Assembly: GCA_020072965.1 (NCBI GenBank)
Contig: JAIQFY010000039.1
Location: 1 to 51,064, forward strand
Source: Terriglobia bacterium
Lineage (GTDB): Bacteria > Acidobacteriota > Terriglobia > JAIQFV01
Length of the DNA: 51,064 bases
Reading direction: 5' to 3'
Of this stretch, positions 1 through 51,064 are shown piece after piece (positions within the stretch are counted from its first letter, which is position 1; every line of letters begins with the position of its first letter). A model generated the notes under the pieces. That model saw only the letters and a list, made by a program, of their open reading frames with translations, had not been told where the DNA came from and did no database searches. Made by a program: the position numbers and the translations under genes.

Positions 1-119
1 TTCCTGTTCGGCCGAAACAACGAACCCCGATGGTCCGGAGATCTTATGCCGTTCCCAACGTGGCCCTTCAAAAGCAAGAGCACCGCTCCGGGTCGCCCAG
101 GAGAAGTTTGTCTTGACTT

Positions 120-1274
120 TTGAGTTGTCATAGACGCCATGGCGGACTTTTTCCGCGTTGGGAGTTTCAACGCCGGGGGCAAGAAAGCCGGGCCGAGCGG
201 CATGCCCGGGGATTTACCTGCTGGGGCCAGTTCGTGCCCATGCTGTTCTGCCAGTTGGGGCGGGCGCAATCGCTGCGCGAGATCTGCGACGGGTTGACCA
301 GTTGCGAAGGCAAGCTGGCGCACCAGGGGATCACGCGACCCAGTCGCTCTACCCTGGCCTACGCCAACGCCCATCGTCCTTGGGAGTTGTATCAACAGAT
401 CTTCCTGGATTTGCTGGAACGGTGTCGGCAGCGCGGCCCCTTCCCGAAGAAGTTTCGCTTTCGCAACCACCTGCTCAGCCTGGATGCCACCGTCATTGAT
501 CTGTGCGCCAGCGTCTTCGATTGGGCGCGCTTTCGCCGGAGCAAGGGAGCCGTGAAGATTCATATGGTGCTCGATCATGAGGGGTATCTGCCTCACTTTG
601 CCCTCATCACCGAAGGGGCGGTGCACGAAAGCCGCATCGTCTCCACGCTCCACTTTGACGCGGGCACGATTGTGGTCATGGATCGTGGCTTCACCGATTA
701 TAGCCCCTACCGTCGTTGGACCGAGGAGGGGGTCTTCTTGGTCTCTCGCCTCAAAAGCAATGCTGATTACGGGGTCGCCGAAGACCGCCCCGTCCCGGGG
801 CGGGGATCCATTCTCAAAGACCAGATCATTTTCTGGAAGAGTCCGAAAGGTCATCAGGATTGTCCCCATTTCTTCCGACGCCTGGAAGTGCTTCGTCCCG
901 AGACCGGGTAAGTGCTGGTGTTGCTGAGCAATCATCTGACCCTGGGGGCCACCACCATCGCCCGCATTTACAAAGATCGCTGGCAGATCGAGTTGTTCTT
1001 CAAAGCACTGAAGCAAAATCTCAAGGTCAAGACCTTCGTGGGGACCAGCGCCAATGCGCTGAAGATCCAGATTTGGACAGCCCTGATTGCCATTTTGATC
1101 CTCAAGTTCCTGCAGTTGCGCTCTCACTGGGGGTGGCAGCTGTCGAACTTGGCGGCCCTCTTACGGCTGAACCTGTTCACGCATCGCAGCTTGTGGCACT
1201 GGATCGATCATCCCTTGGAAGCACCCTCCGGAGCGGGTTCCCTTGTCCAACAACTGGAATTCTCCTACAGCTAA
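120..1274 (+). pseudogene. IS4-family transposase, interrupted by an in-frame stop
   Basis: DDE transposase of the IS4 family with a DUF4372-like N-terminus (WGQFVPMLFCQLGRAQSLRE). The first catalytic Asp is in LLSLDATVIDL, the second in IVVMDRGFTDY, and the third segment has the YREK signature Y-2-R-3-E-6-K (YKDRWQIELFFKALK). A TAA codon at 909-911 splits the frame; reading continues in the same frame from 912 (VLVLLSNHLTLG...), so one substitution, not a frameshift, would explain the break. The TTG at 120 is only the first start in the open frame. A typical N-terminus would be about ten residues longer, so the beginning may also be damaged. Without stop readthrough the product lacks the catalytic Glu and should be inactive. 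Confidence 0.88.
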
Positions 1275-1370
1275 CTTGGACAGCGGCGAAGGTGACCTCA
1301 ACTTGAAAATCGAAAATCACAACATGATTTATGCGGGTCGCAGATTTGAATCTCAGCTAATTTGGACAGC
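1268..1370 (+). repeat. Direct repeat pair at the IS right end
   Basis: The 17-mer CAGCTAACTTGGACAGC (1268-1284) recurs as CAGCTAATTTGGACAGC (1354-1370), 16 of 17 identical and 86 bp apart. The outer copy is a candidate terminal repeat because the neighbouring gene is broken exactly there; the inner copy may be a subterminal transposase site or an older end. Confidence 0.55.
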
Positions 1371-1523
1371 AGTGATCTGTAAACGTTTCGATCCATCCAG
1401 TCCTCTAACAACGGGGTTATCAGTGAGCCCTTGGTCGCGGAGCAAAATGTCCACATTCTCTCGTAAGGGCTCCTGATAAGCGTCATGCAAATCCAACTGT
1501 AGAATACCTTCTCTTTCTGTCAT
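1353..1523 (-). pseudogene. 5' fragment of a gene truncated by the IS4 element
   Basis: The ATG at 1523 follows GGAG with suitable spacing. The frame encodes 56 residues beginning MTEREGILQLDLHD; the first 50 look like natural protein (ENVDILLRDQGL, VVRGLDGSKRLQI). The last six residues (TAVQIS) and the stop come from the IS-end motif CAGCTAATTTGGACAGC read on the minus strand. I infer that the element inserted about 150 bp into the gene and that the 3' part is lost to the left. The family is not recognised with certainty; the beginning suggests a domain of the kind 'gxLxldlxDxxGxPLxexVDIxLxxQxLs' but no function is assigned. The gene lies downstream of 1709-2053 on the same strand. Confidence 0.5.
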
Positions 1524-1708
1524 GTCAGTTACTCCGGCCCAATGGGCAACCACAGTTGCGGATTTAGCCGCGCGTGCTAAAACGCTCTGCCAGTTTATGA
1601 TGGTCTTCGGACGCCGACAATTATCTCCAACCTGTTTTATGGCTTCTCAAATGCAACCATCGGGTCACATTCTTCAACACATCTTTCCCCATGATATTTT
1701 GTTCAGGG

Positions 1709-2053
1709 CTATGAGATGGTCAACGTGTTCACAACGCGCGAAAACTGTTTGCCGATGCGTGAGGCAAAACTCGGCGATGCCGCGCTGACGCTGCCAATCT
1801 CCCCGCCGCTGTTGAAGTCGTGGGCGCCGTGCAACGTCATGTTCTCCGGCGGCTTTCCCTTGAGGAAGAACAAGGTGATCCACAACATCGCGGTGTTCTG
1901 CTCTTGCGTGCCGCAGCTGACTCGTTTCACGCTCGAGTAGTTGGCCACGTGTTGTGTTTTCTCAAACACCTTCCCGCCTTCAATCTGCCAGCGGCCGGCG
2001 TTGTCTTCAACGTTATTCAAGCAATCACGAACGAGTGTATATGTTAGTGGCAT
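1709..2053 (-). CDS. Conserved-looking small hypothetical protein (114 aa)
   Basis: The ATG at 2053 is preceded by a strong ribosome binding site (AAAGGAG, 7 nt away). The 114-residue product (MPLTYTLVRDCLNNVEDN...) has no signal peptide or membrane segment. It alternates short polar strands, contains PENMTLHGAHDFNSGGEIGSVSAAS and ends SRVVNTLTIS, which looks like a compact all-beta fold. I do not recognise a named family and assign no function. It is followed on the same strand by the IS-truncated gene at 1353-1523, so both may once have been cotranscribed. Confidence 0.65.
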   Translation of the reverse strand: MPLTYTLVRDCLNNVEDNAGRWQIEGGKVFEKTQHVANYSSVKRVSCGTQEQNTAMLWITLFFLKGKPPENMTLHGAHDFNSGGEIGSVSAASPSFASRIGKQFSRVVNTLTIS

Positions 2054-2488
2054 GATTCAGCTCCTTTGGGAGAGGTTTCTGGAAGAATACTTGGGGGTGA
2101 GATCCATTCTTGAGCTCGGCGACGACTTGTTCGAAAGCTATCTGTTCCCGCTTTTCTGTTTTACTTGTTGTTCTAGGCACCCCGGGCTTCCACATGTTGA
2201 ATAGTAGAAGCGAAAGGGCAAGTGATTAATGCTGTCTGCGCCTCATTGTGGTTGAGAAACAACGCGAATGAAGGAGGAATGAATCAGCCCCCATTATATT
2301 CCCACTAGTACCACAAAAAACATTCATTTGAGCATCAGCCCGCGAAAATCCAACCCTAATTCTCGCAGTCGCAACAACCACTAGGAAAAGACTACACCTC
2401 AAGAATATTCTCTGTCTGTCCAGAATGGGACATAGTGCAGGATCCTGCTCGCGCGGGGCTGCGTTGACCTGAGGATCATTGGAAGGAC
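2054..2488. other. Non-coding stretch, no gene seen
   Basis: About 435 bases between the small gene and the Crp/Fnr pseudogene. The only long open frame (2226-2492, minus) starts with TTG, lacks a ribosome binding site and has an unnatural composition. The segment should hold the promoter of the 1709-2053 gene, but no clear promoter hexamers were identified. Confidence 0.5.
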
Positions 2489-3139
2489 TCAATCCCGCAA
2501 AAGAACTGTGAAGAGTGAACGGTGCACTTGCAGTCGACCACCGTATTCAATGAAACCCAGCTTTCTAAATTTATTCATGAAAAAATTAACCCTTTGGCGC
2601 GTGGTACCCACCTTCTCCGCCAACATCTGTTGGTTGACTTCGGGAATCGTGGCCTCATTCCGACTTCCCTCACCAAAGTGGGCCAGCATGATCAGAAGAC
2701 AAGCGAGACGTTTCTCGCTGCAATTAAACAGTTGGTCCTCCAGATCCTCTTAATTCGAAGATTGCACGTGAGCAGATAGGAGATAAAGAATCGTGAGAAT
2801 GCGGATTGCTGCTTGAGGACGTCGAGCAGGATCTTTCTTTCAATTCTCGCAAGTGAAGACTGGATTAGCATGGTAGCGGTCTCCATCCGGAACGGCCGAC
2901 CTGCCAGGCATTCCTCACCGATGAAGTTTCCGGCGCCCAGAATGCCCAGAACTGCTTCCCTTCCTTGCCTGGAGACAACCGTAAGCTCCACTTCCCCATT
3001 CTGAATGAAGAAAAGCGCATTGGCCCGATCACCCTGCGAGAAGATAGTCTGCTTCGACCTAACGCAGGATCCTCTCTCCCCCGTATACTTGGGTAAGTAA
3101 TGAGGTGAAGTCCAAAGGCAATGCCTTTTGCGTTTTCAT
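2489..3139 (-). pseudogene. Crp/Fnr-family transcription regulator, two frameshifts
   Basis: The ATG at 3139 follows GGGAGGG and begins MKTQKALPLDFTSLLTQVYG before hitting TAG. Restoring one base near 3058 gives ...LRYRSKQTIFSQGDRANALFF, the normal start of a cyclic-nucleotide-binding domain. The domain continues through VELTVVSRQGREAVLGILG and GNFIGEECLAGRPFRM. A second single-base loss near 2752 breaks the frame after NLRI; restoring it gives EDLEDQLFNCSEKRLACLLI and then MLAHFGEGS and the winged helix-turn-helix (LAEKVGTTRQRVNFFMNKFRK, LGFIEYGGRLQVH). The repaired protein would be about 216 residues, normal for the family. Two independent 1-nt deletions mean a decayed gene, or errors in the assembly. 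Related Acidobacteriota regulators have this architecture; the targets are unknown. Confidence 0.85.
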
Positions 3140-3240
3140 GTTGCCCTCCCCCAAATCCAACGTCTCATCTTCGAAACAATGATTCGTCTGCGGCAGGAAA
3201 ACCAATCAGCCGGCGCCCGCCACACAGGTCCGTGCGGGCG

Positions 3241-3342
3241 CTACCAATGCCTACGGGTCCTTTCCAGTATGAGCGCAATATGTGCACCTTCAATGGGACC
3301 AAACCATGCGAGCAGAAGGGCAACCAGGATTCTTCGGACCAT
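3241..3342 (-). CDS. Possible small hydrophobic protein (33 aa)
   Basis: A short frame with an almost ideal ribosome binding site (AGAAGGAGG, about 4 nt before the ATG at 3342) encodes MVRRILVALLLAWFGPIEG followed by a short polar tail. The first 17 residues resemble a signal peptide or a single membrane helix. It is upstream of the Crp/Fnr pseudogene on the same strand. It could be a genuine small membrane protein, the start of a decayed exported protein, or chance; only the binding site and N-terminal pattern support it. Confidence 0.35.
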   Translation of the reverse strand: MVRRILVALLLAWFGPIEGAHIALILERTRRHW

Positions 3343-4150
3343 AGGACCTCCTTCTATTTGCCGGTCAATTCAATCTTTACAAATCTCCATGCTTTAAACC
3401 GGGGTTTCCGGCCATGAAAGAAGGAGCAATTGTCCAACCTCGTCCCGTTGTCTCAACACCGTCCCCTCATCGTCCATTTGTATGTGGAAAGATCTCATTA
3501 CAGAGGCGTGCTCTATCCGCCTCTACTCTATAAGGCGGCAAATGAATCGAAACAGGTTCACCGAGTGAAAGTTTTTATTGAATGCTTACGTCAGGGTCGG
3601 GGTTTGGAATGGTGGAAGGAGGGGCGAACAAATGGAACAAGCAGAGTACACGCAAGGGGCTGGGGGGGGAATGTTTCGCGCCCGAAGGGTGCCGTCAGTC
3701 CATTTCGTGGTTTATCGGTTGAATCATCGGGATAGTAAGAAAGGTCGTGAATTGTTCCCGATCTGAGTAGAGGGCTGGACTGATTCGGATTTATTCAACC
3801 ACTGAAAAGGGGAAAGATACCAATCCACCGTTCTGTCGGCCCTACGGGCCTCTAAAATGATTCTTGGCAGACCTGCACACCCCACCCTCGCTCCGCTAAG
3901 AACGCGGAGCTCAGATGGGGCCACAATCTGACGGCCCTCCGGGCCTCATCTGCTTCCCTTTCCCTTCTTGGTTACACTCTCGCCCCGTGTGAGACACGGG
4001 ACTCAGATGAGGCCACATTCTGAGAGACATCCGGGCTTAACCGGATTCTTTCTCCATCTTCATTCCACCTCGTTCCGAGCCTAATCTGACTCTCTCCCCA
4101 CTTCCTTCACTGCCTTTCCCTTCGAAATTCCCGTTCAATCCGGGAGTAAG
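3343..4150. other. Intergenic region with repeats and low coding potential
   Basis: About 800 bases with no convincing gene. The open frames at 3430-3766 are short, lack ribosome binding sites and have unnatural composition. The right half is rich in GGCC-type palindromes and carries an imperfect direct repeat (listed separately). The downstream end of the acetoacetyl-CoA synthetase gene faces into this region. Confidence 0.5.
3905..4036. repeat. Imperfect direct repeat, two copies ~90 bp apart
   Basis: The first copy (about 3908-3942) holds CTCAGATGGGGCCACAATCT, then GACGG and CCTCCGGGCC. The second (about 4000-4036) holds CTCAGATGAGGCCACATTCT, then GAGAGACATCCGGGCTT. The shared part is roughly 35 bp. 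GGCCCTCCGGGCC in the first copy is itself palindromic. This looks like a pair of degenerate extragenic repeats; function unknown. Confidence 0.5.
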
Positions 4151-6109
4151 TCAGTCCCGCAAACGCGGTAGTATCTTTTCAAAAGCGTCCAGCGATTCGG
4201 GATTACGGAGGGCGTCGCGGTTGGCCACCGGCTTACCATTCACGATGTAGGCCACCGCGCTTTCGACTTTCTTCATGTTGAAGGTGTACGGAATGTCGGG
4301 GACCTCGACAATCACCGCTGGGACATGCCGGACTGACGCGTTGGCTTTGATTTCTTCTTTGATCCTGCATTGAAGTTCTTCACTGAGCGGGACACCTGGG
4401 TTCATTTTGACAAACAACAGGACGCGCTGATCTCCCTGCCAGTGTTGCCCCACGGCCAGTGAATCGGCAATCTCTTCGAAGCCCTCGAGCACCGCGTAAA
4501 TTTCTGCCGTGCCGATGCGCACGCCGGAAGGTTTCAATGTCGAGTCAGAGCGCCCGTAGAAGGTGATCCCGCCCGTGTCGCTGCGAATTTGTATATAATC
4601 CCCGTGTCGCCAGACATTGCGGTTAGAAAAGAAGTGGAAATAAGTGCTCCGATACTTTCCTTGACCGGGATCGTTCCAAAAGTAGAGCGGCATGGAGGGC
4701 GCCGGCGCTTCGCAAACCAGCTCTCCTTGGCGATCACGAACCGGAAGGCCAGCCTCATCGTAAGCTTTTATTTTCATCGCGAGGGCAGGGCCCTGCAGCT
4801 CGCCGGCATAAACCGGGCTGATCGGATTGCCGCCCGCGAAGCAGCCGTTGATGTCGGTGCCCCCGGAAATCGAATTCAAATGGAGATCTCGTTTGACGGC
4901 GCGGTAGACGTACTCGAAGCCCTCTGCCGAAAGGGTCGAACCGGTTTGTGAAATTTCTTTCAGGGCTGAGAGATCGAATTCCTCGCCAGGCCTTATCCGC
5001 TGACTCATCAGATAATTGATGTAGGTGGCGCTGCAACCGAAGATGGTAATTCCTACATCCCTGACCATTTTCCACATGGCCCCGGCATCCGGATAAACGG
5101 GACTGCCTTCATTGAGGATGAGCGTTGCACCCGTAGCCAGGCCGCTCACCAGCCAGTTCCACATCATCCAGCTGCACGTTGTGATGTAAAACATCCGGTC
5201 CTCGCGATTCAAATCGGCATGGAGTCGGTGCTCCTTGATATGATTGATGAGCACCCCCGCTCCTTGCACAATGCACTTGGGTCTTCCTGTAGTGCCTGAA
5301 GAAAACATGATGTAAACAGGATGATCGAAAGGCAGTTGTTCAAATACGAGAGTCCCACCGCCGCGCGAAATAAAATCGTCATACAGGACGGCCTGTGGAA
5401 TCCGGCTGAGGTCAGAGTGGTTGGAGGTGTATCGCACCACCACGACCTTCTTGAGTGATGGAATGTCCCGGGCGAGCCGGGCCGCATTGGCGGAGGTATC
5501 GAACAATTGTCCCTTGTGGACATACCCGTCGGCCGTGAATAGCACCTTCGGCTCGACTTGGCCGAGCCGGTCGAGTGCGGCCCGAGGACCAATGTCGGTG
5601 GCGCAAGCGGCCCAGACCGCACCCAGCGATGTCGCCGCGAGCATCGCGACCACCGTTTCAATGAGATTGGGCATGTACGCGACGACACGGTCCCCGGGAA
5701 CCACCCCGAGATCATGCAGAGCTTTGGCCAGGCCGGCGACCTCGTTGTAGAGCTCGGCGTACGTCATCGAGCGCGAGGCCATGCTTTCGCCCCGGAAAAG
5801 CAGCGCGACGTGCTCATCGCGATACCGCAGAAGGTTTTCTGCAAAATTCAGCCGTGCCCCGATAAACCAGTTCGCCCCGGGGAAGCGTGCGAGGTCATCG
5901 ACGACACGATCATAGCCACGCGATGCTTTGATTTCTGCATAGTCCCATAACTTTGCCCAAAAAGCGGGAATGTCTTCCACCGACCAACGATAAAGTTCGG
6001 GATAGTTTCGAATCTCAAGGGAGCTTTGTTCATTCACCCGACGAATAAAAGCGGTGATGTTGGCGTTCCGCTGACGCTCTTCCGAGGGCGTCCAAAGGGG
6101 CGTCTTCAT
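4151..6109 (-). CDS. aacS: Acetoacetyl-CoA synthetase (acetoacetate--CoA ligase)
   Basis: The 652-residue protein belongs to the ANL adenylating superfamily and matches acetoacetyl-CoA synthetases in length and in the N-terminal ACS-type segment (MKTPLWTPSEER..., LYRWSVEDIPAFW). Motifs: the phosphate-binding loop MFSSGTTGRPKCIVQ (about residues 268-282), SISGGTDINGCFAGGNP, WRHGDYIQI and FYGRSDSTLKPSGVRIGTAE. The C-terminal catalytic lysine region is YTFNMKKVESAV. The reaction is acetoacetate + ATP + CoA to acetoacetyl-CoA + AMP + PPi in the cytoplasm, used in ketone-body or leucine catabolism and in making acetoacetyl-CoA for lipid or polyhydroxyalkanoate pathways. The ATG at 6109 has a modest AGGAAC site upstream. 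It appears monocistronic, with non-coding stretches of over 500 bp on both sides. Confidence 0.95.
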   Translation of the reverse strand: MKTPLWTPSEERQRNANITAFIRRVNEQSSLEIRNYPELYRWSVEDIPAFWAKLWDYAEIKASRGYDRVVDDLARFPGANWFIGARLNFAENLLRYRDEHVALLFRGESMASRSMTYAELYNEVAGLAKALHDLGVVPGDRVVAYMPNLIETVVAMLAATSLGAVWAACATDIGPRAALDRLGQVEPKVLFTADGYVHKGQLFDTSANAARLARDIPSLKKVVVVRYTSNHSDLSRIPQAVLYDDFISRGGGTLVFEQLPFDHPVYIMFSSGTTGRPKCIVQGAGVLINHIKEHRLHADLNREDRMFYITTCSWMMWNWLVSGLATGATLILNEGSPVYPDAGAMWKMVRDVGITIFGCSATYINYLMSQRIRPGEEFDLSALKEISQTGSTLSAEGFEYVYRAVKRDLHLNSISGGTDINGCFAGGNPISPVYAGELQGPALAMKIKAYDEAGLPVRDRQGELVCEAPAPSMPLYFWNDPGQGKYRSTYFHFFSNRNVWRHGDYIQIRSDTGGITFYGRSDSTLKPSGVRIGTAEIYAVLEGFEEIADSLAVGQHWQGDQRVLLFVKMNPGVPLSEELQCRIKEEIKANASVRHVPAVIVEVPDIPYTFNMKKVESAVAYIVNGKPVANRDALRNPESLDAFEKILPRLRD

Positions 6110-6663
6110 GGGGAAGTGTTCCTGTCAACAAAAGATGGCTGTCGCGTTTCGAAAAACGTTCATTTAAGAAGCATCTGGCTCCAAGTTCCGCTCAATTCAC
6201 TCTCGGAAGCTTTGCCAGTTCCTGTGAGATCGACCCCGAGGCTTGAGATGACCTTCCGTACCTTTCAGAGTATAGCTTACAACCCGGTCTCCTTCGCAAT
6301 CGGGTACCTGAGACTCTAGGGCTCAGGCACTGACGATTTTGGAGGTGGTACCTGAAGAATCTCCCGACTGCCGTCGGAGGGATTGAGAAGGAATGAGGTG
6401 GCGACATCTGTAGAATGGCTCTGAACCATCCCCCCACTGCCGTTGGGGGGATTGTTAACTATTTCAGGACTGTCCCGGAAAATGGAAGCGCAGTGTTGCG
6501 ATGGCACCAGCTAATGAGCTTTAAGAGCCTTGGGTCAGACCGCACGCATTTGTATGCCGCACGCCTAGGAGAGCGACAGCGACAGACGCCCAGGTTGTTC
6601 AAAGTTCTGAGGGGATAGAACCTGATACGGATGAGCGGCAGGGGTGGCGCGGTTCAGTTTGTA
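6110..6663. other. Intergenic region upstream of aacS
   Basis: About 550 bases without a gene. It should contain the aacS promoter near 6110-6250 and the 3' untranslated part of the FecR/PASTA gene near 6600-6663. The middle carries two hairpins with the shared core ACTGCCGT (listed separately). No ribosome binding site with a plausible frame was seen. Confidence 0.5.
6358..6452. repeat. Pair of REP-like hairpins with shared ACTGCCGT loop
   Basis: Hairpin 1 (6358-6384) has arms AATCTCCCGAC and GTCGGAGGGATT, paired with one mismatch or bulge. Hairpin 2 (6428-6452) has perfect 9-bp arms ATCCCCCCA and TGGGGGGAT around CTGCCGT. The arms differ but covary while the loop core stays the same, which is typical of repetitive extragenic palindromes. 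They may also act as terminators or mRNA 3' stabilisers. Confidence 0.6.
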
Positions 6664-9558
6664 TCAACCGATGCCGCGCCACAGTCGAACCTTGGATCCT
6701 TGTTTCACGGTCGTTCCGGCCGGCGGGTCTTGTTTGACGATCACATCCGTATCGCCCCCCGGAGCCACCTCATACCCCAGTCCCTTTTGATTGAGCTGAA
6801 TAATAGCGTCTTTCAAATGCATGCCGGTAACTCGTGGCACTGTGATCTCTCGCACCTTCTTTCCTTGAGCAGTCGGTGTCTCGACTGGGCGAGCAATCAC
6901 GAGGTTCACCGGGGTCGCCGACCGTCGCGGCACCTGTGTACCAGGGCGAGGGTCTTGCGATATGACTTTTCCTGAACCGGCACTTGTGTCCTGATAATTC
7001 ACACTGCCGAGCTTAAAGTCTCCAAGATATCCCACAAATCCACTCGGCAATTGCTTTCGAGCTTGTGCCTCAGTCATTCCGATGAAGTTCGGCACTTGAA
7101 TCTGGGGAACCGCTGCTGCGACTCGAAGGCTGACAGGACACCCTCTTGCCAGCTGCGTGTTTGCCTTGGGATTTTGAGAGAGCACCGTTCCTTCACGCTC
7201 TTGGTTTGATTCCTGGGGCGAAATCTTTCCGTCGGCCAGTCCTACCTCGTGGAGCCTCCTCAAAGCTTCACGCTGGTCAACCCCGCGGAGATCGGGAACC
7301 GTTACAGCTCCTGATCCCGGACCAGTCACCGTGATGCTAACCAGGCTGCTTGGTTGCACCATGGCATCCTTCTTGGGATCCTGGCTGATCACTTTTCGTG
7401 CCGGGTCGCAAGTCACCTTTTCGAGCACCCGGCTCGTCAGCCCACTTCTTTGAATTTTTTTGGCGGCTTCATCGACGTTGTCCCCAATCAGCTTGGGAAC
7501 CTTCACCGGCTTGCCCTCCACCTGCCTTCCTGAGGGTACGGCCACAACGAGATCAACGGGTGTCCCGCTGCGCGCCTCTGCAGAACCCCTCGGAGATTGT
7601 TCAATTACCGTATCGGGGCGTTGGTCGCTTGCTCTGCGCTCTATGGTGCCACGACCGAAACCTGATTTATCAATCAGAGCCAAAGCGTCCTTGATGTTCA
7701 TCCCCACCACGGACGGAACGGGAACGACGGCCAAGGGCGTCCCCACATTGCTCTCTGCCTGTTTTACGCGTGTCCCAGACTTGAAGAGCGGGGATTCCAC
7801 TCTCAGGTAACTCTGATAGTAAAGACGCGCCTCATCGGAGCGCCCGGTTTTTTGGAGCACATTGGCCAGTTGAAAGTAAGCATTGGCAAACCCCGGATCC
7901 AGCTGAGTCGCCGTCAGGAACTGCTCTGCTGCTCTAGCGCTGTCCCCTTGAGCATAGAACACTTCCCCCAACGCTGTTCGCGCAACCGCAAAATCTGGAT
8001 AGCGTTTGCTGATCCCTTCCAAATGCTCCCGAGCCCGGGCAAGGCCCTGCTTCGACAGATCCTTTCGCCCTTGAACGGCCTGCAGTTTGGCCTCGCCTGC
8101 ATAGGTCTGGCCGATCCCTACTAGAGCATATGGGTAGTTTGGAGATTCTCCCAAAGCCATCTGAAAATGCCGACCAGCATCTGCGAAATAGCGCTGCGCT
8201 TGAGCAAAGGCGGGGCTGTCATCTTCTTCTACGCTCAGTTCGCCCAACTGCATAAGGACCTGGCCAAGGTGGGTGAAGGGTATAGCCCGATTGGTTCCAC
8301 CTTCTTTTCCCCAAAGGCTTGGATCAAGCGACTTTTTGTATACTGTTTGAGCCTTGAGGAGAAGGTCCGTGGCCTCCCGCCCCTGACCGCGGTCAATTGC
8401 GGCCAGCGCCAGGTCCCTGTACATGTCGCCCATCCCATTGTAGGGGAAGGCAAAGCCAGGATCGATGGAAACCGCCTTTCGATAAAGCTCACCGGCACTC
8501 TTTGGATCGCCTGCCAGGCGATAAGCGTTCCCGAGATTGTTGTAGTAAAGCGCCAATTCTCTTCCCTGGAGGCTGACCTCACCGGCTTCTTTATAGGCGC
8601 GGAGAGCTTTGCCGGCCTCCGCCCAATCGCCAAACACACGGGCGAGTTGTTCAAAGGCCTCGCGTCGTTCCGGAGTCAGAATCGTGCGAAGCCGGGCTTC
8701 CCGATAGGCCTGGGCCCGGCGCTCCCTTGACTCAAAGGTCTGGATCAGACTTTGTGAAGGCAACTGGGGACGTGTCACAATCACGGAGTCGCTATTGGAG
8801 TCGACGACTTTTCTGACGAGGTCCGCGTCCGCACCCAGGATTCGCAGGGGTCGCCCCCGCCCGGTGCTCAAGTGGGTGAGGCGATCTATTTGAATGTTTG
8901 CGGCCGGGGGTTTCTTCTTACCTTGGAACATCTCTTCCGGAGCGTGGGCGCGTAAAAAACTGTGACCCTGGAAATACCCCTCTTCCTGGAGCGGGACGGA
9001 AATCTTCTGAGATGACTCTGATCCCGAAACGGAAAGGTATTCAAGAGAGCCGGTTAACTGGATGACATCAAGGTTATCCCCCTCCACTTCCGCTTGAAAT
9101 TCCGTTCCTCGGGCCCCCAGAATTGCAAACACGGTTTTGACATCAAATCGACCCCGCAACGACGCAAAAAGGCGCCCCAGTTTGAGGAATACGGAACTGC
9201 CATCAATGATCTCGGTGGTGGTATTAGGGTAAAGAGTAATGTCTTTCTCGCTGTCCGCCACTTCATCAAGACGCAACAGGGCCGTCACACTGGAACTGGT
9301 GGTAATGATGTCGCCGTAGCAGAGCGGCATTCCACTCACACCCGCCATCACCGCTACTCCGCGCTGCACAGACATTTGATCGCTCCGGACTGCATCAAGG
9401 CGCTGGGAAGCAATCTCAATCCCATCCACGCGTCCTGCAACCTGCGGGCATGATGCTTCGGGGGCCGGACTCGCGAGAGCGGGCAAAGCTGCCATGGTCC
9501 CAATTACAAACACATACACCCTTCCTCGGTTGTAAGCTTGTTTGATTGAGAATTTCAT
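6664..9558 (-). CDS. Exported FecR-domain / TPR / five-PASTA protein
   Basis: The 964-residue protein starts with a signal-like segment (residues 14-30, ending ALASPAPEA). Residues about 80-175 form a FecR-type domain (GDIITTSSSVTALLRL, LGRLFASLRGRFDVKT, ILGARGTEFQAEV). Residues about 335-590 are tetratricopeptide repeats (ALYYNNLGNAYRLAGDPKSA, FANAYFQLANVLQKTGRSDE). The C-terminus has five PASTA domains at about 613-675, 686-747, 752-815, 820-890 and 905-964, each starting V-P-x-(V/L/F)-x-G. PASTA domains usually bind peptidoglycan or beta-lactams at the ends of Ser/Thr kinases; here no kinase is attached. The ATG overlaps the stop of the CHASE2 gene by 4 nt (ATGA), so the two are translationally coupled. 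A role as periplasmic scaffold or cell-wall sensor is inference. Confidence 0.85.
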   Translation of the reverse strand: MKFSIKQAYNRGRVYVFVIGTMAALPALASPAPEASCPQVAGRVDGIEIASQRLDAVRSDQMSVQRGVAVMAGVSGMPLCYGDIITTSSSVTALLRLDEVADSEKDITLYPNTTTEIIDGSSVFLKLGRLFASLRGRFDVKTVFAILGARGTEFQAEVEGDNLDVIQLTGSLEYLSVSGSESSQKISVPLQEEGYFQGHSFLRAHAPEEMFQGKKKPPAANIQIDRLTHLSTGRGRPLRILGADADLVRKVVDSNSDSVIVTRPQLPSQSLIQTFESRERRAQAYREARLRTILTPERREAFEQLARVFGDWAEAGKALRAYKEAGEVSLQGRELALYYNNLGNAYRLAGDPKSAGELYRKAVSIDPGFAFPYNGMGDMYRDLALAAIDRGQGREATDLLLKAQTVYKKSLDPSLWGKEGGTNRAIPFTHLGQVLMQLGELSVEEDDSPAFAQAQRYFADAGRHFQMALGESPNYPYALVGIGQTYAGEAKLQAVQGRKDLSKQGLARAREHLEGISKRYPDFAVARTALGEVFYAQGDSARAAEQFLTATQLDPGFANAYFQLANVLQKTGRSDEARLYYQSYLRVESPLFKSGTRVKQAESNVGTPLAVVPVPSVVGMNIKDALALIDKSGFGRGTIERRASDQRPDTVIEQSPRGSAEARSGTPVDLVVAVPSGRQVEGKPVKVPKLIGDNVDEAAKKIQRSGLTSRVLEKVTCDPARKVISQDPKKDAMVQPSSLVSITVTGPGSGAVTVPDLRGVDQREALRRLHEVGLADGKISPQESNQEREGTVLSQNPKANTQLARGCPVSLRVAAAVPQIQVPNFIGMTEAQARKQLPSGFVGYLGDFKLGSVNYQDTSAGSGKVISQDPRPGTQVPRRSATPVNLVIARPVETPTAQGKKVREITVPRVTGMHLKDAIIQLNQKGLGYEVAPGGDTDVIVKQDPPAGTTVKQGSKVRLWRGIG

Positions 9559-10946
9559 GACGCTCCTTCCTTGCGATGCTTGCCACTGTCTCTCCTGACG
9601 CCGGAGCGCCGTGATCCGCTCAGCACCCAGCCCGTCACGTAGTAACCGGCAACCAGCGCACTTGCTTGGTAGACAATATCCAGATGAATCTGTGCGTGGT
9701 TATAGATGAGTACTGTCACAACGACGAGCGACCCAAGTAAGAAAATTAAGCTCAAAGGGAGGTTCCATTCTCTCCCAAACAATTGGATTGGCATCGGGCG
9801 GTGCCCGCCCGGAACGGCCACGCGGGTAATGCCAGCACCCAGACACAGCAGAAACAGCACTGTCATTTGTCCCACAATTCCTAATTCGCGCGGGTATCCT
9901 CCCTGCAATAAATTGCTTACCACACTGGCATGGATCCGGTACCCGAATGGGGTTTGGTCAGGCCCTACTTGGAATTTTTCCTTTTCCATTTGAACTCCGA
10001 CCAACACGATTCTGCCCTTATAGTTACTGACGAGGTTTTCGGGCTCTTCATCGATCCACTTTTGGACCAGGTTATAAGGCTTTGAGATGGCGTCAAGCTC
10101 GACCGGTTCCACCATATTCAAGACCAGGCTCGCAGTCTTGTATTCTCCACCGGTATCGTCCTGGCGCTGAATCCGGCATGGGATCGATTCGAATTGCTCC
10201 GTGCCAGCGCGAAGGACGACACGACTTCTTACTTCGTTAACCAACGCGGTTACCGGCGCACCTTTCTTTTGGCTCTCCCAAACCAGTTTGATCTGAAGAG
10301 GAAATGTAGCAATGGAACTGGTTGTTGCCGACCCGATGGATCGGGATTCGGACAGCTTGATGTAACGATAAAAGGAGCCGCCGTAGTCCTTTCTCTCACC
10401 TCCGACTTTGACTGAGCTAATCTGATCGGGGCCAAGAACGGCGGCCAGGGTGGGGCTTACAGCCGGTTGTGGCTGGCCGGGGACAGGCTCATAGCCCAGG
10501 ATCACCCGCGTCGCACCCGCATTGCGGATGGCGCCTGCAAATTCCTTGTCAAAGGGACTGGGATCAGGGAAGGCGAAGTCGAACGCGATGATCCGGGCGC
10601 CCGCTTGTGCCAGGCCACCCACGAGTTTGGCGTGACGTGCGCGCCACTTCAGGCGCGCTTCTTCATCGCCAAAATACCATGGATCATCTTTCCCCCGCTC
10701 TTCGATGTAAATAATGCGCAGGTTGGGATCAACATGCGCGGAGCGCGAATAACCCGCCAACGAAAAGAAGGCCCGCTCCAGGTAGTCTACGCACCCAAAG
10801 AGAAAGTTGGGAAATCTGAGCCAAGAGGCAGAGAGGATGAGCCCAGCCAGCAGTAAATGAGTACTCGACCATTTCAGGAATTTCATCCAGGCATTCTTCT
10901 CCCCAATCTTTCGAAGAAGTCTGGACCCGGCAACGGAGGCTGTCAT
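9555..10946 (-). CDS. CHASE2-domain membrane sensor protein without output domain
   Basis: The frame encodes 463 residues. A membrane helix near residues 29-47 precedes a large extracytoplasmic CHASE2 domain (about 60-350; LRIIYIEERGKDDPWYFGDE, GARIIAFDFAFPDP, YKGRIVLVGVQ, TPFGYRIHASVVSNLLQGGY). Three C-terminal membrane helices follow (about 357-380, 395-415, 423-445), the usual CHASE2 layout. A kinase or cyclase normally follows; here only a short basic tail remains. The start is uncertain: the first start is at 10946, while an internal ATG at 10886 (MKFLKWSST) has a GGGGAG site upstream and may be the true one. The FecR/TPR/PASTA gene overlaps its stop, suggesting both proteins act together at the envelope. 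Confidence 0.85.
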   Translation of the reverse strand: MTASVAGSRLLRKIGEKNAWMKFLKWSSTHLLLAGLILSASWLRFPNFLFGCVDYLERAFFSLAGYSRSAHVDPNLRIIYIEERGKDDPWYFGDEEARLKWRARHAKLVGGLAQAGARIIAFDFAFPDPSPFDKEFAGAIRNAGATRVILGYEPVPGQPQPAVSPTLAAVLGPDQISSVKVGGERKDYGGSFYRYIKLSESRSIGSATTSSIATFPLQIKLVWESQKKGAPVTALVNEVRSRVVLRAGTEQFESIPCRIQRQDDTGGEYKTASLVLNMVEPVELDAISKPYNLVQKWIDEEPENLVSNYKGRIVLVGVQMEKEKFQVGPDQTPFGYRIHASVVSNLLQGGYPRELGIVGQMTVLFLLCLGAGITRVAVPGGHRPMPIQLFGREWNLPLSLIFLLGSLVVVTVLIYNHAQIHLDIVYQASALVAGYYVTGWVLSGSRRSGVRRDSGKHRKEGAS

Positions 10947-11263
10947 ACGGTTAAGTCCGAGGTCGCTCTTAAGGTCACATCAATCCTTCAAGTGGGAGAG
11001 GTCTTGCCTCATGCTTGGATGATCTGGATGTGTGGGGTTCCAGCAACATCCTTCCACCAGAGCCATCCCGTCCCAAAATTTTCTGCCGCTACTGCCGGAA
11101 GCAAAGCCCCCCACGGCGATTGGATCATCATCAAGCTCAGCAATCAGCATAATGGTACTCCCTTTTATAGCCTGGAGGCAAAACGCTAACCAATGCCAGC
11201 GAGGTTTGCTGAAAGGTCTCGAGAGTCTTGATTCGAAGCGCACGCCGCGATGGATCGGGGCTC
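10947..11263. other. Intergenic region between senB and the CHASE2 gene
   Basis: About 317 bases without a supported gene. It must hold the promoter of the CHASE2-FecR operon on the minus strand. Its left end contains a dispersed palindromic repeat that abuts the senB stop codon. Confidence 0.5.
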
Positions 11264-11272
11264 TTAGGTCCC
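11211..11272 (+). repeat. Dispersed palindromic repeat, copy A
   Basis: Copy A has GTCTCGAGAGTCTTGATTCG, AAGCGCAC and then the dyad GCCGCGATGGATCGGGGC (11244-11261). It matches copy B (26371-26440) almost base for base over about 50 bp and copy C (29261-29325) more loosely. On the minus strand it begins immediately after the senB stop codon, which would suit a role in transcript 3'-end formation. Confidence 0.75.
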
Positions 11273-12232
11273 CAATTCCTCTATCAGTCGTCTCCAGGCG
11301 TCGCGTTCGCGGACAGGGGAAAAGAGCGGCGCAAGTTTTGCGCACTGGGAACGGAGCCGGGCAAGAAATTTCGGATCTGTTTCAGTGCGAATGAAGAGTC
11401 GCGCCAACTCCTCGGTGTTGCCCACACTGAAATAGCCCGAGTACTCTTCACCTAGAATCCCTACCGAGCCGGGGATCCGGGAAGCGAGCAGAGGAACACC
11501 GGCGACGATGGCTTCTCCCAGGACGTTAGCCCCGCCCTCAGCCCCCGAGGAGAGCACACAAAGTGCGCTTCGTGCGAGCGTCCGTTCGACGTAGCGCCGT
11601 GGCCGGTCCCCCAGCCAATGGTAGCGTGGATTAATTCCAGTCTCCCTGCGCGCGCGGCGGGCCATGGCTTTGGTCATTGCAGCCCCCAGATGGAAAATTC
11701 GGAGTCGGGACGAAGACGGGAGCCGTCGCGCCGCAAGGGCCGCTCTGAAGGGGTCCTTAATCGCACGCAGGTGCGCGATGACGCAGACATCGAAATTCCG
11801 GGGCGATTGGGGCACCGCAGAAATTCTCCGAATCTTTATCGTCGGGGTGACGGACTGGTAGATGATCCGCAGCTTTTTGCGGAGCGGGGGTTGCAACTCC
11901 CTCCGAGCCATCGGCTGGAGGGCGACGATGCGAGTTGCCAGTTTGAGGGATTCCTGCGCAGTCCGACTTCGAGGTAGATCGCGGTAAAGATCAGTCCCTG
12001 TCAGGGCGACCACGAGTGGGCGATCTGGATAGTCACGGTGAAAACCCCGGACGGAGGAGTAACTACGCCGGGCGTGCAAGGCAATCATCAGATCATAACG
12101 CTCCCCCTTGTACCCCTGTGCAAGGCGAACCCTGTGTCCCAGCCCTTTCAGAATGCGTGCCCATCGAAGCGCGGTGATACTGTTGCCGTAATGCGACCGG
12201 GGTGGCGATGGGGTGACAATCCCGATTCTCAT
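11264..12232 (-). CDS. senB: SenB-type selenosugar synthase (GT-B glycosyltransferase)
   Basis: The open frame extends upstream inside senA, but the family start is MRIGIVTPSPPRSHYGNSIT, placing the ATG at 12232 with a 4-nt ATGA overlap with the senA stop. The 322-residue protein has a GT-B fold and the SenB (TIGR04348-type) signatures YDLMIALHARRS, VVALTGTDLYRDL and RIIYQSV. Its C-terminal nucleotide-sugar half is SSGAEGGANVLGEAIVAG and PLLASRIPGSVGILG. Characterised SenB joins selenophosphate and a UDP-sugar to form a selenosugar, which SenA couples to hercynine. The selenophosphate synthetase (SenC/SelD) and the hercynine-forming methyltransferase (EgtD) are not in this window and would have to be encoded elsewhere. 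The call rests on recognised motifs and the pairing with senA. Confidence 0.88.
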   Translation of the reverse strand: MRIGIVTPSPPRSHYGNSITALRWARILKGLGHRVRLAQGYKGERYDLMIALHARRSYSSVRGFHRDYPDRPLVVALTGTDLYRDLPRSRTAQESLKLATRIVALQPMARRELQPPLRKKLRIIYQSVTPTIKIRRISAVPQSPRNFDVCVIAHLRAIKDPFRAALAARRLPSSSRLRIFHLGAAMTKAMARRARRETGINPRYHWLGDRPRRYVERTLARSALCVLSSGAEGGANVLGEAIVAGVPLLASRIPGSVGILGEEYSGYFSVGNTEELARLFIRTETDPKFLARLRSQCAKLAPLFSPVRERDAWRRLIEELGT

Positions 12233-13623
12233 GTCTCTTCCGACAGGGCACAAGTGCGGAAGCCGGCCCAGACGTCGCGGCGGTGCGGTTGGTAGAAGTT
12301 CCGATACTGGTTTCGAATCAGCCCGGACCGGGTAACCCAGCACCCTCCGCGCAGCACTTTGTGGTCTCCAAACCAGGGCGCCGAATACTCTTTGTACGGA
12401 CCTGGAGAGAACTCTGGATATGGTCCAAAGTCCGTTGCCGTCCACTCCCAGACATTGCCCACTAGCTGGCGGCAACCGAAAGCACTGTCCCCTGCCGGCA
12501 GAGCATCGACATCCACACACCCCATGGCGCGCCAGTCTAGATTGGCGCGATCCGGGCTCGGTGGCTCATTCCCCCAAGGAAATAGTCGCCGGCGTTGTGT
12601 GATGTCGCCACCCAGGGCCGGTCCGGCGCTGGCGGCAAATTCCCATTCCAACTCCGAGGGCAAGCGGCGTCCGGCCCAGCGGCAATAGGCATCGGCTTCG
12701 TACCAATTGACGTGAAGGACGGGCAAACGCGGTTCGAGGGAGACCCACGTGTCAAAGTTGCGGCGCAACCATCGGCCTCCTCTTTGCTTCTGCCAGTAGA
12801 CCGGATGTTCAGCTTGGGCCGACTCGCGCCATTGCCATCCCTCGTTGGTCCAGAGGTCGCGCCGTTTGTAGCCATTATCATCGACGAACGCCCCAAACTC
12901 CGCATTACTGACAGCGGCACGGGCCATGTGGAAAGGATTGATCGTGACGGGATGCACCCACTGCTCATTATCAAAGACAAACCCCATGTCGGGCGTGCTG
13001 CCAAGAAGAGAAGCCCCACCAGCGATCTCAGCATCCCCGAGGTCCACTCCGAAATTATTGCCGCGCTCCTTGTTTTCCCCGCCAGGACTCTGACTGAGCG
13101 CTCCGTGGTCGCTGACGTGCTGAGGGACTCGAACTTTAGGAGGAGGGTACCCCAATGTCTGACGAGTATAGGTGATCGCTTCTGCGTGCATGTACTCATG
13201 AAGGAGTGCGAGGCGAATGAAGTACGTTTCATCATACCTTTCAGGCTCCAGCTGAGGCCGAGACCCGGCCGCCCCTTCCCGCTCCATGACACGCTCCAGG
13301 ATGCCTTGAATGTACGCGACCGTCTCGGCCTTCGAAGGAAGAACCAAGTCCCATCGGGTGTCGTGAGCGACTGCGGCGGAGTCATAGAGGCGATCACGAT
13401 CGGCCAGGGTCGGCTTCTGCTTGCGGTAGTGGCGGAGGACCCAGTACTCCTGGAACCATCCCACATGCCCGATTTCCCAGCGGAGTGGGTTGACGATATC
13501 GAGGCGCGGGCCAATCATCTGCTCGTCGGTCAGGTCTGCGATGAGTTCGAGCGTTCGGTCGCGGGCTTCCTGCAGACTGTTGAGTAGCGCAATCAGAGGC
13601 TGTTCGGTCGATGGAGTGGTCAT
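12229..13623 (-). CDS. senA: SenA-type selenoneine synthase (EgtB-like iron enzyme)
   Basis: I prefer the ATG at 13623 (MTTPSTEQPL) over a TTG six codons upstream; neither has a clear ribosome binding site. The 464-residue protein has an N-terminal DinB_2 domain and a C-terminal FGE-sulfatase domain, the EgtB/OvoA/SenA layout. The iron-binding triad is visible as H53 (EIGHVGWFQEYW) and the HX3HXE motif LLHEYMHAEA (H142, H146). The FGE part shows HVNWYEADAYCRWAGRRLPS, LVGNVWEWTATDFGPYP, KVLRGGCW and YRNFYQPHRRDVWAGFR. An EgtB-like enzyme alone could belong to ergothioneine synthesis; the overlapping senB gene is what points to selenoneine, with carbon-selenium bond formation on hercynine. No egtA, egtC, egtD or egtE gene is adjacent. 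Confidence 0.88.
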   Translation of the reverse strand: MTTPSTEQPLIALLNSLQEARDRTLELIADLTDEQMIGPRLDIVNPLRWEIGHVGWFQEYWVLRHYRKQKPTLADRDRLYDSAAVAHDTRWDLVLPSKAETVAYIQGILERVMEREGAAGSRPQLEPERYDETYFIRLALLHEYMHAEAITYTRQTLGYPPPKVRVPQHVSDHGALSQSPGGENKERGNNFGVDLGDAEIAGGASLLGSTPDMGFVFDNEQWVHPVTINPFHMARAAVSNAEFGAFVDDNGYKRRDLWTNEGWQWRESAQAEHPVYWQKQRGGRWLRRNFDTWVSLEPRLPVLHVNWYEADAYCRWAGRRLPSELEWEFAASAGPALGGDITQRRRLFPWGNEPPSPDRANLDWRAMGCVDVDALPAGDSAFGCRQLVGNVWEWTATDFGPYPEFSPGPYKEYSAPWFGDHKVLRGGCWVTRSGLIRNQYRNFYQPHRRDVWAGFRTCALSEET

Positions 13624-14168
13624 GAGAAACGCATAATACAACTGAAGATGCCAGGAACCAAGTGCCTGTCTCAGCGTTGTGACATCTTACGGTGAGAGGC
13701 GCCCTCAGCCGGGCCAGCGAAATACCGGGGACGCGGCCAATACGATCCGTATGAGCCCGAAATCCGAGGTTTACGACCACCCTTTTCCCGTATTCGTTTG
13801 AATTCGGCGAAGCGGAAGCGAAAGTATGATGGACAAAGGAATTAGGACGCCCGCCGTCTCGTGGTGCCAGGGTGGAGGCAGACGTTAGTTCTGGGGCTCA
13901 CGCCCCAGGCGAGCCGTTTTCGGCGGACCGCTGCGCAGCTTTGAGAAGGAATCAACTTGAAAATCGGGGGAAGGGTGCCGCCTGACCCCACGTGCTGAGG
14001 CTCGCCGGGAAGCGCGCACACAGGGAGGCCGCCTGCATACGGCCTCCAGTGGCATCCTACGGGCGCCGAGGGTGATGAGGCATGCCTGCACTCAATTTGT
14101 CCGCCGATTGGCTCCGGCAGTGCCTTACCAGAAGCCAATCGGCCTGATTGGAAAGACTGCCAGTGTTT
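13624..14168. other. Intergenic region upstream of senA
   Basis: About 545 bases without a credible gene. It contains a 7-bp hairpin, CTGGGGC-TCAC-GCCCCAG (13891-13908), an inverted repeat GAGGCCG/CGGCCTC near 14026-14047, and a longer stem-loop at 14103-14143. The senA promoter should lie at the left end. No selenium- or metal-related regulatory element was recognised. Confidence 0.5.
14103..14143 (-). terminator. Stem-loop downstream of the 99-aa secreted protein gene
   Basis: Perfect 11-bp arms GCCGATTGGCT and AGCCAATCGGC enclose a 19-nt loop, 25 nt past the stop codon at 14169. No T-run follows, so it may end transcripts with Rho help or protect the 3' end. Confidence 0.5.
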
Positions 14169-14468
14169 CTACTTACCTTTCGCCGGTTTGGCCGGAGTGG
14201 CTGCCGCAGGTTTGGTTTCGATATCTGTCGCTACCATCTTGTAATTGACAGTGACCTTATCGCCAACCTTCGCCGTCCCCTTTGTGTCCTTGTCGGTCGA
14301 AAACGTCCACGTCTCCTTGGCGTTCTTCTCGACTGTTAGAATGCCACCGTCATTTGATTTGACGATGCCGGTAAACTGGTACGTCTTGCCGGCTGCGGCA
14401 AGGCCGGCGCCGAACGCGAGGACGAGCAACAAGCCCGCTACTATGACGAGCAACACGATTCGCTTCAT
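14169..14468 (-). CDS. Small exported protein with OB/SH3-like domain (99 aa)
   Basis: The ATG at 14468 has AAAGGGG seven bases upstream; an earlier in-frame start at 14492 is less likely. The product begins MKRIVLLVIVAGLLLVLAFG, a clear signal peptide or membrane anchor. About 60 residues of beta-rich sequence follow (YQFTGIVKSNDGGILTVEK, ETWTFSTDKDTKG, KVGDKVTVNYKMVATDIE), then an Ala/Pro/Lys tail (AAATPAKPAKGK). The middle resembles small periplasmic proteins of the DUF5666-like, OB-fold class. The lysine-rich tail might contact the cell wall or outer membrane, but that is inference. A stem-loop lies directly downstream. Confidence 0.75.
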   Translation of the reverse strand: MKRIVLLVIVAGLLLVLAFGAGLAAAGKTYQFTGIVKSNDGGILTVEKNAKETWTFSTDKDTKGTAKVGDKVTVNYKMVATDIETKPAAATPAKPAKGK

Positions 14469-14630
14469 CTCAATCCCCTTTCTGGATACCATCGTTTCAT
14501 TGAGTTTTCTACACGTGGGTGGACGCCGCCAGTTGAGGCGTCGAGTCTGAGTGGCGGCGCCATCACCGTCTCGATTAGAACAAGAACAAACTTTCTCCAG
14601 CCTGCGAGGACCAACTTGCTGTACCGTTTG

Positions 14631-15047
14631 CTACGACCCTGTCCCGCTCTTAAACATACCAAGAAGCTGGCTGGCCAGTCCTTCCTCTGGAATTTTCCCG
14701 TTTGGCGTCAACTTATCGATGACGTTCGGCAAAAGGGACGCCAGAGTCGAGCCGGCAGTTTCCGGGGCAATTCCCGCTTTCGTGGCGAAATCACGAAGTC
14801 GGTCGGCGCCGAGCGCGTTATGCACCTGATCGGCCGATACCGGCAGATTCGCACCGGTGCTGACCCATGAAGAGACGATATCGCCCAGACCCTTGTCATG
14901 GAAGGTCTGCACCAGGCTTGTGAGGCCGCTGGATCCCGATCCCCCCAGCAGCGCAGTTATTCCACTCATAAGATCGGGCTCGGCTCCTGTCGCCGTGCCT
15001 GAAGTGCCTGCCAAAGCCGCTTTCGCCATGTCAAATAGTTTGCTCAT
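14631..15047 (-). CDS. YidB-family (DUF937) protein
   Basis: The ATG at 15047 (MSKLFDMAKAALAG) has GGGAGG upstream; the frame stays open further upstream but without natural composition. The 138-residue product has a Gly/Ser/Thr-rich N-terminal linker and the YidB core GLTSLVQTFHDKGLGDIVSS, WVSTGANLPVSADQVHNALG and a helical C-terminus (LASLLPNVIDKLTPNG). YidB proteins are small, soluble and of unknown role. It lies 62 bp downstream of the helix-hairpin-helix gene on the same strand, so the two may be cotranscribed. Confidence 0.88.
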   Translation of the reverse strand: MSKLFDMAKAALAGTSGTATGAEPDLMSGITALLGGSGSSGLTSLVQTFHDKGLGDIVSSWVSTGANLPVSADQVHNALGADRLRDFATKAGIAPETAGSTLASLLPNVIDKLTPNGKIPEEGLASQLLGMFKSGTGS

Positions 15048-15109
15048 ACATCCTCCCTTTGATTGGAAACAGACCCCAGAGACACTGGAGCGAAAAGGAG
15101 CACAATTTG

Positions 15110-16234
15110 CTACTGCTCCTTTGATCCGGGCGCCTTCGCTTCGCGGTATCCAGCCTTCAGTGCGTCCGTTTCCGTCATAAATTGCCCTTGTTTGGTTTTG
15201 CCGTACCAGCGATCCCCTTCGCGATGGAAGATCTTCGTAGCTGTATTCACCCACACCATCCCTTTCACGGGTGGCACCTGAGCGGTGATGCCCTCGACGG
15301 GTTCGGCGCTCGGTGCACTTGTCGTTAACTTTGGTGCGACCGGAGTGGGACCTGGCCTGACCGGCTCTGATGGCTTCGTCGGGGCCGGAGCTGACTTCGT
15401 GGCCGCCGCACCTGTCATGACCAACGGACTGATCTTGAGGATGGTCGCAGCCGGCACGCCCGCCTTTGACAAGTCGCCCACAGCACTGTAAGGTCGTCCG
15501 GCAATGATTTTCGTTGCGGTGGCTGGACCCACTCCCGGCAGTTTTTCCAGGTCGGCTTGGCTCGCCGAATTCAAGTCAATCTTCGAGCCGACCTGCGCCG
15601 GCAGAGTGGAAACCGGGGCCGGGGCCGATTTAACCGGCGCTGAGGGTGTGGTCGTGGCCGGCACTGACTTCGCCGCCGCTGCACCCGTCATGACCAACGG
15701 GCTGATCTTCAGAATAGTAGCAGCCGGCACGCCCGCCTTTGACAGGTCGCTTACCGAACTATAAGGCCGCCCGGCGATGATTTTCGTTGCGGTGGCCGGG
15801 CCCACTCCCGGTAGTTTTTCCAGGTCGGCTTGGCTCGCCGAATTCAAGTCAATCTTCGAGCCGACCTGCGCCGCTTGGGACGCAACCGGGGAGGGTGAGG
15901 CTTTAGCCGGCGCAGACGCTGCCTTTGCCGCTGGCACTGATTTTGTCGCCGCCGCACCAACCATGACTAATGGACTGATCTTCAGAATGGTGGCCGCAGG
16001 CAGGCCCGATTTCGCGAGGTCGCCTACCGAGCCATAAGGCCGTCCGGCAATAATTTTCTTCGCAGTGGCCGGACCTACTCCCGGCAGTTTTTCCAGGTCG
16101 GCCTGACTCGCCGAATTCAGGTCCACCTTCGTGCTGACCGGTGCCGATTGAGGTACCCCCTGCATCAAGGCGGGCACCGCCATCAGGCACAGACAGACCA
16201 CGATTATCCAGCCGACAACTCTCCTTCTCGACAT
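15110..16234 (-). CDS. Exported protein with three ComEA-like helix-hairpin-helix modules
   Basis: The ATG at 16234 has GGAGG six bases upstream. A signal peptide ([18 protein letters not shown]) is followed by three almost identical modules of about 56 residues at 36-91, 127-182 and 218-273. Each contains [20 protein letters not shown] and [20 protein letters not shown], then [12 protein letters not shown]. Ala/Pro/Ser/Lys linkers separate them. Such ComEA-type helix-hairpin-helix units bind DNA, and ComEA itself is a periplasmic or surface DNA receptor. The C-terminus (about 320-368) is a separate short domain with [20 protein letters not shown] and [20 protein letters not shown], often fused to such proteins. 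Extracellular or periplasmic DNA binding is inferred. Repeats this similar suggest recent duplication. Confidence 0.85.
15400..16130 (-). repeat. 273-bp in-frame tandem repeat, three units
   Basis: The helix-hairpin-helix module plus linker recurs with an exact 273-bp (91-codon) period. Long identical DNA tracts occur between units, for instance around 15504-15600 and 15777-15873. The linkers are more diverged than the modules, so selection or gene conversion keeps the modules alike. Unit number could vary between strains or be collapsed in assembly. Confidence 0.8.
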
Positions 16235-16348
16235 ACCAAACCTCCATTTGAATGTATCTAGATTAATTGCTCGCCCTCGATGAGGAGAACAGGAAAGAGC
16301 GCATTAGATTGCTGACTGCTACCACTCCAACTTGTGGTGGTTTGCTTG

Positions 16349-16365
16349 TTGTGATTTAATCACAA
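16349..16365. promoter_or_regulatory. Crp/Fnr-like palindromic operator
   Basis: TTGTGATTTAATCACAA is a perfect 17-bp palindrome around a central T. Its TGTGA/TCACA half-sites are those of Crp-type sites, but with a 5-bp rather than 6-bp spacer. It lies 115 bp upstream of the helix-hairpin-helix gene start. A regulator is not identified; the only Crp/Fnr gene in the window is broken. Confidence 0.5.
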
Positions 16366-16610
16366 ACCATCATTCGCGTACAAGGGGAATCTGTTGATGA
16401 GGAGAACCTCCCGGCGGCGGCAAACCCGAAGACCCGGAGCTGTTCACAGGGACTTCATCGGCACTGAAGACGTATGGCCAATCCGGGCACACGGGAAGGC
16501 CGACCACAAGAGAAGTTTTTTATGTGAGGTGAGCCTGGAGCAATGAGTACGCAGGGTGAACCCGCAGCCGCACATTGAGAGGACTCCCTGTGGCCTTGTG
16601 TGTTCGCTTT

Positions 16611-16690
16611 GGCTCGATCGCCGATTGACCCGGAGGAGTGCCATGGGCACGCGAATGAATTTATCGGCCTTGCCTCCGCTACGAGTGAAG
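16611..16690 (+). repeat. Dispersed repeat family 2, copy 1
   Basis: Contains GGCTCGATCGCCGATTGACC, a variable middle, GCGAATGAAT and CCTTGCCTCCGCTAC. It aligns with 17728-17800 over about 75 bp at roughly 70 percent identity by eye. It adjoins the 3' end of the GNAT gene. Confidence 0.55.
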
Positions 16691-16711
16691 CAATAAGGGA
16701 AGTGCCAGGCC

Positions 16712-17191
16712 TTATTCGGGTCTTGCGTAAAGGGGAAGGTCGAAATCCTCAGCGATCCGGGTGGCCAATCGCTTTCCCTCAGCACTGAACGCCCAATAGA
16801 ATAGACATTGGATGGGGTGTTGCTTCTGGATAGACTTGATTGTCTTGGAAATCAACTTTCTTGCTACTCCCCTTCCTCGATATTCCGGCAATACGAGGGC
16901 AGAGCATAGATACAGGGCCTCATACCTACTCCCCAAAGGGGTGCAGTCGAGGAGCTCCTGCTCGGCGATCTTTTTCTTAACGAATTTTTTCATCAAGGCC
17001 GTTGTCGTGGGGATGACGATGAACCATGCGATCGGTCCATTCCTGTCCTTCTTCTCCGTCAGGGTGTTGGGATGAATTTTCCTCAGTTTATCGATGGTCG
17101 CGGGGGTGATGGAAATCTGCACAGGATCATTCTTCGTGTCAAAAAACTCCTCCGCCAGCTTGATCATCCTTTTCAGATTGTCTCGACGCAT
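16712..17191 (-). CDS. GNAT-family N-acetyltransferase
   Basis: The 159-residue protein shows the GNAT acetyl-CoA-binding motif A: LCSALVLPEYRGRGVARKL, where the R-G-R-G-V-A loop grips the pyrophosphate. A helix (ISKTIKSIQKQ) and the following strand (CLFYWAFSAEGKRLATRI) complete the fold. The substrate cannot be predicted. The ATG at 17191 has no clear ribosome binding site; an alternative ATG at 17167 follows AAAAGG too closely. Dispersed repeats occupy the non-coding DNA on both sides, so it is a monocistronic unit. Confidence 0.75.
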   Translation of the reverse strand: MRRDNLKRMIKLAEEFFDTKNDPVQISITPATIDKLRKIHPNTLTEKKDRNGPIAWFIVIPTTTALMKKFVKKKIAEQELLDCTPLGSRYEALYLCSALVLPEYRGRGVARKLISKTIKSIQKQHPIQCLFYWAFSAEGKRLATRIAEDFDLPLYARPE

Positions 17192-17334
17192 ATTAGTTCA
17201 TTCTAATTCCGCACGACCCATCTCCGCCACACAGAACACCGAAGCCAGCTGGGCCAGACCGCGACATTAGCCAAGAGGAATCGGGAAAAATCGTAGTCTG
17301 AGCTCAGGCATAGGAGTCTTGGCGGGAAGTGCAG

Positions 17335-17351
17335 GCCCCGATGGATCGGGA
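17335..17351 (+). repeat. Dispersed palindromic repeat, partial copy D
   Basis: GCCCCGATGGATCGGGA repeats the core dyad of copies A-C (GCCCCGAT-NN-ATCGGGGC), but the flanks do not match, so this is either a degraded copy or only the palindrome. Confidence 0.5.
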
Positions 17352-17727
17352 GATGGGGGACCCCGGCATGTCTAAGGTCCGCGGCGAATTATGCCCCCGC
17401 GTCGCCCACCATGACCGTCGACGAGTCTGGCTGGCCTACTGGTCCTTGCGTTTGAAGATCTGGGGGGATGCCCAACTTCGCACGTGACCCCGATCGCCAC
17501 GGTGTAAAATTCATTGACTCAAACCCGCGTGAAATCTAGAATCACAGATTGAACATGCTCAGAAGGACCTTTGTTGTCTTGCATTCCGGCAATAATTCGG
17601 TCTCGGCAGCGAGGAGGCGGATCGCAGAAGCCCGCGATATCGTATTTGCTGCCATTGCGGCCGGGCATTTTTCTCAGCTCGGCTCATCACGCAAGGTGGT
17701 TGTGCGGTCAGGTAGTGTGTCATTTTA

Positions 17728-17800
17728 GGCTCGACCGCCGATTGACCAGAACGATTGCCGCGGCAGCGCGAATGAATTCACCAGGCTTGCCTCACCTACT
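17728..17800 (+). repeat. Dispersed repeat family 2, copy 2
   Basis: Contains GGCTCGACCGCCGATTGACC, GCGCGAATGAATTCACC and GGCTTGCCTCACCTAC, matching copy 1 at 16611-16690 in order and orientation. Copy 2 ends about 40 bp upstream of the kinase start, so it may overlap the kinase promoter. Confidence 0.55.
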
Positions 17801-17841
17801 ACCGTACAATCAAAGAGATCAAGCTGTGATATACCCTGACG

Positions 17842-20800
17842 ATGACCATTTGCCCGAAGTGTTCAATTGAAGTTTCTCCGGAATGGAGTGCCTGCCCTTC
17901 CTGCAACGCGCCCCTGGAAGCTTCGGGTTCTGCGACCGTTTTCCACACGGAGGGCCCCACCCGCAATCCAGCAAATCACGTTGATGCTGCCAAGAAGGCG
18001 CCATCTAAAGTGCAGCTCGCAACCCCTATCGTCCCCCAAGAGGACGGGCCCTCGGGAACCGTTTTTTACAAGGATGCTCCGACGTCTGTTGCAGCCAACG
18101 GCATTGGTACTGCCAAAGAGGCGACACCCAACCCAAGTCCCGCCACCCCCGCCGAAGATCAACTTCGCTTTGTCGCTGGCACGATAATTGCTGCCCGGTA
18201 TCGTATCATTGAATTGCTTGGCAAAGGCGGTATGGGAGAAGTTTATCGGGCAGAGGATCTCAAGCTCAGCCAAACCGTCGCCCTCAAGTTCCTTCCGGAG
18301 GCCCTCGAAGCGAATCAGGATATGCTTGCCCGATTTCTTCGGGAGGTCCGGACGGCTCGCCAGGTCTCTCATCCCAATGTTTGTCGTGTCTTCGACATTG
18401 GTGAGGTTGAAGGGCATCACTTCCTCTCCATGGAATGCATTGAGGGGGAGGATCTCAGTACGCTCATGAAGCGTGCCGGCCGCCTGCCTCTCGACCAGGT
18501 GCTGGCGATTACACGGCAGCTTTGTGCCGGTATTGCTGCCGCGCACGAGACCGGAATCCTGCACCGTGATCTGAAGCCTCAAAACATCATGGTCGATAAG
18601 CAGGGCAAGGTTTTGATCATGGATTTCGGGATCGCGCGGTCGATGGACATGCCGGGCTTGACACAAACCGCAGCCCTGATCGGCACCCCGGAATATATGT
18701 CGCCTGAGCAAGCGAGAGGTGAAGACCTCGATGCTCGGTCAGACCTGTTTTCCCTGGGGATCATCTTTTATGAATTGCTGACCGGCAGATCCCCCTACAA
18801 AGCCAAGACGACTCTGGCATCTCTGTGGAAACGATTGGAGGAGCCTGCTCGGCCGCCCATCGAGGCCGACCCCACGCTTCCAAAACAATTGAATGACATC
18901 GTCATGAAGTGCCTGCAGATCGATCCGCAGCTCCGTTATGCCAGGGCAGCTGAAATCCTGAAGGACCTGGAGAGCGGCCAGAGCCCTTCGATGGCGGCCT
19001 CGCGCGCCGCAACGGGTGCGGGCGCGGCACCTGTCGTCTCGAAAGGCATTCGTGGCCGATATTGGAAATGGGCGGCTGCGGGAGTGGCTGTGCTGCTCCT
19101 CGCCGGCGGGTTTTTGTTCCGTGGACGAATCTTCCGCCCGGCCCCGCCCCCCCACGGACCAGTGAGCGTGTTGATCGCCGATTTTGACAATACCACGGCG
19201 GACCCGATTTTTGATGAGACGCTCGAACCCATGCTGAGCGTTGCGCTCGAGGGGGCGTCATTTATCACCTCATACAATCGCACCCAGGCGCGGAACACTG
19301 CGAAAATGATGCAGCCGGGAGCGACTCGACTGGATGAGGCGCTGGCCCGCCTGGTCGCCGTCAGAGAAGGGGTGGCTGTGGTGGTCTCCGGCTCAATCTC
19401 CAAGTATGGAAATGGATACAAGGTTGACGTGACCACAGAAGACGCAGCTACCGGCAAGCTTATGGTACACGATGCGGCGACAGTCGAAGGGAAAAAGGAT
19501 GTGCTGGGGGTTGCCGGTAAACTGGCCGGACGCATCCGCAGGGCCCTGGGTGACGTCACGCCCGAATCCGCGCAGATGGCCGCCGCCGAAACCTTTACGA
19601 CGGGATCCATCGACGCGGCCCACGAGTACGCGTTAGCGCAGGATTCTCAATACACGGGAAAATACGATGATGCGATTCAGCACTACCTCAAGGCGGTGCA
19701 ATTGGATCCCAATCTCGGGCGCGCCTACTCCGGCCTGGCGGTTGTGTACGCAAATCTGGGAGAGCTGCAGGATTCGCGAAAATACTACCAGATGGCGCTT
19801 TCTAACATCGATCGAATGAGTGACCGCGAGAAATACAGGACCCGCGGTGGTTATTACCTGGTCGACCGGAACCCGGATAAAGCCATTGATGAACTCACCC
19901 AGCTTGTGGCTAAGTATCCTGCGGACACCTCGGGCATCGCCAATCTGGCACTGGCCTACTTCTATCGCCGCAATATGGCGAAAGCCCTGGAGGAAGGCCA
20001 GCGCGCTGTGGACCTCAACCCCAGAAACGTGCCGCAGCTAAACAACGTCGGACTTTATGCCATGTACGCCGGCTATTTTGACACCGCTATCCGCGACCAG
20101 AAAGCCGTGCTGCAGTTGAATCCATCTTTTGACCTGGCCTTTGTGGGTTTGGCCTTATCCCAGTTGGCACAAGGCCGGCCGGGAGATGCGACCGCCACTT
20201 ATCAACGACTCGAAAAGCTCGGTCCTCGCGGGGAGTCCTCTGCATCGATGGGTTTAGCCGATCTGGCTCTTTATGAAGGGCGAACGACGGACGCTTTGAC
20301 AATCCTTGAAAAGAACATTCCTCTCGATGTCAGGAACACGAACTCTGAGGCTGCCGCCATCAAATCTGTGACTATGGCTCAAGCCCAATTAAGCCTGGGA
20401 CATTCCGCACAAGCGCGTGCAGCCGTCGAAAAGGCGGTTGATCTGTTTAAAGAAACGGGTGTGTTGTACTGGGCATCACAGGTTTACTTGGGTCTCAACG
20501 AGGATTCGAAGGCCCTCGCCCTGGCGCAGCAACTTTCAAACCGGATTGAACCTGACCCGCAGGCATACGCCAGGTTGATTCAGGGTGAAGTCGAATTGAA
20601 GCGGAATAGAGTCAATGAGGCGATCAGGTTGTTCCAGGAATCTCAAAAAATCTCCGACCCGTGGCTGGGGCATTTAGATGTGGCGAAAGCCTACCTCCAG
20701 GCGGGAGCTTTTCTCGAGGCCCATTCCGAACTGGAGTTATGCCAGAAACGCTTGGGTGAAGCAACGGCCGCGTTTCTGGATGAAGTGCCGACGTGCCGGC

Positions 20801-20955
20801 TAATCCCGCCGCTCTATTATTACCTGGGTCGTGCCCACGAGGGTTTGAAAAGCCCGGATGCCGCTAACTCTTACAAGACCTTCCTCGGAATAAGAAGCAA
20901 AGGCACAGAAGACCCACTCCTGGCCGATGCTCGCCGCCGGCTTTATGGCCGCTGA
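17842..20955 (+). CDS. Membrane Ser/Thr protein kinase with zinc ribbon and TPR domain
   Basis: The 1037-residue protein begins with a zinc ribbon (CPKC at 4-7, CPSC at 18-21). A linker follows with a repeated short motif (ATVFHTEGPT, GTVFYKDAPT). The kinase domain (about 120-385) has GKGGMGEVYRA (127-137), the ATP-binding Lys149 in VALKFL, catalytic HRDLKPQNI (Asp243), DFG (261-263) and GTPEYMSPEQ. A single membrane helix (about 408-426) divides the cytoplasmic kinase from an outer part. That part begins with a short alpha/beta domain (VSVLIADFDNTTADPIF) and then about ten TPRs (from about 590). This PknB-like architecture is common in Acidobacteriota, and the TPR part probably binds partner proteins. 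The motif TVFxxxxPT could be a phosphorylation site for FHA partners, by analogy only. No ribosome binding site is obvious before the ATG. Confidence 0.93.
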   Translation: MTICPKCSIEVSPEWSACPSCNAPLEASGSATVFHTEGPTRNPANHVDAAKKAPSKVQLATPIVPQEDGPSGTVFYKDAPTSVAANGIGTAKEATPNPSPATPAEDQLRFVAGTIIAARYRIIELLGKGGMGEVYRAEDLKLSQTVALKFLPEALEANQDMLARFLREVRTARQVSHPNVCRVFDIGEVEGHHFLSMECIEGEDLSTLMKRAGRLPLDQVLAITRQLCAGIAAAHETGILHRDLKPQNIMVDKQGKVLIMDFGIARSMDMPGLTQTAALIGTPEYMSPEQARGEDLDARSDLFSLGIIFYELLTGRSPYKAKTTLASLWKRLEEPARPPIEADPTLPKQLNDIVMKCLQIDPQLRYARAAEILKDLESGQSPSMAASRAATGAGAAPVVSKGIRGRYWKWAAAGVAVLLLAGGFLFRGRIFRPAPPPHGPVSVLIADFDNTTADPIFDETLEPMLSVALEGASFITSYNRTQARNTAKMMQPGATRLDEALARLVAVREGVAVVVSGSISKYGNGYKVDVTTEDAATGKLMVHDAATVEGKKDVLGVAGKLAGRIRRALGDVTPESAQMAAAETFTTGSIDAAHEYALAQDSQYTGKYDDAIQHYLKAVQLDPNLGRAYSGLAVVYANLGELQDSRKYYQMALSNIDRMSDREKYRTRGGYYLVDRNPDKAIDELTQLVAKYPADTSGIANLALAYFYRRNMAKALEEGQRAVDLNPRNVPQLNNVGLYAMYAGYFDTAIRDQKAVLQLNPSFDLAFVGLALSQLAQGRPGDATATYQRLEKLGPRGESSASMGLADLALYEGRTTDALTILEKNIPLDVRNTNSEAAAIKSVTMAQAQLSLGHSAQARAAVEKAVDLFKETGVLYWASQVYLGLNEDSKALALAQQLSNRIEPDPQAYARLIQGEVELKRNRVNEAIRLFQESQKISDPWLGHLDVAKAYLQAGAFLEAHSELELCQKRLGEATAAFLDEVPTCRLIPPLYYYLGRAHEGLKSPDAANSYKTFLGIRSKGTEDPLLADARRRLYGR

Positions 20956-21061
20956 AAGAATCTCTTCTCAGGTTCAATCGAGCCGCAGCAAATGCTCCGC
21001 CTTTTGAATCTCGCCGTTTGCATGATCCGGGTGTGGTACCAATTCGAGCGGGGACTCATTG

Positions 21062-21104
21062 AAAGACAAGAGAGCCGGATACCAGCATCCGGCCCCTCTT
21101 TCAT
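21062..21104. terminator. Bidirectional terminator between kinase and Asp-box protein genes
   Basis: An inverted repeat has a core of GCCGGAT (21074-21080) and ATCCGGC (21087-21093) with a 6-nt loop. Outer pairing of GAAAGA...AGAG with CTCTTTC extends it. The flanks give A- and T-rich ends on both strands, and it sits between two converging genes. Confidence 0.65.
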
Positions 21105-21122
21105 CCCCACGTATCCCTCCTT

Positions 21123-24100
21123 CTAATTGAGCTGAACGATGGTAGCCCTGATGGGGCTGTTGTTGTTAAGCTGGAGCAGAACGCTGTAACACCCCGGGCC
21201 AATCGGCACGACACTTGTCGTGTCCCAGTTGAAGATGAACTGGTTATTACTCGTGTCGTAGCGGAATGTGCTGCCTCCCGTTGCCCCGTTGGTGGGGGAA
21301 TAAAGTACCACCGCTGGTCCTTCCGGCGGACCCGCACAGTTGGTGTTCAGAGAAGCCTGCAGTAATGAGAGGGTGCTCACGCTGCTGATGAAGTTCCCGT
21401 TCGAATCCTTAAGCTGCCACTTGAGGGGAACAGCGCTACCCAGATTTGCGGAGCCGGAGAAACTGGGGGAAGAGAAAGTCCCAGCTGCCGTCAACGGACC
21501 CAGGAAGCCGACGAAGGTGTAGCTAAAAGTTTGAGTCAAGGCTGCTGAAGTGCTGCCCGAAAAGTTGATATCGCCGGAGTACACTGCAGTAATCGAGTGG
21601 GTTCCCGCAGTCAGTGTAGAGGTCGTGAAAGTGGCAGTTCCACTGCTCAGCGCGGTTGTGCCCAAGGCCGTTGACCCATCATTGAACGTCACCGATCCAG
21701 TGGGCGTGCCCGTACTCGGCGCGATCACGCTGACGGTGGCAGTGAAAGTCACAGCTTGATTCACCCCTGAGGGATTAGGTGTTGAAGCAACAACAGTCGT
21801 CGTGTTCCCCCGGTTGACGACCTGCGTCAAGATTGCGGAACTGCTGCCCAGGAAATTCGCATCGCCACTGTAAATCGCCGTGACTGGATGATTTCCAGCA
21901 GTGAGGGAGCCGATGGTAAAGCTCGCAATCCCCCCATTCACGGCAGCCGAGCCCAGGATCGTGGTTCCGTCTTTGAACGTCACCGTTCCACTGGGGACTC
22001 CGCTGCCCGGTGCAACAGCACTGACGGTGGCTGTAAAGGTGACGGACTGACCGAGGAGAGTTGAATTCAACGTGCTGACAAGCAGTGTTGAGGTGCTGGC
22101 TTGCTTGACGGTTTGCGAGAGAACTCCTGAGGTTCCACCCAGGAAATTGGGATCGCCGCCGTAGACTGCGGTAATTGAATGGGTCCCAACTGTCAACGAG
22201 GAGGTGGTGAGAGTGGCGCTGCCCGCACCCACAGCCACAGTGCCCAGAGCGTTTGCACCGTCCATAAATGTTACGGTGCCACCGGGCGTGCCCGCCCCGG
22301 CCACCACAGGACTTGCTGTTGCGGTGAAGGTAACAGATTGGCCGAAGACCGATGGATTCGAGCTCGAGACCACCGACGTCGTGGTCGCCATTTTGTCTAC
22401 GGTCAGGCTCAGACTCTTCAGGGTTGTCCTCTGTGGGGAACTGGAGTCTGTGACCTGAACACTGAAGGACGAGGTACCCGGCGTGGTGGGCGTCCCCGAG
22501 ATCGTCCCAGTTGAAGAGTTGAGGGTCAAACCAGCCGGCAATGCCCCCGAAGAGATGTTCCAGGTATATGGGGTGGTTCCCCCGATGGCTTGCAACGTTG
22601 TGCTGTACGCCTGGCCGAATGTTGCATCCGGAAGGAAGTTGAGGGTGATGAAGAGAGGTGCAGCAAATTGCGGATTGGTCGAATTGGGATTCGCAGGGTG
22701 CGGAATTAAAACCGGCGCCACATTTGCAACTACGGTCTGCATGGTGTTTGTGTCGATCGTCCCCCGGAGCGTAACCAGTGCCGTTTCACCGGGGCGAAGG
22801 GCGAATGTTGCATTGTTCACCTGCGGATCGGGGATGTTCGGGTCGTTCAAGTTAATCGGATCCTCGAACACGGGGTTGTTGATATTAGCGAGCGTGATAT
22901 CTTGCTGTTGAAGCGCCAGCTGGCAATTCACCGAAACCGGGGTTTGATAAACCCTGGAGACGATCAGTTGAAGCGTGGTGCCGCTCGGCGGATTTCCCAC
23001 CAACTTGACCCGATAAGAGGTCGCCGTATTGCCGTTATTGGTTACAGTGTAGGTGGCATCCGATATCGACTGGTTGGTGACATTGGGATTGGTGACGTTG
23101 GGATTGGTGACATTGGGATTGGTGACATTGGGATTGGTAACGTTTGGGTTCGAGACTCCGATCACGGCAAGATCGGGATTGTAGACATTGGGATTGGTGA
23201 CGTTGGGGTTGTACACATTGGGATTGGTGACGTTGGGATTGGTGACGTTGGGATTCGTGACATTGGGGTTGGTGACATTCGGGTTAGTAACGTTTGGGCT
23301 GTAAATCTCCACAACCGAGATGTTACCTCCAGTGCTCCCATCCGGATTCGTCAGCGGAGGAATTGTACTGTCAGGATTCAGGATGACAAAGCTCGAGAGA
23401 CCTCCAGGTACCAGGATTCCTCCGGGCGCGGTGATCTCATCCACGTTCACAGTGATGTTGGCAGTGGGATTGGTGGAAGTGGCGAAAACTGATCGGGCCA
23501 CTCCTGAATGAGCGGCGATGGAAACATCGAGCGTGGTCATCGGATCCGGATCCGTCGGCTTGGGAAACAACAGGAACGACGCCTTCCCCCCCGGGGGTTG
23601 ACTGGCGATGGTTAAACGAAAGCTTCTGTCCAGGTTGGTCGCGTTCTGGGCAACGACAACGAAAGCGCGGACCAAAGTCGTACTGAGCGGTTTCGCGTTC
23701 TGGGGTGATGTGACCAGCAGCCCCTGCGTGATCCTGCTGCTGTAAATGTTCTGGTTCCGCATCCCCTCCTGGCCGGTAACACACGCTGGGGTGGTTTGGG
23801 TGGGATCGAACACACTCTGTCCACCTCCGCCGACGGGCGTATATTTCGTCCAGTCCCCGTTAAGAGGGGGCCGAACATCCTGATTGCTGGTCCACGTGGC
23901 ATAGAAGACCGGGGACTTCACATTGGCGATGTTGTACGACCACGAACCCCCGGGGATTGCGGGGGGAAGAAAAGTTTGACCCGCGATGTCGATGTAATCG
24001 CCCATAAAGGGTATGGTGCCCTGTGCGAATAGCGGGAGATTGGGCGGATTGATCTGCAGTTGTTGGAGGTTCTGAACTGTGCCGGTCTCGTCACCACGTG

Positions 24101-25664
24101 TTCCGAAGGGGAACTGGGAGACTCGGGTGGAGGTAAAGCTCGGGGAAGGTCCGGCGTTAGCCTGCGCCACGCGGACATCAATAGTGTGGCGCCACTGACT
24201 CAGTCCTGTTTCATTCACAAAAGGTGTGTATACCACGGCCGGATTTGAAAGCAACTCTCCACGAGGTTGACGCGCCTCCTGGTAGAACTTTCCGGTCGCA
24301 TCCGGGAGGAAAGGATTATTGGGCGTATAGGCTCCAAAGGTATGATCAAGGCGGGTATCGTAGTAAAGCAGCATTAACTGGCCTGCGCTGAAGGTGAGTT
24401 GCGGCATGAACTGGTGGCCGCGTGTGAGACTGGTTCCGTAATCATCCACCACCGGATTATTGTCGATCAAGGAGGCTGCCGGCCATTTAATGCCATCGGA
24501 GGATGTGGCCAACATGACCCTCGCGTCGGCGCATGCCGAGGGCCGCGCCGCCCATCCGAGATGCACGCGACTGGTATTGCTGCCGTCGACAGACACGGCC
24601 AGTGTCGGAAGCGAGTTGGTGCGGAAAAAGGCAGGGGGAGGCGCCGATGTAGAAAGACAGGTCGACGTCGCCACCTGATCAAAAGGAATAATCGAGGCGA
24701 CCGTTATCGCCTTGGTAAATGTCTGACCAAAGTCCGTCGACTTCGCGACAAGAATCGCGTCGCCCTGACTGCTCGTGGCAAACCGACGCCAGGCGACGTA
24801 GACTGCTCCCGAAACGGGATCGACTGCCACCGTGGTTCCCTGATTGATGGAATTGCTTTCGCTCAGTTTGATGGGGTTACTCCACGTCGCTCCGCAGTCA
24901 AGCGAGCGGGTAAGCATGATCTTGGAGCTGGTACTCCCTGTGAACTTGGCGTAAGCAAGGTACACAATGCCCCCCGGGAAGGATTGGCTGGGCGACGTGG
25001 GAATTGAGCACGTTTGGGAGCCTGACCGAGGAACATCGGCCACAACCCAGGGTTTGTCGAGGAACTGTCCTGATGTGCCTGTGTCGATTACAACGGCGCC
25101 AACATATCGAATGGGATCCAAGCCTTGCGTCGCATCCCCATTTTCTTTGTTGTCGAGATCAATAAATCGCGCGACAAAGATGTCGCCAATGTTGGTCCCC
25201 CGATTGAAGGCGATTCCACTGTAAAAAAAGAGCCCGTTGGTTCCGGCGCGGACCACAGGATCTGATGCAGCGCTAAGTCCCTTCAGCGGCGAGGCCAATC
25301 CCTGCCCCGACTGGTCCTGCAGATAGCCTGGGATCAGAGTACTTTGCCACGTCCGACCTCCATCGAATGATTTGAATAAACCGAGCCAGGCGTCCCCTGT
25401 TTCCGTGCCATTGGGCAACCCAGGCAGGTCAACCGTTCGGTAGTCGTTGGCTCCGGCAAGCAGATGCAAAGGGCTGCGCGAAGACACCGCAAGCGAAGGC
25501 TCATTTTGACGCTGCAGGAACGGATCACCCCCGGGCCACTTCGTTCCGGAGACCATGTTGACGTTCTGGCCGGGAATTTGGGAGGAGACGTTGCGGGTTA
25601 GCAGGGTCAGACAGGAAACCACTAGAAACACAGCACACATGGGCAGACACACAGACTTGGACAT
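21123..25664 (-). CDS. Large secreted protein: Asp-box propeller, NPNVT tract, Ig-like domains
   Basis: The ATG at 25664 (MSKSVCLPMCAVFLVVSCL) has AAAGGAG seven bases upstream and starts a signal peptide; the product is 1513 residues. The N-terminal half is sialidase-like, with Asp-box motifs (SFDGGRTW, SLDCGATW, STDFGQTF) and exposed loops. Around residues 785-865 is an NPNVT pentapeptide tract. A putative Ig domain follows (GGTTPYTWNISSGALPAGLT, GTPTTPGTSSFSVQV), then three Big_3_5-type repeats of about 97 residues, each with GQSVTFTATxSxV, GTVTFxDGxxxLG and HSITAVYxGDxNF-like motifs. The C-terminus resembles a PxKF-type module (AVPLKWQLKDSNGNFISSV). The Asp-box part need not be an enzyme; many such proteins are surface adhesins or glycan binders. 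It is an isolated gene. Confidence 0.85.
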   Translation of the reverse strand: MSKSVCLPMCAVFLVVSCLTLLTRNVSSQIPGQNVNMVSGTKWPGGDPFLQRQNEPSLAVSSRSPLHLLAGANDYRTVDLPGLPNGTETGDAWLGLFKSFDGGRTWQSTLIPGYLQDQSGQGLASPLKGLSAASDPVVRAGTNGLFFYSGIAFNRGTNIGDIFVARFIDLDNKENGDATQGLDPIRYVGAVVIDTGTSGQFLDKPWVVADVPRSGSQTCSIPTSPSQSFPGGIVYLAYAKFTGSTSSKIMLTRSLDCGATWSNPIKLSESNSINQGTTVAVDPVSGAVYVAWRRFATSSQGDAILVAKSTDFGQTFTKAITVASIIPFDQVATSTCLSTSAPPPAFFRTNSLPTLAVSVDGSNTSRVHLGWAARPSACADARVMLATSSDGIKWPAASLIDNNPVVDDYGTSLTRGHQFMPQLTFSAGQLMLLYYDTRLDHTFGAYTPNNPFLPDATGKFYQEARQPRGELLSNPAVVYTPFVNETGLSQWRHTIDVRVAQANAGPSPSFTSTRVSQFPFGTRGDETGTVQNLQQLQINPPNLPLFAQGTIPFMGDYIDIAGQTFLPPAIPGGSWSYNIANVKSPVFYATWTSNQDVRPPLNGDWTKYTPVGGGGQSVFDPTQTTPACVTGQEGMRNQNIYSSRITQGLLVTSPQNAKPLSTTLVRAFVVVAQNATNLDRSFRLTIASQPPGGKASFLLFPKPTDPDPMTTLDVSIAAHSGVARSVFATSTNPTANITVNVDEITAPGGILVPGGLSSFVILNPDSTIPPLTNPDGSTGGNISVVEIYSPNVTNPNVTNPNVTNPNVTNPNVTNPNVYNPNVTNPNVYNPDLAVIGVSNPNVTNPNVTNPNVTNPNVTNPNVTNQSISDATYTVTNNGNTATSYRVKLVGNPPSGTTLQLIVSRVYQTPVSVNCQLALQQQDITLANINNPVFEDPINLNDPNIPDPQVNNATFALRPGETALVTLRGTIDTNTMQTVVANVAPVLIPHPANPNSTNPQFAAPLFITLNFLPDATFGQAYSTTLQAIGGTTPYTWNISSGALPAGLTLNSSTGTISGTPTTPGTSSFSVQVTDSSSPQRTTLKSLSLTVDKMATTTSVVSSSNPSVFGQSVTFTATASPVVAGAGTPGGTVTFMDGANALGTVAVGAGSATLTTSSLTVGTHSITAVYGGDPNFLGGTSGVLSQTVKQASTSTLLVSTLNSTLLGQSVTFTATVSAVAPGSGVPSGTVTFKDGTTILGSAAVNGGIASFTIGSLTAGNHPVTAIYSGDANFLGSSSAILTQVVNRGNTTTVVASTPNPSGVNQAVTFTATVSVIAPSTGTPTGSVTFNDGSTALGTTALSSGTATFTTSTLTAGTHSITAVYSGDINFSGSTSAALTQTFSYTFVGFLGPLTAAGTFSSPSFSGSANLGSAVPLKWQLKDSNGNFISSVSTLSLLQASLNTNCAGPPEGPAVVLYSPTNGATGGSTFRYDTSNNQFIFNWDTTSVVPIGPGCYSVLLQLNNNSPIRATIVQLN
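23071..23309 (-). repeat. 15-bp repeat array encoding NPNVT pentapeptides
   Basis: On the minus strand the unit AACCCCAACGTCACC, with third-base variants, codes for N-P-N-V-T. It is repeated about 14 times in two blocks, separated by a degenerate segment reading YNPDLAVIGVS. Variants NPNVY occur at two places. The array encodes an Asn/Pro-rich, probably beta-helical or extended stretch. Confidence 0.9.
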
Positions 25665-25917
25665 ACACCTACTCCTTTGGAGAGATGCGAAAAACAACAC
25701 AAATTGAGGTTTGGTTTACAGAATTGTGAAGAGGGCTACCCTCTCTCCTGTAAACGGAGATTCCTCTCTCACATCAAGCGAGAGGATCCATCCAACTGAA
25801 ATGCCACTCAGCCGCGCTAATTCCTGTGAATTTGACAATTAAGCGGCTCGCATATTGCCGGAGCAGAAGCCCGCTGTCAAGCGGAATTTAACGGGGGAGC
25901 TGTTCATCTTGCTGGGT

Positions 25918-26124
25918 TTATTGATTTAGACGGGCACGAATCGAGTACGCACTTACCCAATGGTAGATGCCCGGAATTGGGATCACACAACGCAGAGTTG
26001 TGTCGCGGGGCGTTACTGCTCCCCTTGACGGGCTGACTATTCCTTGTGTGCCCTCCTCACTATTGAAACCGTTGTCTGCCGACTGCGCCAGTTTGAACTG
26101 ACCTTCCCAATTTCCACAGCCCAT
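25918..26124 (-). CDS. Doubtful small hypothetical protein (68 aa)
   Basis: The frame runs ATG to TAA with fairly natural composition, especially the end LRCVIPIPGIYHWVSAYSIR. No ribosome binding site, signal peptide or family is recognised. It may be the remnant of a larger gene or chance. It is kept only so that the region is not described as empty. Confidence 0.2.
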   Translation of the reverse strand: MGCGNWEGQFKLAQSADNGFNSEEGTQGIVSPSRGAVTPRDTTLRCVIPIPGIYHWVSAYSIRARLNQ

Positions 26125-26370
26125 AATTCGTCCCAGGTTAGATCTTAGATTTCAGTATGAGTTCCCCTGATTCAGGATTACGCCTCGCATTAAAGAGCGG
26201 GAGGTACAATAACTGAAGTTGATGCCCGAGCACGCATGTTCCAGAAGGGCCGTTCAGAACAGCCAGCGATAATCGACCAAGTGGGTGGCGGAGACCTGTC
26301 TGGGAACGATGGTGAATCATCCCCCGCGCTCGGCATAGTGCAGTGTCGGGGACTTCCCGCATCCGGCGAC

Positions 26371-26440
26371 GTTCGGTAAAGGGCGTCGAGAGCCGTGATT
26401 CCAAGCGCACGCCCCGATGCATCGGGGCATGTGGCACCCA
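26371..26440 (+). repeat. Dispersed palindromic repeat, copy B
   Basis: Contains GGGCGTCGAGAGCCGTGATT, CCAAGCGCAC and the perfect 18-bp palindrome GCCCCGATGCATCGGGGC (26411-26428). It is the most symmetrical copy of the family and nearly the same as copy A near 11211 over about 50 bp. Confidence 0.8.
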
Positions 26441-26533
26441 AGCCAGACATTACAGCCTTGTTGGAGCGCTGCTGTGGAGGATCACAACGTCCCTAAGTGT
26501 CCAACGCGATTTTCTCTTGACATTCTCGAATAA

Positions 26534-26563
26534 ATATATGAACATGAATTCAGGTTCATATAT
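26534..26563. promoter_or_regulatory. 30-bp palindrome, likely TetR-family operator
   Basis: The arms ATATATGAAC (26534-26543) and GTTCATATAT (26554-26563) are perfect inverse copies. The 10-bp centre holds GAATTC, so 14 of 15 base pairs match across the whole dyad. It overlaps the presumed start of the DUF5367 gene, and the next gene encodes a TetR regulator. TTGACA at 26517-26522 could be the -35 element, although no well-spaced -10 hexamer is clear. Size and symmetry fit a TetR-type operator, so autorepression of the operon is the likely reading. Confidence 0.7.
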
Positions 26564-26960
26564 GTTGCGCGTCTTTCAACTCGGTGTTTTCCTATGGGCT
26601 GCGGGAACCATCGCCATTCGCCTCGCCGGGGATCGGCTTCTGCACCCGAACCAGCCGCTCAGATCGGCGCTCCTTTACCTGGGCAGCTTCGTCCTATTGG
26701 CCATTGTGACCCGGAGGATCTGCCGTCGGCTAAAGCTGGAGAGGAATTTCTGGCCCCAGGCCGCCTCTCTTCTCATCCTTCCGACGCTGATCCTGGACCC
26801 GTTCTCCTGCGCCTTCTTCCCCACCGTGTTTCCCAATATTGATCCGTCGGCGGCGGGGATTTTCGGCGGGTGGATGCTGATCTGCTGCGCTGGAGCCGTG
26901 GCAGGGTCTTGGGGCTGGCCGGGTAGGCTCTCCAGCTTCAAGATGAAGCAAGAGAAGTGA
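26562..26960 (+). CDS. DUF5367-family integral membrane protein
   Basis: From the ATG at 26562 (MLRVFQLGVFLWAAGTIAIR) the product has 132 residues with four membrane helices. Earlier in-frame ATGs at 26538 and 26544 lie inside the palindrome and are less like the family start. Conserved-looking features include RLAGDRLLHP, RRICRRLKLE and LILDPFSCAFFPTVFPNI followed by GIFGGWMLICCAGA. DUF5367 proteins are small and have no known activity. The stop overlaps a GTG start frame of the TetR gene, so the two form one unit. Regulation by the adjacent repressor suggests a transport or stress role, but this is inference. Confidence 0.75.
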   Translation: MLRVFQLGVFLWAAGTIAIRLAGDRLLHPNQPLRSALLYLGSFVLLAIVTRRICRRLKLERNFWPQAASLLILPTLILDPFSCAFFPTVFPNIDPSAAGIFGGWMLICCAGAVAGSWGWPGRLSSFKMKQEK

Positions 26961-26997
26961 CATCTTTGAGATCGAGATATTCCCCGGCAAGCCCTAC

Positions 26998-27011
26998 ACT
27001 CCTTCAGGAGT
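26998..27011 (+). promoter_or_regulatory. Hairpin covering the tetR ribosome binding site
   Basis: ACTCC (26998-27002) and GGAGT (27007-27011) pair around the loop TTCA. The right arm contains the AGGAG ribosome binding site for the ATG at 27017. If it forms, translation of the regulator would depend on upstream ribosomes opening it as they finish DUF5367, 38 nt before. Confidence 0.45.
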
Positions 27012-27016
27012 CGCTG

Positions 27017-27685
27017 ATGTCACGGGCAATGCGTCGTCACAAGAAGTTCCAAATCCCCATGCTGCGCACAGCCCGGCCCGCTCCCGCCGCTCCGACGCAG
27101 GCGCGGAGCACCGAGAGGCGGGCAAAGCTGTTGAAGGCCGGCCGCCTGCTTTTTGGCAAGAAAGGCTATGAGGCGACCTCAATCGGGGAGATCACCTCCC
27201 GGGCTGGGGCAGCCTCGGGTGCGTTCTACCAGTACTTTTCCTCAAAACAGCAATTTCTCATCGCCCTGATGAATGAGCTGATCGAACGGTTGAGTCGGCT
27301 TGACCTGCGGCCGAAGCCCGGCGGAAATATGCGGACCAGTCTGAGGAGGTTTTTGGCAGCAGCGTTCCGCGTCGACAGCGCCTACTACGGTGTGGTTCGA
27401 GCCTGGCAGGAAGCGGTCCTTACCGACAGGGATCTTGGGCGGATGCAGCGAAAGATTGAATTGTGGACGCAAGCCCGCGTGCTCGGAGTCCTCGAACGGT
27501 TGCGACAACATCCGAACGCACTGAGCGGCCGGGACCTGCCGACCTTCGCACCAATGATGGACCGCCACTTCTGGTCACTGCTGGCACGCGGGTCGAGCCT
27601 GACGCCTCGCCAATTCAGCCGCGAGGTCAAAGTAGCTGCCGATGTCATTTATCACTATCTGTTTGGCGATCCTCGTTCAAAGTAA
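27017..27685 (+). CDS. TetR-family transcriptional regulator
   Basis: The start at 27017 (MSRAMRRHKKF) follows AGGAG and is preferred to the GTG at 26957, which overlaps the DUF5367 stop. The 222-residue protein has an Arg/Ala/Pro-rich N-terminal arm and then the TetR helix-turn-helix: RRAKLLKAGRLLFGKKGYEA, TSIGEITSRAGAASGAFYQY and FSSKQQFLIALM (residues about 35-85). The ligand-binding C-terminal domain is all-helical and gives no hint of the inducer. It is cotranscribed with DUF5367 and likely binds the palindrome at 26534-26563. Confidence 0.9.
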   Translation: MSRAMRRHKKFQIPMLRTARPAPAAPTQARSTERRAKLLKAGRLLFGKKGYEATSIGEITSRAGAASGAFYQYFSSKQQFLIALMNELIERLSRLDLRPKPGGNMRTSLRRFLAAAFRVDSAYYGVVRAWQEAVLTDRDLGRMQRKIELWTQARVLGVLERLRQHPNALSGRDLPTFAPMMDRHFWSLLARGSSLTPRQFSREVKVAADVIYHYLFGDPRSK

Positions 27686-27722
27686 GATTCGTCGTTTTCC
27701 AGAATAAGGGCTGACTTCGAGT

Positions 27723-29081
27723 TCAAGGGTGGGAGGGATGAAAATCATCACGGACAACCACCCCGCCCTTCATGACGAATCTCACTTTTTCCAGATCGCT
27801 CAGACTTGTGAGCGGATCTCCCTCGAGAGCGATCAGGTCGGCGTATTTCCCCGGTTCCAGAGAGCCCAGAAGGTGTCTGACGTTAAGCACTTCGGCAGCG
27901 TTCACGGTGGCGGAGCGAAGAGCCTCCATCGGCGGCATTCCGAACGTTTGTAATGCCTCTAACAGACGACGCGTCGCTTGTCCGCGCGTTTTGTCCGGCC
28001 AGGCGTACCAATCGTCAGAGCCAAATGCCATCTTCACCCCTGCCTTCCGTGCCAGATCCAACTTCGCACGTTGCTCGGCCACGATCTGATCCTTCGTAGC
28101 CTCCGGGTCGGGGCGTGTCCCCGGCAGCGGGTTTGTGGTGGATCGCGCCACCACGAGCATATCCCGCGGCCAAAGTGTTGGAACCAGATAGATGCCCTTG
28201 TCCCGCATGGCCTGGAATTGCTGCGCCGTGGCCTCATCGGCGTGTTCAATCGAATCGACGCCGGCGTCAATGGCCACCTGAATCCCCAACCGTGAGGTGG
28301 CATGCGCCGCGACCCGGACACCCACCCGATGAGCCTCTGCGACGATGGTCTTCATTGTATCTTCATCGAGCACGCGGGGCCATTCATCCACTACCACCTT
28401 GATCAGGTCCGCGCGGACAAGCAAGTTCTCGAGGACGGCGCGGCGTCCCTCGTCGGGATTACTCACTGGGAGGTACTCTTGATCGAGGATGGTCTGGGCC
28501 ACTCCGGACTGAAGGGGGATGACCTGGGCCTGCCCGCCGTAGGGCGTAATCTTGCGGGCCGAAGCCACGATCCGCGGCCCAGGCACCCAGCCGTTGCGGA
28601 TGGCATCGCGCAGCGACACGTCGCCATCAATTCCCGAATGCCCGAGCACACGAACCGTCGTGAAGCCTCCTTCGAGATCCTCTCGAGCCATTGCGGCGCC
28701 CAGGAGAACCCGCTTGGTGGGAGCGAATTTCGTGATAGTGAGGGTCAACTCGTCGGCGCCATTGATGGTCGGGTCCATGGCATCAAGCAGGTGGGCGTGG
28801 CAATCGATCAGACCTGGCAGAATGGTGGCATTGCTGAGGTCAATGACGACGGGGTTTTCAGATCCACCCGACTGGAAGGTGTCTATTGGCCCGATCTTAC
28901 GGACGATTCCACCCTCGATAAGGATTGCCTGGTTGAAAAGGTACTGGCCGGACTTCACATCAAGGATCCGCCCCACTCTCACCAAGGTGGGTTTGACCCG
29001 AGTTGTTGCGTCTGACTCCCCCGCAGTTGAGCTGACCATTACGAGGCAAACTGCCAACGACGCAAGGATTCGAATCTTCAT
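27723..29081 (-). CDS. Exported metal-dependent amidohydrolase (imidazolonepropionase-like)
   Basis: The 452-residue protein has a signal peptide (ILASLAVCLVMVSSTAG) and an amidohydrolase barrel. Metal ligands are visible: HxH in GLIDCHAHLLD (H95, H97), a likely carbamylated Lys228 in RADLIKVVVDEW, H260 in VRVAAHATS, H280 in SIEHADEAT and Asp356 in MAFGSDDWYAW. The C-terminus has the usual GSLEPGKYADLIALEGDPL. Exported members act on acyl-amino acids, dipeptides or cyclic amides; no substrate can be named here. It ends 37 bp from the TetR gene in a converging arrangement. Confidence 0.88.
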   Translation of the reverse strand: MKIRILASLAVCLVMVSSTAGESDATTRVKPTLVRVGRILDVKSGQYLFNQAILIEGGIVRKIGPIDTFQSGGSENPVVIDLSNATILPGLIDCHAHLLDAMDPTINGADELTLTITKFAPTKRVLLGAAMAREDLEGGFTTVRVLGHSGIDGDVSLRDAIRNGWVPGPRIVASARKITPYGGQAQVIPLQSGVAQTILDQEYLPVSNPDEGRRAVLENLLVRADLIKVVVDEWPRVLDEDTMKTIVAEAHRVGVRVAAHATSRLGIQVAIDAGVDSIEHADEATAQQFQAMRDKGIYLVPTLWPRDMLVVARSTTNPLPGTRPDPEATKDQIVAEQRAKLDLARKAGVKMAFGSDDWYAWPDKTRGQATRRLLEALQTFGMPPMEALRSATVNAAEVLNVRHLLGSLEPGKYADLIALEGDPLTSLSDLEKVRFVMKGGVVVRDDFHPSHP

Positions 29082-29404
29082 GAATTCTCTCCTCTATGAT
29101 TCATACTGGCAGTTCGCTCTCCTAAGGAGCCATCCGCCGTTCTACGATTGATTGCCTTGGGGGCCCGATTATATTGTTATTTGGGCGACAGGCATAACTT
29201 TTTTTGCCGGCCGGTGCGGACACGCGTTCTTTACGACACGGCCGCGAACGATCCCTTCGAAGAAAGGGCCCGAGCGTCTAGGGCCCAGGCGCATGCCCCG
29301 ATAGATCGGGGCACCCGGCACCCCCAGCATCCTTCGGTACGCCATCCTTAGAACGCTTGACTTCCCTTCCCTATCCCCCCGGCACAGGCAGAATCCTGAG
29401 GGGA
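29082..29404. other. Intergenic region between amidohydrolase and GT39 genes
   Basis: About 320 bases, with the amidohydrolase promoter at the left and the 3' end of the glycosyltransferase operon at the right. Dispersed repeat copy C (29261-29325) lies in the middle. No gene was seen. Confidence 0.5.
29261..29325 (+). repeat. Dispersed palindromic repeat, copy C
   Basis: Contains AGAAAGGGCCCGAGCGTCTA, GGGCCCAGGCGCAT and the dyad GCCCCGATAGATCGGGGC (29295-29312), then GCACCCGGCACCC. The order of elements is the same as in copies A and B, with more differences in the left half. Confidence 0.7.
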
Positions 29405-31117
29405 TCATTTGCATTTATAAACTTCGATTCTGTCAAATGGAGCACCCGAGAATGTGAAGGGAAGCAGGCCCACATTAGTTCCATGTAAACCTGCGTGGAA
29501 TGAGGGACCGTAGGTTCGAATCGGGAGACGGGAAGTCAGGCTTCTCGAATCAATGAGCACCGACCGTTCCAAATCAGAAGCGATGGGGTAACGGAGGAAG
29601 TTTTCTGGACGGACCAGCAGGTCCTCGGGTCGGGGACGACCAAAGTGTTCTTCTCCCCATTTCACTCCGGGAAGGCATTCGGGATTTGTGGGGCTGGAGG
29701 AATTCACCAGGGTCCGGCCGCCCTCATCCTCCAGGTAGTAACGCAGCCCGGCTTCCGTCCCGACCCAGAATGCCCCTCGAGCGGGCGCATATTTTTGCGA
29801 AAACCATTTTGAAAAATCACGATAGGAGTCAACAAACTGATAGTCAGCAGAGGCGACGGCGAACGCCAGGATCCATGTGGCGATGAATGAGGCGGTCAGA
29901 AATGCCCTGCGGACCTCAGCCCGATTAAAGAGGTGCTCCAGTTCGATCACAAAGATTATGGCCAGTGGGGGCACGATCGCAACGATGTAGCGCGCCGCTG
30001 AGAATTCAAACAGGAGAATGGTGTAGGCAATCACGCCGAAGACCCAACAGCCCAGAAAAACCTGGCCAGCTGAATCTGCGTTCGCCGTATGGGTCCCTTT
30101 GATGGCGGACCACGAAAAGCGAATTACCAGTCCCATCAGGGACAGGCCGCCGACGGCAAATACGAAGTACTCCCCTCTTTCGAAAATGGAATATTCCCGC
30201 GGCATCCACACATCGGCCCCCAGTGCCAATCCTAAAACTAATACCAGGCCTTTCCATTTTTCTCTTTTAGCAAACACCAACACGATGGAAAAGCAGAACA
30301 GAAGAGTCCCGCCTAAAGTTGAGATCATTCCCAGCAGCTTCTGTTGAAGATATTCGAGGCCAAAAACGCGGGCGGTCGCCAGGTATTTGGCGCTCACCAG
30401 GGCCGGCCAGAATCCATAATGGAGGTAGTCCGCACACCAGTATGCGGTCAGAGCAATCCAGGGAAGAGCCAGGCTGCTGATAATCAATAACCAGTGAATC
30501 CTGCGGACATCCAAAGTCCATCGACGCATCGCTGCGTAAAAAAGCAACAACACACTCATGAAGACCGCCTGGTAACTGACCTCCGAGCCCACCGACAGAA
30601 AAACACCAGCCAGTATGACCATCCAAGGCTTTCCCTCATCCAGACCGCGCACGAAGCTCCGGGCGGACAAGAGCCAGAAGGTGGTCATCGGAAGGTCCGG
30701 CATCAGGGTGGGTGAAAAGACCAATACCGCTGGCGTGGCCATCATCAGAGAGGCAGCCGCCAGGGGGTGCCGGGTGAATCGGCAAGCAAGGAGATAACCC
30801 CCGACAGCATAGGCTAGAGGGAAAATCAAGAAGCCCAGACGCATCAACCTCGGGGTCGCTTCGGGGATCAATTTCATTATCAGGGCTAGGAAATACGCAA
30901 GGCCGGGAGGATGAGTGTGGGGGGCGAAATTCAGAGAGGGAATGCCAAACCAGAGGCTGGCGAAGTCTTCAGGAAACCAGAAATTATGCGCTACATGGCG
31001 GGCAATCGCGAGGTAGGTGTTTTCATCCAGATGGATAGCGCGGTTGACAAACGGTAAGGTCCCTGCAAAGACCAACACGCCGAGGAAAATCACATCGCGT
31101 CGAACCCGATTGTTCAT
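29405..31117 (-). CDS. GT39/ArnT-like membrane glycosyltransferase
   Basis: The start is placed at 31117 (MNNRVRRDVIFLG), which overlaps the upstream methyltransferase stop by ATGA; this gives 570 residues. About eleven to twelve membrane helices occupy residues 10-430. The first outer loop has the acidic pair of this family in HLDENTYLAIARHV, and FAPHTHPPGLAYFLALI is typical of PMT/ArnT-type enzymes. A soluble C-terminal domain (about 430-570) follows. Such enzymes use lipid-linked sugars (polyprenyl phosphate donors) and transfer them outside the membrane to lipid, protein or glycan. It is the last gene of a four-gene operon. Confidence 0.85.
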   Translation of the reverse strand: MNNRVRRDVIFLGVLVFAGTLPFVNRAIHLDENTYLAIARHVAHNFWFPEDFASLWFGIPSLNFAPHTHPPGLAYFLALIMKLIPEATPRLMRLGFLIFPLAYAVGGYLLACRFTRHPLAAASLMMATPAVLVFSPTLMPDLPMTTFWLLSARSFVRGLDEGKPWMVILAGVFLSVGSEVSYQAVFMSVLLLFYAAMRRWTLDVRRIHWLLIISSLALPWIALTAYWCADYLHYGFWPALVSAKYLATARVFGLEYLQQKLLGMISTLGGTLLFCFSIVLVFAKREKWKGLVLVLGLALGADVWMPREYSIFERGEYFVFAVGGLSLMGLVIRFSWSAIKGTHTANADSAGQVFLGCWVFGVIAYTILLFEFSAARYIVAIVPPLAIIFVIELEHLFNRAEVRRAFLTASFIATWILAFAVASADYQFVDSYRDFSKWFSQKYAPARGAFWVGTEAGLRYYLEDEGGRTLVNSSSPTNPECLPGVKWGEEHFGRPRPEDLLVRPENFLRYPIASDLERSVLIDSRSLTSRLPIRTYGPSFHAGLHGTNVGLLPFTFSGAPFDRIEVYKCK

Positions 31118-31911
31118 GCGTTGCCCGGTTTGGTTTCGCAAACCAGGAGAATTGTGGGAGACAACCACTTCAGCCATTTCCAGGGCAGGAACTCCTTCCG
31201 CCGAATGATGAACTGCGATTCGATAACTTCGATATCCGCCCGGTAATCGTAACCGACCAGGCTCGCGGTTTCATTTTCATCCGGCTGCTGTCGGGGAGAA
31301 GAAAGGAGGCCGTGGAGCAGCGCTGACGTATTATAATTTTGCCGATAACTCCCTGAGAGTTTTCGTAACAGCTCCCGCAGGACAAGGCTCGCTCCCATCT
31401 CAATGGGCAGGCTAATGATGATTGTGCCGCTGGGTTTCAAGACTCGACGGAGTTCGAGGAGCACCTTGGTCCGCGAATCCTTCCGAACATAGGGCAAAGT
31501 ATCCAAGCAGAAGATAATATCGAAAAAGCTCCCGCGAATGGGCAACGATCGGCCATCAGCCTTGACGAGGCGGAGATGCGAGATGCACTGAGTTTCCTCC
31601 AAGCAAAGACTCCGTGCGGACTGAAGGATCGTCCAGGTTCCCGGGACGGTTTCCACTGCCGAGGCCCTGTCATTGTCCACCCCCCACACCTGACTATAAT
31701 TCGCCAATAAGCTGGGAAGGAAATGGCCCTCCCAGCAGCCGAAATCCAAAACGCGGGAATGCGGAGAATCATTACAGCGATCGAGCGCCCTCTGAAATCT
31801 CTCGTAAAAAAACCACCGCCCCAACAAAAGGCGGTTATCGTAGGGGCAGAGGCGCGGTCCCAATCGACTCCGCCATTTTCTTACCGGATACACCTTAATT
31901 CGTTGCGTCAT
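31114..31911 (-). CDS. Class I SAM-dependent methyltransferase
   Basis: The open frame reaches far upstream inside the radical SAM gene, but the ATG at 31911 (MTQRIKVYPVRKWRS) overlaps that gene's stop by ATGA and starts a natural sequence of 265 residues. The SAM-binding motif I is RVLDFGCWEGHFLPSL, followed by the acidic GVDNDRASAVE. Motif III-like LPIRGSFFDIIFCLDTLPYV and LLELRRVLKPSGTIIISLP are also present. It resembles methyltransferases of glycan and lipid clusters. The substrate is not identifiable. Confidence 0.85.
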   Translation of the reverse strand: MTQRIKVYPVRKWRSRLGPRLCPYDNRLLLGRWFFYERFQRALDRCNDSPHSRVLDFGCWEGHFLPSLLANYSQVWGVDNDRASAVETVPGTWTILQSARSLCLEETQCISHLRLVKADGRSLPIRGSFFDIIFCLDTLPYVRKDSRTKVLLELRRVLKPSGTIIISLPIEMGASLVLRELLRKLSGSYRQNYNTSALLHGLLSSPRQQPDENETASLVGYDYRADIEVIESQFIIRRKEFLPWKWLKWLSPTILLVCETKPGNA

Positions 31912-32906
31912 TCGAAAAGCTTCCAGCCAAATCGCCGCTGAACGTCCTCCAGTTTCGGAAATATTCTCCGGATTTGTCCGGTAGTGACAAAGAAGCCGAG
32001 CGAGGCCAGCAGCCGGTGAGGCTGGTGGCGTGGACAGTTCGCGCAAACCGGATATTGAGACAGATCGCCTTTCAGGTGCGCGTCCCGGAGTCGGCGCATG
32101 GGTTCTGAATTCCACGCTTCCAGGGCGGTCTGCCTGTGGAGGTCGCCAAAGGGCCCTGCCCCATGGTAATAAGGGCAAGGAATGATCGTCCCCCCGGCTT
32201 GCACAAAGAGAGGACCTCTCCACAGAAAGAAACAGGGCCTCGTCGCATCGGGCTTGTGCCTCCGTGGTCCCGAACCGTTGGGCGTCTGTCCCGAAAGATC
32301 GTCCTTGACGCGGATGGTATCCACTCCGGCTTGTTTCCATCGTCGCCGGAATTGTCGAATCTTCAAGGGATCGTTTCGTTGTTCAATAGTTTGAATGGTC
32401 ACATGTAAAGGAGATCCACGAGCCAATTTCCGTTTCAAGAAAGCCTCGATGCGGGTCTCGAGATCCCCGAACTTCGAAGGATAAGGTTTGTCTTCCGGCT
32501 TCTCCGATGTGGCGCCGTAGACCGGAAGAACCAGGTAGTCCAACCCCGAATCGAGAAGCTGCTCTCCCCGATGAAAATCCAACAGGGTGCCGTTGCTGGA
32601 GAGCGAGACTATCTTGCCGAGTCGCTTTGCATAGCGGATAAAATCAGAAATGCGGGGATTAAGGAGGGGCTCTCCCAGTCCGTAGGGCCAAACGGCTTCG
32701 ACTTCCGGATGACGATCGAGGACTTCTTCAAAGAACTTAAAACTCATGTCCTGCGAAGGAACATCGACAGCTTGACGAGGACATGTGCCACAAGCCAGAT
32801 TGCACCGATTCGTTGTTTCCACCATCCATTCCCGCGGCGCGACGCGGCATTCAATGCGTCGTCTGACGAAGTCCACCAATTGATGCAGTGCGGAGATAAT
32901 CTTCAA
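31908..32906 (-). CDS. Radical SAM/SPASM-domain enzyme
   Basis: The 332-residue protein starts with TTG at 32906, overlapping the upstream glycosyltransferase stop. The radical SAM cluster motif CxxxCxxC is C35-N-L-A-C39-G-T-C42 in ETTNRCNLACGTCPRQ. A GLGEPLLNP stretch corresponds to the GGE SAM-binding motif. The C-terminal cysteines (ATRPCFFLWRGPL, IIPCPYYHGAGPFGDLHRQ, YPVCANCPRHQ) form a SPASM-type auxiliary iron-sulfur site. SPASM enzymes often modify peptides or sugars. No small precursor peptide gene was found beside it, so carbohydrate or lipid chemistry with the neighbouring glycosyltransferases is more likely, by inference. Confidence 0.87.
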   Translation of the reverse strand: MKIISALHQLVDFVRRRIECRVAPREWMVETTNRCNLACGTCPRQAVDVPSQDMSFKFFEEVLDRHPEVEAVWPYGLGEPLLNPRISDFIRYAKRLGKIVSLSSNGTLLDFHRGEQLLDSGLDYLVLPVYGATSEKPEDKPYPSKFGDLETRIEAFLKRKLARGSPLHVTIQTIEQRNDPLKIRQFRRRWKQAGVDTIRVKDDLSGQTPNGSGPRRHKPDATRPCFFLWRGPLFVQAGGTIIPCPYYHGAGPFGDLHRQTALEAWNSEPMRRLRDAHLKGDLSQYPVCANCPRHQPHRLLASLGFFVTTGQIRRIFPKLEDVQRRFGWKLFE

Positions 32907-33904
32907 TCGATCCTCTCTTTGCCCGGGCCCGGGAGGAGCAGAGTCCGCAGGAGGGAGACATATGATTGACTCATCCCCTGGATGTACTGGTCCCCCACAT
33001 AGCTGCGAAAGCGTCTGAGCAGCCAGGAACGCACCTGCAAAGGAAACAGACGGGCAAAAGCAAGGCGAATCACCATGCCCCCGGCAAGTGAAGCTTTGAA
33101 CACCTTGCTTCTCCAGGCGCCAAATTCTCTTTTCACGTAGTGCTCCTGATCGGAATAGAAGTCGGAGTAGTGGTCGGCCAATAAGCGGTTCACAAGAGTG
33201 GGACGGTCAGTTGAAACGAACTCGGCGTCCGGATCGAAATAGACAGGATGTCCAGCCTGATTAAGTTTGCAGCAAATCTCCACCTGGTCAAACCATCCGA
33301 ACCGGTAGAATTCACCGAATCCCCCCAGATCCACCAACAACTTCCGTCTGGCCATAAATACGCAGTCATTCGCATGGTCCGCCTGGCAAAGACTCGAATA
33401 ATCGAAGTCGTGCATCTTGTATCGACGGGTAGTGCGGTTTCGTGGGAACAGCTTGTTAATGAAAAGGACGTCCCAGAGGAGTGCTCGAAATGTGGGAAAC
33501 CGGCGAATGTTGTAGCCTTTTTCAACCAGACCGCGAGCATTGCGCCAACGACCGCTCACGGCCCCCCAATCGGGATGATCATGAAGTTGGACCAGGAGGC
33601 GATCAATGGCCCCCGGTTGAGGTTCGATGCCGGGATAAAGAAAAAAAACTATTTCCGCTGAGCTCGCTCGCAACCCTTCTTCTTTGGCCTTGGGAAGCCC
33701 TTGATAAGAGTCACAAAATATGACCTCGATGCCTTCACCCAGGGGCAGGCCGGTGGAGTATTCGCCTTTGCGTGAGGGATCCAATCCAATGAGGATACAC
33801 TGGGTCACTTCTGTCGTTTGCACCTGAGAGCGGCTCAAATGGGCAAGCGCAATGGCTTCCTGGAGATCATCATAGAAAGGGATCAAAATGGAGAGTGATG
33901 CCAT
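32903..33904 (-). CDS. Family 2 glycosyltransferase
   Basis: The ATG at 33904 (MASLSILIPFYDD) has AGGTGG six bases upstream; an open frame extends nine codons further. The 333-residue GT-A-fold protein has the family 2 start SLSILIPFYDDLQEA, an acidic site in the region ASSAEIVFFLYPGIEPQPGA and the acceptor-region pattern GGFGEFYRFGWFDQVEICCK. It probably transfers a sugar from a nucleotide donor at the cytoplasmic face. First gene of the operon whose four members all overlap by 4 nt. Confidence 0.87.
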   Translation of the reverse strand: MASLSILIPFYDDLQEAIALAHLSRSQVQTTEVTQCILIGLDPSRKGEYSTGLPLGEGIEVIFCDSYQGLPKAKEEGLRASSAEIVFFLYPGIEPQPGAIDRLLVQLHDHPDWGAVSGRWRNARGLVEKGYNIRRFPTFRALLWDVLFINKLFPRNRTTRRYKMHDFDYSSLCQADHANDCVFMARRKLLVDLGGFGEFYRFGWFDQVEICCKLNQAGHPVYFDPDAEFVSTDRPTLVNRLLADHYSDFYSDQEHYVKREFGAWRSKVFKASLAGGMVIRLAFARLFPLQVRSWLLRRFRSYVGDQYIQGMSQSYVSLLRTLLLPGPGKERID

Positions 33905-34379
33905 AATTCCACCTGATTGCAATGGGCCCACACGACGAGACTACTAGGAAAGATTGCGACCTAATGAAGTGGCAACGGGGGCCGTGTGGTCTCAAGCAGA
34001 AGTGAAGGGGGACAAGAAGTGGAAGACCCCAGATTGGTGATCCCGCAACACCTCAAAGTACCCGCATAGAGTATATCTTTCAGGGAAAGTGGAAACAACC
34101 TTAAACAATGCCTGTCCGAGAAAGCACTCGGACGTTTGGTAGCGGGCCATGAGAAGTTCCATGCTAAGATAAGGCAATGCTGGGGGCCAGGAGAAAAGCT
34201 CGGCCACAAGAAATATTTATGGCTGAGTCGGAAAACTCGACTGTAAGTCTTGTAGTTATGGAGGGAGCCGGAATTCGGAGCCTGGGCTGAATCTTAAGCC
34301 GATAAATCCCAAGTAATTCCCCTTGCAATCCTCAAATGAGATCTCCGCCCGGTTACCCTCGATCTACGGTAACTAAACT
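33905..34379. other. Divergent promoter region of the glycosyltransferase operon and radical SAM gene
   Basis: About 475 bases between the divergent genes. It should contain promoters for both directions. An inverted repeat GTTACC-N10-GGTAAC lies at 34352-34373, just before the radical SAM start. A GAGT...ACTC hairpin sits near 34227-34240. No gene was seen. Confidence 0.5.
34352..34373. promoter_or_regulatory. Inverted repeat just upstream of the B12-type radical SAM gene
   Basis: GTTACC and GGTAAC with a 10-bp spacer end 6 bp before the start codon at 34380. The site could be a repressor operator; the short distance leaves no ribosome binding site, so the mRNA may be leaderless or the dyad may form in RNA. 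Confidence 0.35.
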
Positions 34380-35798
34380 ATGCGAGTATTGCTCATTCGG
34401 CCACCCTACCGAGCGAAGAAGATAGCCCCGAATTTTCCTATTGGGCTTGCATGCCTTGCAGCCGCGCTCGAGGGCAACGGCCATGAGCCCAGTATATTGG
34501 ATCTTCCTCTGGCACCGGCGCCGATTGAAAGCTTGAGGAGAGCACTTGGACAAGAAGACTATCCCCTGATCGGGATTGGAGCGCTGACGGCGCAGTTTGC
34601 CGGCGTGCGAGAAGTGATTCCACACATCCGTTCCCACTCGCCTGGTAGTAGAATCGTGCTCGGGGGGCCGCATGCTTCGGGATGCCCTGAAGAAGCAATC
34701 GAGCAAACCGGCGCTGACTTCGCGATCCGCGGCGAGGGAGAGAAGAGCCTCGTCGAACTCGCGAGTGCGCTGGAATGGGGTGCTGAGTTAAGAACGGTGC
34801 CTGCGTTAGTGTATAGAAATGACGTCGGCTTCATTCGGAACCCGCTGCGAGAACCCCTACCGCCCATGGACGACCTTCCCCTTCCTGCATACCATTTGCT
34901 GGACCTGGAGCCCTATATCCAGATGCTCCTCTCTGAGTGTGTTCGCCCCGGCTCGCGACCGCTCCAAATCCTGACAAGCCGGGGGTGCCCCTACCGGTGT
35001 ACCTATTGTCACAATCTGTTTGGAAAGCGCTTTCGCGGGAGGTCACCACAAAGCGTCTTGAGTGAGATTCTCCTTCTCAACTCGAAGTACGGCGTCAACG
35101 AGTTCCTCGTTCACGACGATATCTTTAACTTTGAAATGGATCGCGCGCGCGAGATATTCCGGCTCGTCCTAAAGTCCGAGCTGAAGATTGGCTTTTCTTT
35201 TCCCAACGGACTCAGGGCCGAGTTCATGGACGAGGATTTGATGGGGTTAATGGCAGCTGCCGGCGTGCATACCGTCGGTGTCGGCATTGAGTGTGCAAGC
35301 CGACGCCTTCAGGAGTCAACGAGAAAGCATCTGTGTATCCCTGATGTCGACCGCTTTCTTAGAATTGCAAAACATTGCCATATGCAGACCCAGGGATTCT
35401 TTATGATCGGCTTTCCTGATGAAAATGCTGAAGAGATCCACCAGACGATTCGATATGCCCGCCGCACGAAAGAGCTGGACACGGCTTTCTTCTCCTTTCC
35501 AACGCCGTACCCGGGTACCGAGCTCGCGAGACAGCTTGCGGAAAGGGGCGAACCGGTGGAATTGGGCTCGGAGAATTCGGATACCTACACCCCCCACTTC
35601 AGAGTAGGAGGGCTTGGCTATAGGAAATTGGTGTGGTTGCGCATGAAGGCCTATCTCTATTTTTATCTCACCCCCAGGCGTCTGTGGGCAATATTCAGGG
35701 ATCTGGGAAACCCTCAATTCGCAGCATTGTATTTGAACCCTTTGCGCAGGATGGTTCAAATGCTCACATGGAAACCCCGCGGCGTAACTCGCCCCTGA
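34380..35798 (+). CDS. B12-binding-type radical SAM protein
   Basis: The 472-residue protein has an N-terminal Rossmann-like cobalamin-binding domain (RVLLIRPPY, AALEGNGHEPSILDL, SRIVLGGPHASGCPEEA, ADFAIRGEGEKSL). It is followed by the radical SAM core with CxxxCxxC (C203-P-Y-R-C207-T-Y-C210 in SRGCPYRCTYCHNLFGKRF). RSPQSVLSEI and IGFPDENAEEIHQTIRYAR are typical of this BchE-like group. Members methylate or rearrange unreactive carbons in lipids, sugars or antibiotics. The DxHxxG cobalamin motif is not seen, as in many relatives. It is divergent to the glycosyltransferase operon, so a shared role in envelope glycan or lipid modification is plausible but unproven. No ribosome binding site is evident. 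Confidence 0.85.
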   Translation: MRVLLIRPPYRAKKIAPNFPIGLACLAAALEGNGHEPSILDLPLAPAPIESLRRALGQEDYPLIGIGALTAQFAGVREVIPHIRSHSPGSRIVLGGPHASGCPEEAIEQTGADFAIRGEGEKSLVELASALEWGAELRTVPALVYRNDVGFIRNPLREPLPPMDDLPLPAYHLLDLEPYIQMLLSECVRPGSRPLQILTSRGCPYRCTYCHNLFGKRFRGRSPQSVLSEILLLNSKYGVNEFLVHDDIFNFEMDRAREIFRLVLKSELKIGFSFPNGLRAEFMDEDLMGLMAAAGVHTVGVGIECASRRLQESTRKHLCIPDVDRFLRIAKHCHMQTQGFFMIGFPDENAEEIHQTIRYARRTKELDTAFFSFPTPYPGTELARQLAERGEPVELGSENSDTYTPHFRVGGLGYRKLVWLRMKAYLYFYLTPRRLWAIFRDLGNPQFAALYLNPLRRMVQMLTWKPRGVTRP

Positions 35799-35983
35799 AT
35801 GAGTTAAGCAGCCGTTTGCCAGCGGAAGCCATTCCGAGTTGTCGTAGCTCCGGCGCGTTTAAGTGGGGAGGATTGTGCGTAATGATTTACGCTATCGATT
35901 TACTATGTGATGCCTGGAAGAGCGAGGTAAGGATTCGGTCTGATTCTCTGCTGAAGTTGAATTCTGTCTGACCCGGCTCAAAG

Positions 35984-36011
35984 CCCCCGCCCCGACGAAT
36001 CGGGGCGGGGG
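35984..36011. terminator. Perfect 12-bp GC-rich hairpin between converging genes
   Basis: Arms CCCCCGCCCCGA (35984-35995) and TCGGGGCGGGGG (36000-36011) pair perfectly around a CGAA tetraloop. It lies between the radical SAM gene (+) and malic enzyme (-), an arrangement typical of a bidirectional terminator. There is no T-run. The inner half resembles the dispersed GCCCCGAT palindromes. Confidence 0.7.
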
Positions 36012-36070
36012 TACCAAAGCATCAAAACACGTCAGTCATTACTCCCGTCAACCCGCCCCTGCTTGTCAGC

Positions 36071-37783
36071 CTATCTTTCATATCGCATAGGCAGGTATTT
36101 GGGTTCCCACATGGCCTGATGAAGATTATCCTCCAATCCTTCGAGGATCTCCTCATTCGCGAAACCTTCCTTCACGGCCTGCCGCGCTGTGGCACAGGCC
36201 ACAGAGAGGGAGCACTCTCGGATCCTGGAGAGCTCGGGGTAAACAGCGGAATCGCTGAGATCCTGCGGGGTGACCTTGGCGGCGAGGGCACGAGCGGCTT
36301 CAAGAAACATTCGTTCGTTGACACGGGCAACGCTACCGGCACTGATTCCCAAGCCAGCCCCCGGGAAAATGAACGCATTGTTACCCTGACCGATGCGATA
36401 GCGCTTTCCATTATGAGTCACCGGGGCGAAGGGGCTGCCGGTCGCCACGATCGCACGCCCATCCGACCATTGAATCGCCTCACCTCCGGTACACTCTGAC
36501 TTGGAGGTGGGATTGGAAAGTGGAAAAATGATGGGTCGGTCGTTGATCTTTGCCATGAGCTGCACGACTTCCCTGGTGAACGTGCCCGCCGTCCCCGACG
36601 TCCCTAACAAAATGGTCGGCTTGACATTTTCAACCGTTTCCAGAAGGGTAATCTTCGACCGATCCTGGCACTTGTAAGCGGCAACTTCATCCACGTCTCG
36701 AGCATAAGTCGCCTTGAAATCCTCCAGCTTGGGGCGAGCTTTGGTCACCAAACCCGAACTGTCGACCGTCCAGATGCGCTTGATGGCCTCGCCATGGGAG
36801 AGCCCATCTTCCATCATGGCCGACACGATCAGGTCGGAGATGCCCTGGGCCGAGGCCCCCGCGCCCGCAAACACCACCCTTTGTTCCCGCATGGGCTTCC
36901 CCGTGATGCGCAGTGCGCTGAATAGCCCTGCAACAATGACACCGGCCGTGCCCTGAATATCGTCATTGAAGCTGCACAGCTTGTCCCTGAAGCGCTTCAG
37001 CTGATGAAGGGCGTTCGCTTTGAGAAAATCCTCCCACTGGAGAAGTGTCCGAGGAAAGACCTTTTGAACAGCGGCCACGAACGCGTCGATGAATGCCTGG
37101 TAGGGTTCTCCCCGTACCCTTTTTTGTCTGAGCCCGAGGTAGAGGGGGTCCTTCAACCGGTCCTCGTTGTCTGTACCCACGTCCAACATGATAGGCAGGG
37201 TGCTGTGCGGAGAAATTCCCGCGCACAGGGTGTAGAGGCACAGCTTTCCGATGGGAATACCCATGCCTCCCGCTCCCTGATCGCCCAAACCTAGGATCCT
37301 CTCGCCATCCGTGACGACGATGATCGAAGGATTCGAGATTCCGGAGTTGATCAGGAGCTTCTCCAGCATGTCCTTCTGGCCAAAATTCATGTAGAGCCCA
37401 CGCCCCCGACGATAAATATGAGAGTATTTCTGGCAAGCTTCACCGACCACTGGAGTGTACACGACCGGCATCATCTCATCGATATGATCGAGCACCAGCC
37501 GGTAGAAGAGCGTCTCGTTGCGGTCCTGCAGGCTGGAAAGATAAATAAACCTCTCCAAGTTCGTCGTTTTGGCCAGATAGTTCTCGTACGTCCTCTCTAG
37601 TTGTTGCTTTATGGTGCACACCGCCGGAGGCACGAGCCCATGGAGGTCAAGCTCATCCCTTTCCCGATTGGTGAAGGCCGTCCCTTTGTTGGTCAGCGGG
37701 TTGAGGAGCAGCGCTCTACCTTTCTCCGAAACCGCCATGTACTTCTGCCCCGTTGCAGGATCTATCTTGATGCTTATATTCAT
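36071..37783 (-). CDS. maeA: NAD-dependent malic enzyme (oxaloacetate-decarboxylating)
   Basis: The 570-residue protein is a full-length malic enzyme: oxidative decarboxylation of malate to pyruvate with NAD(P)H and CO2. Signature segments are MPVVYTPVVGEACQKYS, SIIVVTDGERILGLGDQGAG followed by GMGIPIGK, SFNDDIQGTAGV (metal and substrate site), VVFAGAGASAQGI (nucleotide-binding loop) and PLSNPTSKSECT. The large bacterial/eukaryotic-type subunit (about 560 residues) is usually NAD-preferring, hence maeA rather than maeB; cofactor use is inferred. The ATG at 37783 follows AAGGAG with 10-nt spacing. It is transcribed alone. Confidence 0.95.
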   Translation of the reverse strand: MNISIKIDPATGQKYMAVSEKGRALLLNPLTNKGTAFTNRERDELDLHGLVPPAVCTIKQQLERTYENYLAKTTNLERFIYLSSLQDRNETLFYRLVLDHIDEMMPVVYTPVVGEACQKYSHIYRRGRGLYMNFGQKDMLEKLLINSGISNPSIIVVTDGERILGLGDQGAGGMGIPIGKLCLYTLCAGISPHSTLPIMLDVGTDNEDRLKDPLYLGLRQKRVRGEPYQAFIDAFVAAVQKVFPRTLLQWEDFLKANALHQLKRFRDKLCSFNDDIQGTAGVIVAGLFSALRITGKPMREQRVVFAGAGASAQGISDLIVSAMMEDGLSHGEAIKRIWTVDSSGLVTKARPKLEDFKATYARDVDEVAAYKCQDRSKITLLETVENVKPTILLGTSGTAGTFTREVVQLMAKINDRPIIFPLSNPTSKSECTGGEAIQWSDGRAIVATGSPFAPVTHNGKRYRIGQGNNAFIFPGAGLGISAGSVARVNERMFLEAARALAAKVTPQDLSDSAVYPELSRIRECSLSVACATARQAVKEGFANEEILEGLEDNLHQAMWEPKYLPMRYER

Positions 37784-38311
37784 GCCGATGATCTCCTTAG
37801 ACGTAATAGGAATATATGAAATGCTGGGTCCACTTGAATGGGGATCTCCCCGACGAGCTGCGTGTTAAGCTCCCAAGGGAGTGACTTCGGAAGTCTCCTT
37901 CCGCCCCTGGAGGCGATTAGAAGCTTGGAAACACGGTGAAGAGGAAGAGACTGCTCCTGGAATCCGCGGCTCAAAAAAACGTCTGCCCGCTTGAACCCGG
38001 GGTTTCCCTCCCCTCCGCATTGACTAGGAATATACACCCGACCATGCACTCTGCTCCACCTCAATTTTGTCTCCGCACTTACGACCAGGGCGGTTTCCCC
38101 CAGATTCCGACATTCAGAGAGTGTCCGGTTCTGCGACGCCTCGTCCCGCAACCGGTCAACCGGATCGCCGATGTGTCCGGAGTGCATCCCCCTAAATTAC
38201 TTATCCGACAAGCACTTCGTGCACTCTAGAAACTGGCATTCGACTTGCTATGGCTTAGGGCTATAGACAATCTACAGCCATGGCAGTAGGACGTCTACAT
38301 CCGGGGGAGCC
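37784..38311. other. Divergent promoter region of maeA and padR
   Basis: About 530 bases between the divergent maeA and padR genes. Frames inside it lack ribosome binding sites and have unnatural composition. A short dyad TAGA-CAA-TCTA (38264-38274) precedes padR. No gene was seen. Confidence 0.5.
38264..38274. promoter_or_regulatory. Short dyad upstream of padR
   Basis: TAGACAATCTA, a 4-bp inverted repeat around CAA, lies 38 bp before the padR start and overlaps TATAGA, a possible -10 element. It is a weak candidate for PadR autoregulation. Confidence 0.3.
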
Positions 38312-38671
38312 ATGAAGGTACGTTATCAAAATCGAATTGAGTTACTACAAGGAACGCTCGACCTGCTCATACTGCAAACCCTGCAATGGGGGCCTCAGCA
38401 CGGCTACGGAATCAGTCAGGCCATCCGAGCGAACTCCGGAGAGGTGCTGCGGGTCGACACAGGGTCACTCTATCCGGCGCTGCACCGCTTGGAACGACAG
38501 AAATGGATAGAGGCGGAATGGGAGGTTTCTGAAAATCGGCAACGGGTCCGGGTCTATCACCTCACCGGGAAAGGAAAAAAACAGCTGCTCACCGAGCGAT
38601 CTCGCTGGGAGCAACTGCAAGACGCGATTGCAGGAATTCTCAGTCCGGCAAAGGGAGAAAGCAAGGCATGA
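38312..38671 (+). CDS. PadR-family transcriptional regulator
   Basis: The ATG at 38312 follows GGGGGAG. The 119-residue protein is the short PadR type with a winged helix: GTLDLLILQTLQWGPQHGYG, ISQAIRANSGEVLRVDTGSL, YPALHRLERQKWIEAEWEVS and YHLTGKGKKQLLTERSRWEQ. PadR regulators of this type sit in front of ADOP permease genes throughout Acidobacteriota and probably control them. Its stop overlaps the first permease start by ATGA, so they are translationally coupled. Confidence 0.93.
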   Translation: MKVRYQNRIELLQGTLDLLILQTLQWGPQHGYGISQAIRANSGEVLRVDTGSLYPALHRLERQKWIEAEWEVSENRQRVRVYHLTGKGKKQLLTERSRWEQLQDAIAGILSPAKGESKA

Positions 38672-41280
38672 GATTCTTTGGCCGAAGGCGCCGGCGAACC
38701 CAGGAGATTCGAGGGGAAATCGACCGGCACTTACAAATGGCGGAGCAAGATCGTACTGAGCGCGGGGATGCACCCGAAGAAGCGCGGCACGCCGTCCAGC
38801 GGGAGTTTGGCAACCTCGATCTGATCCACGACGTGACTCGCGACCTGTGGGGCGGGCGATGGCTGGAACACCTCCTTCAGGATATTCGTTATGGCGCACG
38901 GATGCTAAGGAAGAATCCCGCTTTCACGGCGGTAGCGGTGGTGACCTTAGGCCTGGGCATAGGGGCGGTGACCGCGATCATCAGTGTCGTGAATGGATTT
39001 CTCTTCCGGCCCCTCCCCTACCGGGACCCTGCAAGGCTGGTCGTACTCCACAGTCGCAACTTGAGGGGCGTCCTCGCATGGATGGGCAACTCGCTTCCCG
39101 ATTTCGATGAGTGGCGAGGTTCAAATCACACTTTCGAGGGGATGGCTGCCTACGCTGAAGACAGTTTTAACCTCTCCTTCAACGACCGACCCGAACGAGT
39201 TCAAGGGACAGCGGTCTCCGCCAGTCTCTTCTCGCTCCTCGGCGTCGCTCCAGTCCTGGGCCGGGGTATTTATCCCGACGAAGACAGAGCCGACGGGGCA
39301 GGCGTCGTTGTCCTCGGCCATGACCTGTGGCGGCACCGTTTCGGGGCTGACCCGGCTATCATCGGTCGTACCGTCAGAGTGAACGCACATGCGTACACCG
39401 TGATTGGGGTGATGCCGCCTGAATTCAAGTTTTATGAGTTTGCCGATTTCTGGATTCCTTTAAGCGGGTACGCCGGCACAGCTCTGCGTGATCGGGGGGC
39501 GCGTGCCTACGAGGTCATCGCTCGACTCAAGCCTGGAGCCTCCCTCGAGCAGGCTCAAGCTGAAATCGATATCCTGGCGCAGAACCTGGCGCATTCTTTT
39601 CCCCAGACGAATTCTGGAGTCGCGGTGGATATCGTACGGCTCGAGCAGGAACGCAAAGAGTTTGGATCGGCAATACCTCTTCTGTTGGGAGCCGTGGGCT
39701 TCGTTCTATTGATCGTCTGCGCCAATGTAGCCAACTTGTTGATTGCCCGTGGCGTGACCCGGCAAAAAGAGATGGCCATCCGAATCGCAGTGGGCGCAGG
39801 CAGATTGCGCCTGATTCGTCAGTTGCTGACTGAAAGCATTATGCTCTCCTTACTGGGAGGGATCCTGGGTGTGGTGATAGCCCTTGGGGCATCGGACTTG
39901 ATCGTTGCCTCCATCCCCGTGAAGATCCCATTCTGGTTGAAATTCAAAGTCGACGGACGGGTGCTCGCCCTGACCTTCCTGATCGTGGCTATCACCGGTT
40001 TGTTGGTTGGGCTGCTGCCGGCCCTCGATGCCTCCAGGATGAGTGCTAACGACCAACTCAAAGAGGGCGGAGTGGCCCCGGGCGGTCGGCGTGGTCGCCG
40101 CTTCCGCAGCGTACTGGTCGTTTCGCAGATCGGGTTTGCGCTGGTGCTGATGTGCGGTGCGGGCGTATTGATCCGGAGCTTCCTGCGACTGCAGGCTGTT
40201 AATGTGGGGTTGAACCCGACGGGCGTTGTAACGATGCACGTTGAGCTACCCACAGGGCAGTATCCGCAACCCCGTCAGGTGAATGCCTTCCAGAATCGGA
40301 TGCTCGAACGGATACAGAAGCTTCCAGGCGTTGAGTCTCTGGCGCTTTTTACGTCTGCCCAGGAGCTCGCGAATGCGCTCGACCTTCCCGGGCAGGGTAC
40401 GAATGAAAGACGTGACGCCCCTCCAGTAAACATTCAGAGTGTCAGCCCTGATTACTTCCGCGTGATGGATATTCCGTTGCGGAGTGGACGAGTTTTCACG
40501 GATCAAGACACGGCCACGAGTGCCGGCGTGATCATCGTGAGCGAATTGGCTGCCCGACGATTCTGGCCACGGGGGAATTTCATAGGTCAACAGCTGAACG
40601 TCAGCAACACGAATCTACCGGACACCCTGCTGACAGTTATCGGCGTGGTCGGGGACACCAGCCAGCCGGGATTGTATTCCCAAGGTGTAGGCCTCCGGGC
40701 AGGGCTCGACCTCTATGTTTCCCTGGCACAGCACTCCGGGCGCGCGATGACCCTCGCGGTCCGCACTCCGGCCCCTCCGGAGCGGTTCGCCGCCGGCGTT
40801 CGGACGATGGTTCAGGAGATCAACCCGGAGCTTCCCATATTCAACGTCCAGAGCATGGAGCGCCGCGTCTTCGGCGGGTTGTGGCCGCTCCGTGCTTTGA
40901 CTCAGTTGCTCGGCATCTTTGCTGGTGTCGGATTGCTTCTCGCGTGTGTCGGGATTTATGGAGTGGTTTTGTACTCGGTGTCGCAGCGCACACTCGAGAT
41001 GGGGATCCGGATGGCCCTCGGGGCCAAGAGGAGTGATGTGCTGAAGCTGATCGTTGGAGAGGGAGTGATGTTGGCGATGTGCGGAGCGGGGATCGGCTTG
41101 ATTGCGGCTTTTGCGTTGACTCAGATGATGTCGAGCTTGCTGTTTGGGGTAAGTGCCACTGATCCCGCAGTGTTTCTTGGCGTCGCCTTCTTGCTGGTCG
41201 CGACGGCGCTGCTGGCCAGTTACATCCCGGCGCGGCGAGCGATGCGTGCTGATCCCATGGCGGCCCTGCGGGTTGAGTAG
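38668..41280 (+). CDS. ADOP-type MacB/FtsX-like permease 1
   Basis: 870 residues with the ADOP layout. A cytoplasmic N-terminal prefix (about 1-75; EIRGEIDRHLQMAEQDR, AVQREFGNLDLIHDVTRDLW) precedes the first membrane helix. A MacB-type periplasmic domain (about 90-310) leads to three membrane helices of a first FtsX domain (from about 335; [40 protein letters not shown]). A second, duplicated unit ends with another FtsX domain (from about 740; YGVVLYSVSQRTLEMGIRMA). The C-terminus is YIPARRAMRADPMAALRVE. Related FtsX permeases work with an ATPase in export or lipoprotein release; ADOPs lack an adjacent ATPase, and none is present here. Coupled to padR. Confidence 0.93.
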   Translation: MRFFGRRRRRTQEIRGEIDRHLQMAEQDRTERGDAPEEARHAVQREFGNLDLIHDVTRDLWGGRWLEHLLQDIRYGARMLRKNPAFTAVAVVTLGLGIGAVTAIISVVNGFLFRPLPYRDPARLVVLHSRNLRGVLAWMGNSLPDFDEWRGSNHTFEGMAAYAEDSFNLSFNDRPERVQGTAVSASLFSLLGVAPVLGRGIYPDEDRADGAGVVVLGHDLWRHRFGADPAIIGRTVRVNAHAYTVIGVMPPEFKFYEFADFWIPLSGYAGTALRDRGARAYEVIARLKPGASLEQAQAEIDILAQNLAHSFPQTNSGVAVDIVRLEQERKEFGSAIPLLLGAVGFVLLIVCANVANLLIARGVTRQKEMAIRIAVGAGRLRLIRQLLTESIMLSLLGGILGVVIALGASDLIVASIPVKIPFWLKFKVDGRVLALTFLIVAITGLLVGLLPALDASRMSANDQLKEGGVAPGGRRGRRFRSVLVVSQIGFALVLMCGAGVLIRSFLRLQAVNVGLNPTGVVTMHVELPTGQYPQPRQVNAFQNRMLERIQKLPGVESLALFTSAQELANALDLPGQGTNERRDAPPVNIQSVSPDYFRVMDIPLRSGRVFTDQDTATSAGVIIVSELAARRFWPRGNFIGQQLNVSNTNLPDTLLTVIGVVGDTSQPGLYSQGVGLRAGLDLYVSLAQHSGRAMTLAVRTPAPPERFAAGVRTMVQEINPELPIFNVQSMERRVFGGLWPLRALTQLLGIFAGVGLLLACVGIYGVVLYSVSQRTLEMGIRMALGAKRSDVLKLIVGEGVMLAMCGAGIGLIAAFALTQMMSSLLFGVSATDPAVFLGVAFLLVATALLASYIPARRAMRADPMAALRVE

Positions 41281-41498
41281 TATACGGGAAGTGAGAGATG
41301 ACGAAAATGAACTCAGAAATCGGAGGTCGGAAGTCAGACCTCGCGGGATACGGACCACCGGAGAGAGAGCGCATGACCTGCCAATCTGCCTTGTCCCTGG
41401 CTTCTGGCCGCTTTTCCCGCTGCTTATCTGACTTCTGACGTCCGACTTCTGAATTCGAACTCAGGATCTGTAGTCTTTGATTGCACGGAGATGGATTC
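41281..41498. repeat. Spacer 1 with GAAGTCAGA-type inverted array
   Basis: Between permeases 1 and 2. Near the left end the strand reads AATCGGAGGTCGGAAGTCAG, near the right end CTGACTTCTGACGTCCGACT, so the two halves can pair as a long imperfect hairpin. The same plan occurs in spacers 2 and 3. Confidence 0.6.
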
Positions 41499-44132
41499 AT
41501 GAACTTCCCATTCTGGCGGCGCAGACAAAAAGAGGACGATCTCAAGAATGAAATTGAGAGCCACCTGCAAATGGCAGCAAGTGAGCGCGAGGAGCGGGGT
41601 GAACTAAACCCGGAAGCCCAGCATGCGGCCCGCCGGGAATTTGGGAATGTTGATCTGGTACGCAAGGTAACCCGTCATCAGTGGGGCGGGCTGTGGCTGG
41701 AACACCTTTTACAGGACATTCGATTCGGCGCGCGCATGTTGAGAAGAAATCCCGTATTTACCCTCGTAGCCATGATGACCCTGGCGCTTGGCATTGGCGC
41801 GAACACCGCCGTGTTCAGCATCGTCAATGCGGTTCTCCTCAGACCCCTTCCCTTCCAGCATGCAGATCGAATCTACCAGGTTGGGCGGACCGGAAATCGC
41901 ATTGGTGGATTTTCGATTTCACTTCCCATTTTTCTGGCATGGCAGGACAAACGGAAGGTCTTTGAACACCTCGCCCTCATCCGTTGGTCAGGCCCCGAAA
42001 CCCTCACCGGCGCCGGTGATCCGCTACAAGTAAGAAGCCTGTCTGTCTCTACGGAATTCTTCCCTGCCCTCGGCGTTCAGCCGGCGCTGGGACGCACCTT
42101 CGTCCCTGAGGAAGGGAAACCGGGTGGGGCCCGGGCGCTGATGTTGGGGGAGGGCTTCTGGCGGAGTTATTTCGGCGGAGATCCAAACTTGCTGGGGAGG
42201 ACGCTGACCATGGATGGAGAGCAGTTCGCCGTGGTGGGCGTCCTCCCGCGTGGTTTCGAACTGCCCATACCTGGCGCGAGAGATGTACAAGTGTGGTTTC
42301 CAATCCAGCTTCCGACGGAAAGCCACAACCCGAGCAACGAGGCGTTGTGCGTGGGGCTTCTGAGAGCTGACATTACACCTTCCCAGGCAGAAGCGGCACT
42401 CACGCCTCCCATAACTGAATTGTCGCGACAATTCCCGACAATGATCGGGGCAAACGAGCAGGCGCGCCTGGTTGGATTGCGGAATTTTGTTTCCCGTCGG
42501 GCCGGGCGCGCGCCCCTGCTCCTGGTTGGAGCGGTGGCATTTCTGCTCTTGATCGTGTGCGCCAATGTCGCCAATCTGCTCCTGGCGCGAGCCGGCGTCC
42601 GAAAGAGAGAGATGGCTATTCGTGCAGCTATCGGAGCGGGGCGAGGACGAATCATCCGGCAGCTTTTGACAGAGAGCGTCCTTTTGGCGTTGCTTGGGGG
42701 ATCGACAGGGGTGCTGGTCTGTTATCTCAGTTTTGATTTCATTCTTTCTCTCGTTCCCGCTGGCCTCTTGCGGGTCGGGACCGTCCGGATCGATATCCCG
42801 GTACTCGCCGCAACATTTCTGCTCAGCCTCCTGGCGGGGGCGGTTTTCGGTCTGGTCCCTGCGCTCCACACGTCACGCCAGGATTTGAATCTTTCCCTCA
42901 ATGAGGCCTCCCGGCAATCGAGTTCCGCCAGCCACGGGTGGCTTCGCTCGTCGCTGGTAGTAAGCGAAGTCGCTCTGGCGCTGGTTCTCCTGATGGGTGC
43001 AGCGCTTCTGATTGAAAGCTTTGCTCGGTTGCTTCGCGTCCAACCCGGGTTCGACTCGAGCCGTTTGCTCACGTTTCAACTCGCCCTTCCAATGAAGCAG
43101 TACGGTTCTCCGGACCAGAGAGCACTGCTCTTCAAGCAGGCGACTCTGGGGTTTTCAGCGCTTCCCGGCACCGAACAGGTCGGCCTCGCTAACGTCCTCC
43201 CTCTCAGAGGCGGGCCGGATTTGCTCTTCAATATTGTCGCAGGGACGGGCTCGATCTCTCCTGACACCGCCCTGGACGCCGAATATCGCATCATCAGCCC
43301 GGGGTACTTCTCCGTGCTCCACATTCCCGTGCTGCGCGGCCGCACCTTCAACGAAACCGATGACCATGCGTCGCAAGCAGTCGCCATCATTAATCGAACG
43401 ATGGCCGAATCGTTTTGGCCTGGCTTGGATCCCATCGGACGGCGAATCTGGATTGGCAAGCCGATGGGGCCCGCTTGGACGGAACCCGCACCAAGGGAAA
43501 TTGTGGGGGTCGTCGAAGATATCCGTGAAAGCTCCCTGGCCGAGCCGCCCGAAGCGACCATGTACATTCCCTTCGGCCAGGCACCACATTCGGGCGCAGC
43601 ATTCTTCATGGTCCGGACGGCAGGTGACCCGACGGCAGTTGTTCCTTCCCTTCGGAGCGCCATGAAGAATGTGGATGCCGCCCTGCCGCTTTCATCGGTC
43701 ACGACGATGGACGAGGTTGTCACGGCGTCTCTGGGCGACTGGCGGTTCCGCACGACACTGCTGGCGATCTTCGGGGGCGTCGCCCTGTTCATTGCAACGA
43801 TCGGTGTCTATGGCGTGGTCTCCTACTCTGTTTCACAGAGAACTCAGGAGATGGGAATTCGGGCGGCCCTCGGCGCAAAGCCGGTGGCCTTGCTGCGGTT
43901 GGTTCTTCTCGACGGCGCCAAGTTGGCTTTGACGGGCGTCTTGACCGGCATCTTGGCGGCGCTCGGGCTGACTCGATTGATGACAGGCCTGCTATTCGGG
44001 ACAAAACCAACTGATCTCTGGACCTTCGCCGTGATTGCAATTCTCCTCGTCATGGTGGCTGTAGCGGCCTGCTACTTCCCGGCCCGGCGTGCATCGAGAG
44101 TCGATCCGGTGGTGGCGATGCGATATGAGTAA
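41499..44132 (+). CDS. ADOP-type MacB/FtsX-like permease 2
   Basis: The start at 41499 ([20 protein letters not shown]) has GGAGATGG upstream and matches the starts of the following paralogs; 877 residues. The prefix is EIESHLQMAASEREERGELN and [20 protein letters not shown]. The first FtsX unit has VAFLLLIVCANVANLLLARA and [20 protein letters not shown]. The second has YGVVSYSVSQRTQEMGIRAA, and the C-terminus is YFPARRASRVDPVVAMRYE. The periplasmic domain (about 90-330) has diverged strongly from that of permease 1, so substrate or partner specificity probably differs. It was cotranscribed with its neighbours or separately, because the 218-bp spacer may contain its own promoter. Confidence 0.92.
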   Translation: MNFPFWRRRQKEDDLKNEIESHLQMAASEREERGELNPEAQHAARREFGNVDLVRKVTRHQWGGLWLEHLLQDIRFGARMLRRNPVFTLVAMMTLALGIGANTAVFSIVNAVLLRPLPFQHADRIYQVGRTGNRIGGFSISLPIFLAWQDKRKVFEHLALIRWSGPETLTGAGDPLQVRSLSVSTEFFPALGVQPALGRTFVPEEGKPGGARALMLGEGFWRSYFGGDPNLLGRTLTMDGEQFAVVGVLPRGFELPIPGARDVQVWFPIQLPTESHNPSNEALCVGLLRADITPSQAEAALTPPITELSRQFPTMIGANEQARLVGLRNFVSRRAGRAPLLLVGAVAFLLLIVCANVANLLLARAGVRKREMAIRAAIGAGRGRIIRQLLTESVLLALLGGSTGVLVCYLSFDFILSLVPAGLLRVGTVRIDIPVLAATFLLSLLAGAVFGLVPALHTSRQDLNLSLNEASRQSSSASHGWLRSSLVVSEVALALVLLMGAALLIESFARLLRVQPGFDSSRLLTFQLALPMKQYGSPDQRALLFKQATLGFSALPGTEQVGLANVLPLRGGPDLLFNIVAGTGSISPDTALDAEYRIISPGYFSVLHIPVLRGRTFNETDDHASQAVAIINRTMAESFWPGLDPIGRRIWIGKPMGPAWTEPAPREIVGVVEDIRESSLAEPPEATMYIPFGQAPHSGAAFFMVRTAGDPTAVVPSLRSAMKNVDAALPLSSVTTMDEVVTASLGDWRFRTTLLAIFGGVALFIATIGVYGVVSYSVSQRTQEMGIRAALGAKPVALLRLVLLDGAKLALTGVLTGILAALGLTRLMTGLLFGTKPTDLWTFAVIAILLVMVAVAACYFPARRASRVDPVVAMRYE

Positions 44133-44410
44133 CCCGCGAAGACTGGTAATGATGGGAATGAAGTCAGAAGTCAGAGGTCAAAAGTCGGAGGTTGGAAATA
44201 AGATCTTTGAAGTCAGAGGTCGGAAGTCAGAAGTTGGAAGTGAAAGTCGAGTGATGCCAGAGGCCGGAAGCCTGAATAATAGATCTGCTGATACGGCTTG
44301 TTTCTGGCCTTGGTCATTTTCCTTTGATTTTTTCTGACTTCTGACGTCCGACCTCTGACCTCGAATTAAGGATCTGGAATTGTTGACTGGATGGAAAAGG
44401 AGATGGAACC
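44133..44410. repeat. Spacer 2 with GAAGTCAGA-type inverted array
   Basis: The left half has GAAGTCAGAAGTCAGAGGTC and again GAAGTCAGAGGTCGGAAGTC. The right half has TTCTGACTTCTGACGTCCGA and CCTCTGACCTC. The heptad-like units in the left half (GAAGTCA, GAGGTCA, GAAGTCG) are mirrored inversely on the right. This is the longest of the three arrays. Confidence 0.65.
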
Positions 44411-47023
44411 ATGAATTTCCCTTTCTGGCGACGTAAACGGCGAGAAGACGACTTCAAGAAAGAAATTGAGAGCCATCTGGAGATGGCTAACAGGGATCGC
44501 CTTGAGCAGGGTGACCCTCCCGAAACGGCGCATCATGCTGTCCACCGGGAATTCGGGAATGTCGACCTGGTGCGCGAACTGACGCGGCAGCAGTGGAGAT
44601 GGAACTGGGTCGATGCCCTGCTTCGTGATACTGGCTACGGCGTGCGGATGCTTCGGAAGAACCTCGGCTTCACCGCCGTCGCCGTCCTCACTCTCGCCCT
44701 CGGCATCGGCGCTACAACGGCGATCTTCAGCGCCTTGAACCCGATCCTGTTCGAGCCGTTACCATACCCTCACGCCAGCCGGATCATGATGATCTGGGAC
44801 ATTTTTCAGGGCAAGCGCTCCGACGTAACGTTTCACACCTATCGCGAACTGGCAGCAAGGGGCCGTATCTTCGACTCGATCGCCGTGCTGGAGCCCTGGC
44901 AGCCGACCATGACCGGAGCGGACCAGCCGGAACGATTCAACGGGCAGAGTGTCAGCTCGGGCTACTTCCAGGTGCTGGGCGTGTCGCCCGTAATGGGGCG
45001 AGACTTCCAAGCGGCCGATGATGTGCTCAAGGGCCCCAAAGTGGTGATCCTCAGCGACACACTGTGGCGGAGGCGTTTTGCCCGCGATCGCACCATCATT
45101 GGGCGGCAGATCATCCTCGACGGGGACGTATATGCCGTCATCGGCGTGATGCCGCACGCATTCGAGAATGTCCTGGGTCCCTCGGCAGAGATCTGGTCTC
45201 CCATGCAGTACGACACTCAACATATCACTGCCTTCGACACCGCGGAATGGGGTCATCACCTGCATATGGTGGGGCGGTTGCGGCCAGGTCTCGGGATTGA
45301 TCAGGCCAGACGGGATCTTGAGCTGATCGCGCACAACCCCGTGCCGGAATTTCCCCGGCCGCGTTGGGCGTCCCTGAAGGACGGGTTCATCGCCAATTCG
45401 CTGCAGGACGAAATCACCCGTGGCGTGAAGCCGGCGCTCTTCACCATTTTCGGAGCGGTGATCCTGGTGCTCCTGATCGCATGTGTGAACGTGACCAACC
45501 TTCTGCTCGCGCGCGGCGTCGAGCGGCGGGGCGAATTCGCGATGCGCGCGGCGCTCGGCGCGGGGGACAGCCGGCTGATCCGGCAACTGCTCACAGAGAG
45601 CCTGCTCCTCGCCGCGATGGGCGGGGTGGCCGGCATGGCCGTGGCGATGCTCAGCGTGCGCGCCCTCGTGGCGCTCAGCCCATCTGAGCTGCCCCGTGTC
45701 GCCGCGATCAGTATCAATGGCACGGTGTTCGCCTTTGGTTTGGGCATCACCACCTTGATCGGGCTGGCCTTTGGGTTGATCCCAGCGCTGCACGCGGCGC
45801 GCAGCGATCCTCACCGGGACTTCCAGCAAATCTCGCGGCATATCGCGGGCGGGCACAGGCGCGTCCGTGGCACACTCGTTGTCGCGGAAGTCGCGCTCGC
45901 CCTCGTGTTGCTGGTCAGCACGGGGTTGCTCCTCCGGAGCCTCCAGCGGCTGCTCGCGGTTCCCGTGGGCTTCGATTCATCACACCTGCTCACCATGCAG
46001 GTACAGACGTCCGGCCATCGGTTCGACGACGACGGCGCCAAGCACCGGTTCTTTGCGCAGGCCCTGGAAGCGGTCCGTAATGTTCCCGGCGTCGCGGCGG
46101 CGGCGTTCACCAACCTACTGCCTCTAAGTGGCGATCAATATGGTGTGTATGGCACGCAGTTCGAAAATGGGGTCTCTTACAGCGTATTTAGATACGTGGT
46201 AACCCCGGGGTACTTTGAAGCGATGGGCATTGCGCTCCACCGCGGCCGCCTGCTGGATGCGCACGATGGCGCCAACTCGCCGCCGGCCGTTGTGATCAGC
46301 GAATCGTTAGCGAAGAGCCAGTTCCCCGGTCACGACCCCATTGGTCAGCGTGTGCACATCGGCCCCCTGAACCGACCGTGGTACAGCATTGTCGGCGTGG
46401 TTGACGACGTGAAGCAGGCCTCCGTGGCGGAGAGCGATCCGGATGCGGTGTATATCACGCCGAACCAGTCGTGGTTCGCAGATGACGCGATGTCGCTCGT
46501 GGTCCGGACACGCGGTGACGCTGCGGCACTCACCCCTGTTATTAGAGAGGCCATCTGGTCAGTAGACAAGGATCAGCCGATCGTGCATGTCACGACGATG
46601 GACGACCTGCTTGCGGCCTCGTCGGCGGAGCGGCGCTTCGCGTTGATCCTCTTCGAGGCGTTCGCGCTCGCGGCCCTGGTGCTTGCGGCCGCCGGCATCT
46701 ACGGCGTCCTCTCCGGGAGCGTGGCCGAGCGCACACATGAAATGGGGATTCGGCAGGCACTTGGCGCCGGGCGAGGGGATGTGCTGAGGCTCGTCCTCGC
46801 ACAAGCCACACGGATGACGCTCGTCGGCGTGGGCATCGGTACGGCAGGGGCGCTGGAGGTGACGCCGCTGTTGGCGAGCCTGCTGTTCAAAGTTTCGGCG
46901 ACGGACCCCGTGACCTTCGTCGCCGTGGCGGCTCTGCTCACGCTGCTCGCGCTGGCGGCTTCTTTCCTGCCCGCATGGCGCGCCATGCGCGTCGATCCGG
47001 TGGTGGCGTTGCGGTATGAGTAG
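44411..47023 (+). CDS. ADOP-type MacB/FtsX-like permease 3
   Basis: 870 residues; the ATG has AAAAGGAG upstream and starts [20 protein letters not shown]. The prefix is [20 protein letters not shown] and [20 protein letters not shown]. The first FtsX unit has [20 protein letters not shown] and [20 protein letters not shown]; the second has [20 protein letters not shown]. The C-terminus is [19 protein letters not shown]. The second half of the gene looks clearly richer in G and C than permeases 1, 2 and 4 (long runs of gcg/ggc codons from about 45,500 onward), so it may have come from a different source. Confidence 0.92.
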
Positions 47024-47157
47024 TAAGCCAGAAGTCGAGGGTAACGAGAATGAGGTCAGAAGTCGGAGATCAGAGAATCTTTTTGACGTTTGATTTCTGA
47101 CCCCCGACGCCCTCTGTAGATCCCGGGCCACTCATTGCTACTTACGGAGATGAACCC
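47024..47157. repeat. Spacer 3 with shorter GAAGTCAGA-type inverted array
   Basis: The left half has GAGGTCAGAAGTCGGAGATC and the right half GATTTCTGACCCCCGACG. The pairing is weaker than in spacers 1 and 2, but the plan is the same. The start of permease 4 follows at once. Confidence 0.55.
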
Positions 47158-49791
47158 ATGAAATTCCCGTCCTGGCGACACCGACAACGAGGAGACGACC
47201 TCAAGAACGAGATTGAGAGCCACCTGGAGATGGCCGCCCGTGATCGTGCCGAGCGCGGTGAGCTTCGTGACGAAGCACAACACGCTTCGCATCGGGAATT
47301 CGGCAACGTGGATCTGGTGCGCGAAGTGACCCGCGAGCAATGGGGAGGGCGCTGGCTGGAGAACGTTGTTCAAGATGCCCGGTACGGCGCCCGGGTTTTG
47401 TCGAGGGCCCCCGGTTTCACTCTTGCGGCCGTGCTTACACTGGCGCTGGGCATCGGGGCCAACTCGACGATCTTCAGCTGGATTAACGCAACCTTGTTGA
47501 GCCCCATCCCGGGCGTGGCCGATTCCAGCGGAATCGTAAGTATCGCGTCAGGAACGCCGCAGGATCCAGCTCCGATTTCTTATCCCGATTATATGGATCT
47601 GCGCGATAGGAATCACACCCTTTCGGGGCTCATGAGTTTCGCTTTGAGAGATATGGGTCTGACAGGCCATGGAAAACCCGAGCGCGTTTGGGGCATGTTC
47701 GTATCGTCGAACTATTTCGACGTGTTGGGTGTGCGACCCCTTCTGGGGAGGGGATTTGTGTCTGGAAAGGGCGAAACCCCAAACAGTGCGCCGGTTGTGG
47801 TCATCAGTTACCGTCTTTGGCAGGATCGGTTTGGCGGCAAACCCTCCCTCCTGGGACAATCGATCGAGATCAACCATCATCCCTTTACGATCGTCGGCGT
47901 CACCCCACCAATGTTTCGGGGGACCCAAACCGGATTGCGTGCCAATCTCTGGATTCCTGTGACGTTAGAGCAACAGATCATTCCGGGGGAGACCTTTCTT
48001 CAGTCGAGAGGGACGGGCTGGCTAATTCCAATGGGACGGCTCAAACCCGCTGTAACGCAGGCCCAGGCCGCCGCAGACCTGAGTGTCCTCATGCAGCAGC
48101 TGGCCACTCAGTTCCCAGCGGAACACAAAGCCGGCCATACGCTGACCCTGGCGCCCCTCTGGCGCGCCCCCTTTGGCGCCAATTATTATATGAGCACGAT
48201 CCTGTTGCTTTTGATGTCCATCGCCGGCGTGGTCCTTCTTTTAACTTGTGCGAATGTTGCCAATCTGATGCTGGTGCGGTCTGTCTCGCGGCGGCGCGAG
48301 GTGGCGATACGCCTTTCCATGGGGGCGACTCGGGGACGTCTTATACGTCAATTTCTCATCGAGAGCCTTTTGGTCGCTCTCGGGGGCGGCGGGATTGCCG
48401 CGCTCTTCACCTTATGGACGGCAGGGCTCCTTTCCGAATTCATCCCACCGACGGGTCTACCGGTCTCCATCAGCGCCGGGATGAACGGCCCCGTGTCCCT
48501 GGTTACCCTGCTGATTTCGATCTTGACCGGCGTGATTTTTGGAATCTTGCCGGCCCTTCGCGCCTCCAAACTGCAACTGGTCGATGCATTCAAGGACGAC
48601 AGCGGAAACATCGCGGGTGGGGTTCGCAAGGCACGGCTGTCGGGCGCGCTGGTGGTGGTCCAGGTGGCGCTATCCCTCCTTCTGTTGATTTGCAGTGGAT
48701 TGTTTATCCAAAGTTTTCGAAGGGCGCAACACTTTGATCCGGGATTCAACCCACACCATGTACTGCTGGAATCTTATGCGTTCTTTAATTCCGGAACTGA
48801 TCCCGGCCCGAATCCCGAGTTTCACCGTAAACTTCTGGAAAGGTTGGAAGGGCTACCCGGTGTTCAGGCGGCGGCCTTGGCCGACTGGGTCCCACTAAGC
48901 CTGAATGAGAATTCTACGGACGTCGCACCAGAAGGCTACGTACCGAGGTCTCATGAGGCGATGGTGGTGGGATACACCTCCATCTCTCCTCATTACTTCC
49001 AAACGATGGAAATCCACTTGGTCGCCGGGCGCGATTTTGCGGTCGCCGACAACCTAGCGTCCCCTTTGGTTGCCATCGTGAACCGGGCCTTCGCCGCAGG
49101 CTATTGGGATGGACAGAACCCGCTCGGGAAGAAATTCAAGGCCTTTGGCAAATTGTTTGAGGTAATTGGAGTCGCCGAAAACGGCAATTACGGAGAATTG
49201 AACGAGCGGCCGCGGGGGTTGGCGTATTTCCCCATTTTCCAGGGCCATAATGCGGGCGCCATCATCCACGTCCGCGTGGCCGGTAATCCGCTCGCCTATG
49301 CCTCGGCGGTGGAAGGAGCGGTGCATCAACTGGATCCCGAACTCCCGCTGTTCGATCTCACCACGCTCGATTCCATCATGGAGCTTAATACCGTCACGCA
49401 GCGGCTGGCCGGAATCTTCGTCGGAGCCTTTGGTTTTCTTGCACTCTTGCTGGCTGCCGTCGGAGTGTACGCTGTGATCGCCTACGTCACGCGCCAGCGC
49501 ACGCATGAGATCGGTATTCGCATGGCCCTCGGCGCCGATCCTGGCGATATTTTCAAGATGGTTCTGCGCCACGGACTTCTTCTTGTAATCCTCGGGGTCA
49601 CACTCGGCCTGGCGGCATCATTCGCGATGACTCCTGTGTTCTCAAGCGAACTCTTTGGGATCACATCCACCGATCCGGTGACCTTTGCCGGATTCACGGT
49701 AATTCTCTTCCTTGTCGCGCTCCTTGCCTGCTTTCTTCCGGCCAGGCGGGCCATGCGCGTCGATCCCATGGTGGCGCTGCGGTATGAGTGA
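47158..49791 (+). CDS. ADOP-type MacB/FtsX-like permease 4
   Basis: 877 residues; the ATG has CGGAGATG upstream and starts MKFPSWRHRQRGDDLKNEIE. The prefix is AARDRAERGELRDEAQHASH and [20 protein letters not shown]. The first FtsX unit has AGVVLLLTCANVANLMLVRS and IRLSMGATRGRLIRQFLIES; the second has YAVIAYVTRQRTHEIGIRMA. The C-terminus is FLPARRAMRVDPMVALRYE. Its DNA shares an exact 51-nt tract with permease 5 inside the prefix-coding part (47311-47361 and 50011-50061). Confidence 0.92.
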   Translation: MKFPSWRHRQRGDDLKNEIESHLEMAARDRAERGELRDEAQHASHREFGNVDLVREVTREQWGGRWLENVVQDARYGARVLSRAPGFTLAAVLTLALGIGANSTIFSWINATLLSPIPGVADSSGIVSIASGTPQDPAPISYPDYMDLRDRNHTLSGLMSFALRDMGLTGHGKPERVWGMFVSSNYFDVLGVRPLLGRGFVSGKGETPNSAPVVVISYRLWQDRFGGKPSLLGQSIEINHHPFTIVGVTPPMFRGTQTGLRANLWIPVTLEQQIIPGETFLQSRGTGWLIPMGRLKPAVTQAQAAADLSVLMQQLATQFPAEHKAGHTLTLAPLWRAPFGANYYMSTILLLLMSIAGVVLLLTCANVANLMLVRSVSRRREVAIRLSMGATRGRLIRQFLIESLLVALGGGGIAALFTLWTAGLLSEFIPPTGLPVSISAGMNGPVSLVTLLISILTGVIFGILPALRASKLQLVDAFKDDSGNIAGGVRKARLSGALVVVQVALSLLLLICSGLFIQSFRRAQHFDPGFNPHHVLLESYAFFNSGTDPGPNPEFHRKLLERLEGLPGVQAAALADWVPLSLNENSTDVAPEGYVPRSHEAMVVGYTSISPHYFQTMEIHLVAGRDFAVADNLASPLVAIVNRAFAAGYWDGQNPLGKKFKAFGKLFEVIGVAENGNYGELNERPRGLAYFPIFQGHNAGAIIHVRVAGNPLAYASAVEGAVHQLDPELPLFDLTTLDSIMELNTVTQRLAGIFVGAFGFLALLLAAVGVYAVIAYVTRQRTHEIGIRMALGADPGDIFKMVLRHGLLLVILGVTLGLAASFAMTPVFSSELFGITSTDPVTFAGFTVILFLVALLACFLPARRAMRVDPMVALRYE

Positions 49792-49860
49792 GTCGATTGC
49801 GGAATGCGCATTGCGGATTGCAAGGTGCACAGATAATGGAGGGAAGAGAGGAATAGGAAT
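49792..49860. repeat. Spacer 4 with a different short repeat
   Basis: Only 69 bp. It reads ATTGCGGAATGCGCATTGCG followed by GATTGCAAGG, a short repeat of ATTGCGGA that is unlike the GAAGTCAGA arrays in the other spacers. GAGGAATAGGAAT provides the ribosome binding site for permease 5. Confidence 0.45.
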
Positions 49861-51064
49861 ATGAAATTTCCCTGGATACGCTTTCGGAAAGACGAAGAAG
49901 TGAAGAGAGAAATTCAAAGCCATCTGGAAATGGCGACCCGGGATCGTCTCGATCGGGGCGAGGCGGCCGACAAAGCGCTTTACACCGTGCGCCGGGAGTT
50001 TGGAAACGTCGATCTGGTGCGCGAAGTGACCCGCGAGCAATGGGGAGGGCGCTGGCTGGAGGATCTGCTTCGGGACGTCCGCTTCGGCGCACGTATGCTG
50101 CGCAGGAATCCGAGTTTCTCGGCCGTTGCGGTGCTGACCCTGACGCTTGCAATCGGAGCCAACACGACAATCTTCAGCGTTGTGAATAGCGTGCTTCTTC
50201 AGCCACTACCCCTCAGAGCGGCAAACCGTCTTGTGGTCATTTGGGTCAACAACCTTCAACAGGGCTGGTCTCGCGTTGGGCCGTCGGGCCTGGATTACCT
50301 GAATTGGAAGGAGCAGAACACGTCCTTCGAGGACCTGTTTCTGTTCGAGCACGGCACCGGCACGGTCACGGGCACGGGAGAGCCCGAGCAAGTGGCCGGC
50401 CTGCGGGTGACAACTAATTTCGGCGACTTCTTTGGCCTCCAACCCGTTCTTGGCCGGACCTTCCGCCCGGAGGAGTCCACAGCCCGCCACAACCTCGTCC
50501 TCCTCTCTTACGCATATTGGCAGCGCGGCTTTGGTTCAGATCCCGGTGTCATCGGGAGAGGGATGACCTTGAACGGCGAGTCGTACACGATCATCGGGGT
50601 GTTGCCGGCTTCGCTAGCTACGCTTCGTCCCGTCGACGTCGTGGTCCCCTTTGATACCGACTGGGTGAAGCGGGCGGACTCCGACTTGGGAGTTTTGGGC
50701 CGCTTGAAACCTGGAGTTACGTTGAAGCAAGCCTCCGCTGAAATGGGTACGATCTCGGAGCGAATCGGGCGGGAGCGGCCTGTTCGCAAAGGCTGGAGCA
50801 CAGTCCTGGTGCCGCTCGAAGTAGCGCGCGTAGAGTACATACAACCGGCATTGCTGCTCCTTCTGGGTGCGGTGGGATTCGTGCTGCTCATCGCCTGTGT
50901 CAATGTCGCCAACTTGATGGCAGCGAGGACCGTCGCGCGCCATCGGGAGGTGGCGATCCGCAAGGCTTTGGAGCTGTGTACGGTGTTCCAGCGCGACGCC
51001 GCCGCCACCCGGGCGTTCGTCGATGCGCTGGAGGCGAAGGAGCTGCTGGTGGAGCGCCGCGCCG
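49861..51064 (+). CDS. ADOP-type MacB/FtsX-like permease 5, cut by the window end
   Basis: The ATG at 49861 has GAGGAA upstream and starts MKFPWIRFRKDEEVKREIQS. About 401 codons lie in the window. The prefix (AVRREF-like segment [20 protein letters not shown]), a MacB-type domain (VLLQPLPLRAANRLVVIWVN) and the first FtsX helix ([20 protein letters not shown]) are normal. After ARHREVAIRKAL the sequence no longer resembles an ADOP: instead of the expected GAxRxRLxRQLLTES it reads ELCTVFQRDAAATRAFVDAL. The last ~100 bases may therefore not belong to this gene (see findings). Confidence 0.85.
   Translation, partial: MKFPWIRFRKDEEVKREIQSHLEMATRDRLDRGEAADKALYTVRREFGNVDLVREVTREQWGGRWLEDLLRDVRFGARMLRRNPSFSAVAVLTLTLAIGANTTIFSVVNSVLLQPLPLRAANRLVVIWVNNLQQGWSRVGPSGLDYLNWKEQNTSFEDLFLFEHGTGTVTGTGEPEQVAGLRVTTNFGDFFGLQPVLGRTFRPEESTARHNLVLLSYAYWQRGFGSDPGVIGRGMTLNGESYTIIGVLPASLATLRPVDVVVPFDTDWVKRADSDLGVLGRLKPGVTLKQASAEMGTISERIGRERPVRKGWSTVLVPLEVARVEYIQPALLLLLGAVGFVLLIACVNVANLMAARTVARHREVAIRKALELCTVFQRDAAATRAFVDALEAKELLVERRA
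50965..51064 (+). other. Atypical GC-rich tail at the window end
   Basis: The final ~100 bases are much richer in G and C than the rest of permease 5. They encode ELCTVFQRDAAATRAFVDAL and EAKELLVERRA in the same frame, with no ADOP resemblance. The junction falls near GCGATCCGCAAGGC. The tail may come from another gene or organism joined during assembly; the peptide faintly resembles the end of SapC-like proteins, but this is not a firm call. Confidence 0.5.

What the first reader, a model, noticed from the sequence alone, without database searches (positions are those of the whole stretch)
11264..13623. senA-senB selenoneine biosynthesis pair in a putative acidobacterium
An EgtB-like iron enzyme (HX3HXE plus upstream His) overlaps by ATGA a TIGR04348-type glycosyltransferase (ALHARRS, ALTGTDLYRDL). 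This combination is the hallmark of selenoneine biosynthesis. The pair occurs here without a selD/senC or egtD neighbour, so selenophosphate and hercynine must be supplied from elsewhere. If the host is an acidobacterium, this extends the selenometabolite trait to that phylum, and the genetic setting differs from the three-gene senABC layout.
Basis: partly seen in the sequence, partly recalled or inferred. Interest (0 to 1): 0.8.

Follow-up and report, generated by a model that had tools for sequence, protein, structure and literature searches.

The report
Selenoneine gene pair in an acidobacterium
An acidobacterium carries the two key genes for making selenoneine, a selenium antioxidant, and keeps the genes that feed them elsewhere in its genome; the pathway turns up in many bacterial phyla, and in some of them one of its enzymes seems itself to be built with selenium.

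Summary
SenA (12229-13623, minus, 464 aa) and SenB (11264-12232, minus, 322 aa) overlap by ATGA. SenA scores 487 bits on NCBIfam SenA (cut-off 420) and fails the EgtB cut-off; SenB scores 379 on TIGR04348 (cut-off 300). In a 63-row tree SenA lies with SenA, apart from EgtB and the ovoselenol enzyme OvsA. Its Y413/N442/F443 are the residues that, by the title of PDB 8ux5, turn OvsA into a hercynine-binding selenoneine maker. Ten SenB residues checked against the published enzyme are kept. The same genome holds a selenocysteine-type SelD, SelB, tRNA-Sec and a separate egtB-egtD pair, so both substrates are available. The host is an acidobacteriote; 30 of 396 genomes of that phylum have SenB. So: ordinary selenoneine biosynthesis, new lineage, selD unlinked (SelD lies near SenB in only 12 of 80 loci read). 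Related loci hold something newer: SenB genes with one in-frame TGA exactly where homologues have Cys (codon 150 in five Poribacteria, codon 4 in Acidobacteriota and Tectomicrobia, codon 225 in one acidobacteriote), pointing to SenB as an unlisted selenoprotein. The window's own SenB has Cys at 150 and 225.

The parts
12229..13623 (-). senA: selenoneine synthase, 464 aa; Fe ligands H53, H142, H146; hercynine triplet Y413, N442, F443
   Evidence: NF041186 487 bits over cut-off 420; TIGR03440 EgtB 327 under cut-off 360; tree; triplet as in the 8ux5 title
11264..12232 (-). senB: selenosugar synthase (Se-glycosyltransferase, GT-B fold), 322 aa; Cys150 and Cys225 are sites that read TGA in some relatives
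   Evidence: TIGR04348 379 bits over cut-off 300; AlphaFold model pLDDT 90.5, Foldseek ranks 1-15 are SenB chains; ten published catalytic or binding residues kept
12229..12232 (-). ATGA overlap of the senA stop and the senB start (translational coupling inferred)
   Evidence: sequence

Best explanation
A two-gene senA-senB operon that makes selenoneine. SelD (elsewhere in the genome, itself a selenoprotein by its sequence) turns selenide and ATP into selenophosphate; SenB puts that selenium on the sugar of a UDP-sugar, giving a 1-seleno-sugar; SenA, a non-haem iron enzyme, uses O2 to join the selenosugar to the imidazole of hercynine, giving a selenoxide that breaks down to selenoneine. Hercynine comes from EgtD, which in this genome sits beside EgtB, so hercynine is a branch point between ergothioneine and selenoneine. 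Shown here: family membership, active-site residues, presence in the genome of SelD, EgtD, EgtB, SelB and tRNA-Sec. Taken from the literature on Variovorax enzymes: the chemistry. Inferred: that this host makes the compound, and the coupling by ATGA.
For: Family scores over curated cut-offs for both genes and under the EgtB cut-off. Tree: SenA plus OvsA apart from EgtB at 100/98*, OvsA apart at 100/100*, VpSenA inside a 45-row SenA set at 97/97*, window SenA with its same-genus relative at 100/99*. Y413/N442/F443 equal the M401Y/Q430N/A431F change that PDB 8ux5 is titled with ('hercynine-binding variant with selenoneine-biosynthetic activity'); a natural OvsA homologue (L189) has M/Q/A. The triplet Y/N/F is in 76 of 96 SenA rows, and also in 13 of 18 EgtB rows: it speaks for hercynine against histidine, not for selenium against sulfur; the latter rests on score, clade and the SenB partner. 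SelD with KAAGUAAKI at C68, SelB at C76, tRNA-Sec at C9, 69.8 bits, EgtD and EgtB side by side at C15. In three same-class genomes (G008, G016, G051; 91, 88 and 83% complete) senA-senB-egtD are consecutive on one strand and the only SenA/EgtB-family hit at E<=1e-20 is SenA, so EgtD there seems to serve SenA. EgtD lies within reach of SenB in 26 of 80 named loci. Pathway from PMC9814287 and PMC10903977 (passages read).
Against: No biochemistry. The SenA clade itself has only 84/56 support (one clade in 88% of bootstrap trees), and VpSenA is a long branch (2.13). phmmer ranks OvsA (313 bits) above VpSenA (241), which lacks about 50 residues that both others have, and Foldseek ranks OvsA and MthEgtB above VpSenA; the SenA model is poor (pLDDT 66.5, under 50 over 166-193 and most of 347-439, where Y413 lies). 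EgtD scores 288.4 bits, just under its cut-off of 290.9. Across 101 relatives SenB does not track SelD (17 of 19 with SenB against 64 of 82 without, p 0.35) and tracks EgtD weakly (16 of 19 against 50 of 82, p 0.065). G004 has senAB but no SelD or EgtD hit at E<=1e-20.
Confidence: 0.92

Rival explanations
1. SenA is an OvsA-type enzyme: it joins selenium to free histidine, and the product is ovoselenol.
For: OvsA is the best-scoring solved structure by sequence (313 bits) and by Foldseek; the segment of about 50 residues missing in VpSenA is present in both.
Against: Window has Y/N/F, not OvsA's M/Q/A; OvsA forms its own clade at 100/100* (two rows); no OvoA C-terminal-type methyltransferase over cut-off in the genome (best 34 against 170 bits; that ovoselenol needs one is recalled); EgtD linkage of relatives points to hercynine.
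Confidence: 0.04
2. SenA is an EgtB that makes ergothioneine, and the neighbouring glycosyltransferase is unrelated.
For: Same fold and superfamily; TIGR03440 gives 327 bits; the hercynine triplet is shared with 13 of 18 EgtB rows.
Against: Below the EgtB cut-off (360); a separate EgtB sits beside EgtD at C15; tree puts SenA apart from EgtB at 100/98*; SenA is adjacent on the same strand to SenB in 46 of 63 loci that hold both.
Confidence: 0.02
3. The pair makes a related but different selenometabolite (another histidine betaine or another sugar fate).
For: SenB from Variovorax uses six UDP-sugars (PMC10891094, abstract), so the sugar is open; five planctomycete-type genomes have SenB with no SenA hit, so selenosugars may have other uses.
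Against: The sugar is lost on the way to selenoneine (PMC10903977, PMC10702425 passages), so its identity does not change the product; the hercynine triplet and EgtD linkage point to the other half.
Confidence: 0.04

Closest known systems
sen cluster of Variovorax paradoxus (SenC, SenB, SenA)
   Same: SenA and SenB families over curated cut-offs; SenB model matches VpSenB with TM 0.90 and 38% identity; the ten residues checked are kept
   Different: No selD/senC in the cluster; SelD is an unlinked Sec-containing copy; window SenA keeps about 50 residues (about 337-388) that VpSenA lacks; SenB has EGGANV where VpSenB has EGGAHV (H235 is N236 here) and I158 for V157
OvsA of Halomonas utahensis (ovoselenol selenoxide synthase; PDB 8u41, 8u42, 8ux5)
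   Same: Nearest solved relative by sequence and fold; sister group to SenA
   Different: OvsA has M401/Q430/A431; window has Y/N/F, the triplet of the engineered hercynine-binding variant 8ux5
EgtB, sulfoxide synthase of ergothioneine biosynthesis
   Same: Fold, iron triad, and the hercynine triplet of 13 of 18 EgtB rows
   Different: Under the EgtB cut-off, other clade; the host has a separate EgtB, of the kind with W in place of F (RNW), nearest to EgtB-IV

Membership tests
SenA (selenoneine synthase, NF041186) | Score over the curated cut-off, and over EgtB | tested here: met
   487.1 against 420; EgtB 327.4 against 360
SenA (selenoneine synthase, NF041186) | Non-haem iron triad | tested here: met
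   H53, H142, H146 invariant in A2
SenA (selenoneine synthase, NF041186) | Hercynine-type active site (Y/N/F as in the 8ux5 variant) | tested here: met
   Y413, N442, F443; 76 of 96 SenA rows have it, but so do 13 of 18 EgtB rows, so it excludes OvsA only
SenA (selenoneine synthase, NF041186) | Placement with SenA, outside EgtB and OvsA | tested here: met
   SenA+OvsA against EgtB 100/98*, SenA clade alone only 84/56
SenA (selenoneine synthase, NF041186) | Turns hercynine plus selenosugar into selenoneine | not testable with these tools
   needs protein
SenB (TIGR04348) | Score over the curated cut-off | tested here: met
   379 against 300; next family 112.5 against 400
SenB (TIGR04348) | K158, N20/T23/E231, selenophosphate pocket H58 R61 T83 T85 R155, and E239 (Vp numbering) | tested here: met
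   K159, N17/T20/E232, H53 R56 T78 T80 R156, E240 (PMC10891094 sections 8-10 read; alignment to VpSenB 8jjn). Two other residues named there differ: H235 is N236, V157 is I158
SenB (TIGR04348) | GT-B fold of SenB | tested here: met
   Foldseek ranks 1-15 are all SenB chains, E 1.9e-32 to 8.7e-27; next BshA
SenB (TIGR04348) | Makes selenosugar from selenophosphate | not testable with these tools
   needs protein
sen cluster (senABC) | selD/senC within the cluster | tested here: not met
   only SelD hit of the genome at E<=1e-20 is on C68; window is the whole contig C65
OvsA (ovoselenol) | M/Q/A active-site triplet; OvsA clade | tested here: not met
EgtB (TIGR03440) | Score over cut-off; EgtB clade | tested here: not met

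The most novel reading that the evidence does not exclude
SenB is itself a selenoprotein in several lineages, at three different sites (codons 4, 150 and 225 in the window's numbering), each in a strand of the window model (2-6, 147-152, 224-227), two of them just ahead of loops that carry catalytic residues (R156/K159, E232). Because site 150 also holds A, S, V, L, G or T in 12 of 96 SenB, and the sites differ by lineage, the UGA may act less as chemistry than as a selenium gate: full-length SenB is made only when charged Sec-tRNA is plentiful, so selenium flows into selenoneine only after selenoproteins are served. The window's SenB would be the ungated Cys form.
Probability: 0.65. Interest if true: 0.72.

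Novelty: new member of a known kind. Interest (0 to 1): 0.45.

Why it matters
Selenoneine biosynthesis was found by looking for genes that overlap selD (PMC9814287, passages read), so a cluster without selD is what that search would miss. Here the selD-less pair, often with egtD beside it, recurs in Acidobacteriota and in many other phyla, so selenium small-molecule metabolism is likely to be wider than a selD-anchored view shows. The Sec-SenB genes tie two uses of selenium together: the enzyme that spends selenophosphate on a small molecule would in some bacteria need selenocysteine for its own synthesis, which makes the order in which a cell spends scarce selenium directly testable.

Tried and rejected
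Rejected: EgtB (under cut-off, other clade, separate EgtB in the genome); OvsA (triplet, clade). The OvsA idea was taken seriously because OvsA is the best PDB hit.

Led nowhere or stayed weak: co-occurrence of SenB with SelD and EgtD over 101 relatives (p 0.35 and 0.065); neighbours of SenB genes without SenA in reach showed no shared partner by eye (12 loci of 5.7-13 kb listed; no family search run on them); the SenA structure model is too poor to place residues; papers with selenoneine and 'Acidobacteria' 0 (this spelling does not match 'Acidobacteriota'). The founding Nature 2022 paper and an ovoselenol paper did not come up, so whether they already name Acidobacteriota is not known to me.

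Against the Sec-SenB reading: hairpins fitting the published bacterial SECIS model occur after 43-76% of the other codons of the same genes. The Sec-site hairpin is rare against homologous codons only in L216, L122 and L087 (0 of 114, 2 of 114 and 1 of 102 as low), not in the five Poribacteria (16-23 of 83) nor in L095 (21 of 114). L095 has a GTG at codon 6, after the TGA and before N17, that could serve as a start, so L095 is the weakest case. The codon-freeze p values are for stretches chosen after looking; the run test over the whole gene, which counted the TGA column, gives 0.011. Four of the 13 in-frame TGA fall outside Cys sites: L010 (same gene as L100; position 176, an Arg site), L129 (an insertion), L017 and L232 (positions 322 and 312, by the gene's end); some TGA are therefore plain errors, pseudogenes or ends. 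Most of these records are titled MAG. Rows lost by pattern: 7 of 15, L182 and L185; one search read 76 SenB, read 96, one search placed 15 of 28 new loci.

Full report
What is there. On the minus strand senA (13623 down to 12229) is followed by senB (12232 down to 11264), sharing ATGA. NCBIfam names them SenA (NF041186, 487 bits, cut-off 420) and SenB (TIGR04348, 379 bits, cut-off 300); SenA scores 327 on EgtB, under that model's 360. Pfam shows DinB_2 plus FGE-sulfatase for SenA and GT group 1 for SenB.

SenA, EgtB or OvsA? The best solved relatives of SenA are OvsA (8ux5 and 8u41, 313 and 303 bits), then VpSenA (241), then MthEgtB (210). OvsA makes ovoselenol (entry titles), so I tested it. 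The two OvsA sequences differ at three places; a natural OvsA homologue found in a genome of a gammaproteobacterial set (L189, 58% identical) has the 8u41 letters M/Q/A, and the entry title of 8ux5 says that M401Y/Q430N/A431F makes it 'a hercynine-binding variant with selenoneine-biosynthetic activity'. The window has Y413, N442 and F443, as VpSenA has. Y/N/F is found in 76 of 96 SenA rows but also in 13 of 18 EgtB rows: it argues for hercynine against histidine, and the choice of selenium rests on score, clade and the SenB partner. A 63-row IQ-TREE puts SenA plus OvsA apart from EgtB at 100/98*, OvsA (two rows) apart at 100/100*, and the window's SenA with its same-genus relative at 100/99*, inside a SenA group that also holds VpSenA (45 rows, 97/97*); the SenA group as a whole has 84/56.

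SenB. Ten residues named in PMC10891094 (sections 8-10 read) are kept by alignment to VpSenB: N17, T20, H53, R56, T78, T80, R156, K159, E232, E240; two others named there differ, H235 (N236 here) and V157 (I158 here). The AlphaFold model (pLDDT 90.5) finds SenB crystal structures at ranks 1-15, then BshA.

Supply. The window is a whole contig of a 5.92 Mb genome (108 contigs, 100% complete by the tool's figure). That genome has one SelD at E<=1e-20 (C68:64978-65904), whose N-terminal part is in frame only if a TGA is read in KAAGUAAKI, SelB (C76), tRNA-Sec (C9, 69.8 bits), and EgtD next to EgtB (C15). Its EgtB is nearest to EgtB-IV (223 bits). So the missing partners are present, and hercynine is shared between two pathways.

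Host and spread. SenB is over cut-off in 19 of 101 genomes (the host and 100 relatives) and in 30 of 396 genomes drawn over the phylum (25 of 211 genera). SenA is over cut-off in 19 of the same 101, 18 of them among the 19 with SenB; the odd ones are G033 (SenA fragment, 390 bits) and G047 (SenA near a contig end with part of a SenB beside it). The pair is in the same neighbourhood in the same-genus genome G001, between the same GNAT gene and AMP-binding gene, with other genes inserted in the window.

Layout. Of the 80 named loci kept out of 563 or more, SenA lies with SenB in 63, EgtD within reach in 26, SelD in 12, all four in one (L143); SenA and SenB are on one strand and adjacent in 46 of the 63, on opposite strands in 9, farther apart in 8 (loci reach at most 6 kb each way and many end early). 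In G008, G016 and G051 senA-senB-egtD run together and no EgtB was found at E<=1e-20 (genomes 83-91% complete): the clearest sign that SenA uses hercynine in this class. L085, a Chloracidobacterium record, has selD-senA-senB together.

A newer thing in the relatives. Some SenB genes hold a single in-frame TGA. Of 96 distinct SenB aligned to the window's, 13 have one: five Poribacteria at position 150 (Cys in 78 of 96), three at position 4 (Cys in 25 of 96; Acidobacteriota G478, Acidobacteriota G516 = L122, Tectomicrobia L095), one at position 225 (L087, Acidobacteria; Cys in 11 of 103), and four not at Cys sites. In the phylum of the Poribacteria SenB was found in 15 of 84 genomes, five with the TGA (positions). 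For these five: amino-acid identity 66-89%; pN far below pS both before and after the TGA in all ten pairs (0.06-0.26 against 0.51-0.92); tRNA-Sec at 70 bits or more in all five, SelB over cut-off in the three tested; and although only 16 of 171 conserved degenerate columns keep one codon in all five, six of the twelve between -4 and +11 of the TGA do (p 1.7e-4, stretch chosen after looking), including CGT CCC GTG AAG, which can fold with what follows into GUCC-CGUGAA-GGA(C/U), loop 20 nt after the TGA. For codon 4, no ATG, GTG or TTG follows in frame before the catalytic N17 and T20 in L216 and L122, whereas L095 has a GTG at codon 6 and is weaker; L216 and L122 have strong hairpins with GGU in the loop (-18.2 and -12.0 kcal/mol), as low in 0 and 2 of 114 homologous codons. 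L087 has one of -15.9, as low in 1 of 102. All nine have a hairpin within the bacterial SECIS constraints quoted from PMC13188914 (passages), but such hairpins are common by chance. That 2026 inventory of 119 prokaryotic selenoprotein families or subfamilies has no 'SenB', 'glycosyl' or 'TIGR04348' in its main text, PMC12013277 no 'glycosyl' or 'SenB', and selenoprotein with Poribacteria gave 0 papers; supplements were not searched. I hold the reading that at least some of these are true Sec-SenB, the gate included as its boldest form, at 0.65; the gate itself is inference.

Verdict. The window's pair is ordinary selenoneine biosynthesis in a new lineage and with an unlinked selD: a new member of a known kind. 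It is a good anchor for two testable questions: how widely selD-less sen loci occur, and why SenB takes up selenocysteine at different places in different phyla.

Noticed in passing
L105 683-1636, L125 6001-6954, L155 6001-6948, L184, L186 (Poribacteria): SenB with one in-frame TGA at the Cys of FE(V/I)-C-V(L/I)GHLR (window C150); frame otherwise intact, purifying selection on both sides, tRNA-Sec in all five genomes. Candidate selenoprotein.
   Followed up: yes
L216 (G478), L218 = L122 (G516), L095 6001-6945: SenB with an in-frame TGA at codon 4 (M-R/K-I-TGA-I/L-VTPAP), Cys there in 25 of 96 SenB; strong SECIS-like hairpins in the first two; L095 has a possible GTG start after the TGA.
   Followed up: partly
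L087, TGA at 3743: SenB with TGA at position 225, where the window has Cys225; single genome, hairpin -15.9 kcal/mol after it.
   Followed up: partly
L096, L098, L110, L141, L156 (genomes G110-G114, titled Planctomycetes or Phycisphaerae): SenB with no SenA hit (E<=1e-60) anywhere in the genome, though SelB is present: selenosugar may have another use there. No shared neighbour seen by eye.
   Followed up: partly
L189 and L205 (G412, C4:76980-80750): A genome of the gammaproteobacterial set with an OvsA homologue, a SelD and a SenA close together: ovoselenol and selenoneine genes side by side; no SenB seen in these 4.3 kb loci.
   Followed up: no
L020, L164 (G004 C98): senA-senB in a genome (100% complete by the tool) with no SelD and no EgtD hit at E<=1e-20 but a tRNA-Sec of 69.6 bits; probably an assembly gap, else a real puzzle.
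   Followed up: no
L044/L165 and L018/L081 (G099); L082 (G013): SenA and SenB on different contigs (G099), and separated by about 1.6 kb with a beta-propeller-like ORF (by eye) between (G013): the operon breaks up in close relatives.
   Followed up: partly
L134 4097-7897, L145 6965-9232, L149 6930-9257: SelD match inside ORFs of about 1266, 755 and 775 aa beside SenB: SelD possibly fused to other domains; no family search run.
   Followed up: no
L010/L100 (G008) position 176; L129: In-frame TGA in SenB at non-Cys sites, likely errors or decay; useful as a baseline for the Sec cases.
   Followed up: partly
window 6664-10946: Lying between the sen pair and the AMP-binding gene, which are neighbours in G001: a 964-aa ORF that by eye has FecR-, TPR- and PASTA-like parts (not scanned) and a CHASE2-domain protein.
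   Followed up: no
window 15110-16234: 374-aa protein with a signal-like start (by eye) and three near-identical helix-hairpin-helix repeats.
   Followed up: no
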